DNA of 40,895 bases, taken from positions 1-40,895 of the IMG/VR virus record IMGVR_UViG_3300020473_000003; one strand, written 5' to 3'. Positions 1-40,895 of this stretch are shown here, piece after piece (the first letter of the stretch is position 1; the number at the start of each line of letters is the position of its first letter). Below the pieces are notes generated by a model, which saw nothing but the letters and a program-made list of their open reading frames with translations, ran no database searches and was not told the origin of the DNA. The position numbers and the translations under genes were made by a program. The DNA comes from a virus.

Positions 1-77
1 CATTTTCTTGTCCTTTCAGTTTTGCTTGTTAGTAAAATTACCACTGCGGGCTCATGTCCCACGCGCTCTTCATTCCG
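1..77. repeat. Terminal direct repeat, left copy (assembly overlap)
   Basis: These 77 bases are identical to positions 40819-40895. An exact end-to-end repeat of 77 bases is what a de Bruijn assembler running at k=77 leaves on a circular contig, so I read it as an artefact showing circularity, not as a biological terminal repeat. It covers the last codons of the 96-aa gene ending at 38 and the ribosome-binding box and start of the small ORF that begins at 40821 (equivalent to position 3). Confidence 0.9.
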
Positions 78-328
78 TAGCGCAACTGTTCGCCGTCGAT
101 TATGTAAAGATAGTTGTCATTGTCGTCGTCGTCGGAGTCTTCGGCGCACTCGTCAGCTTGCTCGTCGTCCCCTAACTCGTCGACTATTTCCTCCCGAGTT
201 GCAACGGCGCTTACTTCGCACTCAAAAGGCCAGTTCTCTTGCTCCATGATTCGCACTTCTAAATCGCCGTCGCCGTCGCCAATGTAATCATTCAGTAAGT
301 CGCGGAGTTCTAAAATTGTTAAGCTCAT
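38..328 (-). CDS. Small acidic early protein (MSLTILELRDLL family)
   Basis: This 96-aa hypothetical protein opens with MSLTILELRDLLNDY followed by DLEVRI. That arrangement is common in small phage proteins of unknown function, in which a helix leads into a short strand. The second half is very acidic, with an EDSDDDDNDN run near residues 63-72, and it ends in an aromatic tail. The start is supported by GAAAGGAC 6 bases upstream of ATG. It is the second gene of the early operon, 44 bp after the 143-aa gene. The spacer on each side of it contains a related GTTAGTAAAA sequence next to the ribosome-binding box. Its last codons are repeated at the other end of the window because of the assembly overlap. 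I do not recognise a function. Confidence 0.8.
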   Translation of the reverse strand: MSLTILELRDLLNDYIGDGDGDLEVRIMEQENWPFECEVSAVATREEIVDELGDDEQADECAEDSDDDDNDNYLYIIDGEQLRYGMKSAWDMSPQW

Positions 329-372
329 AATCTTGTCCTTTCAAATTTAAGTGAGTTAGTAAAAGCTAGAGA

Positions 373-804
373 CTACTTTCCGTTGAACGGTTTCCAGTCT
401 TCATTTCCGAGAACGGCCAAGCTTATCTCTCGGCATAGCTCGTCGATCACTTCACAAAGATAACGATAATTCTCACAAGCGAATCGTTGCCGCCCGACTT
501 TTCTGTCGACGTCAAATAGCAAGTTCAGCAAGTCAATCCAGTAATTGAGACTCAACTCAACAGTCCAATAATCTAGCATTGAAGCACTTAAGTCATGCGC
601 TGCGCCGCGACTTGCGTCGGCGATGGCGTCGAGAATCAAGATTCCCCATTGATCACTTCGCCGCAAGTCGCTTTCGCTTTTCAAAACTGCTTCAATTACT
701 AACATGTAATAATTCTTGTCCATTGTTACTGAGACGGCATTGAAAAGTGAATCATCATCAAACGCGCTTGCAACTGCTTCGTAGTTTGCTTGTGAAATTG
801 ACAT
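373..804 (-). CDS. Hypothetical early protein, first gene of the early operon
   Basis: This 143-aa protein has no family I recognise. It appears mostly helical, with a hydrophobic and aromatic middle (YWTVELSLNYWIDLLNLLFDV around residues 80-100) and a C-terminal ENYRYLCEVIDELCREISLAVLG helix. I see no signal peptide or obvious catalytic motif. ATG at 804 is preceded by GAAAGGG at good spacing. It is the first coding sequence downstream of the dyad-rich control region and candidate promoter (868-896), so it is probably among the earliest proteins made. That position is typical of host-takeover or anti-defence proteins in phages, but nothing in the sequence proves such a role. Confidence 0.75.
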   Translation of the reverse strand: MSISQANYEAVASAFDDDSLFNAVSVTMDKNYYMLVIEAVLKSESDLRRSDQWGILILDAIADASRGAAHDLSASMLDYWTVELSLNYWIDLLNLLFDVDRKVGRQRFACENYRYLCEVIDELCREISLAVLGNEDWKPFNGK

Positions 805-867
805 TATGTCGGCCCTTTCAAAATGAGAAACGTGAAAGCGTTGAACTGTTGTTCAACTGACTTATCC

Positions 868-896
868 ATTAGACACAATACGTGTACGCTACGCAA
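868..896 (-). promoter_or_regulatory. Candidate sigma70-type promoter for the early operon
   Basis: On the minus strand TTGCGT (891-896) is followed by exactly 17 bp and then TCTAAT (868-873), a 5/6 match to the -10 consensus. Transcription would start near 861, just before the GTTGAAC dyad (840-857), which would then lie in the leader as an operator or hairpin, about 35 nt upstream of the ribosome-binding box of the gene at 804. The -35 box matches at only 3/6 positions, so this is a candidate only. Confidence 0.4.
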
Positions 897-1016
897 GAGC
901 AATCCAGAGCAATTTGAGTCTATAAAACAAGAGGTTTTATAACTTTTCAAGCAGTGTATAGAAGGAACTTTTTGTTCCGAGACTTTTCCATTCAGCGCAA
1001 GAATTCGCTGCTTAAC

Positions 1017-1081
1017 TGCTATTGACAAGACAAGATGAAAACGCTAGTCGGATCCGACTTGTTTTTTTGTCTGCTATTGAC
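1017..1081. promoter_or_regulatory. Two copies of a shared 10-bp motif (TGCTATTGAC)
   Basis: The motif TGCTATTGAC occurs at 1017-1026 and 1072-1081, on either side of the terminator-like palindrome. A third copy is at 22733-22742 in the other large non-coding region. In the direction of transcription it reads GTCAATAGCA. Finding all copies in the two main control regions suggests a binding site for a phage or host regulator. Confidence 0.45.
1046..1059. terminator. Terminator-like palindrome at the late/early boundary
   Basis: AGTCGGATCCGACT is a perfect 14-bp palindrome. On the plus strand a TGTTTTTTT run follows. On the minus strand, the direction of the genes, it is preceded by an A-run and followed by AGCGTTTTC. 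It lies about 40 bp after the stop of the GNAT gene and would separate the late operon from the early operon. The stronger T-tract is on the strand that carries no genes, so minus-strand efficiency is uncertain; it may be bidirectional. Confidence 0.5.
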
Positions 1082-1098
1082 TAGCTTCGGCCGGTATG

Positions 1099-1656
1099 CT
1101 ACCCGGCAGGACTTCTCGGCATCCGCTGGACTGAAGTGTAGCGGTTACCCTTGCGTTCCACTTCCAGTCCCATGCTCTTGCATAGCGACAACGCCACTGG
1201 GTAGCGGTCGGCAGGCAGTGCTCGCAAAATAAAGCCAAGACGATCACCGGCCGAAGATGCCAGAGCAAACATTGCACGAGCCAGCCCTCGGCGACGATGG
1301 TCTGGCCCTACGAACAATAACTGGAAATACAAGTCCTTTGGGCAACCGATGTTTTTCGATCCGTCGGGCCCGACTCTCACGGACCTACTTCTTAATATCA
1401 TAAAGCCCACTTTGGCTCCGCTGTGCTTTAACAGGACCAAAGTGGACTTGGGGACGACTTTCAGGAACTCTTCCGGCTCTCGTTCCCTCCAATAGCCTTT
1501 CTGGGTTCTCGTGCAGTCACTCAACCACTGCGCCATTTCCGCATCGATTTCACGAGCAACTTCCGCACTGTATCCGTCGGGAAGGCTACAGCCGCCCTCA
1601 CTGATTATATCCGCAACGGCTTCCCTTATTGCTTGGTTTCTTTTTGTCGCTGTCAT
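1099..1656 (-). CDS. GNAT family N-acetyltransferase
   Basis: This 185-aa protein is predicted to transfer an acyl group from acyl-CoA to an unknown acceptor. The GNAT core is visible. Beta strands VLLKHSGAKVGFMIL (74-88) and LYFQLLFVGP (109-118) lead into the acyl-CoA loop R121-R-R-G-L-A126, the RxxGxG/A motif. It ends with the usual late segment ALSLCKSMGLEVERKGNRY (155-173). Residues 1-70 are an extra helical region. ATG has AGGAGG 9 bases upstream. It is the last gene of the late operon, after the tail proteins, so it could modify virion or host proteins late in infection. It is a free-standing GNAT, unlike the one fused to a hydroxylase at 33991-35202. Confidence 0.8.
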   Translation of the reverse strand: MTATKRNQAIREAVADIISEGGCSLPDGYSAEVAREIDAEMAQWLSDCTRTQKGYWREREPEEFLKVVPKSTLVLLKHSGAKVGFMILRSRSVRVGPDGSKNIGCPKDLYFQLLFVGPDHRRRGLARAMFALASSAGDRLGFILRALPADRYPVALSLCKSMGLEVERKGNRYTSVQRMPRSPAG

Positions 1657-1670
1657 TTCGCAGATTCCTC

Positions 1671-1958
1671 CTAGTCTAAAGATTCCGCCGTGCCGCCTTC
1701 AGGGGCTGGGACTTCAGTTATGTAAGGATTGAGAGGCAACGCCATAAGATTGTAGTTATTAAACTCAGTTGTTGCAAAGCCCCCGGGTTTGGGGCGAGAA
1801 GCTCGCACGTTGTTGCTGACGGTTTCGCCGCGATAATTGATCCGGTCAACATGCTCGTGCCGCTTTCTCGCCAGAAAATCACGGTACTCATCCCACTCGG
1901 GCGTGCCTTCTTTCAGTAGTACCAGACGCTCACGCGGGACTTTGTAGAATATGCTCAT
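1671..1958 (-). CDS. Hypothetical small protein after the dockerin tail protein
   Basis: This 95-aa protein begins MSIFYKVPRERLVLLKEGTPEWDEYRDFLARKRHEH, a charged helical region, and continues into a Pro/Gly-rich C-terminus. I do not recognise a family. Its ATG overlaps the stop of the dockerin gene as ATGA and has CAGGAG 6 bases upstream, so it is translationally coupled and is probably a partner or accessory of the tail protein. No membrane segment is seen. Confidence 0.7.
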   Translation of the reverse strand: MSIFYKVPRERLVLLKEGTPEWDEYRDFLARKRHEHVDRINYRGETVSNNVRASRPKPGGFATTEFNNYNLMALPLNPYITEVPAPEGGTAESLD

Positions 1959-4825
1959 GACTGCTCCTGTTTGTTTTCCCCTGGGTGTGTTTCACTAGGC
2001 TGGTCCAACTCGTTTATACGATCGTTAATTATAGTGTAATCGGCAGCGTCAACGACCCCGTCCTGGTTGGCGTCGCCAGGGAGACCGGCATTGTGAGGTC
2101 CGGGACCTTCATTGCCGAACCCTTCCTGCCAACTGCCCGTGTCTGCGCCTGCGCCTGAGTGCGGGTTTACGGGGACGGATATGCCCGCTTCTTCCAGTGT
2201 CTTCTCAGACACCCACACTTCAGGGTCCAAGTCCACGTTGCCCGGCCCCAACTGCGATTCATGGAGCGGCACGTCATCTCCAGTCCACCGGCGCGTCTTC
2301 ATTACCTCGCAGTTGCCTGCTGGGCCAGTTGGGTCCCATCGCCATACATAATGATTGCTCATGTGGATATAAATGCACTTGTCCACGCCTTCGGTTGCGT
2401 TCACGGGGTAGGACGTAGGATCCATGGCGTGCTTGTAGACCGGGTCCAGCCTGTCCCCCGCAATCTGTTCGGTCGTCTTGAATACAAAGTCGTCTTGCAA
2501 CGACCACCCACCTCCGCCCTGGTCGCCTTGTGACAACGACCAGATAAAGCCGTAGTGCAGTGCTGTATTGGAATTTGAGTTCTGGTCAGAGTCGTACGCC
2601 GTTCCGTCCCATGTGCTCTGTAGAGTATTGTCGTCCCCGTGCGTAATCGGCGAACGGTGCTTAACCTGCGCGTGATAGTAGCCGTAATAAGTGTCCGGGT
2701 CAATATAGTCCGCCGTTAGTCGTTCGTGCGGAACATCTACAGGCTGCCACACTTCCACCACTAATGTCATGAAAGCTGACGACGATTCGTGGTCAATATA
2801 CATATACCCCGTGCCGGGCTTGAAGTACTCCTCCATGTCTATATCATCGATCACTGCCTGAGCGCCTGCTGGTCCGCTTTGACTAAACCAAAAGCTTTCA
2901 TATTCCCGCCCTTCTTCAGTGTAGTCCCAATGCTCCACCGGCTTGTGTGATACATCCTTCCAACTCCACTCCTCGCCCTGCGGCAGTAGATTGTCGCGAA
3001 GATACTGGAGCGCGGGATCGTCCAGTAGCGCACTGCTTCCCGACGTGCCTCTTGGCGAAATGGACTGAGACGGCGAGCCCGGGGACCATCCGAGGTCTTT
3101 CAGACCTGTAGAGGTATACGAATGGCCCGCATCGTAGCTGCCAGCAAACGTTGGGCCTATTGGCTGCGACGTGAACCGCCCTATATACACAGGCGCTTCT
3201 AGCTTGCTCGAATAACAAAGAACGCCTCTTGGCTGAAAGACAGCCGTCCCTATGACTTCCTCTTCGTGTTTCCTGAGACCTCTCGCCCGCTCTCCCTCAA
3301 CCCAGACCCACCTGTCCGGGTCGTCATGGCCAAACATCCCAGCAGTGCGTCCAAACCAGTCGGTATCGTCCCAGTAACCATCTCTATGTATCTTGTGATC
3401 GCCAGGGGCGATTGGGGTCCATGTTGTCAAAGTAATTTCCACTTCCGATTCTATTTGCGGCAACGCCGCTACCACTTCGCTATTGGCGCAGATGAAGCCC
3501 GCCGTGGTGTTGGCACTGTAGAGCCAGTCGTTCTGGATATGGTCAGCCCAAGGAAATTTACTCGGAACCCGTTCGTCTGCGTACATAGATGCCGAGGTGG
3601 CGTGCTCGGGATGCTCCGGGTCCGACTCCAGAACCCGCTGAAGCATCAACGGTTTGGCATCACACAGCCAATATGCCACGCCGTCGCCTAAGCACCAAGA
3701 TGGAGCCAAGTGGTACTGCCGCTCAGCGTCCTGATCGCCGGGAACTCCGAGCGGGCCTGAATGAAAGCGATAGATAAACGATGCAAAAAAGCAGTCCTGC
3801 ACGGCATTCCGACCCATCGACTCGCCATTGGCGCCGAACAACTCTATGCCTCCGTGATACGTGGGGGCTTGCCATACCACCTTGCCGTAGATATTCCCCT
3901 CGTCACCTGGCTGCAATTCTACCCATTCTCCTTGCGAGTTGTATCCCCACTTTTCGACAAACGGAGCATAAAGAGGGCCGGGAGGAGAAGACGTCATATA
4001 CCAAAACGGCCTGCCGAAAATAAGCCCGCCTTGTTTTGTTTTGCGAACCCGCATCGGCACTGTCCTGTAGATCGAGCCGAACACCTGAAGGTTGTTCAGT
4101 GTCGCCCGCGTATACTGGTGATAGGCGTCATGCCGTTGCTCATAATTCTCCTTGCTCAACTGGAAGCTCTCATGAAGGCCAGGGAATGCCACCCATTGGT
4201 CCTTGAACCGCTGCTTGGTTATGTCGTAAAAAATCGCATAAGGCCTGCCCATGTAGCCGTATTCCGATTGCATCTCCAGCGGCAAACCTTCGGAGGCATG
4301 TCCGTCGTCAACGGCGATTATATAACAAATCACCCAGTGCCCGTTGTCCTCTCGTATCAAGCCCGCGCATCCGTAGCACCATCGGTAAAACTGCTTCGAG
4401 AACTGATACTTTTCCGGCAAGCGGGCCGCCTCGTCTAGGCTTTCCACTAAGCTGAATGGATTATAATACTCTGCTGCTCCGAGTGTCCCGCCAGTCTGCC
4501 AGGGCATCACGTATAAGTTTGGAGGCACGTAAGCCTCGTAGCCCAATACGGTGCCCGGCATCTTTTCAAACAACGTCTGGACTGCATTGGCATTTGCCGA
4601 CCAATGGTCGTAGTTATAATCGGGCGAGACGCGCAGCAGGTCGTCAATGAAATCCCTACTGACTTGCAATCTCGCCTGCCAGTCTGCCTCAGTAAAATAT
4701 TGGCCGCCAACATGCTGCCTCTCCGTCAAGTAGGTCCCAGCTTCTGTCGGGGCGTGCGCCCAGTACTCCTGTGCCGCAAGCCGTATTCGCTCGGCATTAC
4801 TTGGCGTACCCCGATCCTCTGCCAT
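1955..4825 (-). CDS. Large tail/adsorption protein with C-terminal dockerin-type repeat
   Basis: This 956-aa protein is the largest in the genome. It lies at the end of the tail-tip and fibre genes, so it is most likely a virion tail or receptor-binding component (inference). Most of the sequence is aromatic- and Gly-rich without a family I recognise; it has no Cys-rich or coiled-coil region. The C-terminus carries one dockerin-type Ca-binding half-repeat at residues 917-939 (GDANQDGVVDAADYTIIND). The Asp/Asn positions of the DxNxDGxVDxxD loop are intact. A complete cellulosomal dockerin has two such repeats; here there is one, as is usual in planctomycete surface proteins. It is followed by a 17-residue polar tail. 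ATG has GGGAGGG upstream. There is no signal peptide, as expected for a virion protein. Confidence 0.75.
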   Translation of the reverse strand: MAEDRGTPSNAERIRLAAQEYWAHAPTEAGTYLTERQHVGGQYFTEADWQARLQVSRDFIDDLLRVSPDYNYDHWSANANAVQTLFEKMPGTVLGYEAYVPPNLYVMPWQTGGTLGAAEYYNPFSLVESLDEAARLPEKYQFSKQFYRWCYGCAGLIREDNGHWVICYIIAVDDGHASEGLPLEMQSEYGYMGRPYAIFYDITKQRFKDQWVAFPGLHESFQLSKENYEQRHDAYHQYTRATLNNLQVFGSIYRTVPMRVRKTKQGGLIFGRPFWYMTSSPPGPLYAPFVEKWGYNSQGEWVELQPGDEGNIYGKVVWQAPTYHGGIELFGANGESMGRNAVQDCFFASFIYRFHSGPLGVPGDQDAERQYHLAPSWCLGDGVAYWLCDAKPLMLQRVLESDPEHPEHATSASMYADERVPSKFPWADHIQNDWLYSANTTAGFICANSEVVAALPQIESEVEITLTTWTPIAPGDHKIHRDGYWDDTDWFGRTAGMFGHDDPDRWVWVEGERARGLRKHEEEVIGTAVFQPRGVLCYSSKLEAPVYIGRFTSQPIGPTFAGSYDAGHSYTSTGLKDLGWSPGSPSQSISPRGTSGSSALLDDPALQYLRDNLLPQGEEWSWKDVSHKPVEHWDYTEEGREYESFWFSQSGPAGAQAVIDDIDMEEYFKPGTGYMYIDHESSSAFMTLVVEVWQPVDVPHERLTADYIDPDTYYGYYHAQVKHRSPITHGDDNTLQSTWDGTAYDSDQNSNSNTALHYGFIWSLSQGDQGGGGWSLQDDFVFKTTEQIAGDRLDPVYKHAMDPTSYPVNATEGVDKCIYIHMSNHYVWRWDPTGPAGNCEVMKTRRWTGDDVPLHESQLGPGNVDLDPEVWVSEKTLEEAGISVPVNPHSGAGADTGSWQEGFGNEGPGPHNAGLPGDANQDGVVDAADYTIINDRINELDQPSETHPGENKQEQS

Positions 4826-4858
4826 TACGCCCTCCCTGCCGGTTGGCTGCGAATGTGA

Positions 4859-5167
4859 CTAGTGACCGGGCTTGTATTCGTGGTAAAATCCATGTGCCAT
4901 TTCCGCTTTGTCGCCACCGATATAACTAGGGGCGATTCCTTTTTCCGTGAAGTAATCGACGTCACCCCATGTGTTTACGTGTATCATCCATTCCGGCTGG
5001 ACCTGCACTGTTTCAAAGTTGAACGACGTGGTCTTTGCCATAGTCTGATAAGGGGGCACGCCCACTATCGTCGCCCCGGTGTACTCAACATCGTCCAGCA
5101 CCCATAGAGCTTGGCTCCCGAACACAGTCGGCTTGCAGCAGGTGCAGCCTGGGCTATTCTTTTTCAT
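4859..5167 (-). CDS. Small tail-region protein with N-terminal CxCC motif
   Basis: This 102-aa hypothetical protein begins MKKNSPGCTCCKP, so it has three Cys within four residues (CTCC at 8-11). A beta-rich region (DDVEYTGATIVGVPPY, FNFETVQVQPEWMIHV) follows. The Cys cluster could bind a metal or form disulfides in the virion. ATG is preceded by GGTGGAG. It lies between two structural genes of the same operon, so it is probably a minor tail protein. The function is unknown. Confidence 0.7.
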   Translation of the reverse strand: MKKNSPGCTCCKPTVFGSQALWVLDDVEYTGATIVGVPPYQTMAKTTSFNFETVQVQPEWMIHVNTWGDVDYFTEKGIAPSYIGGDKAEMAHGFYHEYKPGH

Positions 5168-5174
5168 GCTCCAC

Positions 5175-5684
5175 CTAGTCGCACGGTTCTACGTCAACGA
5201 TTGTAATGTAGTCTCCGCTATCCATTGGGAAACGCTTCCCTTGCAGCAACTGGCCGCGATGGACAGGCGCGGGCACCATGTTGTACCAAGTTTCTACTCT
5301 TGGGGACGCGCCGTCGTATACCCCTTGAGCCCGCAGGCCCGGGTTCTTGCTGTCGTCTTTTCCCGCAGCACCCCAAAACAACTGTACAGCCTGAACCTTG
5401 CCCGCGCCAAGAATGTAAGACGGGGCATCGGGCGGCCTGTCCGTTCCGGGGTTGTAATTTTCTTCGCTGAACTGCGACACCTCTCCGTGCGACTTTACTT
5501 CGCAGGCACTGATATCCTCCATGGCTACCCCCAGCACTCCGACGAACTGCGACTTGCCCTGACGAGGCTGCTTTCTAGGGGGCTTCCTTCGCATTGGGTC
5601 GCTAGCCATCATCCGGAGGACAATATCTTCAATTGCCCGGGCTGACCTCGCATTGAAAACAATAGCTTTACCAGAGTCGCTCAT
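5175..5684 (-). CDS. Hypothetical tail-region protein
   Basis: This 169-aa protein has a basic stretch at residues 30-43 (PMRRKPPRKQPRQGK) followed by a beta-rich domain (FVGVLGVAMEDIS, VQAVQLFWGAAG, DYITIVDVEPCD). The N-terminal half resembles small accessory proteins that precede adsorption proteins, but I recognise no family. Its ATG overlaps the stop of the 467-aa solenoid protein by 4 bp, indicating coupled translation, and 7 bp separate it from the next gene. Confidence 0.7.
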   Translation of the reverse strand: MSDSGKAIVFNARSARAIEDIVLRMMASDPMRRKPPRKQPRQGKSQFVGVLGVAMEDISACEVKSHGEVSQFSEENYNPGTDRPPDAPSYILGAGKVQAVQLFWGAAGKDDSKNPGLRAQGVYDGASPRVETWYNMVPAPVHRGQLLQGKRFPMDSGDYITIVDVEPCD

Positions 5685-7084
5685 GGGTCATTTGCCAATT
5701 TGGTTATGGTTATGTTTTTCCCTAGATCCAAGGTAACCTCTGCTATGGAGCACCCAACCAGGTCGATGCCATTTGTTGCGTGCCATTGGACGAGTCTCTG
5801 AGGGTCGAAAACCCTGGCGCCTTTTGTCATTTGCACCACGGTCGGGTAGCTTGTCCATGTTATCTGCCCTACGGCGCGGGCAAACGACAGTGTGCCACTT
5901 AGATATATGGTCCCGACAAGACCATTTGTCGCCCCCGTTCCGCTAAAGTAGCAGACACCAGGGGCAAATACTTTTAGGTGTGTCGTCTGCGTGGCACCTT
6001 GCATCATCTCGCACACTCCGCCCAGTACCGTTATTGTGGCGCCCGTTAGTGTTGCTGTGTCAATCTGCAAATTACCTCCGTTTTGAGTAATCTTCGGCGT
6101 ACCGCCAGTTACCGACGCTGCCGGGCCTATATAAACGTCAGCACCTGGGCCGATGTCTATATTGGTATACATTCCCGTATCCGTACTGACGTCCGGGCTG
6201 AGCGCAACAGACCCTCCGTGGACGCAAACATCCGAGTTCGCCACGCTGTCATCTGGGTCAAAATGGACAACATGACGCTCCCCAACCAACGGAGTTCCTG
6301 TCTTGTGCACTGTAAGCTTGGACGCAAACTCGTCCTGCTTGATCCCGATAAACTTCGCTCCCGCGCCTCGGCCTTCACCAATGACAAACACGGAAGACGA
6401 AGGGTCGCCTGACTCGTCTGAAAATGTCGCAAGTCGACGACGGTACTCGGCGTACCATTCCTTTTCCGGTTGCAAGCGGCTCGTTTCCGGGTCGTGTCTA
6501 TTGATCGCAGGCAGTCCAAGTCTAAAGCCCGAGAACCCCTGGGTGACGTGCAACTCCTGCAACGAAAGGTTTCCCATCGGCAGGCCGTAAAGACAGGACG
6601 CCCGTGCTCTATGGTCAAAGTAAACAATATCGTTATTGGCAGGGACGCTCCCGCTAGACCAGTTTTCTGCGTTGTTCCAGAACCACTTGCCTGTTGCTGC
6701 CTGGGTTTCGCCGAGCGTTGTAGTGCCTCCGCTGGCTGATAGGGTTATCTGCGCCTCAACACCGGGCTTGCCTTTGACCGTGACTACGGAGCCCGTGCCG
6801 GGGTAGGTCGCTTCAAACTCTGTTAATTCCGGAACCTCTTGCCCGCCAAGAGTCCTCCATTCATCGTCCAGTAAATTGTCATCGTGCGCGGTTGCATTTA
6901 TCATTCGGTAGATTTTATCTGCAACATTCGCCGTCGTAAGCCCGTCCGTGCCGAGTGTCAGTCTAGGCCCCTTGCCGTTCACAAGGACCTCCACATAGTT
7001 ATATTGTGCCCATGACCCGCTGACAGTAATGGTCATGATTTCGCTTTTTTGCGCAGCACTACCTAGCCAATATATCGTTGCCAT
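5681..7084 (-). CDS. Beta-solenoid-like tail protein (MATIY paralogue 2)
   Basis: This 467-aa protein is a predicted tail fibre or tail-tip component. The first part (about residues 15-115) reads like an immunoglobulin- or beta-sandwich-type domain with VTVSG and VKGKPGVEAQITLSASGGTT segments. Then comes FWNNAENWSSGSVPANNDIVYFD (about 131-153), a motif familiar from autotransporter-like planctomycete secreted proteins. The rest is repetitive short strands with GGxxxL/TLTGATITVLGG patterns typical of a right-handed beta-solenoid. It shares the N-terminal MATIY and the underlying 14 bases with the 434-aa protein at 7380-8684. ATG has GGAGCG upstream and overlaps the preceding gene by 26 bp. Confidence 0.75.
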   Translation of the reverse strand: MATIYWLGSAAQKSEIMTITVSGSWAQYNYVEVLVNGKGPRLTLGTDGLTTANVADKIYRMINATAHDDNLLDDEWRTLGGQEVPELTEFEATYPGTGSVVTVKGKPGVEAQITLSASGGTTTLGETQAATGKWFWNNAENWSSGSVPANNDIVYFDHRARASCLYGLPMGNLSLQELHVTQGFSGFRLGLPAINRHDPETSRLQPEKEWYAEYRRRLATFSDESGDPSSSVFVIGEGRGAGAKFIGIKQDEFASKLTVHKTGTPLVGERHVVHFDPDDSVANSDVCVHGGSVALSPDVSTDTGMYTNIDIGPGADVYIGPAASVTGGTPKITQNGGNLQIDTATLTGATITVLGGVCEMMQGATQTTHLKVFAPGVCYFSGTGATNGLVGTIYLSGTLSFARAVGQITWTSYPTVVQMTKGARVFDPQRLVQWHATNGIDLVGCSIAEVTLDLGKNITITKLANDP

Positions 7085-7379
7085 CTAGTTCGCTCCTATT
7101 TATGATCTCGGTGACAGCCGCAACAGTCTTGTTGGACAGGATCACCTTTTTAGTTCCTCGGCTATGAATTACGGTCATAACCACGTTGTTGTTTACGTCG
7201 GTCGTCAAGGCGAGGACTTGCTCGGGTCTTACTGCGAATGTGCTCGCCGACAGTGCGGCAACATTATCCTGCAACAAAGTTGCGAGCCCCGCAACTTTCG
7301 GGCTCCCGGCAAGGTGCAGTTCGTCGCTTCCATGCTCAGACGCGGTTGCGCCGTGTAAGTGTATCTCCTTGTCAGCCAT
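7059..7379 (-). CDS. Small structural protein paired with a solenoid protein
   Basis: This 106-aa protein has a His-rich start (KEIHLHGATASEHGSDELHLAG). Its C-terminal part NNNVVMTVIHSRGTKKVILSNKTVAAVTEIINR resembles residues 24-61 of the 64-aa protein at 8996-9190. Each of the two small proteins lies upstream of a large beta-solenoid protein, which suggests a duplicated module. Its stop overlaps the next gene by 26 bp. It is probably a minor virion protein or an assembly partner (inference). Confidence 0.7.
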   Translation of the reverse strand: MADKEIHLHGATASEHGSDELHLAGSPKVAGLATLLQDNVAALSASTFAVRPEQVLALTTDVNNNVVMTVIHSRGTKKVILSNKTVAAVTEIINRSELDGNDILAR

Positions 7380-8684
7380 TTAGACTACCGTTAGCTTAGG
7401 GCAAACATACACCGTCCCGCTCGCCTTGGCGAATACCGGAATAACATGGACCAATCCTGGATGGTGTGGCGTGTACGTGTAGGTTATCTTCTGAGCCGTC
7501 CCGACTCCGCTTCCGGTCCAGCTAGTAGAGTCGGTAGCAATTGCGGCACGACTTGCAGTAGGGTTTGCCGTCCGAGTCGTCGCAAAGTGCTGGCGTGGGC
7601 TGCTGGTATCACTTGGGCCAAACAGGTCCATCCATATCTCGTCATCATACAGCGTGCCCGCGCTTGCGAAGTGCATTGTTACCGACACCGAACCTCCGCT
7701 CGCAACTCTGGCGACAAGTTCGCAAGAATTGTGACCGTCTGCGAGCGTGCCGTACCTGGCTGTAAGCTTGTGGCAGTAACGCTCCTCGGAAAGCGAATCC
7801 CGAGCCCCATCATCCCGGTACCTAGAGGACTCGAACTCTGTTTGCCCGTAGTAGTCCACTGAGCCAGCAAAGCCCGCCACTGCGTCACTAGCTGCAAGCG
7901 ACCCGGTCGCGCAGTAGTCTGCCTGCGCAAAGTTGCTAGGCTTGCTACTATAGGCTGTAGTCGCAGGCGCAAAGCCGGAGCCGACTTCACACCCAGAAAA
8001 TCGGCTAGCCACACCTCCGTTGCTAGTGCTCGTGTTTAACGCCCCAAATTCAAAGTCTGAAAGGTCGCACGCTCGCAAGGTTGTGCCAACGCCATGCTCC
8101 AGACGCACGGCGTGACTTTTCGCGGTGTTCGTCACGGCGCCGTCCCGGACATCAGCAACACTTCGAGTCCCTGCCTGATACAACTCCCGGAAGCCCCCTG
8201 TGCCGTTTATCGTATAGCTACAGCTAGTATGCTTGGAGAAACTGTCCGTGGACAGTCCTAAGTAAATGCGGTCTTTGGCAGTGAACTCGCAGTCTATATA
8301 GTAGTGGGTGGAGTCGTTTCCCCGCCCTAGCGGCAGGTCTGCCCCGGAGTTGTCGTCGGCTATCTGGGTGATACCCCAGAACACCACGTAGTCATTAGTT
8401 CCGGCTTCAATGTCAACCGAGTATTGAATGCCGCGAAGTGTCGCGCCCTTAGCATACGAGACTGGAGAACTGCCTGCGGTTGCAGACACAAGCCAAACAG
8501 GGCTGCTTGCGGTGCCTGCGTCCAAGACTATATCGGACGTAATGTGTTCGTCATGAGAGGAGGCTATATATATCACGTCCCCGGCGCTAGTAGGCGTCAC
8601 CGATGATAGCGACACATACGCATCCGTCCACGAGCTACCGTTGTTGCTCCCAGTCGCAGCATCGTTGACGTATATCGTTGCCAT
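7380..8684 (-). CDS. Right-handed beta-helix-like tail protein (MATIY paralogue 1)
   Basis: This 434-aa protein is probably a tail fibre or adhesin. The opening MATIYVNDAATGSNNGSSW is the standard start of right-handed parallel beta-helix proteins of the pectate-lyase/polygalacturonase superfold (xxYVxxxxGsDxNxGsxxxP-like). A Ser/Thr/Gly-rich run of short strands and turns continues to about residue 250. The C-terminal 130 residues look like a beta-sandwich (SVSVTMHFASAGTLYDDEIWMDLFG, KITYTYTPHHPGLVHVIPVF), possibly a carbohydrate-binding or trimerisation domain. I see no clear catalytic Asp/Asn set. The neighbours are other tail proteins. ATG is 25 bp downstream of the 94-aa gene. Confidence 0.75.
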   Translation of the reverse strand: MATIYVNDAATGSNNGSSWTDAYVSLSSVTPTSAGDVIYIASSHDEHITSDIVLDAGTASSPVWLVSATAGSSPVSYAKGATLRGIQYSVDIEAGTNDYVVFWGITQIADDNSGADLPLGRGNDSTHYYIDCEFTAKDRIYLGLSTDSFSKHTSCSYTINGTGGFRELYQAGTRSVADVRDGAVTNTAKSHAVRLEHGVGTTLRACDLSDFEFGALNTSTSNGGVASRFSGCEVGSGFAPATTAYSSKPSNFAQADYCATGSLAASDAVAGFAGSVDYYGQTEFESSRYRDDGARDSLSEERYCHKLTARYGTLADGHNSCELVARVASGGSVSVTMHFASAGTLYDDEIWMDLFGPSDTSSPRQHFATTRTANPTASRAAIATDSTSWTGSGVGTAQKITYTYTPHHPGLVHVIPVFAKASGTVYVCPKLTVV

Positions 8685-8709
8685 ATGTCGCGGCGCCTAA
8701 GAACATGAA

Positions 8710-8994
8710 CTACGGTGATTGAAGGAATGCGGTTGTAACAGGGCGCCTATCTTGCTGCGGCGTCTGGTTGTTGCCGGTTAGCCAGTCGACGTAGCTATTT
8801 GCAACAGACATAGCCTGCCGTAGTTCGTCGACAGTTGCAGTTCCTGCGTCCGTAAACTCCTCCGACTCGCCGCTCAACGCCTGGGCGACATAGATTTCCT
8901 TGAGGGCAACCCCCTCAATCTGCAATTGGCGAAGCTCTCTCATCATGTTGCCTAGGCGCTCTGTGAAGGCTGCGTGGGCACGGGGATTGTACAT
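8710..8994 (-). CDS. Small helical tail-region protein
   Basis: The start at 8994 (MYNPRAHAAFTERLG, 94 aa) is chosen because AAGGAG lies 6 bases upstream. An upstream ATG at 9024 would add 10 residues but lacks a good ribosome-binding site and overlaps the preceding gene. The protein is predicted to be largely helical (FTERLGNMMRELRQLQIEGVALKEIYVAQAL, VDELRQAMSVANSYVDWL). I do not recognise it. Small helical proteins at this place often connect tail tip and fibres. Confidence 0.65.
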   Translation of the reverse strand: MYNPRAHAAFTERLGNMMRELRQLQIEGVALKEIYVAQALSGESEEFTDAGTATVDELRQAMSVANSYVDWLTGNNQTPQQDRRPVTTAFLQSP

Positions 8995-8995
8995 G

Positions 8996-9190
8996 CTATC
9001 TCCTTGCCGGGTAGGCCCGGGCATTTATCTTGGTGGTAGCGTCGGCGACGGTCACGTTAGACGCGGTTATAGTGCGAGTGCCGCCGTCATAGTGCAGAGT
9101 GATAACTGTATCGTTGTCCGAGTTGATCCCCACGTCCAGCACCCTTGTCGCGTTCACCGATACGGTGCTGGTGATTTGAACTAATGCCAT
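8996..9190 (-). CDS. Small beta-rich structural protein
   Basis: This 64-aa protein reads as five or six beta strands (ALVQITSTVSVNATRVLDVGI, TVITLHYDGGTRTITASNVTVADATTKINAR). Part of it resembles the C-terminus of the 106-aa protein at 7059-7379. ATG has GAGGAA upstream and is 7 bp from the end of the 336-aa protein. It is probably a virion component paired with the beta-helix fibre genes; no enzyme motif is visible. Confidence 0.65.
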   Translation of the reverse strand: MALVQITSTVSVNATRVLDVGINSDNDTVITLHYDGGTRTITASNVTVADATTKINARAYPARR

Positions 9191-9197
9191 GGGTTCC

Positions 9198-10208
9198 TCA
9201 TTCGTCTGGTATGTCTGAAAAGTCCGCTTGCCGTCTTGTTTTCCATTTCGTGAATATACCCTTTTCGCCAGCCGGTAACTTCTTGCCTTCTTCGTCCAGG
9301 AGGACGGGCTCGTTTCCCGCGTCCAACGAGATCCCCTTCACCTTGATAGACTTGGCGTCAAGTTCAGCCCTTTCCTCCTCGGGCAATTCGCCGTAATCCT
9401 CAAGTGCCTGTGCTGCCTCGACCGCGTCTTTGGGGTGGTAGCGGTAACCCCGCTCTAAAATGCTCCGGTCCCATGTTTCATCGCCCTCTTTCAACGCTAT
9501 TCGGAAAGTCACCGGATAGAAGCTGTAGTCACCTTCTGTTTGCAACTCCCCGGCTGATACGTCGCGGCATAAGGCCTGCCTCGGCTTGGCAGCTAAAGGC
9601 GCGACCATCTTGGGGTTCCATGTTTTTTCGTTCACGCTGTCGCTGTACTTGCTTATGAAATCCATTACCTCGTTTAAGGTCCCGACGTTTTTCTGAATAA
9701 TCAACACGCCGCGAGTAGATTCCTGTTCCAAGGGCTCGTCATACATGAAGCCTGCGGTATTGACGATCTGATTCCCTTCTATGTCTTGCTCGACAATCTT
9801 GCTGTAGACCTCTCGGTCTACCGAGAACCTGGCAGGCCTTTCTAGCGGGTTCTCTGCGGCATCTTCAGGCTTCTCCCCTGGCGCAAGCGGCGAAAACTCC
9901 ACCTCCGCGTGCCACAGAAGGTTGTTGCTCGGGTCCATCTGGAAAGTATAGTTCCTGGCTCTCGCATGATAATCAATGACCCCACCGAACGTATAGGGCG
10001 TCCACATTCTAGGCAGGGGATTGGAGTAGTAGGGGACGCCATTGATCACCTTGATTCCGGCTGTAATCTGCGCGCCCAGGCCAACCATCGCGGGATTCAT
10101 AAGGCTGTCCGTCGTTATGTCGTACCGCACTCTGTATGTCCACAGCATCCTGTCGTTGACCGTTTGCTGCGGCTGCACATTACTATAGTGACAATACAAA
10201 ACAGCCAT
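9198..10208 (-). CDS. Tail protein following the tape measure (distal-tail-like position)
   Basis: This 336-aa protein lies directly after the tape measure gene, where siphoviruses encode distal tail or tail-tip proteins. Its ATG overlaps the tape-measure stop as TAATG and has AGGAGG upstream. The N-terminal half (LYCHYSNVQPQQTV, LWTYRVRYDITTDSL, KVINGVPYYSNPLPRMWTPYTFGGVIDYHARARNYTFQMD) looks like a beta-sandwich. The C-terminal third is acidic (DALEDYGELPEEERAELDAK-like). I cannot assign it to a named Dit family by eye, so the role rests on position. Confidence 0.7.
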   Translation of the reverse strand: MAVLYCHYSNVQPQQTVNDRMLWTYRVRYDITTDSLMNPAMVGLGAQITAGIKVINGVPYYSNPLPRMWTPYTFGGVIDYHARARNYTFQMDPSNNLLWHAEVEFSPLAPGEKPEDAAENPLERPARFSVDREVYSKIVEQDIEGNQIVNTAGFMYDEPLEQESTRGVLIIQKNVGTLNEVMDFISKYSDSVNEKTWNPKMVAPLAAKPRQALCRDVSAGELQTEGDYSFYPVTFRIALKEGDETWDRSILERGYRYHPKDAVEAAQALEDYGELPEEERAELDAKSIKVKGISLDAGNEPVLLDEEGKKLPAGEKGIFTKWKTRRQADFSDIPDE

Positions 10209-12142
10209 TAACCGCCTCCTAACCCCTTGAAAGCACGCCCGCTCAAGTTCCCAATCAGCGAACCCGCACCTCGACTCAAGTCCACGAAGGTCTCCAATGT
10301 CTTTTCTTGCAACTCAACCTGTCGCTTTGTGTTCTTTGCCGTGTCTCGGATGGCCTTTTCTCTCTCAGGCGCCTTCTGCCCACTTGCTGCCTTAAAGGCC
10401 TCCATACTGCCAGCTTCAAGTGCCTTATTGACTCGGTTCCGATCCGCTTGCGGCTTGATTTCCTCTGCGGGGGTTGCCATTTTAGCCCTCAGACGCATCG
10501 ACGCCAGCAGCGCGGCGCCATGCACTTTATCCCGCCTCTTAGCCATGCCCCCGAGAAAGCCGCCTAGAGCCCTTGCTCCGCCAGTTATTGGTGCAATCGC
10601 ACCACGAGCAGCGGCGGCCCGTGCGGCTTTCGTTTTCTTTTCTAGTTCTTCCTTCTCTTTCTTGGCCCTGTCCTCTGCGTCCTGGGCAGCCTTATTATTG
10701 GCCGCCTGGTCAAGCTCTAGTTGTCTCCGGTACTTCTCGTGAGGGGTCTGCTCCATTAGCACGTCATTAAACCCCTTTAACGCCGACGTGCCTTTGTTCT
10801 GGATCTTTTCTCTAAACGCATTCATGTCCTGGTCGAACTTGTCCGTGGTCTTTAACAACCCGAATGATAGAAGCTTGGCCATCCTGACGATCTTGTCTAG
10901 GGCTTCAAAAAGTACGGTTGCGATAAAAAGCGCAACCATTTTGAAAACAAGAAGCAAGCCGTGCCAGGCGAGCCGGAAGCCATGTAATATGTCCGCAAAA
11001 GACCTTACGCTCTTGCCGCCTTTGCCTACCCACTCAATCAGCTTCGCCAAGTCCATGACTACGGAGGCTAACACACTAGCCACTCCGCCGGCTTCCGTTC
11101 CCATCTTGGCCCACGCCGCGGTCAACTCGGCAATGGCGTGTTGCAGTTCGGTCATTTGGTTATCGGAAACCTCTTTGGTGATCCCCCCTGCTGTGTCTAA
11201 CTCTGACTGGTATCTCCTTATTTCATCCGACGTGCCAATAAGTGCCGACGTAAAGGCAATAGACTTATCGGTAAAGCCCATCTGAAGCAGCGCCGCCTTT
11301 TTCGCCCTGTCAGACATCCCGCCTAGACTCCGTTCTAGGTCTCCAACAATGTCAGCCATGTTTCTCATTTTGCCGCTACTGTCAAAAACTGTGACGCCAG
11401 CTTGTGCGAACGCCTCCTTGTTCCGGATAGCCTTAGTCGCCAGGTCTCGCATCACAATGTTAAGTGCGGTGCCTGCCTCTGCACCTTTAATGCCTTGGTC
11501 TGCAAACACCGCAAGCACTGCCACGCCTTCTTCCATCTCTTTGTTGACAAGTCGAAGGGCGGCGGCGGCCTTGGTCGTCAGCGCCTCAGAAAACTGCTGC
11601 GCGGTTGCGTTCGCCAGTGTATTGGCCTTAATAAGGACGTCACTAACTCTAGTTAGGTTCTGCAAGTTAGTGGCTGCGTCCTTGCTCTTGAGACCCATGG
11701 CCGAAAGCGCGTCCGTGCTCAAGTCCGTTGCTGTTGCCATGTCAAACGCGCCCGCCTGTGCAAACCTTGCAACCACCGGCAACGCATCCAGGCTTTCTTT
11801 TGCACTCATTCCGGCACTAGCAAGGAAGAAATAAGATTCGGCGGCCTGCTGAGTTGAAAAGTTGGTTGTTCTTGCGACCTCAATTGCCGCATTCGTCATG
11901 TCTTTCCGCATCATGGGCGCGATGTTGCCCATAATGGCAAGACTTTTGTTCATCGCCCGCTCTACGCCTTCAAAGTTCTTGGTCAACACTACAGCGGCCG
12001 CCCCCATGGCAGTCATGCCTGCACCTGCTGCACCTGCCGCGCCTTTAAACTTCGTGAGGATTGCTCTGCTTCTCGCCATGGCAGCATTCAAGCCCGAAGT
12101 ATTTCCGAGCACATTTACGACCAAGCTACCAATAACAGCCAT
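10208..12142 (-). CDS. Tail tape measure protein
   Basis: This 644-aa protein sets tail length and probably enters the cell envelope during DNA ejection. The N-terminal region (GLNAAMARSRAILTKFKGAAGAAGAGMTAMGAAAV, then FEGVERAMNKSLAIMGN, AAESYFFLASAGMSAKESLDALPVVARFAQAGA) matches the conserved phage minor tail/TP901-type tape-measure core. A hydrophobic stretch lies near residues 393-418 (LLLVFKMVALFIATVLFEAL), followed by a long charged coiled-coil region rich in K/E/A (about 470-610). The size predicts a fairly short siphovirus tail. It follows the frameshifted chaperone genes, as is standard. Its ATG overlaps the stop of the chaperone ORF (TAATG). Confidence 0.93.
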   Translation of the reverse strand: MAVIGSLVVNVLGNTSGLNAAMARSRAILTKFKGAAGAAGAGMTAMGAAAVVLTKNFEGVERAMNKSLAIMGNIAPMMRKDMTNAAIEVARTTNFSTQQAAESYFFLASAGMSAKESLDALPVVARFAQAGAFDMATATDLSTDALSAMGLKSKDAATNLQNLTRVSDVLIKANTLANATAQQFSEALTTKAAAALRLVNKEMEEGVAVLAVFADQGIKGAEAGTALNIVMRDLATKAIRNKEAFAQAGVTVFDSSGKMRNMADIVGDLERSLGGMSDRAKKAALLQMGFTDKSIAFTSALIGTSDEIRRYQSELDTAGGITKEVSDNQMTELQHAIAELTAAWAKMGTEAGGVASVLASVVMDLAKLIEWVGKGGKSVRSFADILHGFRLAWHGLLLVFKMVALFIATVLFEALDKIVRMAKLLSFGLLKTTDKFDQDMNAFREKIQNKGTSALKGFNDVLMEQTPHEKYRRQLELDQAANNKAAQDAEDRAKKEKEELEKKTKAARAAAARGAIAPITGGARALGGFLGGMAKRRDKVHGAALLASMRLRAKMATPAEEIKPQADRNRVNKALEAGSMEAFKAASGQKAPEREKAIRDTAKNTKRQVELQEKTLETFVDLSRGAGSLIGNLSGRAFKGLGGG

Positions 12143-12836
12143 TACAAGCCCCCGGCGTTAAATTTTGCTTGCTCAACCATCTCTTCCACGGTCATCCTCC
12201 TGCGAACAGGTTTCGCTTTTTCTTTCGTTGGGATATAATGCTCGATGTCATGGAAATCCGGCTTACTGCCATCGCCAAACATGCACCTGACGACCTCCAT
12301 TTCATTGTGCACTGTGGCAGCAATGGTCGCTGCCTGCTGCCAGTCGTTGGCAATAGGCTCCAGACTGTTGTAGGCTATCCATTCGTCAAACTGCTGCGGC
12401 GTAAAAGCATCCAGCATTCCGTCCACATCTGCCACTCCGAGAGACAACGCTAACCGGTATGCGAATCGTCTCCGGGGGCTCGCTCGTAGTTTTTTTCCAA
12501 GTCCTCTATATCGTTCTCTGTTATGCCGACGAGTTGCTGACATACGTCCGCGAGTTGGTTGATAGTCGCAGAGTCCATTTCCAGTAGGTCGTCAATGTCG
12601 TTGTTACTGAGCAGTGGGTCTCCGTCGTCATTTACTGCACACAAAATTATCAGTCTCGGCTTCATGGTGACCAGTCCTTTCCTGGTCACTTTTCCGGACT
12701 TGTCCAATGTGTCAGCCTCAAACCTCGCTCGTTCTCGCTCCGTGACCGACCTGAGCCGAACAGGGCCCCTGCTGGTTTCGACTACATGGAATGTTCGAGT
12801 CAGTGGCTTCAGCAGTTCATCCCTTCCGATTCCCAT
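12142..12836 (-). CDS. Tail assembly chaperone long form (G-T analogue) by -1 frameshift
   Basis: Translation starts at 12836, shifts -1 on A AAA AAC at 12489-12495, and continues to the stop at 12142, giving a 231-aa fusion. After the slip the reading is KKLRASPRRRFAYRLALSLGV, followed by a domain with the characteristic chaperone sequence DAFTPQQFDEWIAYNSLEPI. The downstream ORF has an ATG at 12543 but no need for it; its protein sequence only becomes family-like after the slip point. Such lambda G/GT-type pairs keep the tape measure soluble and recruit tail tube subunits, and they always lie immediately before the tape measure gene, as here. Confidence 0.9.
12450..12836 (-). CDS. Tail assembly chaperone short form (G analogue)
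   Basis: This 128-aa protein is made by ribosomes that do not frameshift. It has a beta-rich N-terminus (RTFHVVETSRGPVRLRSVTERERARFE) typical of phage tail-assembly chaperones and a helical second half ending IEDLEKNYERAPGDDSHTG. ATG has GAGGAGG upstream and overlaps the preceding stop (TAATG). The frameshift window opens at codons E-K-N near residues 113-115. It acts in tail assembly but is absent from the finished virion in known systems. Confidence 0.85.
   Translation of the reverse strand: MGIGRDELLKPLTRTFHVVETSRGPVRLRSVTERERARFEADTLDKSGKVTRKGLVTMKPRLIILCAVNDDGDPLLSNNDIDDLLEMDSATINQLADVCQQLVGITENDIEDLEKNYERAPGDDSHTG
12489..12495 (-). other. Programmed -1 ribosomal frameshift site (A AAA AAC)
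   Basis: In the zero frame the codons are GAA AAA AAC, so the heptamer A AAA AAC is in the correct X XXY YYZ register. The -1 frame continues directly into the chaperone T-type ORF. Downstream, on the minus strand, GGAGAC and GTCTCTC arms about 22 nt apart could form a stimulatory stem. Confidence 0.9.
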
Positions 12837-13159
12837 TAAATATCCTCCTCGTCTTCATCGGGCTCCTCGCCCTCGTTAATTAACTCGTCTATTGGTTCGT
12901 GCGGTATGGGGGAGTGCGTTTCAGCACAAGGGCCAAAGTCGCCCTCCTTTTCTCGTATCGCAGTTATTGCCTTTACAATGTCCTCGGCCTGCGAGTCGTT
13001 CACTTCCGGGAACGGGCAGAACGATGCGCCTGAAAACCGACCGATAGTTCCGACTTGCTGGTCGTCCAGGAATACCTTGTCGACCGCCCATGCAATCTCA
13101 ACGATTTCACCCTTGCGGTCTTTTCGCTTGCCTATCAACTGTTCAAGTCTAATATTCAT
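12836..13159 (-). CDS. Hypothetical tail-region protein upstream of the chaperones
   Basis: This 107-aa protein lies between tail tube and tail assembly chaperone genes. Its first 60 residues look beta-rich (KGEIVEIAWAVDKVFLDDQQVGTIGRFSGASFCPFPEV). Its C-terminus is very acidic (EPIDELINEGEEPDEDEEDI), encoded where the next gene's ribosome-binding site GAGGAGG is also read. The acidic tail may be partly a consequence of that double use. I recognise no family; position suggests a tail assembly role. Confidence 0.7.
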   Translation of the reverse strand: MNIRLEQLIGKRKDRKGEIVEIAWAVDKVFLDDQQVGTIGRFSGASFCPFPEVNDSQAEDIVKAITAIREKEGDFGPCAETHSPIPHEPIDELINEGEEPDEDEEDI

Positions 13160-13168
13160 GTTTCATCC

Positions 13169-13615
13169 CTAGGTCTCGTCGGTGTAGGTGATGTCGCCGG
13201 AAATTTTAATGGTTGCCGTTGCCTTCTGGACCTCCTCGGACACTAGCTGCGGCCTGCCGAAATTTGTAATGAACCCAAGGAACGCCTCGGTCGCCCTGCC
13301 GCTTGCAACGATGATAGTCCCATCGGCAGCAACGCTGTGATTGAGCGGGTAGGTTACTGTGATCACCTCTGGAAGGCCAGTGATTGGAGGCCGCTTGTTG
13401 CGCTGATAGTAGAACTCGATTTCCTTCTCTCCATTGTCGATCAAGTCGGACGGAATAAAGGTTTTGCCATCCCCAGCGTAGTTCAGGTTGGTAGTTTCAA
13501 TAGACTCCCTCGTCGACTCCCCGCCGCCGATACTAGTCATCTGCGAGTTGAACCCAGACGCTGCAAATGCGATAGTTGCTCCATGACCTGTGGTTGGTGC
13601 TCCGGATACTGCCAT
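13169..13615 (-). CDS. Major tail tube protein
   Basis: This 148-aa protein is assigned as the tail tube (major tail) subunit. It lies after the tail terminator-like gene and before the chaperones. It begins MAVSGAPTTGHGATIAFAASGF, the usual start of small tail tube proteins, with SIETTNLNYAG and a DxxxxEIEFYYQRNKRPPI strand. It ends with KATATIKISGDITYTD. The size and beta-rich character fit the tube fold of siphoviruses with about 150-aa subunits. ATG has TAGGAG at good spacing. Confidence 0.85.
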   Translation of the reverse strand: MAVSGAPTTGHGATIAFAASGFNSQMTSIGGGESTRESIETTNLNYAGDGKTFIPSDLIDNGEKEIEFYYQRNKRPPITGLPEVITVTYPLNHSVAADGTIIVASGRATEAFLGFITNFGRPQLVSEEVQKATATIKISGDITYTDET

Positions 13616-13625
13616 TTGTTTTCTC

Positions 13626-14084
13626 CTATGAGTTTATGGTGTGAGTGATTTCAAAATCCATTGATCGGCGGCGCCTCCAAGCGTCACTGCCTCGCCGCTC
13701 CGGACTCTGAGTTGTAATGGAGTCCTTTTCTAGCAAACAGGAAGAGAAAAACACCTGACCTACTAGCCCCCGGAATCCGCTGAACGTCTGCCGGACCTGC
13801 TCGCCTATGCTGTCGCTGTTGTTTCCTATAAAACGCTGCCCGCCCGGGTCGGTGGCGTAAATGTCAATCTGAACTAGACTGGACGCGACCCCGGTTTCGC
13901 CGCCTAAATGATAAATTGGAGTCCTGTCGAAGTCGGTCACAATGATTAGCCTTTGAGGGATCGAAGTATGCTTTGGAACATGGCCTAAATAAATGCGCCC
14001 ATTCACCGCGTCATTTATTTTCATATTCGACAACAGATGGTCTCGGATAGCCAATTCCAAGGTACTTGCTGTACTTGTTGCCAC
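13626..14084 (-). CDS. Tail terminator/completion protein (DUF3168-like)
   Basis: This 152-aa protein is probably the tail terminator that caps the tube. It has the expected length and pattern: an N-terminal helix (LELAIRDHLLSN), IYLGHVPKHTSIPQRLIIVTDFDRTPIYH, LVQIDIYATDP and a later helix that includes IGEQVRQTFSGF. The start is GTG at 14084 with GGAG upstream, chosen because it gives the standard MATSTAS-type start; no upstream ATG is available. It lies between the HK97 gp10-like protein and the tail tube gene, the usual order. Confidence 0.75.
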   Translation of the reverse strand: MATSTASTLELAIRDHLLSNMKINDAVNGRIYLGHVPKHTSIPQRLIIVTDFDRTPIYHLGGETGVASSLVQIDIYATDPGGQRFIGNNSDSIGEQVRQTFSGFRGLVGQVFFSSCLLEKDSITTQSPERRGSDAWRRRRSMDFEITHTINS

Positions 14085-14096
14085 TCGTCACTCCGT

Positions 14097-14636
14097 TCAT
14101 CTAAAAATGTTCGTCATGAACCGTCGGTGCCTCGGTGTGATTTTAGCGATCTCGCTTGCCAATTCCCTAATGTACGTCATTCTTGCCAGCGGCGCAACCC
14201 TTCGGGCAGACCGCTTGAGCGGCTTTTGTGCTCTCTGGTTTGGAGTCCCGTACTCAACGGCAGCCGGATAGAAGAAGGCAAACCTGGAACCTCTCATCTT
14301 TGGAACTTTATCCAGCTCCATGCCTTTGGCTGTTGCCCGCTTGGTTATTACCATCTTCTTGTTTACCCACAACATCGACCCAATGCGGCGTCGTGAACGC
14401 TTCATTGCCTTTTTCTTTATGCCCTCCTTCATCGCTCCCGTGTCCTCGGGTGCGGCACTTCGGTATGCTGGCGCCAGTATGTTCCTTACCGTTTTTGTCG
14501 AGGCGCGCCGCATTGCCTTTCTTGCGCCCTTCCGGTCTTTGATAAAGAAGGCACGGAGCATCGCCAGCACCTCCTCTTCACCGGTGACCATGACTGTAGC
14601 GGTCGCTCCGGTGCCTGTTGTTATCGGCAAGCCCAT
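14097..14636 (-). CDS. HK97 gp10-like head-tail protein
   Basis: This 179-aa, very basic protein has the conserved arrangement of the gp10/tail-completion family. An N-terminal VTGEEEVLAMLRAF helix is followed by KAMRRASTKTVRNILAPAYRSAAPEDTGAMKEGIKKKAMK, which includes the APEDTGxMKxxI motif. Then comes a YPAAVEYGTPNQRAQKPL segment that is nearly diagnostic of this family. ATG has AGGAGG upstream. It follows the head-closure protein by 1 bp. Confidence 0.88.
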   Translation of the reverse strand: MGLPITTGTGATATVMVTGEEEVLAMLRAFFIKDRKGARKAMRRASTKTVRNILAPAYRSAAPEDTGAMKEGIKKKAMKRSRRRIGSMLWVNKKMVITKRATAKGMELDKVPKMRGSRFAFFYPAAVEYGTPNQRAQKPLKRSARRVAPLARMTYIRELASEIAKITPRHRRFMTNIFR

Positions 14637-14637
14637 A

Positions 14638-14967
14638 CTAACCCTCCTTGGTTACAACCAACTCAATCCATCTGTTATCCATGGATTTCACGCTAACTAT
14701 ATTGTAGGTGACCAAATCTCGCACTCTCACGATCCGGTCTGTTGTATTCAGGTCGCTCAACAAAGAGGACCACCGAAAGCGAACCTTGCTATTGGCTGTT
14801 GACGTGATACTTACTGCCGCGACAAGCTCTGAGCCCTGCAAAGGCACCTCTGCCGCAAACACCTCTGCCACAGACTCCCACGCATCATCCGTGTCGGGCC
14901 ACCCGTCTGCCGTTGATACTCGGCGCTCTATTTTGAAACGGTTTCGTAAACTGGAAGACCTGCCCAT
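14638..14967 (-). CDS. Head closure protein (head-tail joining family)
   Basis: This 109-aa protein is in the position and of the size of SPP1 gp16/HK97-type head closure proteins. Its composition fits: LRNRFKIERRVSTADGWPDTDDAWESVAEVFAAEVPLQGSE, then FRWSSLLSDLNTTDRIVRVRDLVTYNIVSV and a terminal WIELVVT strand. It overlaps the preceding connector gene by 40 bp, with AGGAACGG upstream of ATG. It plugs the connector and provides the site for tail attachment in known phages. Confidence 0.85.
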   Translation of the reverse strand: MGRSSSLRNRFKIERRVSTADGWPDTDDAWESVAEVFAAEVPLQGSELVAAVSITSTANSKVRFRWSSLLSDLNTTDRIVRVRDLVTYNIVSVKSMDNRWIELVVTKEG

Positions 14968-15542
14968 GACATTACCGTTCCTGTTCGTAAGCTATCTAGT
15001 AACCATTCCGCATTGTGAGGTATCGGTCTAACTACCCCGCCAGTTGTTGCGTTAGCCGGAAAGTCGTACCACTCGCCACACATTAAAATTATAGCTTGTC
15101 TAGCTTCCTCTGGCACGTCCGAAGGGTCCGTTCCGTAACCGGCTGTGTAGTTGACTAGAATACACTCCGTGACATTCCTCGGGGTAGGCCACGTCTTAGC
15201 GTACTCTGTTGTTACCCGTGCCGGCTCCGTGTTTGACGTGACCCGATATACACTCGTATCGACCGTTTGAGTGACACCGTCGGTATCGACATACTGGATG
15301 TTAGTAACCGATATCGTCGGCGGCCTAGGCAGCCAGAACTCAATCGGGAACCGATCTAGCGTCAGTCGCCAAGCTTGGCTAATAAATGCGCGGTGAGTAT
15401 ACGCCTCCGCTCGCCGTCTTGCTGCGGTAATCAGCTTGGCGATATGCGCATCGTGATCATTGTCCGCTACGCTTAGAGCGGCGCGCACCTCGGCTACCGT
15501 TACCGGCTCTACCGCCGGTTGTGTTGTCAGAAGAAGACCCAT
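14928..15542 (-). CDS. Head-tail connector (HK97 gp6-like)
   Basis: This 204-aa protein has a clear gp6/DnaT-like connector N-terminus: PAVEPVTVAEVRAALSVADNDHDAHIAKLITAARRRAEAYTHRAFISQAWRLTLD spans residues 8-62, where EPVTxAEVxxxLxV and hDxxIxxLIxAAR are family hallmarks. It continues with LPRPPTISVTNIQYVDTDG and IILMCGEWYDFP. It binds under the portal ring as a dodecamer in relatives. Its start lies inside the 3' end of the 90-aa gene (86-nt overlap). Confidence 0.88.
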   Translation of the reverse strand: MGLLLTTQPAVEPVTVAEVRAALSVADNDHDAHIAKLITAARRRAEAYTHRAFISQAWRLTLDRFPIEFWLPRPPTISVTNIQYVDTDGVTQTVDTSVYRVTSNTEPARVTTEYAKTWPTPRNVTECILVNYTAGYGTDPSDVPEEARQAIILMCGEWYDFPANATTGGVVRPIPHNAEWLLDSLRTGTVMSWAGLPVYETVSK

Positions 15543-15729
15543 TAGCTTTCACTTTCTTGGAACGTGGAGCTCGAACAGTCTCGCCGTCGTCCGCAGCGTC
15601 CAACTGAACGGCTGCGCCGGCGGACACTAGCGCCGTACCCTCACTGTCTTCCACTTCATGGACGCTTCCTGGCTCACCAGAGAGACTCCCAGGCGGCCCA
15701 GAGGCCCGTGTGAGTAATTTTATTTTCAT
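15457..15729 (-). CDS. Small structural-operon protein with basic C-terminus
   Basis: This 90-aa protein begins MKIKLLTRASGPPGSLSGEPGSVHEVEDSEGTALVSAGAAVQL, the pattern of short phage proteins (about 50-60 aa) found between capsid and connector genes. The last 30 residues are low-complexity and basic (RSKKVKANGSSSDNTTGGRAGNGSRGARRSKRSG) and largely fall in the region overlapping the connector gene, so they are probably under constraint from the other frame. No convincing ribosome-binding site precedes the ATG; a strong hairpin (15739-15773) ends 10 bp upstream. The function is unknown. Confidence 0.6.
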   Translation of the reverse strand: MKIKLLTRASGPPGSLSGEPGSVHEVEDSEGTALVSAGAAVQLDAADDGETVRAPRSKKVKANGSSSDNTTGGRAGNGSRGARRSKRSGQ

Positions 15730-15738
15730 AGCATTTGT

Positions 15739-15773
15739 GTGGCGCGGGGCGACCGCGGTCGCCGCCGCGCCAC
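15739..15773 (-). promoter_or_regulatory. Strong GC-rich hairpin between capsid and connector genes
   Basis: Arms GTGGCGCGGGGCGACC and GGTCGCCGCCGCGCCAC are complementary over 16 pairs with one bulged base, centred on GACCGCGGTC. No T-run follows on the minus strand. It lies after the putative decoration gene and may stabilise or process the abundant capsid message and lower expression of the downstream connectors. Confidence 0.6.
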
Positions 15774-15794
15774 TTGCGAAAGGTGTAAAGGTTG

Positions 15795-16241
15795 TTACGC
15801 AGTGCCTTCAGCAGGGCTCACATGCGCCTCGCCGGAGACTCCGCTTCCGTGGCTGCTAATCGCAACCTTCCTGGAACCGTACTGGATATAATTAGCCGAT
15901 GCAACAATTGCATTGGCTGTTCCTCGGTCCACGACTACTCGGACGTAACGCTCGACAGGTTTGGCAATGTCGATATAGAAGACCTTGTCATCATCACTGT
16001 CCGCGATAGTCTGGCTCGTGCCAGCAAGGTCTGCCGCGTCACTCATGTCGGACGCTGCTCCGCTTTGCGCTTTAATGCTAGTGACGGCGCTGGAATCAAT
16101 CCCGCCCATTGTCACTACGATCAAGACGCCTTCGGCACCGCTCATGTCCAGCGTTGTGCCGTTGATATCGGAGGTTCCGGCGCCGCCACTGCCTGGGGCA
16201 ATGGCTTGCGTAATTTTTACGTCGGTAACTAATTGGTTCAT
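15795..16241 (-). CDS. Probable capsid decoration or accessory protein
   Basis: This 148-aa protein immediately follows the major capsid gene (24 bp). It is rich in small residues and strand-forming stretches (EGVLIVVTMGGIDSSAVTSIKAQSG, DDKVFYIDIAKPVERYVRVVVDRGTANAIVASANYIQYG). The VEKxxxRYVRVVVDRGTxNAxxxxxxxxxYG pattern is seen in small proteins next to capsid genes in several environmental phages. Decoration of the capsid is inferred from location, size and composition. ATG has AGGAAA upstream. Confidence 0.65.
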   Translation of the reverse strand: MNQLVTDVKITQAIAPGSGGAGTSDINGTTLDMSGAEGVLIVVTMGGIDSSAVTSIKAQSGAASDMSDAADLAGTSQTIADSDDDKVFYIDIAKPVERYVRVVVDRGTANAIVASANYIQYGSRKVAISSHGSGVSGEAHVSPAEGTA

Positions 16242-16265
16242 GGTTAAGTTTCCTGTTCTTTAGGT

Positions 16266-17585
16266 TCAGTCAGTTTTCAGGCGAGCAAAAGCTTCCTCAA
16301 GCGTCGGCATGCCGTCAGTTTTGATCCGGAAAATATATCCGATCTGACTGGTCGCGGCATACAACTCGAACAAGACCTGGACTTCCAAGTCTAAAGCGTC
16401 GGCGATTTCGTAGTAGCGCCAGTTGCCGAGTAGCCCGACATACTGCCCGCTTGTAAAGGTGTTCGGGCAACGCTCACTTTCATCGAACGGCATGCCGAGG
16501 ATCGTGTCCGGGTCGTCGTCTAACAAACCTCGTCCGGGACGCATCAAGGGTTGTCCGTCTGAGTCCTTGAGCTTACAAATGATCTTCACGGCGTCCCGAT
16601 GGAACAGCCATCTTGCACCGGCTCTAACTCCGCCGTTGCGGTATTGACTCTTGAGCGAATACTTCGCGTCCACCAGACCGTCAAACGTAATGCTAGTGGC
16701 TGAGCCCGTCGCAACGTCTCGACTGGTTGAAATGCCGTCCGTTGACGCTGTAAAGACGCCGAGCGGCTGCTGACTTCCGCTTCCGGTCAAATAGGCATCT
16801 TCCATAACCTCGCCGGAGTCTCGACTCGCCTCAAAAAGGACTTCGCTTTCAACAAGCCCGCCAAGTCGGCGAACAAGATCCCGCGATACCTCGATGCCGC
16901 CTGTCAGGTGGTGAGGCGTCAGTACTCGTTTTCCGTACTTCAGTGCTGAGTCCGAAGTGGACACGGTCAACTCGGACGACCAGTTGAAGGTGCTCATTTT
17001 TGCAGTTCTGGCCCGAATACCCAGGCTGCCCGCTGTCGGGACAGTGTGGACACGAGCGAACTGCCTTACAAATAACAGGTCGTCAACTTCCTTCAGGAGT
17101 TCCGAAGCAAACTGTTCTGAAGCGACTAGGTAGCCCGCTGCTTCCGAGTTGTCGCTTTGCAGTGCCGCTACCTGCTCTGGTCGCATATGCGAACTAGGGC
17201 TGGACAGTGCAGTAGCAAAAGTTTCCTTGTACTCGTTCGTTCCTCGAGCACCGGCAGGCTGGTCAACGTAATGAGGCTTTCCGTCGGCAGCAGTCCGGTT
17301 GGTTCGGTACGGAATGCGGTTGTTGTTCGCGTTGGCACTTGCGCCTGGAATAATCGAGTCCTCTGCTTCCCTTTCGTCTACCAGGCTGTCAGCCTGCACT
17401 TTAGACAACTTGTCAAGCCGCTCGACTTGCGACCCGATTTCCTGGGCGTCATCCAACATGGCGTCAAACTGGGTCTGGTACTCACTCGGCAGCAGACCGT
17501 CCGCATCCGTGTGCTCGTCATTTAGTTGTTGCGCCTTCATAATCAAATCGGCGCGCTGCTCTCGCAGTTCCTGGATCGTAGGCAT
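16266..17585 (-). CDS. Major capsid protein, HK97 fold
   Basis: This 439-aa protein has the two-part structure of HK97 gp5. Residues 1-85 form an N-terminal charged coiled coil (MPTIQELREQRADLIMKAQQLNDEH and further), which is a delta/scaffold domain probably removed by the S49 protease. The capsid core begins near residues 130-150 (LQSDNSEAAGYLVASEQFASELLKEVDDLLFVRQFARV). Typical core sequences follow: LGIRARTAKMSTFNWSSE, LTPHHLTGGIEVSRDLVRR, DAYLTGSGSQQPLGVF, ARWLFHRDAVKIICKLKDSDGQPL and ILGMPFDESERCP. It assembles the icosahedral shell. ATG has GAGGT upstream. Confidence 0.95.
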   Translation of the reverse strand: MPTIQELREQRADLIMKAQQLNDEHTDADGLLPSEYQTQFDAMLDDAQEIGSQVERLDKLSKVQADSLVDEREAEDSIIPGASANANNNRIPYRTNRTAADGKPHYVDQPAGARGTNEYKETFATALSSPSSHMRPEQVAALQSDNSEAAGYLVASEQFASELLKEVDDLLFVRQFARVHTVPTAGSLGIRARTAKMSTFNWSSELTVSTSDSALKYGKRVLTPHHLTGGIEVSRDLVRRLGGLVESEVLFEASRDSGEVMEDAYLTGSGSQQPLGVFTASTDGISTSRDVATGSATSITFDGLVDAKYSLKSQYRNGGVRAGARWLFHRDAVKIICKLKDSDGQPLMRPGRGLLDDDPDTILGMPFDESERCPNTFTSGQYVGLLGNWRYYEIADALDLEVQVLFELYAATSQIGYIFRIKTDGMPTLEEAFARLKTD

Positions 17586-17711
17586 TTTTACCTCACTGGG
17601 TTAAAGAATCTCCGCGCGGAGTGTTACATGCTGTTTGCCTTAATAGTACGCTGCAAACCGAAGGTTTCAAGTAGACGCACTAAGTCGCCCAAACTGTTTG
17701 CTGTAAGAAGG
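17586..17711 (-). promoter_or_regulatory. Capsid gene leader with palindrome and possible promoter
   Basis: This is a 126-bp gap in an otherwise tightly packed operon. It holds a perfect 12-bp palindrome CTCCGCGCGGAG (17610-17621) and a small AAACC/GGTTT hairpin. On the minus strand it has a weak promoter-like TTGAAA and TATTAA pair with a long, 19-bp spacer. Separate promotion or message processing of the major capsid gene is common in phages. I see no coding sequence here. Confidence 0.4.
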
Positions 17712-18635
17712 TTACGGCGACATTTTGCCGAGTTTCAGGCGGTTGGCGTTCGAGTTGCCGCGAGACCCAGCAAGCAGTGACCGTTCGCGTTCGATCACGC
17801 TATGCTTCGACCTAATTCCGTCAATAAGCCCCACGTCCGCGGCTTCCCGCGCATTCAGCATCCGGCCAGAACCGAAGTCGGACTCAACTAATTCGGCGGT
17901 TACACCTCGGTTTGCCGCAACAAAATCCCTGAACCGGACATAGGTGTTTCTAACGTCCGCTTTCATCTCCCGCAGCGACTCTTCCGATAATGGCTCAAAC
18001 GGGTTCCCCGATGCTTTCGCCGGAGGTTCGGCAATGACCGTTGTCTTCACCCCCGATGCTTCTTCGGCCCGGCTAACATCGGAATGGACCGTGACCACAC
18101 CGATAGACCCAACGGCGCCCCCTGTCGTTGCAAACACCTCGTCGGCAGAAGTCCCAACCAGCAGTGCGGCGCTAGCCATTTCGCTGTTAGCAACCGTAAC
18201 AACCCGAGTCCTCATGTCGCGGACTTGCTGCGCCAACTCAAAGGCGCCGTAGACTTGCCCGCCCGGGGAGTGCACTTCCATAACGACACTTCCGATCTGA
18301 GGGTCTGAGTCAAGACGGCGAAGCTCCTCGCTCAACTGTTCAGTGCTGGTCCCTCCGCTAGCATCGTGGACTAGCGAATGCTGCATCATGGTTCCGAACA
18401 AGGGGACAACCGCGATAAGGTTGCCGCCTTCTTTCGGTTCTCTCTTCGGACCCATAAGCTGTCCGCTAACTGCCGACACAAACTGCGTGACAGGCTGCTC
18501 GACGGCAGCCTCGTAGTCGTCGATATATTCCTCGTCGGACCTTGCCTCGATCAGCGAGCATATTTCTTGCAGCTTGCTTGACCTTATCATGTGGGCATTC
18601 TGGTATAGCAACGCCTTAATGTTTTTGTACTTCAC
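17712..18635 (-). CDS. S49-family prohead maturation protease (SppA/protein C-like)
   Basis: This 307-aa serine peptidase is predicted to cleave the capsid delta domain. The ClpP/crotonase-like fold is visible in NLIAVVPLFGTM, IGSVVMEVHSPGGQVYGAFELAQQVRDM and VVTVANSEMASAALLVGTSADEVFAT. The catalytic Ser is probably S155 in MASAALL, and the partner Lys probably K207 in PPAKASGNPFEP, matching the Ser-Lys dyad of phage SppA-like proteases. GAVGSIGVVTVHSDVSRA and GRMLNAREAADVGLIDGI are family landmarks. It starts at GTG 18635 with AGGAGA upstream and overlaps the portal gene by 20 bp. Confidence 0.93.
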   Translation of the reverse strand: MKYKNIKALLYQNAHMIRSSKLQEICSLIEARSDEEYIDDYEAAVEQPVTQFVSAVSGQLMGPKREPKEGGNLIAVVPLFGTMMQHSLVHDASGGTSTEQLSEELRRLDSDPQIGSVVMEVHSPGGQVYGAFELAQQVRDMRTRVVTVANSEMASAALLVGTSADEVFATTGGAVGSIGVVTVHSDVSRAEEASGVKTTVIAEPPAKASGNPFEPLSEESLREMKADVRNTYVRFRDFVAANRGVTAELVESDFGSGRMLNAREAADVGLIDGIRSKHSVIERERSLLAGSRGNSNANRLKLGKMSP

Positions 18636-20298
18636 GGTTAGGTTCTCCTGTCAGTTCTGTTTCCAGCCGTTTCGCAACGACCGCTTGGTTCATGAATAAG
18701 TCCTCGCAAGAATGCGGGGGCCTTGTTATCTCGTCCATTGCCGCCAAATACTTGTCAAAGATATCTGTAAGCTCTGGCTCAGGGTCCTCTCTAGAGCACA
18801 TTACTGCCTGCTTCACGGCCATCCTGTCCAGCCACTCACAAAACTTGGCGCCGCCTTTCCTGGAGTGCTTCTCCGCTTGCGCTGAAAGGTTCCGACACAG
18901 TCTAACTTTCCGCTCTCGCATGGACGCGCTTTCGCTTTCTTCTTCAATCTCCGGAGATTCTTCGGGCAAACTCTCCGCTTCAGGCTCCTTCGCTGGAACA
19001 GGCGCTGCCGCTGGTGCTGCTAAGGTTACTTCTCCAGACAGCGCCTTGGCTGGAACCATGTTCGACGGGACCATGTAAACATCGCCCTGCGGGCCGATAT
19101 CGTTCAGTCCTTGCAGTGCTCTTCCGTCGTTTGCAGAATATATTCCCCACTGTCTCCATGCGGCTACGTGCGAGGTCATAGCTGCCAAGTTGGTTCTCTG
19201 AAGGCTTTTCCTGTCCATCTCGACGAAGTGGCTGCCAGATGTCCGCTCCTCTCTAGAAAGAAGCTTCAGCCCTAACTCCTCTTCCCACTTCTGAAGCCAA
19301 GGATCGAGGTCGTCGTCCAAGTGCTCTTGGTTTGACTGCTCCAGGGAGTTGTAGCTCTTCCTGGCTGTATCGCCTAGCTTGTGCGGCTGGATGCCAATGA
19401 TGTTGGCAAGGTCCTTGGTCTTATGTTCCATTGTCGCAAGCATCTGGGCGTGCTCTGCCGGAAGGTTCAGCGGCTTAAAATCGGCGCCTTCCTCTAAGAC
19501 CATCCATCGGTGTGCTTTGCCAAGGCCCGTACTGCCGGTCTGCACTGCTTGCACGAACCGCTCCTGCTGTTCTTCTGATAAGCCAGGAGGCATAAATAAT
19601 ATGCCGCTCGACAATGCGCCTTGACTGAACATCCTTGCGCCGTAGTCTCTCGGTGCGATTGCAGAACCGATAGTGTCTGCGAGTAGCTCAACCACCGGGA
19701 AACCCCACAGCCCATTGTATGAAAGCCCCCGTATATGGATCACGTCTGCCGGGTCCAGTACCTTTGGGTCTGAACCCACGTTTGTCACATACTTAATGGA
19801 TAGGCCTTTCTGGCTCCGGTCTATGCTGCCCCCGTTCACGACTTTATTGCCGTTGTTTGTAACTACTGCCATCCCTGTTCTGTCCGGCAGGAGCGGGATC
19901 GCTTCTACGGCAACTGAGCCCACTCGGTTCAGCATCGCCACCCCGTTGCCCCATAGCAGGGCATGGAGTTGCAGTATTCTCCTCAGGTCGCACGCGCTGT
20001 TAAAGGGGTTGGCCTGCGAATTAACAAGAGAAAAATGGGGGTGGTCTGTATCGTCCTGACTACCCTTGTCGGTCCTTATCTTGATCGTGGCAGGAGGCTT
20101 TGCGACACCATTGGAAATAATGTTGCAACCTCTCCAGAAGGACGCAAGGCCCAACGCGGAGTCTTCGTTCACTGGGACCCCAGCTATGTTGCCTCTTGGG
20201 ATAGCAAAAGACCTCGCCAGTGCGGGGTCTAAAGGGTGTGTAAGGTCTATTTGAAGTGCCGCCCCTTTAACGGCACCGACCAGTTTGTCGGTAATCAT
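18616..20298 (-). CDS. Portal protein, HK97 family
   Basis: This 560-aa protein forms the ring through which DNA enters and leaves the capsid. HK97-portal signatures are seen: SALGLASFWRGCNIISNGVAKPPATIKI, HPHFSLVNSQANPFNSACDLRRILQLHALLWGNGVAMLNR, VIHIRGLSYNGLWGFPVVELLADTIGSAIAPRDYGARMFSQGA, GLGKAHRWMVLEEGADFKPLN and ANIIGIQPHKLGDTARKSYNSLEQSNQEHLDDDLDPWLQKWEEEL. Its C-terminal 130 residues are an acidic, Pro/Ala-rich linker (EPEAESLPEESPEIEEESES) plus a helical tail, longer than in HK97. Its ATG overlaps the stop of the small membrane gene as ATGA. Confidence 0.95.
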   Translation of the reverse strand: MITDKLVGAVKGAALQIDLTHPLDPALARSFAIPRGNIAGVPVNEDSALGLASFWRGCNIISNGVAKPPATIKIRTDKGSQDDTDHPHFSLVNSQANPFNSACDLRRILQLHALLWGNGVAMLNRVGSVAVEAIPLLPDRTGMAVVTNNGNKVVNGGSIDRSQKGLSIKYVTNVGSDPKVLDPADVIHIRGLSYNGLWGFPVVELLADTIGSAIAPRDYGARMFSQGALSSGILFMPPGLSEEQQERFVQAVQTGSTGLGKAHRWMVLEEGADFKPLNLPAEHAQMLATMEHKTKDLANIIGIQPHKLGDTARKSYNSLEQSNQEHLDDDLDPWLQKWEEELGLKLLSREERTSGSHFVEMDRKSLQRTNLAAMTSHVAAWRQWGIYSANDGRALQGLNDIGPQGDVYMVPSNMVPAKALSGEVTLAAPAAAPVPAKEPEAESLPEESPEIEEESESASMRERKVRLCRNLSAQAEKHSRKGGAKFCEWLDRMAVKQAVMCSREDPEPELTDIFDKYLAAMDEITRPPHSCEDLFMNQAVVAKRLETELTGEPNREVQKH

Positions 20299-20453
20299 TG
20301 TTCGCTCTTTCTTTCAGCTACAGCCCGAGCTAAGGAAATGACTATTAGAATGCCTCCTATTATAAAGTAAGACAACAGGGGATTCACCTCGTAAGCGGCG
20401 TAACCGATACAAGAGCACCCCGCGACAAACAAGAGGTCATTCAAATTAAACAT
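20295..20453 (-). CDS. Small two-TM membrane protein between terL and portal
   Basis: This 52-aa ORF begins MFNLNDLLFVAGCSCIGYAA. It has two hydrophobic stretches, about residues 7-20 and 28-45 (LLSYFIIGGILIVISLAR), and a charged C-terminus ERKSEQ. Its start overlaps the TerL stop (ATGTTTAA) and its stop overlaps the portal start (ATGA). That precise fit on both sides supports a real, translationally coupled gene in what would otherwise be a 147-bp gap. A membrane protein between terminase and portal is unusual. It could be a second holin, a superinfection protein or a packaging accessory; none can be shown. Confidence 0.75.
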   Translation of the reverse strand: MFNLNDLLFVAGCSCIGYAAYEVNPLLSYFIIGGILIVISLARAVAERKSEQ

Positions 20454-22044
20454 AATGGACGTTTCCTATACTGCTGGGCTCAGGTGCGTTGGCAATATGA
20501 ACATGGATAGCAATCAACAGCGCCACTATGCCGTCGATTTTCTTGGAGCTGTGGTGGTCCGGCTTGACTGGTCGCATGTTTCCGTTGTCATCAGTGCGGA
20601 CCTGGACGTTATCGGCCATCCACTCCAGTATGGGGCAACTAGCGGTGTCAATTGCCCCGCTCATGACTACTCTTTCCAGTTCCCGGCACGGTTCTGTTAG
20701 AACGGCGTAGGTTTGTCGAACTTTGACGCACGGAATGCCGTGATCATCCTCTATGTGCTTTCTTGTCGACTCGGCGTTCCATGGGTCGTAACCCACTAAT
20801 CGCACTTTGTGCTTCTCGCAGTCTGCAATAATGTGTCTGTGAACCAAGTCATAGTCGACGCAGGCCCCTGGCGTTGCGGTTGCTCGCCCGTCTCTAACCC
20901 AGGCGGCCCACGGAACGTGATCTCTTTGCTCGTGGTGACGCATCTTTTCTGCCGGAATAAAGAAGTGTGCCTTGGCTTTGTAACCGCTGCCCTGCTTGAA
21001 AATCATCACCCACGCTGTGGCGTCCGTAGTGGAACTCAGGTCGATTCCGCCGACAACATCCTTTCCTTCGCTGTCAAAGCCTTCAGAGTGCGAAGATCCG
21101 CGCCATTTATCCATCGGCAGCCAACGCTGCTCTTGGGAAGTCCATTGGTTCAAGTGTAGGCGTCGAAAAGTGTTCTCAAAGGATGGTTCGGCGAGTGCTT
21201 TGGCATGCTTTCTTTGTAAGTAATCTAATGGCAGACTGATATCCAGGTTCGGGTTGGCTAAGTGCCATACGGACTCGTCTTGCCAGTCGTCGTCTTCTTC
21301 CATCTCATATATCACCGGCAGGAAACTCGGGTCGTTCAGCTTGTTGGCTCGAACCTGCTTGGCGTACGTGTACTGCTCCCAGCAAACTGAGTTCCGGTCC
21401 CAGCCCGCAGTGGTAATATATATCTCCAGCGGCTGCATTCTGGCGCCAGTTGACGTCTGAAGGACATCGAAAAACGACCGGCCGGGCCAGGCGTGCAACT
21501 CATCACCGACAATCAGGTGACTGTCGAACCCGTGACTCCCTGCCTCATTGGCTGGGATCGCTCTCCAAAAGCTGTCGTTATATATGATTCTTCTTTGGCT
21601 ATCACGGATCTTCGCTCTTTTGGCTAGCCCAGGGCACGCACGAACCTGCGCCGAAGCGGTCTTGAACACCAAAGACGCTTGATCCCTATCGCTTGCGGCA
21701 CAATAACACTCGGCTCCCGCCTCTTTGTCGCAGAACAAAACGTAGTTGCCCAGGCCCGCTGCAAAAGTGCTCTTCCCGTTTTTTCTGGGGACAAATATAA
21801 CAACCTGTCTGTAGCGACGATTGCCGTCAGGTCGCTTCCACCCAAATATCGTCTTAACGACATTGGACTGCCATTCTTCTAGAACAAAGGGGGTTCCCGC
21901 CTTGCCGCCTTTCGTAAAGGACAGACAGCTTGAAAAGAAGCTGACCGCTTTTTCAGCGGCATCTGGGTCGTAGACAAAGCCCTCGGACTGCTCTGTCGGA
22001 TCGTACCCAGCTAAGTTGGTAGGCGGGTCTCGTTTGTTTTTCAT
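20446..22044 (-). CDS. terL: Terminase large subunit
   Basis: This 532-aa packaging motor and nuclease is of the HK97/lambdoid Terminase_1 type. The ATPase part has Walker A VPRKNGKS (85-92), a Walker B LIVGDE (177-182) and a TTAG coupling motif at 211-214. The C-terminal nuclease begins with GGIDLSS, whose D335 is a metal ligand, continues with LVGYDPWNA, and ends with a KKIDGIVALLIAI helix carrying the last acidic ligand. It starts 4 bp inside the small subunit stop. Relatives with an HNH gene next to terminase generally package by cutting at cos sites. Confidence 0.96.
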   Translation of the reverse strand: MKNKRDPPTNLAGYDPTEQSEGFVYDPDAAEKAVSFFSSCLSFTKGGKAGTPFVLEEWQSNVVKTIFGWKRPDGNRRYRQVVIFVPRKNGKSTFAAGLGNYVLFCDKEAGAECYCAASDRDQASLVFKTASAQVRACPGLAKRAKIRDSQRRIIYNDSFWRAIPANEAGSHGFDSHLIVGDELHAWPGRSFFDVLQTSTGARMQPLEIYITTAGWDRNSVCWEQYTYAKQVRANKLNDPSFLPVIYEMEEDDDWQDESVWHLANPNLDISLPLDYLQRKHAKALAEPSFENTFRRLHLNQWTSQEQRWLPMDKWRGSSHSEGFDSEGKDVVGGIDLSSTTDATAWVMIFKQGSGYKAKAHFFIPAEKMRHHEQRDHVPWAAWVRDGRATATPGACVDYDLVHRHIIADCEKHKVRLVGYDPWNAESTRKHIEDDHGIPCVKVRQTYAVLTEPCRELERVVMSGAIDTASCPILEWMADNVQVRTDDNGNMRPVKPDHHSSKKIDGIVALLIAIHVHIANAPEPSSIGNVHYV

Positions 22045-22466
22045 TCCACAAAGTCGGCCACGGTGTCATTGTTGTCGGTCATTTCTTCGCCAAGTCTAGC
22101 ACGGTCAGATGGCGTTAGCCCAAACCGGGAAGCGACTTGCACAAACATCGTAGACCAGTCCCGGAACGCAGTTCTTGCCTCTCTGCTCTCTGGATCGCAC
22201 TGATACCTTTCCAGCGCCTCTGTCCTCAAAACCCATAGGTCGCACAAGTGCTCCAGGGTCAATCTGTCACTGGGCGCTATCCAGTTCGAGCGAGTTTCCA
22301 CAACGTAGTCCCAGATTTCCGCGCCGAGCCCTTTCAGGTTCGGCGGGCGCCCTGGTGGATCCTCGTCAGTGATCGCTTCATGACTTTTTTTGCCGTGTCG
22401 ATTCGGCCGATACGACCCCTCCAACTTCAAAACCGACAGTGGTTTCGGGTGTCTTCCGGCTGGCAT
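22041..22466 (-). CDS. terS: Terminase small subunit, P27 family
   Basis: This 141-aa protein recognises packaging DNA and loads TerL. The P27-type start (GRHPKPLSVLKLEGSYRPNRHG) and PPGRPPNLKGLGAEIWDYVVETRSNWIAPSDRLTLEHLCDLW are characteristic. ATG has a near-perfect AGGAGGTGA ribosome-binding site 4 bp upstream. It is the first gene of the late operon, directly after the 0.94-kb non-coding region that should hold its DNA target. Confidence 0.9.
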   Translation of the reverse strand: MPAGRHPKPLSVLKLEGSYRPNRHGKKSHEAITDEDPPGRPPNLKGLGAEIWDYVVETRSNWIAPSDRLTLEHLCDLWVLRTEALERYQCDPESREARTAFRDWSTMFVQVASRFGLTPSDRARLGEEMTDNNDTVADFVE

Positions 22467-22576
22467 GGTTCACCTCCTGAAATTTCACGTGGTTTGGCGC
22501 GCTCTTTTTTAGGAATTAGGGTGGAAAATGTGCACACGTCGCAGCTTGACTGCCAGAAAACGCGATTTTTAAAAAA

Positions 22577-22701
22577 ATAGGATTTTCCCAAAAGGATTTT
22601 TTTCCGTGGATTTCTGTTTTTTCTATGCGCTATCCTGTCAAGCTTTTCCTTTTTTTCGCGGCGCCTTTTTTTATTTCTTGACGGTCCCTGTATAGGATTT
22701 T
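22577..22701. repeat. GGATTTT direct repeats near terS
   Basis: ATAGGATTTT (22577-22586), AAAGGATTTT (22591-22600) and a degenerate GTGGATTTC (22606-22614) place GGATTT at an exact 14-bp period; another ATAGGATTTT is at 22692-22701. Evenly spaced short repeats next to the terminase gene resemble terminase-binding sites at cos regions or operator arrays. Confidence 0.5.
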
Positions 22702-22723
22702 ACTAAATTCCTTTTAGGAAAAA

Positions 22724-23140
22724 TCAGTGTGTTGCTATTGACAAACAGGTTTGCATCCATTTTGTGTGACGACTAAAGGAGATACCGATAAGCACGTCGG
22801 CTACTGTACACGTACGGCGAGGCGACTGCACACCTGCTGGTAGGTGTGGCGCCAGCATATAGCTATCAATATGCGACTGTCCTTTTGGCACGCCTGGTAT
22901 AAGGCTACCTATACAGCCCCATACCATTCCTATTTGGCTGTCTACATATCGTGCGTGCTGTTGCATAATGGCTGCCAACCAGAGGCGTACGGCTACACTT
23001 GAGACACTGCTAAGGAAGGCCAGTGACAGCCCTATATCCGTGCACACATGGCCGCTACTCGGTACAGCATCTCGGCTAATAGCATACGCTTGAGTATTGT
23101 CAAGTGCAGTGGATTCCGGTTTTCTCTTGAATACTCTCAT
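22724..23140 (-). CDS. Doubtful 138-aa ORF in the terminase-upstream region
   Basis: The ORF starts MRVFKRKPESTALDNTQAYA and contains one hydrophobic stretch (LSLAFLSSVSSVAVRLWLAAIM, about 39-60) and four Cys. Against it, there is no good ribosome-binding site, no recognisable family, weak third-position bias and an overlap with several hairpins. In its favour, it runs on the coding strand and is long for a chance ORF in under 1 kb. I list it so it is not lost, but think the region is mainly non-coding. Confidence 0.2.
   Translation of the reverse strand: MRVFKRKPESTALDNTQAYAISRDAVPSSGHVCTDIGLSLAFLSSVSSVAVRLWLAAIMQQHARYVDSQIGMVWGCIGSLIPGVPKGQSHIDSYMLAPHLPAGVQSPRRTCTVADVLIGISFSRHTKWMQTCLSIATH
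22733..22742. promoter_or_regulatory. Third copy of the TGCTATTGAC motif
   Basis: This is identical over 10 bp to the copies at 1017-1026 and 1072-1081. It is about 270 bp upstream of terS, so the same factor may control the early and late operons. Confidence 0.45.
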
Positions 23141-23403
23141 TTCGACGCTTCAAGCTGACTGGTTATCGGCTCTCTCTAGGACGCTTAAATACGCTCTCCT
23201 ACAGGCGGTCAGCTATAGAGTGCTAATATTCACGCAATACAGCCAAAGCCGCTTAGGGGCTCATTTTCGAGTTCGTTTTCTAGCTATCTGCACTACCTCA
23301 CGAGGTTTCCGGTATTTTGAGTGCTTGAAATTGCAGCGTTAGTTTTCTTGCTCTAAAAACCGCTTTTCCTTTAAGCTGTTTTTCAATATTTTGATTTTCG
23401 CGG

Positions 23404-23805
23404 CTAGAGTTCAACAATCGCATATTCTAAATGAACAGTTCCGCTCCCTGCGGCTATCGTCGCCTTAGCATACAACGAATGACTTCCGGCGCCTTGTGCT
23501 GACTTAAACAAGCAAGCTTCCTGTCCATACAGCCGACAAACAGCATCGTCTGAAGTAAAGGAAGACGAATGCCCAAAATCAATATAGTCCGTGTCCTCGC
23601 CGTCTGCAAAATGCAAATACACCCAGCCGAAAGTTGCTAGATCCGTTGGCGTGGTTACTTCCTTTTCTGTATTGTGAACAAGCGGAAGCATTCCTGTAAC
23701 AAGACTCTCCCCGGTCATGTCGTCCTGCGTGGCGAACGTGCGGCTATATTGCGTGCCGTTCTTATTAACGGTAAGCGAAACCGACACATTGATTTCATTG
23801 GCCAT
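23404..23805 (-). CDS. Putative virion decoration or fibre-accessory protein
   Basis: This 133-aa protein is entirely strand-rich: INVSVSLTVNKNGTQYSRTF, FGWVYLHFADGEDTDYIDFGHSS, SHSLYAKATIAAGSGTVHLEYAIVEL. The end resembles jelly-roll-like proteins in which a field value is reported per particle, commonly found among minor structural proteins of environmental phages. ATG has AGGAG 5 bp upstream. It is the last gene before the large non-coding region and may end in a weak GCTT/AAGC hairpin plus T5. The role is inferred. Confidence 0.6.
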   Translation of the reverse strand: MANEINVSVSLTVNKNGTQYSRTFATQDDMTGESLVTGMLPLVHNTEKEVTTPTDLATFGWVYLHFADGEDTDYIDFGHSSSFTSDDAVCRLYGQEACLFKSAQGAGSHSLYAKATIAAGSGTVHLEYAIVEL

Positions 23806-24172
23806 TTTTTACTCCTGTGGTTTTTCGCTCTCGCATTTCCCGAGCAGTTTCAATCCTGTGACAAGCTTTGCAAAGCGATTGAAGATTGCCCCAGGACAGC
23901 GATAGCTTCGGGAATTGTGCTCTCGGTTTTTTGTGGTGCACTTCCTGCGCCTTATTTATCCGGCCACTGTTTGAGCATATCTCACAAAGCGGATGTTGCC
24001 GGACATATCTAGCCCGAAGCTTGCGCCATTTCCTCGAATAGTAAAACGGCTCCGATTTGTTTTTTGCATTCTGTTCCTTTTGCTGCTCCGCGGCGTGTAC
24101 TTCACAGCGGCTATCTCGGACCAGAGTTTTACAGCCCGGCTCCACACAAACCTGAAGTGCCCGCTTCCTCAT
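23795..24172 (-). CDS. HNH endonuclease
   Basis: This 125-aa nuclease carries an N-terminal zinc site (C9, C14, C23, H26) before the HNH module. The module has zinc-ribbon cysteines C63-x2-C66 and C101-x2-C104, the catalytic EVHHKKP (H79-H80), N96 in GNLQSL and H105. Small HNH proteins next to terminase stimulate specific cleavage by TerL at cos in HK97-like phages, which suits its place just before the packaging genes. The start overlaps the previous stop (ATGA). Confidence 0.9.
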   Translation of the reverse strand: MRKRALQVCVEPGCKTLVRDSRCEVHAAEQQKEQNAKNKSEPFYYSRKWRKLRARYVRQHPLCEICSNSGRINKAQEVHHKKPRAQFPKLSLSWGNLQSLCKACHRIETAREMRERKTTGVKNGQ

Positions 24173-24855
24173 GGCGTGTCAATTGTTTGCAAGTGACCGA
24201 CTCTAGCAATTGTATTTCCATTGGTCATTACACAAACAATCCTAATCCTGTAGGTTTTGTTTTCAGTTAGGCCCGCCACGTCAACTAACGCGGAATGCCG
24301 ATCCTGCGTTGCAGTCAAACCGGTCAGCGTAATTGACCCATCGGAGTTCTCGTCACTCGCGGAAGATACACTTGAGATGGACGCGCCGTCAGAGGTTCGG
24401 AAGTCCATTTTTAATTGCACCGTAGACGACGGGTGCAGTTCTATTACGTTAACCGATTCGTTTTGCTTGCCGGTCTCGGGGAATGTCCATCGGTGCTTAT
24501 CGGTAACCGTGTCGCTGGCAATCGGCTGGGGCACTGGCGGCCAAATATCATTATCAACTACGGTTATGACTTCCGTGTGCTGGACAACATCGGCCTGCGC
24601 AGGGCTTCCGCTCGTGCCGAAGTACTCTGCAAGATACACGCCATCGGGCAAGCCGCTCGCGGTTGTTGGCAAGTCGCCGTGGAATCGGCAGCCTGTGATG
24701 CTTAAAGGGATATCAAACAAACCCCGATCAGCCTCGACAAACGCCACCACTCCGACGCCAACCTTGTAAGCTTTTGACCTGTCCACATAATCCCAAATAA
24801 TGGCGTACGCATTACTGAACGAAGTCGGCACGGTACACCCTAGTTCATTTGCCAT
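24169..24855 (-). CDS. Beta-rich structural protein
   Basis: This 228-aa protein begins like several others here (MANEL). It shows a two-domain beta layout. The first domain (residues 1-90) contains GVYLAEYFGTSG. After a Pro-rich linker (WPPVPQPIAS), a second domain contains VNVIELHPSSTVQLKMDFRTSDGASI and LTENKTYRIRIVCVMTNG, which reads like a fibronectin/Ig-type sandwich. It follows the beta-helix gene and is probably a fibre or head-fibre partner. ATG has AAGGAG upstream. Confidence 0.65.
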   Translation of the reverse strand: MANELGCTVPTSFSNAYAIIWDYVDRSKAYKVGVGVVAFVEADRGLFDIPLSITGCRFHGDLPTTASGLPDGVYLAEYFGTSGSPAQADVVQHTEVITVVDNDIWPPVPQPIASDTVTDKHRWTFPETGKQNESVNVIELHPSSTVQLKMDFRTSDGASISSVSSASDENSDGSITLTGLTATQDRHSALVDVAGLTENKTYRIRIVCVMTNGNTIARVGHLQTIDTP

Positions 24856-25930
24856 GTTTGGCTCCTTGTTCTAACGCGCCGTGTACGATGCCGCAAAAGT
24901 CTTCGATTGGCTGGCCGTTACTTCGGTAACAGTCGCGGACGACAACGTGCGCTGGACCTGAAGACTCCGACGTATTCAAAACGTCTTCCGCTTTAGTCAC
25001 TCCAGCAAGGCGACTCCTGTTAATAATAATATTCGGCAGGTCGTCGGGGCCTCTCCTTCGCTTGTGATGCCACTCAATAACTCCGCCCTGTAAATTGTAG
25101 ATGCCTTCCAATGTTAAAGCTGTAGCGCCTTGCACGACAAACATCCTGCCGTTGTTCTTTTCGTATTCGAGGCACTCAACATGACAGTCCCTGAAAACAA
25201 TATCGCTTGGCGTAGCATGATCCATCCTGACCAACTCAAACAACGGGCCCGCTTCTTCGGCTATCTTGATCTTCTCAAACACATAACTGGCGTTTGCCGG
25301 GGTTATTGCTCGGCGCCCCGTCAGTCGCAATAGTCGCGCCGCATTGGCTACGGTGCTTTGACTGACCCACAGGTCTCCCCCTCCTTCTACAACAAAACAA
25401 TCGGCATCCATAGACAGGAACCAACAGCCAGAAACTTTATGCCCAGTGCTTTCTGCGTTAATAAGCTTAACGCAAGAGTCTACGCAACCGTGGAAGAATA
25501 CCCGATCTAAAACCAGACAATCACAGCTATCCTCTTCCTCGACTAGACCGGCCTGGACCCCGACAGTGCAGTCCGATAGCCATACGTCACGAAGACAACA
25601 TCGGCCAGTGCATAGGCCGATAGCAGGCTTGTGCGACAACACGCCGACTGGCGCGTCCACTATGGTGATCCTTTCAACTGATTGCTCTACGCCCTGCATC
25701 TCCACTGCGGGGCTCCGGTTGTCTCCGTGCCAAAGTATCGCGGTCAATAAACCTCGGAAAGCGTGATTTTCAGGAACGTACTGGCCGCCACTTAGACCGG
25801 CGACGTTGCCGCCATTCTTTTGCGGCAGCACCAGAGTGTCGTCAATGCTAAAGTCCGACGGCGAAGGCAGCACGTAACAACTATCCCTGCCTAGTGCCCA
25901 CTCTTCTATCTGCGGCATGTCTGCCCTCAC
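24845..25930 (-). CDS. Right-handed beta-helix protein (tailspike-like)
   Basis: This 361-aa protein has the repeat pattern of pectate-lyase-type beta helices. GLLTAILWHGDNRSPAVEMQGVEQSVERITIVDAP is followed by LCTGRCCLRDVWLSDCTVGVQAGL, LVLDRVFFHGCVDSCVKLIN, GHKVSGCWFLSM and IVFRDCHVECLEY, with an unusual ladder of inward-facing Cys. Such helices bind or cleave surface polysaccharide in tailspikes. It starts with GTG at 25930 (an ATG 4 codons later is possible) and overlaps the preceding small membrane gene by 4 bp. Its separation from the other tail genes, after the lysis block, is odd. Confidence 0.75.
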   Translation of the reverse strand: MRADMPQIEEWALGRDSCYVLPSPSDFSIDDTLVLPQKNGGNVAGLSGGQYVPENHAFRGLLTAILWHGDNRSPAVEMQGVEQSVERITIVDAPVGVLSHKPAIGLCTGRCCLRDVWLSDCTVGVQAGLVEEEDSCDCLVLDRVFFHGCVDSCVKLINAESTGHKVSGCWFLSMDADCFVVEGGGDLWVSQSTVANAARLLRLTGRRAITPANASYVFEKIKIAEEAGPLFELVRMDHATPSDIVFRDCHVECLEYEKNNGRMFVVQGATALTLEGIYNLQGGVIEWHHKRRRGPDDLPNIIINRSRLAGVTKAEDVLNTSESSGPAHVVVRDCYRSNGQPIEDFCGIVHGALEQGAKHGK

Positions 25931-26124
25931 GGTGCTTGGTAGTGCTCTTTTATTTCTTGGACGTCCGACCTTACATGCTCTAACTCGTTTTGCAGAACGG
26001 CTATATTCGTAGTCATAGCATTTAAAAAGGCAAGCATGGGCAACATGACGGCGAGCAACAGGCCGACTATCCCTAGCCAGTCTGAGGGGCTCAACCGAAC
26101 ACGTTGCCCATCTGCCCTGGTCAT
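25927..26124 (-). CDS. Small membrane protein with coiled coil (holin/spanin-like)
   Basis: This 65-aa protein has one TM helix (LGIVGLLLAVMLPMLAFLNAM, about 18-38) and a following coiled coil (IAVLQNELEHVRSDVQEIKEHY). One TM plus short coiled coil is the layout of XhlA-like and i-spanin-like lysis proteins. Its ATG overlaps the stop of the secreted 79-aa gene (ATGA). I infer membrane localisation with the charged C-terminus on the other side; the lysis role rests on context. Confidence 0.7.
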   Translation of the reverse strand: MTRADGQRVRLSPSDWLGIVGLLLAVMLPMLAFLNAMTTNIAVLQNELEHVRSDVQEIKEHYQAP

Positions 26125-26360
26125 GGTTCTACCGCCGCCGGCTTGCCTTCAGCCGGTTTGTGACAATGCCCGTTCTTGCAATTGCCGCCATGCTGCAACA
26201 TGCCAGCGAACGGCATCTTGGTGTGGTGTGATCGACCAACACAATGGTGCACAATTGAACGTGACCGTTTAAAGATCCGGCCTAGCAGGCCCGCGTCAGC
26301 GGTAGGCGCAATAGTTACAACTATCGCCAAACCAAGAACCATCTTCTTCAATAGCTTCAT
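26121..26360 (-). CDS. Small secreted Cys/His-rich protein
   Basis: This 79-aa precursor has a clean signal peptide (MKLLKKMVLGLAIVVTIAPTADA, likely cleaved after residue 23). The mature part, about 56 aa, is basic and rich in His and Cys: HHCVGRSHHTKM and GNCKNGHCHKPAEGK. Such short His/Cys proteins with signal peptides are typical of planctomycete genomes, so this may have been acquired from the host. The C-x4-C-like CKNGHC motif could bind metal. It has a good TAGGAG site and lies in the lysis block. Confidence 0.75.
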   Translation of the reverse strand: MKLLKKMVLGLAIVVTIAPTADAGLLGRIFKRSRSIVHHCVGRSHHTKMPFAGMLQHGGNCKNGHCHKPAEGKPAAVEP

Positions 26361-26369
26361 CTTCCGCTC

Positions 26370-26660
26370 CTATCTCTGCTGCCTAAGCCGCAACAAACGG
26401 CGGCCTTTAAAAAACAAACGCCGCGCCCTCAGCCTGTTACTGCTCTTACAGACAACGGCCGAAGGCCCCGTCACTTCACAGCGAACCTCGGTGCACGGCG
26501 CAACCTCTACGCTGCTCCCCATTGATTCTACTTCAACTAACCGGGGTTGTGCAACAACAGCAGCGGCAGCGGACACGATTGGCACGCAGGAAGGCGCACT
26601 GTTTCGGCATTGCCCTGCAATCCCGATAGCTATCAGTAATGCAAATATTGTTTCCTTCAT
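26370..26660 (-). CDS. Small secreted protein with cationic tail
   Basis: This 96-aa protein has an N-terminal signal-like segment (MKETIFALLIAIGIAGQC). The middle is Ala/Val-rich with Cys pairs (NSAPSCVPIV, APCTEVRCEV, SAVVCKS). The end is strikingly basic (RRLFFKGRRLLRLRQQR). Its start overlaps the stop of the C1 peptidase gene (TAATG). A secreted cationic peptide next to a peptidase could disturb membranes or anchor to the wall; this is a guess from composition. A lipoprotein is possible but the lipobox is poor. Confidence 0.65.
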   Translation of the reverse strand: MKETIFALLIAIGIAGQCRNSAPSCVPIVSAAAAVVAQPRLVEVESMGSSVEVAPCTEVRCEVTGPSAVVCKSSNRLRARRLFFKGRRLLRLRQQR

Positions 26661-27676
26661 TACTTAAAACCTGGTGACAAATCTGGGAGTGATTTTCTGT
26701 GCCAACCATTGGCGCCGCTAAATGCTACAGCCCGGCGATTAAAGTCCTTGGTCAAAGCCCAGAAGCTGCCTTCGGGTATTTTGATATCGGTTCCGTGAAT
26801 TCTCCTCGGCCCGGTATTGAACTTGCCCCAGCTATTCAGTATTAAAGCAGCAGCGCATCCGTAAAGACGGTGAGTTTCAGGGCGGTCGTCGTAACCGATT
26901 ACTGCCATGGAGTGGCTCCAGGACCCTTTGCGTCTGGCAACACCATTCGCATCTCGACTGCGAGAAAAGCCTTCCGACCCATCGGAGCCTATGAAGAATC
27001 CTTTGCCGAGGAAGTCCCTCCATTCTTCGACGTCATCCAACTGGGTGGCGGTCCTGAACAAGTTATCGTTAGTGGCTTCCCTCACACTCTCGGGCGGCGA
27101 CTTTGCACCCCATCTCCCAGCCGTTTCAGCAGAATACCGAGTCAAGTCGACGCCGATCGTCGGGTAGTTCCTGCGAAGCACTGCTCCGCTCTTACTGAGG
27201 ATCACCTTTGCGGCAGCGCCAATAAACCATCCGTCGCTATTCTTGCCTCTCCACCAGTAATGCGATTCGGTTGCTAGTACGCCCTGTGCTTCAGCTTCAC
27301 TTGACACGTCTGGCGCCTCTTCAACTCTTCCGGAAACTTCGTCAGGCAGACCGAGTACAGACTCCAAGGTCAGGGAGCCCAGCATTGCACTCCTAGCACA
27401 ATGACTAACGCAATCGCCTCTCCTTTGAGGCGGCCCCGGCCATGCGCTCGGATACTTTTCGACAACGTGCAGAAAAGGCACTACTAATTTACCTTGAAAC
27501 TCACCGGCGAAACCGTGACTGTGCGCCACTGTCTCCCCAGAGGAACTGTTGCCGGAAACCTCGACGTACTCAAGGAACTTTTCATTTTCCGTTTCATCAA
27601 ACACCACGCCTTCTGCACCGGCGTCGTAGGCGTCAGGCACCTCGCCAGAAGGCAATATACGCTCTTGCCAGTCCAT
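26660..27676 (-). CDS. Papain-like C1 cysteine peptidase
   Basis: This 338-aa protein has the papain active-site order. There is a Gln (Q84) and then GDCVSHCAR with the nucleophile probably C89. Next is SHSMAVIGYDDR with catalytic H255, and then ILNSWGK with N281, the NSWG signature of family C1. The end FWALTKDF matches the last strand of the C1 fold. There is no signal peptide. The N-terminal 80 residues are acidic and may serve as pro-region or targeting part. It is flanked by small membrane or secreted proteins and is the only envelope-degrading candidate seen, so it may be the lysin. Alternatives are a host-takeover protease or a virion-borne protease. Confidence 0.85.
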   Translation of the reverse strand: MDWQERILPSGEVPDAYDAGAEGVVFDETENEKFLEYVEVSGNSSSGETVAHSHGFAGEFQGKLVVPFLHVVEKYPSAWPGPPQRRGDCVSHCARSAMLGSLTLESVLGLPDEVSGRVEEAPDVSSEAEAQGVLATESHYWWRGKNSDGWFIGAAAKVILSKSGAVLRRNYPTIGVDLTRYSAETAGRWGAKSPPESVREATNDNLFRTATQLDDVEEWRDFLGKGFFIGSDGSEGFSRSRDANGVARRKGSWSHSMAVIGYDDRPETHRLYGCAAALILNSWGKFNTGPRRIHGTDIKIPEGSFWALTKDFNRRAVAFSGANGWHRKSLPDLSPGFK

Positions 27677-28090
27677 TCAAAACTCCGCGCTGATATTGTC
27701 TAATGCCTTCTGGAGCTTACTCCGAAGCGAAGCGTTCAAGGGCACGTCGGGAACTTCACCTTCCTCGTTCCCGATTGCTTCGACTAGCCGGTCGCTGATA
27801 GGCCGGTTCAGTCTCTCTAGACCTTTCATGCCATCGCGGCTATTCTCTTGCAGGATCTTGACGCCCAAAGCTTGTACGTCACGAAAATCCCCTGTGCTCC
27901 TAATGTCAGTTGGGGAGCCAACTACCGTAGCCAAGGCAGCGTAAAACTGTTTAAGCTCAGACGCCTGACCGCGGGTAACCATCGACCGGAGTGACTTATT
28001 ACTAGGCGAAGGAGCTCCACCCAAGAGGCCGAACTCACCAGCCAGCCCTAATGCTAACAGCGCCAGACTCATATAGACAATCGTTCTCAC
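27677..28090 (-). CDS. Membrane-anchored or secreted protein of the lysis block
   Basis: This 137-aa protein has a short N-terminal hydrophobic segment (TIVYMSLALLALGLAGEFGLLGG, about 3-25) and then a helical soluble domain (SLRSMVTRGQASELKQFYAALATVV, DVQALGVKILQENS, SLRSKLQKALDNISAEF). It starts with GTG at 28090 with AGG upstream and ends directly before the C1 peptidase ATG. It fits an inner-membrane-anchored helper of lysis, possibly spanin-like, but I do not recognise the family. Confidence 0.65.
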   Translation of the reverse strand: MRTIVYMSLALLALGLAGEFGLLGGAPSPSNKSLRSMVTRGQASELKQFYAALATVVGSPTDIRSTGDFRDVQALGVKILQENSRDGMKGLERLNRPISDRLVEAIGNEEGEVPDVPLNASLRSKLQKALDNISAEF

Positions 28091-28094
28091 GGTT

Positions 28095-28331
28095 TTACCT
28101 GCGATTGATTGCAGCAGGAAATGTTATCGACCTTAAATGGTCAGCTTCGTCGGTCGCCTCATTGTCAATGAGCGCCTCGTGCAATACAGCGTAGGCATCA
28201 ACCAAAGCGTGAAGGTTCCCGCTGGTCGACTTTGTCTTCCATCTCGCCTTGATATACGGAGCAAGCCTCGCCGCTCCTGAAATGACAAGCCCTACAACTC
28301 CGGCGACAATTAGCCACGTGCTATTCATCAT
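28095..28331 (-). CDS. Small single-TM protein of the lysis block
   Basis: This 78-aa protein has one N-terminal TM helix (WLIVAGVVGLVISGAARLAPYI, about 6-27) followed by a basic stretch (KARWKTKSTSG) and a helical tail (LHALVDAYAVLHEALIDNEATDEADHLRS). Its ATG ATG start overlaps the stop of the previous gene. It could be a holin partner or regulator. No family recognised. Confidence 0.65.
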   Translation of the reverse strand: MMNSTWLIVAGVVGLVISGAARLAPYIKARWKTKSTSGNLHALVDAYAVLHEALIDNEATDEADHLRSITFPAAINRR

Positions 28332-28611
28332 TGGTCAACGCCGCATCAAGCAGCACCACTAGGAGACTACGAATCAAACGCTCTAGAGCCAACTCCAGGG
28401 CGCCATCTACAATTGGCATATCCGCTGGGACAACAGCCTCGTCCCACAGTTTCAAGACAGCAGCCTTGATATCAGTCCTGTCCTTTTTGCCCCACGATTT
28501 CTTCATTGCGTAGCGAAGCGCCACTATAATCAATGACACTGGAATAGGAAACGCCGTCGCCGTATCGGGCTCGTTTGCATATTCCTGTCTGATAACACCG
28601 TAGTGATCCAT
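28321..28611 (-). CDS. Small helical membrane-associated protein
   Basis: This 96-aa protein has a hydrophobic segment at FPIPVSLIIVALRYAM (21-36), a basic linker (KKSWGKKDRTDIK), and a C-terminal hydrophobic helix (LIRSLLVVLLDAAL). That pattern suggests membrane association, possibly as part of a holin system. ATG has GAGG upstream. It lies 7 bp after the holin-like gene. Confidence 0.65.
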   Translation of the reverse strand: MDHYGVIRQEYANEPDTATAFPIPVSLIIVALRYAMKKSWGKKDRTDIKAAVLKLWDEAVVPADMPIVDGALELALERLIRSLLVVLLDAALTNDE

Positions 28612-28618
28612 GACCGCC

Positions 28619-28876
28619 TCACGAGATGGGTTTGTGTTTGTTGTTTTTGAGCCATTCCATCAACGCCCGAACAAGTGGCGTAGCTATTGCCGCGGCAACG
28701 CCCCATCGCGGCCCCAGTTGGTGCAGGATTGGCAGCACCTCTGCAAGAATAACCCCAAGTCCAGCTAGAGACATAGCAAGCAGCAGGTTAGACCAATCAA
28801 GCCCGACGCTCTTTTTGAACTCGTATTCTCCAAACTTGCCAGAAGGGTTGCCCATGGTCCTGGCCATTATATGCAC
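28619..28876 (-). CDS. Holin-like two-TM protein
   Basis: This 85-aa protein contains two predicted TM segments, LLLAMSLAGLGVILAEVLPIL (about 31-51) and WGVAAAIATPLVRALMEWL (about 58-76). A charged KNNKHKPIS tail follows, a layout common to class II-type holins. The longest reading starts at GTG 28876; an ATG at 28867 is equally possible because neither has a strong ribosome-binding site. It opens the cluster of membrane proteins that leads to the C1 peptidase. Confidence 0.65.
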   Translation of the reverse strand: MHIMARTMGNPSGKFGEYEFKKSVGLDWSNLLLAMSLAGLGVILAEVLPILHQLGPRWGVAAAIATPLVRALMEWLKNNKHKPIS

Positions 28877-28891
28877 GGCAAGGTTTACAGT

Positions 28892-30034
28892 CTAGACAGT
28901 AGGGTTGTGTACAAAGTATCCGTAGCGACCACGCTCCTTGCTGTATAAATGCAATTCGCCCTGTGGGTTTGCTGCAAACCCTTGTTGATTATGCCAAGCG
29001 TCAACGCCAGTCAACGCTGGCAACTCACGGACAATGACTTGGTTAATAGTGTCGGCGTGCCTTTGCGTTGTAATGGTCTCCCTTTCTCGGTGCAAATGGC
29101 CGAGGAACCACTCTCGGCAGGTAGTCGCTGCCCAGAGTTCGGGCTGGTCTTGCGCCATTCTCGCTGGCAACTGCAATCGCTTGGCGTCAGTCAAGCCATT
29201 GCCGTGGTTGAAGCCCAGAAGGTTTGTGCCGTAACGATAGTACTGCCACGGATTGGGGCTGTTCTGCACTGCAACATCCGAGGCCCCGTGATAGCGGGCA
29301 GACATTACCTCGCCCATGCAGAATATCTTTTCCTGTTCGTGATTGCCAGCAACTACAAGGATATCAACCGGGGCTATCGCCCTTGCTGCGTCAACTAATT
29401 CAAACGCGCACCCCATGCCACACAAGAAAGCCTGCTGCCATCGGCCGTCCACGTCCTGAGGTGTGCCTTTTGTCGTAGCGTTTTGGGCTGTATCGACGTG
29501 CAGGAAGTCATTACCTAGGACGTACAGTATCTTGGATACGCCGAAGTGTTCGCATCGACTCAGCAGGTCCTGAAAGGCTGCCCGGTATCGCTCTCTAGTT
29601 GAGGCGACTGTTACGGCAGCGCCTGTCTCTTCCGGCCAACTTAGCTGACCAAAATGAGCGTCAAACAGACCTAGTACCGCAAGCATGTCCTTGCCTGGCT
29701 TGACAGCCCTTTTGATCTTTTGATACTTCGGCGCGGCTGCTTTGAATTCCTTAAATAACTTAGCCTTAAACTCGGTTGCGCTCCAGCCCGAGCGCCGCAC
29801 TAGCCAAGCTTTGATCTGGTGAGTCAATCGCGACACCACTCTGCCGTCAGGCCCCTTGCTGCCCTGCTCAAACTGATTGATCTGATAGTGGTCTACGCGC
29901 CACAAATCCATGTCGATATCCGCTTCCTTAATGGCGGCGGAGACATTGCTTACGCTTGAGCTAACTAGTTCCAGACTTGCCTTGTCGGATCGTTCGTCGT
30001 ATTTCAAGACGTCACCGCCCGTCGTGTTGGGCAT
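28892..30034 (-). CDS. Calcineurin-like metallophosphoesterase
   Basis: The start at 30034 (MPNTTGGD, 380 aa) is chosen because GAGGA is 6 bp upstream; a longer reading from 30097 would overlap the previous gene by 86 bp. Two-metal phosphoesterase motifs are complete: D125-x-H127 (GLFDAHFG), G174-N-D176, G230-NHE233, H277 in FNHGN and G312-HLH315. The residues before this (1-110) form an extra domain with DLWRVDHYQIN and FKAKLFKEFK. Members with this architecture are found in many phages and may act on DNA (Mre11/SbcD-like nuclease) or nucleotides. The substrate is not known. Confidence 0.88.
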   Translation of the reverse strand: MPNTTGGDVLKYDERSDKASLELVSSSVSNVSAAIKEADIDMDLWRVDHYQINQFEQGSKGPDGRVVSRLTHQIKAWLVRRSGWSATEFKAKLFKEFKAAAPKYQKIKRAVKPGKDMLAVLGLFDAHFGQLSWPEETGAAVTVASTRERYRAAFQDLLSRCEHFGVSKILYVLGNDFLHVDTAQNATTKGTPQDVDGRWQQAFLCGMGCAFELVDAARAIAPVDILVVAGNHEQEKIFCMGEVMSARYHGASDVAVQNSPNPWQYYRYGTNLLGFNHGNGLTDAKRLQLPARMAQDQPELWAATTCREWFLGHLHRERETITTQRHADTINQVIVRELPALTGVDAWHNQQGFAANPQGELHLYSKERGRYGYFVHNPTV

Positions 30035-30329
30035 CCTTTTCCTCGCGGTAAAGTTTAAGGCGCGATAGAATCTCCGGGCGCAAAAGAACATCGGCAACTA
30101 CCTCCCCTATCTCTTCCACTATCTCTTCGCTTGTTCGCCAACTGACAGCGTGCACGAGTTCGTGGACGATAGTGGCGACCATGGCTTCCGTCTTCAACCT
30201 GCTATTTATAGCAATTCGGCGATTCTCCTTGTCGGGCCGAGTGCAATAGCCATGCTCACCTTTCGGCAGCTTTGACGTAAAGTGTATCTCCCATGGCTTG
30301 CCATGAACTTCCACGCTATGTGTCTTCAC
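30012..30329 (-). CDS. Short HExxH zinc metallopeptidase-like protein
   Basis: This 105-aa protein contains H56-E-L-V-H60 in MVATIVHELVHAVSW. A downstream EEIVEEIGEVVAD offers a glutamate as third zinc ligand, as in many gluzincin or SprT-like minimal metallopeptidases. A strand RRIAINSRL precedes the helix as usual. It starts with GTG at 30329 (GGAGG upstream) and overlaps the next gene by 23 bp. Its substrate is unknown; small proteins of this class occur in phage replication regions. Confidence 0.75.
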   Translation of the reverse strand: MKTHSVEVHGKPWEIHFTSKLPKGEHGYCTRPDKENRRIAINSRLKTEAMVATIVHELVHAVSWRTSEEIVEEIGEVVADVLLRPEILSRLKLYREEKDAQHDGR

Positions 30330-30330
30330 C

Positions 30331-30774
30331 TTAACGCCCTCCGAATACGCGGCGACAATACTCCGCGATTAGTAACGAGTCCGCAATTGCATGAGTCACC
30401 TTTAAATACGGAAACAAGGACTGCGCCCTCTGCTTGCTTACATTCTTATCCCCAGCGGTGCGGCAGCCCATCTCTGTTTGCCACTTGAGTGGCGATACCT
30501 CCTCGTACGGAATCTCTGCGGCAGCAAGTGCCATCCTTAGGCCGCCTTTGTTCATTCCGAAAGTAAATGCTGAACGGACGCCCATCTGCGGGCTGCTATG
30601 TACCTTTTCCAGCACGGCAAACACGTCGCCGGAACCGCCGATAGTCTGCAATAGCTGAAACACGTCCGTTTCCGTACCGGGCATTTTCGCGGCTTCAGCC
30701 TTGCCTTTTCCGTCGGCAGGGAGCCAAGCTACGCCTCCGTTTTTGCCTGGGTCAATCCCTAGCGCAAGATGCAC
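30331..30774 (-). CDS. RuvC-like Holliday junction resolvase
   Basis: This 147-aa protein is a phage RuvC-type nuclease with an RNase-H fold. It has GIDPGKNGGVAWL with D8, a central VFAVLEKVHSSPQMGVRSAFTFG carrying E56, and THAIADSLLIAEYC with H128 and D132 completing the acidic metal site. It would resolve branched DNA before packaging. GTG start at 30774 has TAGGAG 8 bp upstream. Confidence 0.9.
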   Translation of the reverse strand: MHLALGIDPGKNGGVAWLPADGKGKAEAAKMPGTETDVFQLLQTIGGSGDVFAVLEKVHSSPQMGVRSAFTFGMNKGGLRMALAAAEIPYEEVSPLKWQTEMGCRTAGDKNVSKQRAQSLFPYLKVTHAIADSLLIAEYCRRVFGGR

Positions 30775-30783
30775 GTTAGACTC

Positions 30784-31113
30784 CTAGTTTTGCTTGTCGT
30801 CTGACTCTTCAGACTCTGAAGCGATGCCTTGGATCAGCACCATGTAATTGATCACGTCACGGCAAGCATCGGATACGCTTTCTCCTTTTACTTGTAGAGT
30901 TCCCTGCTCCGCAAACGTCCTGATTCGCTGAAGCTTATCAACAACACGGACGCAGACACCAACAATTGGGTGTATACCGAGAAAGGAGCTGGCTCTAAAG
31001 TTGGCGAACGGATCGTCTGAGCCGCTAGTGTAATCGTGGTTCTTCGCCCTCATTATCGCAAAAGCTTCTCCGCATGTTTCCTCGTGCAATTCCAGTAGCC
31101 GTTTAATGTCCAT
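30784..31113 (-). CDS. Nucleotide-modification-associated (Nmad1/DUF1599-like) protein
   Basis: The start at 31113 (MDIKRLLELHEE, 109 aa) avoids the overlap of a longer reading and has TAGG upstream. The key segment KNHDYTSGSDDPFANFRASSFLGI followed by VRVVDKLQRIRTF and DACRDVINYMVLIQGI is the pattern of the DUF1599 family, MazG-like helical proteins tied to phage nucleotide metabolism and base modification (family knowledge). It lies in a block with a deoxyribosyltransferase-like gene. Confidence 0.75.
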   Translation of the reverse strand: MDIKRLLELHEETCGEAFAIMRAKNHDYTSGSDDPFANFRASSFLGIHPIVGVCVRVVDKLQRIRTFAEQGTLQVKGESVSDACRDVINYMVLIQGIASESEESDDKQN

Positions 31114-31120
31114 ATCTAGC

Positions 31121-31483
31121 CTACTTGTGATTGGATTTGTGTGCCTCGAATTCATGCGCCTTAATTATCTCAACCAACTCCTCCGTGGTCAAGACAATTG
31201 TAATCCCATGCTTGGTGGCGTGCGCCACTTCCATATCTGCCCCTCGACTGTGACCGGGAAGCCTGTAGAGGATGTCCGCTTGTTCGACCCACGGTAGACA
31301 GCATTCCATCCATGTCTTGTGAGAGAAACGACCACTGGTCGGCATCGCCATCGTCAGCATGGGGTTGAACACGGAAAACCCCAGTTCCATTAGCTCCGTT
31401 TGCTTGCGAACTGCTTGCCCCAGATTTTGATAGTGGTCCCCAAGAGTTATCGGGCCAGCCAGGTAGACTCTATATCTGCTCAT
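31121..31483 (-). CDS. DUF4406-like (nucleoside deoxyribosyltransferase-like) protein
   Basis: This 120-aa Rossmann-like protein begins RVYLAGPITLGD, has FNPMLTMAMP and ADILYRLPGHSRGADMEVAHATKHGI. That matches small phage DUF4406 proteins, distant relatives of nucleoside 2-deoxyribosyltransferases. The E in GADMEVA corresponds to the catalytic glutamate position in those enzymes. It may bind or salvage nucleotides. ATG has GGAG upstream. Confidence 0.8.
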   Translation of the reverse strand: MSRYRVYLAGPITLGDHYQNLGQAVRKQTELMELGFSVFNPMLTMAMPTSGRFSHKTWMECCLPWVEQADILYRLPGHSRGADMEVAHATKHGITIVLTTEELVEIIKAHEFEAHKSNHK

Positions 31484-31519
31484 AAATGCTCCAGCGAATC
31501 AGTAGAGGGCTAAACGAGA

Positions 31520-32107
31520 TTATTCCGACCATGTAACGTCACTAACTAGTATATGGCGAAGCGGATCATAGGTGTGACGACTGCCGCCCTTGGTTGGCCT
31601 GCAATGGCAAGGTATGCCGTGTTCAAAAGGGCCCGCTTTGGCTTTGCGACACCAGTTTTTCGCCTCTCCTCGCCGATACTCCTTGCCCGGCTGTTTGCTG
31701 AACACTTCCCGTTGCCACGCTTCATTGATAACTATTACATTGCCTAGGCCACCGCAATACGGGCACGATGGGAGTATGCTTGCCGGCTTGCTCGCCTTCT
31801 CCTCCCGGCAAAACAACTCGTCATCATATCGGCCCTGGTTGAGCCATGTTGCGGGGTGTGGCACGAACTCGATCTTGGTGTTATGGACCTGCTTCGCAAA
31901 GGCGACCGCTGCCATCAATATCTTTTCACGTGCCTTTGCGGGGGATAGCCCCTCACGCTTAACCAAGCTCTTACAAGCAGTATCGTAAGCCGACTCAGCT
32001 TTTCGCTTCCCAATGCGCCTCGGGTATCTGTTCCAAAATTCTAAGAAATGGAGTGGGTAACCGTTGTGGGTCTTCTTTTCTGGCTTAAACAGGCTAGGTT
32101 GTTTCAT
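31520..32107 (-). CDS. Replication-like protein with zinc-finger C-terminus
   Basis: This 195-aa protein opens with FLEFWNRYPRRIGKRKAESAYDTACKSL, followed by HPATWLNQGRYDDE near residue 90. That FWxxYPxKxxKxxAxxxW/xxWLxxxRW-type domain is known from the ends of phage replication (DnaD/O-like and helicase-loader associated) proteins. A CPYCGGLGN motif plus further Cys/His (WCRKAKAGPFEHGIPCHC) suggests a zinc site. It follows a structured 0.32-kb gap. ATG has GAAAGGAC upstream. It is the best replication-initiation candidate here. Confidence 0.7.
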   Translation of the reverse strand: MKQPSLFKPEKKTHNGYPLHFLEFWNRYPRRIGKRKAESAYDTACKSLVKREGLSPAKAREKILMAAVAFAKQVHNTKIEFVPHPATWLNQGRYDDELFCREEKASKPASILPSCPYCGGLGNVIVINEAWQREVFSKQPGKEYRRGEAKNWCRKAKAGPFEHGIPCHCRPTKGGSRHTYDPLRHILVSDVTWSE

Positions 32108-32428
32108 GATAGTGTCCTTTCTTAGGGTTCAACGTCCGTTCTCAACTCAGAAACATGCTTGGGGGTTTGTTGCTGCGCACCGGTCCCACTGACGTGGGCC
32201 GGTGTCTCTCATGCTCAGGGGATGCCGAGCGACCGGTCGGGCTATTGTTTTTTGGTGGCGAAGCACCTACCACCCAGGATCCCTACTAGCCGCACGTGGT
32301 GCCGGAAGTGCCATGCGGGGGTAGTCCTGCTTCCTTGCAACGCAACATTAAAACGCCTCGCGTTCGCCGGTGCTGCGTCTTCTGTCCGGTATATTGGTGG
32401 CATCGCAATTCAATGCGCTGTTACGCCA
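32108..32428. other. Structured 321-bp intergenic region (possible replication origin)
   Basis: The main feature is a long hairpin (32178-32204). CACCGG, a bulged T and CCCAC pair with GTGGG and CCGGTG around a TGAC loop. A CGACCGGTCG palindrome (about 32230-32239) and a GGTGG/CCACC stem lie close by. No T-run follows on the minus strand, so it is not an ordinary terminator. A 53-codon ORF (32242-32403, minus) has no ribosome-binding site and is not called. Lying between a winged-helix protein and the replication-like protein, the region may hold the origin or an operator. Confidence 0.5.
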
Positions 32429-32713
32429 CTAACGCAATCGGTAGATCCAAAACTGATTTCGGACCCTAGTCCTTTCCACGGTGTAGAACTTTCTCAGTGA
32501 CCGCATTCGCCGAAGACCTTCGCTGGCGGGGTACCCGGCTTTTCCTGCTGCCTTTCTTATCTCATCTGGAGTGTGCCAATAACCGTCTGACATTAAATCA
32601 AACACTCTCTGCGTCGACGGACTCAGCTTGCCTTTGGGGTGCCTAGGCGTCAAGTTTGGGCCACTGCTGCGAACGTCTCGGGGGTTTCCGAGTGACAACT
32701 TGAGTTGATTCAT
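32429..32713 (-). CDS. Winged-helix DNA-binding protein
   Basis: This 94-aa protein has a wHTH at residues 29-90: KLSPSTQRVFDLMSDGYWHTPDEIRKAAGKAGYPASEGLRRMRSLRKFYTVERTRVRNQFWIYRL. The recognition helix is probably in ASEGLRRMRSLRK. ATG has TAGGAG upstream. It sits before the structured gap and may bind it, as a replication or transcription factor. Confidence 0.75.
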   Translation of the reverse strand: MNQLKLSLGNPRDVRSSGPNLTPRHPKGKLSPSTQRVFDLMSDGYWHTPDEIRKAAGKAGYPASEGLRRMRSLRKFYTVERTRVRNQFWIYRLR

Positions 32714-32823
32714 GACTGCTCCTAAAAAGGGCTGACGTCGGCGCGGAAGTAAAGGACAATAAACTTTCCGCGCCGACGAACCGTTTGACGCCAGGGAGGA
32801 GAGACGTCGAACGGCGCCCGGAC

Positions 32824-33252
32824 TTAGAATGGAACGGGGCTATCTTCGGCGCCAACAGCGTGGGCAAGTTCCGCGCCAGGCAGTTCGTCGCTAGAGACCT
32901 CCCCGTTGCTAGGCTGAGAGGTCCCCGCTTCCGTATGAGTGACGCGAATGCAAGGAACCTCAGAACCGTTGTAGCTAGTCACGGAGGGGGCTAGCGTCAC
33001 TTTATTCCCTTTGCCTCCCCAGTTGTCGGACTCCCAGCCGAAGGCTTCGCTGATCTTGTTTACGTTCGTCTTGTTGCACGCGAATTCCTTTTGTGTCTCA
33101 TTAAACCGCAGCACTGCCTTTAGGTCTTCCGACCTGCCGTTCGCTGCCATGTTTCTTATTTCACAGGACGCAATCGTCAGTGTAAACGGCTTGCCTTTTA
33201 GGTCGTGGGCCCTCAGATAATTTCCATTGTTGTAGATATTGCGGATGTCCAT
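32824..33252 (-). CDS. OB-fold-like ssDNA-binding or replication accessory protein
   Basis: The start at 33252 (MDIRNIYNNGNYLRAHDL, 142 aa) is preceded by GAAAGGA; the longer reading adds 72 basic, unlikely residues. The sequence follows a widespread phage family: an opening YLxAxDLxGKxFTLTI strand, then EDLKAVLRFNETQKEFACNKTNVNKISEAFG and KGNKVTLAPSVTSYNGSEVPCIRV. A disordered acidic tail (SSDELPGAELAHAVGAEDSPVPF) ends in PF, as in SSB-type proteins that recruit partners. This suggests ssDNA binding (inference). Confidence 0.75.
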   Translation of the reverse strand: MDIRNIYNNGNYLRAHDLKGKPFTLTIASCEIRNMAANGRSEDLKAVLRFNETQKEFACNKTNVNKISEAFGWESDNWGGKGNKVTLAPSVTSYNGSEVPCIRVTHTEAGTSQPSNGEVSSDELPGAELAHAVGAEDSPVPF

Positions 33253-33265
33253 TTCATTCCTTTCG

Positions 33266-33706
33266 CTATGTTGCGGCTTGCCGCCTAGTGTAACTAAGAA
33301 CTTCCCGTACCATTTTCTGTTCTGCGATATACTTTTCTGCCTCTTCCTTTCTTTCCTTGTAAAGTGCGTCGGAGCAGATATGTTTAATGGCCGTTTGCAG
33401 ACTCTTGCCTCTCTTGGCCACTTCGGCTGGCGTCCACGTCGCACGGATCGCCGCTGCCCTTTCCGCAACCTGCTCGGGAGACGGCACTGGCGTGCAGCGG
33501 TATCGGTGTGCTTTCCTTAGTTTCTTTTCGCGGCCAGTCTCGGCCCACCAAATGTGGGTCTTGGTAGCGTGCACTGCTCTGCCGTCGGTCATCGTCCAGT
33601 TGTCGCCATCATGCCGAACCACTTCCACGTAATCGCCAGCTTTAATTGACTCGTAAAAGCTGGCGCGTCCTTGCGCCTCGGCATATCCGTTGCCTTGCTC
33701 TTCCAT
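33266..33706 (-). CDS. Hypothetical early/middle protein
   Basis: This 146-aa protein has a small beta domain (GDYVEVVRHDGDNWTMTDGRAVHATKTHIWWAE), a linker (RCTPVPSPEQV) and a helical C-terminal half (AERAAAIRATWTPAEVAKRGKSL, DALYKERKEEAEKYIAEQKMVREVL). The first part resembles an SH3-like or KOW-like fold. No enzyme motif is seen. ATG has AAGGAG upstream. It is 13 bp before the OB-fold gene. Confidence 0.7.
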   Translation of the reverse strand: MEEQGNGYAEAQGRASFYESIKAGDYVEVVRHDGDNWTMTDGRAVHATKTHIWWAETGREKKLRKAHRYRCTPVPSPEQVAERAAAIRATWTPAEVAKRGKSLQTAIKHICSDALYKERKEEAEKYIAEQKMVREVLSYTRRQAAT

Positions 33707-33748
33707 GTTGTCTCCTTCGTTGTGATTATACTGAAGACTGATCCGTCG

Positions 33749-33982
33749 TCAACTCCGATTGACAAACAATTGCATTACCTTTATTTGAAACACCTTCGCC
33801 ACGGCGTCTAGTAGCTCTGGCTTTGGAAACCTCTCGCCTCTCTCGTACTTCACCCAAGCGGAACGGGATACGCCCGTCCTTGCAGCCGCCGACGCTATGG
33901 TCATGCCTGCTGCCTTCCTAAAAAGGGCAAGGTTGGTCTTGAATACGTCCCTGGATTTTTCTGTTGTTTCGGTGCCGTTCAT
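33749..33982 (-). CDS. XRE/Cro-C1-type helix-turn-helix regulator
   Basis: This 77-aa protein contains a complete HTH at about residues 15-70: FKTNLALFRKAAGMTIASAAARTGVSRSAWVKYERGERFPKPELLDAVAKVFQI. It lacks a protease or dimerisation domain, so it is Cro-like. Its DNA targets may include the dyads in 805-1098 or the TGCTATTGAC copies. ATG has AAGGGG upstream. Confidence 0.88.
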   Translation of the reverse strand: MNGTETTEKSRDVFKTNLALFRKAAGMTIASAAARTGVSRSAWVKYERGERFPKPELLDAVAKVFQIKVMQLFVNRS

Positions 33983-33990
33983 GGGTCCCC

Positions 33991-35202
33991 TTAGTTGATT
34001 TGGTCTTCCAGTAAAGATCGGATAGTTGAGTCCGATACAACGTCAATCACCAAGTGCACCCGGGGTGTGTCACCTCGGTTTACTGCACGGTGCGGCTTCC
34101 TTGTGTCAAGATACCATACCTCGCCCTCTTTCATGTGGACGTCCTTCTCGGAACCATGGACGTCCCATGTCGTAAAGATCACCCCAGGGTTTGTAATTAG
34201 CGGTATGTGGAAGCGGGCAGCCCTGCCGTCTTGAACGCCGGAGTCGGGGTCCGCTTGATCAGTATGTCTTTCCAGAGTGCCGCCTCCTGGGGCCAGTTTC
34301 ATGAGCCGCACTCGATGGTAAAAGACCGGGTGTCTATCAGGGTCCACTATCGCCCTTTCGGCAATAGCGTTTATCACCGGCAGCTTCTGACGTAGCGGAG
34401 TGTCTTGGAGCCCGAAGGTCTCGCCCGCGTGTTCTTCCTTCCATTTCTTATTCATTTCAGAAGGCTTACCGATCATGCCGGGGTCTGGCGAGTACCCGCG
34501 AAGGGCTAACGCGCTCCATGATTTCGCTTTATTGTAATTAGAATAATGGTTGGCGAAGTCCCCGATGGCCCTTACTTCCTCTTGGGCTGCCTCTAACGAA
34601 TGAAATCGACCCGGCCTGTGGATACGGACGCAATCAACATCCTCCGCTAGCGGTCTAGTCGGGTGCTGTCTCGGCGGCCGCTCGCCAGGCCCGCAGAAGT
34701 ATATGGCGACCATCTCGGAGAAGGTTGTTATTTTAGTGCCAACCCACTTGAAGCCACATTCCTTGGCCAAGCGGTTCGACTCAGCGTCCTCGGTCCAGAC
34801 ATAGAACCAGCAGGGTGCTTCCTTGGTTGCGGCTAGTAAAGCGTGCTTGGCTTTGTCATAAGCGCCGTCCGCCCATGCCATTTTCGTTATAGTTATGTCG
34901 CCGACTATCTTGCGCCCGATCGGGACGCCCTTGTACATTACTATACTAGTGGCAGCGGCAGCGACCTTTTTGTCCATCGCTACAACAGGAAGAGGCTGCC
35001 CCTCGAGTCGCTGAGTCGGTCTCGGCCAGTCTGCCTCCCGGTAAAGCTTCAAGGTTCTCTTGTGGAGACTCTCCGCTAGGGTGTTCTTCTTGGCAGTGCT
35101 GAATGGAGACATACTGTATTGATTGTATTTCTGGTAAAAGCTCTCCAGTTGCAGTAGGTCTTCCATGTTGTAGCCATGCTGCCATGCTTTTTTTTCAGTC
35201 AT
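33991..35202 (-). CDS. GNAT-like plus aspartyl-beta-hydroxylase-like fusion
   Basis: This 403-aa two-domain protein has two recognisable halves. Residues about 80-175 have a GNAT-like fold end: an AWADGAYDKAKHALLAATKEA helix, CWFYVWTEDAESNRLAKECGFKWVGTKI and a last strand. Residues about 185-395 match Fe(II)/2OG aspartyl/asparaginyl beta-hydroxylases. An H313-T-D315 pair in LERHTDQ, then RFHIPLITNP, is followed by EVWYLDTRKPHRAVNRG with distal H371 and R381 in RVHLVIDV for 2OG. All iron ligands are present. It overlaps the methyltransferase stop as TAATG. The pair could build a base modification; a protein or tRNA target is equally possible. Confidence 0.8.
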   Translation of the reverse strand: MTEKKAWQHGYNMEDLLQLESFYQKYNQYSMSPFSTAKKNTLAESLHKRTLKLYREADWPRPTQRLEGQPLPVVAMDKKVAAAATSIVMYKGVPIGRKIVGDITITKMAWADGAYDKAKHALLAATKEAPCWFYVWTEDAESNRLAKECGFKWVGTKITTFSEMVAIYFCGPGERPPRQHPTRPLAEDVDCVRIHRPGRFHSLEAAQEEVRAIGDFANHYSNYNKAKSWSALALRGYSPDPGMIGKPSEMNKKWKEEHAGETFGLQDTPLRQKLPVINAIAERAIVDPDRHPVFYHRVRLMKLAPGGGTLERHTDQADPDSGVQDGRAARFHIPLITNPGVIFTTWDVHGSEKDVHMKEGEVWYLDTRKPHRAVNRGDTPRVHLVIDVVSDSTIRSLLEDQIN

Positions 35203-36224
35203 TACTTGCCTTTCTTAATAGTGTAAAACGTTTCGCCTTCCTTTTTCTCCTTGCCGCTTTTCTTGATCTGATTGTCCGCCAAGCTGACCCGATTGTACTT
35301 TTCTAGGCGCCCGACAAGATAACCCCTCTCAGAACAGATCCGTAGGAGCTCCTCGTCAAGTGGCCACCGCCTGGACCCTATGTTGCATACAAACGTGGCG
35401 TCGGGCTTTAGTGCGGTCATAGTCTTTACAAGAAATGGCTCGTAAAAACCTTCCACCCAGTCCTCGAAGGACGCATAGCGGTTATGGGAGTTCGTGCTTT
35501 CTCCGTCGGCATAACGCTCCGTGTCAAAGTAAGGAGGGCTCGTCAACGCAAAATCGAAGTGATCGCTTGGCAGGTCCGCATCCTCAAAAGGGAGGCAAGT
35601 TAAGCTGGCGGAGAAGTCTGGGCGAAACGGGGCAATAAACTCTCTCGCCATTCGCTGAAGACCCGCCATGGTTCGCGTCGACGGGTCAAACGCTGTATAG
35701 CTGTCGGTAACCGTGGAGAACCCGAGCAGCCGCCCTCCCCATCCCGCGCACGGATCTAGGACCCGACTGGACTTTGTTACGTCAAACGTAAGTGCAATCT
35801 GCCGCACCTTGTTTGGCCGAAACTCGTCCACTCGGGGCGACCCCGATATTCCCATCTCAAGCAGACGATAGAGGTGGTCCCTCAGGTTCAAGTCTCGGGT
35901 CCAAAGTGCGGCACGGGCAAGCCCGTCGGCGAACCTGGGGTCCTGAAGGTTGTCTAGCATCGACTTACCTGTGAGGGAGTGGCGAGTAGTTAAGCGATGT
36001 GGGTTATACAACAGAGACGTCTTGGAGCACCTTGGTTCGCCTCTCACCAGCCCGACGTACTCTATTGATTCCCGGAATTCGGTTGTCAACAGCGGCACTA
36101 ACGTCTCCAGCGTAATGCCGGACAGTTGGGAATGGATCTTGTTAGCAAGCGCCTCCCGATCCATCTCGGGAGGCGCCGGCTCAAGGTCGCCAAAAAGGTT
36201 CTTGCATTCCTTTAAATCAAACAA
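35202..36224 (-). CDS. SPPY-type SAM-dependent DNA methyltransferase-like protein
   Basis: This 340-aa enzyme has SAM motif I VLDPCAGWGGRLLGF (155-169), an acidic Y-x-x-F-DP loop (176-181) and the catalytic SPPY motif IV (229-232), in the order of amino-methyltransferases. The C-terminal half continues YASFEDWVEGFYEPFLVKTMTALKPDATFVCNIG. The N-terminal 140 residues form an extra domain. No target-recognition domain is evident. It starts at TTG 36224 with GGAAGG upstream; the next ATG is 20 codons downstream. It is coupled to the GNAT-hydroxylase fusion, so the two probably work in one pathway. Confidence 0.85.
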   Translation of the reverse strand: MFDLKECKNLFGDLEPAPPEMDREALANKIHSQLSGITLETLVPLLTTEFRESIEYVGLVRGEPRCSKTSLLYNPHRLTTRHSLTGKSMLDNLQDPRFADGLARAALWTRDLNLRDHLYRLLEMGISGSPRVDEFRPNKVRQIALTFDVTKSSRVLDPCAGWGGRLLGFSTVTDSYTAFDPSTRTMAGLQRMAREFIAPFRPDFSASLTCLPFEDADLPSDHFDFALTSPPYFDTERYADGESTNSHNRYASFEDWVEGFYEPFLVKTMTALKPDATFVCNIGSRRWPLDEELLRICSERGYLVGRLEKYNRVSLADNQIKKSGKEKKEGETFYTIKKGK

Positions 36225-36244
36225 GGCGGCCTTCCTTCCTTTTC

Positions 36245-36460
36245 TTAGCCGTTATTATGGCTGCAATTCTCGTTCAGCCAGGACAGCACTGCTGGCTTCC
36301 GCACTGGAAACTCAACTGCTTGTGTGCTCTCCGTCCCGACTGCAAGGCCTCCTTGTGCTTGGAGCTCCTTCAATCGGTCCTCCGCAGCTTTACGAGTGGC
36401 GAACCAATGACGGCACAGCCCTGCTTGGGGGTCCCGGTATTTGGTCAGGTAAACTTTCAT
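36245..36460 (-). CDS. Small hypothetical early protein
   Basis: This 71-aa protein begins MKVYLTKYRDPQAGLCRHWFATRKAAEDRLKELQAQGG. That is a strand, a helix and a second short strand; the WFATRKAAEDRLKEL stretch resembles small phage proteins of unknown function. ATG has GAAAGGA upstream. It lies directly before the methyltransferase gene. Confidence 0.65.
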   Translation of the reverse strand: MKVYLTKYRDPQAGLCRHWFATRKAAEDRLKELQAQGGLAVGTESTQAVEFPVRKPAVLSWLNENCSHNNG

Positions 36461-36473
36461 CGCTTCTATCCTT

Positions 36474-37139
36474 TCAATAATTGAGGTTTAAAAACAATTC
36501 CCAGTCCTTGAGGTTGCTCCTTTCTGTTAAGTGCTCAATGTCTCGGCCGATCGGTCTGCTTGCCATGACGTCCAGCCATGTGTCAAACCTGCGGTAGAGG
36601 TGCTTGCGGTTCTGATCCCAGCTTGCCGCACGCCCCCAGTCCCTGTCGGTGATAGGCAGTTCGCCGCACCACTCTTGAAAGTCTGGGGTATAGGCAAGAG
36701 CTTCCCCGATGCCTAGCCAGCCATCGTCGCCATCTGTGGTCCATGGGCCGGTGTCGACCAATGACTTACTCAGACCGGCGCCTACTTGGTCTCTAAGGAA
36801 GAACAGCAAGTCTGTACAACGCTCGTACACGTCGGACCAATCATTGCAAACATGATTGCCTCTGAAAGGATCTAGCCCTAGCCAATCGTAGGGAATCCTT
36901 GTGTCGTGCACTTTGCAGGCCCAACTGTTATAACGGTCGCCCTCTCCCAGGTAACACGGCTGCACAATTAGCGTCCGAGCGTAGCGGCAAAGCTTCACCA
37001 CCTCGACGGCATCAAAGTCCAGTTCCTCGTCAGATAGGTGTCTCGCACTGAATGACAAGTCCTCCCCGGCCTGCTCGGTAAAGACAGCCAGGATAAGCTT
37101 GTCGCGGCTTTTCTTGTTTTCTATTTTGTCGTTAAACAT
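36474..37139 (-). CDS. Hypothetical early protein, W/D-rich
   Basis: This 221-aa protein has many Trp and Asp residues (GPWTTDGDDGWLGIGEA, ITDRDWGRAASWDQN). It has an N-terminal EELDFDAVEVVKLCRYARTLIV and a segment DVYERCTDLLFFLRDQV. I recognise no family and see no membrane segment. ATG has GAAAGGAC. A CGGGC/GCCCG hairpin (37178-37195) stands in the leader. Confidence 0.65.
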   Translation of the reverse strand: MFNDKIENKKSRDKLILAVFTEQAGEDLSFSARHLSDEELDFDAVEVVKLCRYARTLIVQPCYLGEGDRYNSWACKVHDTRIPYDWLGLDPFRGNHVCNDWSDVYERCTDLLFFLRDQVGAGLSKSLVDTGPWTTDGDDGWLGIGEALAYTPDFQEWCGELPITDRDWGRAASWDQNRKHLYRRFDTWLDVMASRPIGRDIEHLTERSNLKDWELFLNLNY

Positions 37140-37177
37140 GATACAAAGTCCTTTCGGTTAGAGTGAAAGGCAGTTTA

Positions 37178-37195
37178 CGGGCGTGCCCAGGCCCG
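37178..37195 (-). promoter_or_regulatory. Leader hairpin before the 221-aa gene
   Basis: CGGGC (37178-37182) pairs with GCCCG (37191-37195) around an 8-nt loop, between the stop of the DUF932-like gene and the ribosome-binding box of the next gene. A comparable hairpin lies before the DUF932-like gene. It may mark an mRNA processing or stability element; there is no T-run. Confidence 0.35.
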
Positions 37196-37202
37196 CTGCG
37201 GT

Positions 37203-38024
37203 TTAAGCCTCTTCAGCGACTGCTTCCTCTAGTATCTGCGCCGTGCTTTGCGGCATAACTACTCCGCAATAACTGTCCATGAGCCCGTTGAGCACTTGAC
37301 TGCGGCGCATGACTTGCCGCACGCCTGAGGACTTGTAGACTTCGGTGAAGGCGTTGTATAACGACCACGCATTCCTCGGAGCAAACTCCTCGTGGGCTGG
37401 ATAGTTCCACTGCTCCATAACGTCCAGGATCTTGGTCGGGGTTATCGCCCGAGACCGCGCCGCCTCAATTACCAAGTGGGAAGCGTCCCGCTGGTCGAGC
37501 GGGGACTCCTCGTACTTTGCAAAGCGGTCGACTTGTGACCCTCTGGACTCAATAAGTGCACTCACCGCTCGATGAACGCAGGCCCCGAGGTCCCGCTCGA
37601 TGTTGCGGGTATGTCTGCGGCTAATCTTCACCTCGCCCGAGAATGCAAGGTTGTCACAAACAAACACTCGGCTACCCATAACTAACTGAGCGGAGCAGGA
37701 CTTGTCGCCGCTATTCCTCAGTCCGAGCAGCAAGCCAAAACTATCTTCCATAAGACTAGCGCCGTCGTTTCCGGGCTCGTCAAACTGCTTCGGGCACGAT
37801 AGTTCCAGGACGCCAAAATACCTTTGTCTCCTGGCGTCATATCCGTGTTCCTGTGACTTCACCTCCATCCCGGCTGAGTCAATCGCGTCCTCTACTTTGC
37901 CTAGCAGGAGGTCATTGCTAACGGGGTAGTAAGTTCCTTCCTGCTTGGGCGTCGGCAACTTTCGGATTTGACTGCGGGTGATTGCGTCGGCGCCACAATG
38001 AAGCATTAGGTTAGTTCTTGCCAT
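37203..38024 (-). CDS. DUF932-like phage/plasmid protein
   Basis: This 273-aa protein has the typical pattern of DUF932: MLHCGADAITRSQIRKLPTPKQEGTYYPV, then RYFGVLELSCP, LLLGLRNSGDKSCSAQLVMGSRVFVCDNLAFSGEVKISRRHTRNIERDL and later WNYPAHEEFAPRNAWSLYNAFTEVYK. Family members are common in phages and plasmids and have no established function. The C-terminus is acidic and Ala-rich (EEAVAEEA). ATG has GAAAGGAC. Confidence 0.88.
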   Translation of the reverse strand: MARTNLMLHCGADAITRSQIRKLPTPKQEGTYYPVSNDLLLGKVEDAIDSAGMEVKSQEHGYDARRQRYFGVLELSCPKQFDEPGNDGASLMEDSFGLLLGLRNSGDKSCSAQLVMGSRVFVCDNLAFSGEVKISRRHTRNIERDLGACVHRAVSALIESRGSQVDRFAKYEESPLDQRDASHLVIEAARSRAITPTKILDVMEQWNYPAHEEFAPRNAWSLYNAFTEVYKSSGVRQVMRRSQVLNGLMDSYCGVVMPQSTAQILEEAVAEEA

Positions 38025-38054
38025 GATTTTGTCCTTTCATGAGAATGGTAATTT

Positions 38055-38070
38055 GCAGGCACGCGCCTGC
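38055..38070 (-). promoter_or_regulatory. Leader hairpin before the DUF932-like gene
   Basis: GCAGGC and GCCTGC flank an ACGC loop, giving a strong 6-bp stem in the leader of the DUF932-like gene. On the minus strand AAATTACC follows, so it is not a standard terminator. Confidence 0.4.
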
Positions 38071-38126
38071 GTCAATCAATAAACAGCAATCTAAACGTTC
38101 TACGATTTGTGCACAATAGCACCTTA

Positions 38127-38759
38127 TCAGGACTGTTTTGCCTCCTTTCTAGCTGTCGCTCTTTCGGCTTTGGCCAATTCCTCGCTGTATTTTGTCAGTC
38201 GCTTCTCCGCTCGACTCAGTGACTTCCGTAGCTCAACTATCTTTTCCTGTGTCCGAGATACGCCTTTCCGAGACTTCCTCAGACGCTTTTCCAGTGCCGT
38301 TTCCTTTTTCGGAGGCGGCATTAGGATAGCTATCATGTCACGCGCGTAAGTCCGTTTAGCTGAAAGCGGAATGCCGTCCTCAATAATATACTTCGTGTTG
38401 CGGCATATGAACCGCTCACTCCCGCCATAAGCTTTGCCAGATCGTCGGCTTTTCTTCTGGCTTTCAAAGCGTTCCTTCCAAAAGGTTGCACAATGCCCTA
38501 TCTCGTGGACCACAAGCTCGGCAAGTAGCTCGAGGGAGCAGTCATTTGAAACGGTGACGCATATTTTCTGACGAGTGACGTAGGCGTGGCCTGACGCATG
38601 GCCAGAGTGTCGGTTGTTGCTCCCGCGAATCACAACGGTACGGATCCTGTTCAGCTTGTGCTCCCAGCCCTTGCAAGCAAACCGCACCAATTGGTGAATT
38701 AACTTGTCCGAGAACTTGCTGCTATTCGTCAAACTATACTGCCTTTTTTGCTGAGTCAT
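38127..38759 (-). CDS. HEXXH metallopeptidase-like protein with C-terminal coiled coil
   Basis: The start at 38759 (MTQQKRQYSL, 210 aa) is chosen because AAAGGAC lies at good spacing; longer readings from 38786 or 38888 have no such site. The active-site helix LLAELVVHEIGHCATFW contains H85-E-x-x-H89. It is preceded by a His-rich loop (SNNRHSGHASGHAYV). A C-terminal coiled coil (about 153-207, ALEKRLRKSRKGVSRTQEKIVELRKSLSRAEKRL) is strongly basic. The family resembles environmental phage minimal zinc peptidases; target unknown. Confidence 0.75.
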   Translation of the reverse strand: MTQQKRQYSLTNSSKFSDKLIHQLVRFACKGWEHKLNRIRTVVIRGSNNRHSGHASGHAYVTRQKICVTVSNDCSLELLAELVVHEIGHCATFWKERFESQKKSRRSGKAYGGSERFICRNTKYIIEDGIPLSAKRTYARDMIAILMPPPKKETALEKRLRKSRKGVSRTQEKIVELRKSLSRAEKRLTKYSEELAKAERATARKEAKQS

Positions 38760-38787
38760 TTTCTTGTCCTTTTTAGATGTTGTCATG

Positions 38788-39177
38788 TTAAGACCATTGC
38801 TCCTTTGAGTAACGGACAAGCTGTTGCCACTGCTTGTCGGTGAGTCCTGCGAAGTGGATATGGCGAGTAAGACTCTCGCCGGTTTCATAATTCAATTCCG
38901 CGTCCGGACTGGATAGCCAATCGCCAGCGGAGGGGTCACTGCTTGACCATTCGGTAAGGCCCTTGTCGTCAGCAATGCGGAAGCACAGGTAGGCTACCGC
39001 GCTCAACTGCTCTCCCTCCCAGCCCCACCCGCTGCCCGCCTCTTTGGCGCCCTCTTTGTCGAATTCGTCAACAATAATTGGGACGTCAACTTCCTCGAAC
39101 CCGGCGTCCGAAAAGTCTCCGCTTGCTGCGCTTTCAGGCGTTACGATTTCATAGGTTACACTGTAGGACGGATACAT
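38788..39177 (-). CDS. Hypothetical early protein
   Basis: This 129-aa acidic protein has a beta-rich start (MYPSYSVTYEIVTPESAASGDFSDAGFEEVDVPIIVDEF). Then comes WGWEGEQLSAVAYLCFRIAD, and the C-terminus ends HIHFAGLTDKQWQQLVRYSKEQW. I recognise no family. It is coupled to the gene before it (TAATG), with AGGAGA upstream. Confidence 0.65.
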   Translation of the reverse strand: MYPSYSVTYEIVTPESAASGDFSDAGFEEVDVPIIVDEFDKEGAKEAGSGWGWEGEQLSAVAYLCFRIADDKGLTEWSSSDPSAGDWLSSPDAELNYETGESLTRHIHFAGLTDKQWQQLVRYSKEQWS

Positions 39178-39362
39178 TACTTGAGTCTCCTGTCTAATTT
39201 AGGTGAGGGCATTGTGACTGCAAGACCGACGAACATCCCGTCATCATCCTGCCCATACTGCCATTTCAGTTCCCCGAAAGTCTCCGGGGTCGCCTTTTCG
39301 CTTGTCGGCAACGAATCTAACACCCGTCGCCTTTTCTTGTCGATCCTTTTTCCTGGTTTCAT
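39177..39362 (-). CDS. Small hypothetical early protein
   Basis: This 61-aa protein has its start at 39362 (MKPGKRIDKKRRRVL) because AAGGAG lies 7 bp upstream; an ATG at 39389 gives 9 more residues but no ribosome-binding site. The N-terminus is very basic (KRIDKKRRR) and the C-terminal half is strand-like (FGELKWQYGQDDDGMFVGLAVTM). No family recognised. Confidence 0.6.
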   Translation of the reverse strand: MKPGKRIDKKRRRVLDSLPTSEKATPETFGELKWQYGQDDDGMFVGLAVTMPSPKLDRRLK

Positions 39363-39389
39363 AGTTTCGCTCCTTGTGTAAATAGTCAA

Positions 39390-39728
39390 TCAATCGAACT
39401 TCCGTTCCCAGTCTTGCGGCACAGTGGGGCCGCCGTCTTCACAATAGTGTCGGCGATTGAAAATAACAGCATCCGAGAACGGCGGCCACTCCTTCAGTCG
39501 AGTGACGCTTCCGTCTTCCAGCTTTACGCTCAGTAGTTTCCCAAAGCCCGGTCGGGACGGGTGATGGGTTGGCAGCTTGGCGAGCCCGCGGACACTGGAG
39601 TAGTCCACCCCTTGTGACTCCAGCCACTTGTAGTACTGAATAGTATCCAGCATCCGACAAGTCTCCTGTGCCTTAACGGAAACGCTTTCAATCGCTCGTG
39701 GCTCAAGTGCTGTTAGTTTTTCTTCCAT
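39390..39728 (-). CDS. Hypothetical early protein
   Basis: This 112-aa protein is mixed helix and strand: CRMLDTIQYYKWLESQGVDYSSVRGLAKL and FGKLLSVKLEDGSVTRLKEWPPFSDAVIFNRRHYCEDGGPTVPQDWERKF. No family recognised. ATG has GAAAGGGC. Confidence 0.65.
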   Translation of the reverse strand: MEEKLTALEPRAIESVSVKAQETCRMLDTIQYYKWLESQGVDYSSVRGLAKLPTHHPSRPGFGKLLSVKLEDGSVTRLKEWPPFSDAVIFNRRHYCEDGGPTVPQDWERKFD

Positions 39729-39778
39729 CGTTTTGCCCTTTCATGTGACGAGTGAATAATGACTTCGGCTTCCTGCTA

Positions 39779-40297
39779 CTAGCGCCGCGCTATGGCTGCC
39801 TCCTCGGCCTGCTTTACAGCCAACGCTTTGAAGTCGGCGTGGGCTAAGTGATTGCTGAAGGACCCATTGTTTGCATTGTTTATGAGCATACGCTCCAGGC
39901 CCGCGCCGACTATAAATCCATCGAAGTACTCCCAGACGGTATTGTCCTGGACTTCCGTGTTGTAGGCGCTAATGAACCACTCATGCTGCGACTGATAAAC
40001 ACGTTGGCCGTCGGGTAGGGCCCGATTCATCCTGTCTTTGGTTGTTCGCGTCCGCCAGCCGCAGGAGTCCAGCATGACTTCCCCGTTAGGCCGGAACTCA
40101 ACAATCGAGTGACCGTGGAGCTTTATGACATAGCAAACATCCTCCCGCTTGCCGGTCCACCTGGGCATAAAATCGCACTGGCCCGGCGCCAAGTAGGTAT
40201 TGTGCGCTATCTTGACTTGGCTAGCATTCTTGCGCCTGCGATTCTCCCATATGTCGGCGGCTTGCTCATAGCTATTTGGGTAGTTGTCGGAATTCAT
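39779..40297 (-). CDS. Hypothetical early protein with GWRTRTTKDRMN motif
   Basis: This 172-aa protein belongs by eye to a widespread phage family of unknown function. The pattern is N-terminal NTYLAPG, VIKLHGHSIVEFRPNGEVMLDSCGWRTRTTKDRMNRALPDG (about 57-97), then QHEWFISAYN. The second half is specific to this phage. ATG has GAAAGGAC. An 18-bp near-perfect tandem repeat overlaps its leader and the preceding gene's end. Confidence 0.75.
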   Translation of the reverse strand: MNSDNYPNSYEQAADIWENRRRKNASQVKIAHNTYLAPGQCDFMPRWTGKREDVCYVIKLHGHSIVEFRPNGEVMLDSCGWRTRTTKDRMNRALPDGQRVYQSQHEWFISAYNTEVQDNTVWEYFDGFIVGAGLERMLINNANNGSFSNHLAHADFKALAVKQAEEAAIARR

Positions 40298-40311
40298 AGC
40301 GTTGTCCTTTC

Positions 40312-40347
40312 AAACTAAAGTTAAACAGCAAACTAAAATTAAATAGC
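40312..40347. repeat. 18-bp tandem duplication
   Basis: AAACTAAAGTTAAACAGC (40312-40329) is followed by AAACTAAAATTAAATAGC (40330-40347), two mismatches. It spans the stop of the 111-aa gene and the leader of the next one. Confidence 0.7.
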
Positions 40348-40674
40348 AGGCGAGATAGATTCCCACATGTATTCGACACAAGCAACTTCCTCTTCCTGGT
40401 CGTCACGGATCGGCTCAAACATCTGCCCGAGGCATGAGTCAAGTGACGCCGCCGGGAAGTTGTTTGCAGCAAGGTGCTGGCGAAGCTCTTCCCGTGTCAG
40501 CGGCTTTCCGTTCTCGTCAGTCAGCATACAAAGCACGTCGGCGAGTTCAGGCGACCCGTGCCCAATGACTCGAACGTACAGCCCGAGCAAATAGTCGGGC
40601 TCGTTCGTTAAGTATAGGATCCGTTGCGTGATCCTGTACAGTCGCTGTCGGTCGTTAATGTTGCCGCGTTTCAT
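40339..40674 (-). CDS. Hypothetical early protein
   Basis: This 111-aa protein is largely helical with RLYRITQRILYLTNEPDYLLGLYVRVIGHGSPELADVLCMLTDE, LTREELRQHL and an acidic end (REDQEEEVACVEYMWESI-like). No family recognised. ATG has AAAGGAC upstream. Confidence 0.65.
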   Translation of the reverse strand: MKRGNINDRQRLYRITQRILYLTNEPDYLLGLYVRVIGHGSPELADVLCMLTDENGKPLTREELRQHLAANNFPAASLDSCLGQMFEPIRDDQEEEVACVEYMWESISPAI

Positions 40675-40705
40675 AATTCTGTCCTTTCTGAAGTGTAATG
40701 AAAAG

Positions 40706-40821
40706 TCAGTCCCCTATATCAACAAATCCGACTTGTTCTAAGGCGTCGATAAGTTCCTTGTGCTTGCTACTCTCTCTTTGAATTCTGACAGCGGGCTTGT
40801 GTTCTCGGTTTTGTTTTTCAT
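40706..40821 (-). CDS. Small early ORF with frame conflict across the assembly join
   Basis: ATG at 40821 has a perfect AAAGGAC box but reads only 27 codons (MKNKTENTSP...) to TAG at 40738. The -1 frame stays open from before the ATG to TGA at 40706 and ends in a more protein-like SSKHKELIDALEQVGFVDIGD. It has no ATG/GTG/TTG of its own. One extra A in the AAAAAC run after ATG would join them as a 38-aa protein. So this is either a sequencing or assembly error near the contig join, a frameshift, or a chance overlap. Confidence 0.4.
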
Positions 40822-40895
40822 TTTCTTGTCCTTTCAGTTTTGCTTGTTAGTAAAATTACCACTGCGGGCTCATGTCCCACGCGCTCTTCATTCCG
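40819..40895. repeat. Terminal direct repeat, right copy (assembly overlap)
   Basis: Exact 77-base copy of positions 1-77. Genes crossing here should be read on a circle of 40,818 bp. It repeats the 3' end of the 96-aa gene and the leader of the small ORF starting at 40821. Confidence 0.9.

Follow-up and report, generated by a model that had tools for sequence, protein, structure and literature searches.

A TSPPY-type methyltransferase and a GNAT-like/hydroxylase fusion protein as a possible pair of steps in phage DNA hypermodification

In the thymidine hypermodification pathways of phages M6, YuA and SN1, an amino acid is placed on 5-hydroxymethyl-dU and is then tailored by further enzymes. 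Amino acid:DNA transferases (ADDT) attach amino acids to DNA, by the definition of the family, and in the account of these pathways by Lee et al. the PLP enzymes are reportedly decarboxylases acting on the amino acids installed on 5-hmdU. A PLP-dependent enzyme is encoded within the thymidine-modification cassette of SN1/M6-like phages (PMC9476957). In a second system, CmoA/CmoX/CmoY, which yields 5-carboxymethylcytosine, a SAM-dependent methyltransferase-fold enzyme opens phage DNA hypermodification, genes for ParB-domain proteins lie nearby, and CmoX is a C5 enzyme with an SPPC motif that uses carboxy-SAM (PMC12783734). Momylation by the Mom protein of phage Mu joins a GNAT-like fold to phage DNA modification.

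The window analyzed here, a virus record of 40,895 bases taken at its full length, carries structural genes of a tailed phage in one block (those for the large terminase, the portal, the head protease and the major head protein) and, on the minus strand, the overlapping genes of a methyltransferase (MT; P0002) and a fusion protein (HYD; P0001). The sequence-only reading had described an SPPY methyltransferase ending as TAATG on the start of a fusion protein, and this arrangement was found as described: both open reading frames are present, and the A at position 35202 belongs to the stop codon of the first as well as to the start codon of the second. A 77-aa HTH gene (33749-33982) starts 8 bases past HYD. 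The features of the pair are as follows.

35202..36224, minus strand: MT, a 340-aa class I SAM methyltransferase of the TSPPY type with a TTG start (open reading frame; Rossmann methyltransferase fold in the AlphaFold2 model)
35754..35756, minus strand: codon of D157 in the MT motif DPCAGWGGR, SAM-binding motif I (sequence; conservation in alignment A3)
35529..35540, minus strand: MT motif IV, S229-P-P-Y232 within LTSPPY (residues 227-232), the N4-cytosine amino-methyltransferase signature pattern (S229, P230, P231 and Y232 invariant)
35200..35204, minus strand: TAATG stop-start overlap of MT and HYD (sequence)
33991..35202, minus strand: HYD, a 403-aa fusion of a GNAT-like domain and an Asp/Asn/Pro-type hydroxylase with an ATG start (open reading frame; AlphaFold2)
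34669..35202, minus strand: HYD residues 1-178, GNAT-like domain that lacks the acetyl-CoA pyrophosphate loop (DSSP order; hhalign)
33994..34650, minus strand: HYD residues 185-403, Fe(II)/2-oxoglutarate hydroxylase domain (PF05118, E 3.7e-12; Foldseek)
34258..34266, minus strand: HYD metal ligands H313-T-D315 (invariant in 42/42)
34090..34092, minus strand: HYD metal ligand H371 (41/42; the exception is a truncated sequence)
34060..34062, minus strand: HYD R381, 2-oxoglutarate-binding arginine (41/42; the exception is a truncated sequence)

Two further matches were noted in the window: a DUF1599 gene (Pfam: nucleotide modification associated domain 1) adjoining a DUF4406 gene (30784-31483), and, at 39779-40297, a match to the family Kyano_Gp96, which takes its name from the Kyanoviridae; the window phage itself is non-T4-like.

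The C-terminal half of HYD matched Asp_Arg_Hydrox (Pfam PF05118) over residues 217-389 with 46.8 bits, against a curated cut-off of 22.6, and the AlphaFold2 model of the protein reached a pLDDT of 93.7 and a pTM of 0.90. A full Fe/2OG hydroxylase with H313xD315, H371 and R381 had been proposed from the letters alone, and these exact positions were confirmed; the HxD...H facial triad and the 2OG-binding arginine were kept in 41 to 42 of 42 aligned members, the sole exception being truncated, so that no loss of the metal ligands was seen among relatives. The best solved-structure match of the domain was L-proline cis-4-hydroxylase (Foldseek E 1.5e-11), which the HYD family profile also matched by sequence (E 3.7e-10). 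The nearest solved folds to the model were proline 4- and 3-hydroxylases, a nucleoside-antibiotic beta-hydroxylase and AspH, with AlkB ranking lower. Judged from the model, HYD is an oxygenase of the amino-acid-hydroxylase type dependent on 2OG and Fe(II). Its C-terminal half has the fold and the metal and 2OG ligands of L-proline cis-4-hydroxylase, AspH and other Asp_Arg_Hydrox enzymes; unlike these, HYD is fused to a GNAT-like domain and stands in a phage DNA-modification context.

Enzymes of PF05118 act on peptides, lipids and free amino acids, and HYD matched weakly, with 19.4 bits where the cut-off is 300, a model for a putative hydroxylase of nonproteinogenic amino acids. On this reading, the targets of HYD and MT would be host or phage proteins, or the two enzymes would make a metabolite derived from an amino acid. 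We consider such a target quite unlikely in view of the DNA-linked gene contexts described below and of the near-exclusive viral distribution of HYD, whose profile found only 2 loci in 84,980 cellular genomes.

The order of helices and strands in the N-terminal half of HYD, a-a-b-b-b-a-b-a-b-b by DSSP on the AlphaFold2 model, is that of GNAT proteins. Homology to stand-alone GNAT-like proteins of 143-161 aa, which adjoin PLP genes in relatives, was detected with hhalign (95.8%, E 6.8e-9) and with hmmsearch (E from about 6e-7 to 0.008); one of these proteins matched Acetyltransf_1 at E 0.0023, under the curated cut-off, and GSG(N/R)A loops were seen in some of the stand-alone copies. Pfam GNAT models gave no direct match to the HYD half itself, and the acetyl-CoA pyrophosphate loop [RQ]xxGx[GA] was found in none of the 42 HYD members examined. 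The GNAT-like domain of the sequence-only reading was upheld, then, by fold order and homology, and found no backing in a direct Pfam match or an acetyl-CoA loop. Because the pyrophosphate-binding loop was absent from all 42 members, acyl transfer by this half, which the same reading had proposed, is unsupported; an active acyltransferase was rejected as a reading of the fused domain, which is probably degenerate and may help to bind substrate rather than move an acyl group. A relationship to Mom was likewise rejected, with no detectable profile similarity to the Mu protein (hhalign probability 0.7% for HYD and 0.2% for the stand-alone proteins). HYD thus has in common with momylation the theme of a GNAT-like fold in phage DNA modification, and differs from it in its fused hydroxylase, the missing loop and the lack of profile similarity.

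In MT, DPCAGWGGR precedes LTSPPY, and D157, G161 and R165 were invariant in the family alignment (A3). The signature [LIVMF]TSPP[FY] of N4-cytosine/N6-adenine amino-methyltransferases is present in MT, and 171 of 182 family members carry the pattern. MT scored 19.7 bits against Pfam N6_N4_Mtase, under the cut-off of 26.7, and a relative (in L001) passed it with 28.6 bits; MT also matched PHROG 12517 (E 7e-8). The AlphaFold2 model showed a Rossmann methyltransferase fold with a mean pLDDT of 73 and most of the catalytic core above 85. An attempt to name the substrate by fold search was uninformative, because many RNA, protein and small-molecule methyltransferases matched equally. In L024, the nearest relative of the window MT (38%), a ParB-like domain forms the N-terminus and was matched at E 2.6e-4 by an NCBIfam plasmid-partitioning model. 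As in the CmoA/CmoX/CmoY system, a SAM-dependent methyltransferase-fold enzyme would open the hypermodification, and ParB-domain proteins are found nearby; the SPPC motif of CmoX was not found in MT, which has TSPPY instead.

Since methyltransferases of the SPPY/NPPY type act on RNA too, and since tRNA m1A58, m2G10 and MnmM methyltransferases were among the many equal fold matches, the module could conceivably modify the tRNA or rRNA of the infected cell. This we hold to be very unlikely, as ParB fusions, ADDT, a TET-associated glycosyltransferase and an M6-type PLP enzyme, all in the same contexts, point to DNA. A simpler DNA chemistry would have MT form N4-methylcytosine or N6-methyladenine and HYD oxidize the N-methyl group to N-hydroxymethyl or reverse the methylation. 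The N4-cytosine-methylase signature of MT agrees with this, as does the presence of only MT and HYD in the window and, within 6 kb, in two related loci (L074 and L100), and MT occurs alone in several cultured phages. Such a scheme leaves unexplained the PLP enzyme, whose substrate must be an amine, as well as the HYD relative beside ADDT in phage LilMcDreamy, where the fetched parts of the genome gave no MT partner; moreover, HYD is of the amino-acid-hydroxylase type, with AlkB lower in its fold list. Overall, methylation followed by oxidation appears unlikely. Staphylococcus, Bacteroides and Vibrio phages were found to carry MT relatives and neither HYD nor PLP (whole records for PLP; fetched stretches and tblastn for HYD); MT can accordingly serve a simpler function, for instance the methylation of bases and nothing more.

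To describe the association of the genes we relied on the 52 non-redundant loci recruited with HYD, of which 15 extend 6 kb on both sides, because the other co-occurrence count includes loci recruited by a PLP query. A related MT was present in 14 of these 15 loci, and every detected MT in the HYD-recruited loci was on the HYD strand, which supports one conserved module of methyltransferase and hydroxylase, proposed earlier as a coupled pair. A PLP fold-II enzyme, which had no place in that proposal and is more widespread than HYD, was present in 12 of the 15. Within 6 kb, L074 and L100 contained no PLP gene and L054 neither MT nor PLP; no PLP gene was found in the window. Two groups of PLP enzymes, related to each other, were distinguished: PLP7, with at least 569 loci, and PLP9, with 103. 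Among non-redundant loci, MT accompanied PLP7 in 52/62 and PLP9 in 34/54, and HYD did so in 21/62 and 25/54, respectively; hits of a second MT profile are included in the MT counts, and contig ends truncate many of the loci. These counts indicate that PLP and MT are the wider core, to which HYD is, as far as gene content tells, an accessory add-on step.

Most HYD loci adjoin gp46/gp47 in T4-like contigs, and the three genes might be neighbors through T4-like synteny alone, with no common pathway. This explanation is highly improbable, as the association recurs in loci without gp46/gp47, outside the T4-like gene order and in the unrelated window phage, and as the PLP enzyme is inserted within the MT polypeptide in Erythrobacter phage ZS04. 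Furthermore, single queries against 50,697 phage records retrieved HYD from just two entries, both of Mycobacterium phage LilMcDreamy, and the phages with close relatives of PLP7 were those of Erythrobacter and Microcystis alone; because so few of these records have them, HYD and PLP7 are not default T4-like genes.

Several gene contexts tie the set to DNA hypermodification. In LilMcDreamy, a cultured phage, a ParB-like protein (gp1), a TET/JBP-like protein (gp2) and ADDT (gp3; E 2.7e-12) are followed by gp4, a full-length distant HYD relative (tblastn E 1e-27; Foldseek TM 0.77/0.84; E 4e-109 with a profile that itself included gp4). The gp2 protein (L029:855-1787) is annotated as a queuine tRNA-ribosyltransferase and has a YHRDGFNF...H...R pattern and a Tet_JBP match of 19 bits, below the cut-off. 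The PLP7 enzyme matched PHROG 7093 (E 2.5e-37), to which the PLP gene beside ADDT in the YuA-like phage LKO4 also belongs. A single 812-aa chain of phage ZS04, ZS04_7 (L115:2326-4764), consists of a ParB-like domain, half of MT, PLP7 and the other half of MT, and ParB, MT and PLP genes are neighbors in Microcystis phage Mae-JY30. L027 contains a PLP7 fragment, a TET-associated glycosyltransferase, found among the larger records only in this locus, and two MTs. Together with the ParB-like domain of the L024 relative, these contexts make a role of the MT/HYD gene set in DNA hypermodification well supported at the level of gene content. The methyltransferase motif of the ZS04_7 chain reads SCPPY; the same polypeptide occurs in L113 (R6L gp1), and the records annotate it only as a DNA methyltransferase or DNA modification methylase.

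The gene set thus shares with the M6/YuA/SN1 systems the PLP family PHROG 7093, in HYD relatives, ADDT, in LilMcDreamy, and tailoring by multiple enzymes in phages. Unlike them, it has a TSPPY methyltransferase and, in HYD loci, a 2OG amino-acid-type hydroxylase, and none of the M6-type markers (the PHROG 7093 PLP enzyme, ADDT and a thymidylate-synthase-type hydroxymethylase) was found in the window. The ADDT search took in the positive controls LKO4 and LilMcDreamy, and only these two were positive, with no match in the window or the other searched HYD or MT+PLP records; a thymidylate-synthase-type hydroxymethylase was found only in LKO4 and Tet_JBP only in LilMcDreamy. The absences of ADDT, TET, the thymidylate-synthase-type enzyme and PLP are provisional, because the relatives are mostly IMG/VR records of unknown completeness, and the window may be incomplete as well.

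With somewhat better than even confidence, we propose that MT and HYD carry out two steps of a post-replicative DNA hypermodification in tailed phages, in which HYD hydroxylates an amino-acid-like side chain. MT would act on an exocyclic amino group of a phage DNA base, as its TSPPY motif suggests, and would yield, alone or with further enzymes, a base carrying such a side chain; HYD would then hydroxylate this side chain, with the degenerate GNAT-like half aiding substrate binding, and in most relatives the PLP fold-II enzyme, absent from the window, would also process it. The sequences show the genes, their folds, the conserved active sites and the association of the genes; we infer that the target is DNA, that the substrate resembles an amino acid, that the steps follow in this order and that the modification protects from host nucleases. 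Perhaps the modified bases hide phage DNA from host defenses. Since ADDT, the thymidylate-synthase-type enzyme and Tet_JBP were not found in the searched records other than LKO4 and LilMcDreamy, MT is left as a candidate enzyme for installing the side chain. The earlier idea of methylation, oxidation and acyl transfer acting in turn on DNA accordingly holds in so far as MT and HYD belong to one conserved module with several DNA-hypermodification contexts, and fails for acyl transfer.

One specific form of the chemistry, which we regard as rather unlikely, is that the TSPPY enzyme transfers SAM's aminocarboxypropyl group onto an exocyclic amine of a base and so attaches an alpha-amino acid to DNA in a single step, that HYD hydroxylates this group and that PLP reshapes it in most relatives, with need for neither a 5-hydroxymethyl-pyrimidine nor ADDT. 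Speculatively, MT, PLP and HYD would then share a single substrate. Phages that have only MT neither support nor exclude it. None of 14 records contained an MTA/SAH nucleosidase, which would have hinted at aminocarboxypropyl chemistry; this result is neutral, because hosts can supply the enzyme.

The observation is not due to chance, as one query gave 23 HYD relatives at 37-49% identity and a profile search of IMG/VR gave at least 232. In the BFVD set of predicted viral structures, only the LilMcDreamy protein matched over both HYD domains, among the matches listed. No paper describing this combination of genes was found in the open-access literature searched, and the gene set is widespread and apparently undescribed. 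If the proposal is true, a route to DNA hypermodification without a hydroxymethylated-pyrimidine start is common to hundreds of phages, most of them uncultured, and a 2OG amino-acid-type hydroxylase is a new tailoring step of DNA hypermodification. Since Erythrobacter and Microcystis phages and LilMcDreamy, which is grown on the laboratory strain M. smegmatis mc2 155, carry parts of the gene set, the chemistry is open to direct measurement.

Other genes were observed in the collected loci. A second methyltransferase (DLPYGT; N6_N4_Mtase E 1e-19) is encoded at L006:7940-8635, and such genes lie beside PLP9 in many loci. A protein of about 350 aa with no Pfam match is encoded between PLP7 and MT in several loci (L212:7726-8784), with a similar opening at L027:250-1281. 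DAHP synthetase and serine hydroxymethyltransferase genes follow HYD and MT in one T4-like contig (L012:8243-10212), and ParB-like, radical SAM and PLP9 genes stand in a row ahead of a terminase-like gene, with no MT or HYD, at L192:4737-7831. GroEL-like and FtsH-like reading frames, judged by eye, were seen in phage contigs (L273:9929-11548 and L212:2575-4362).
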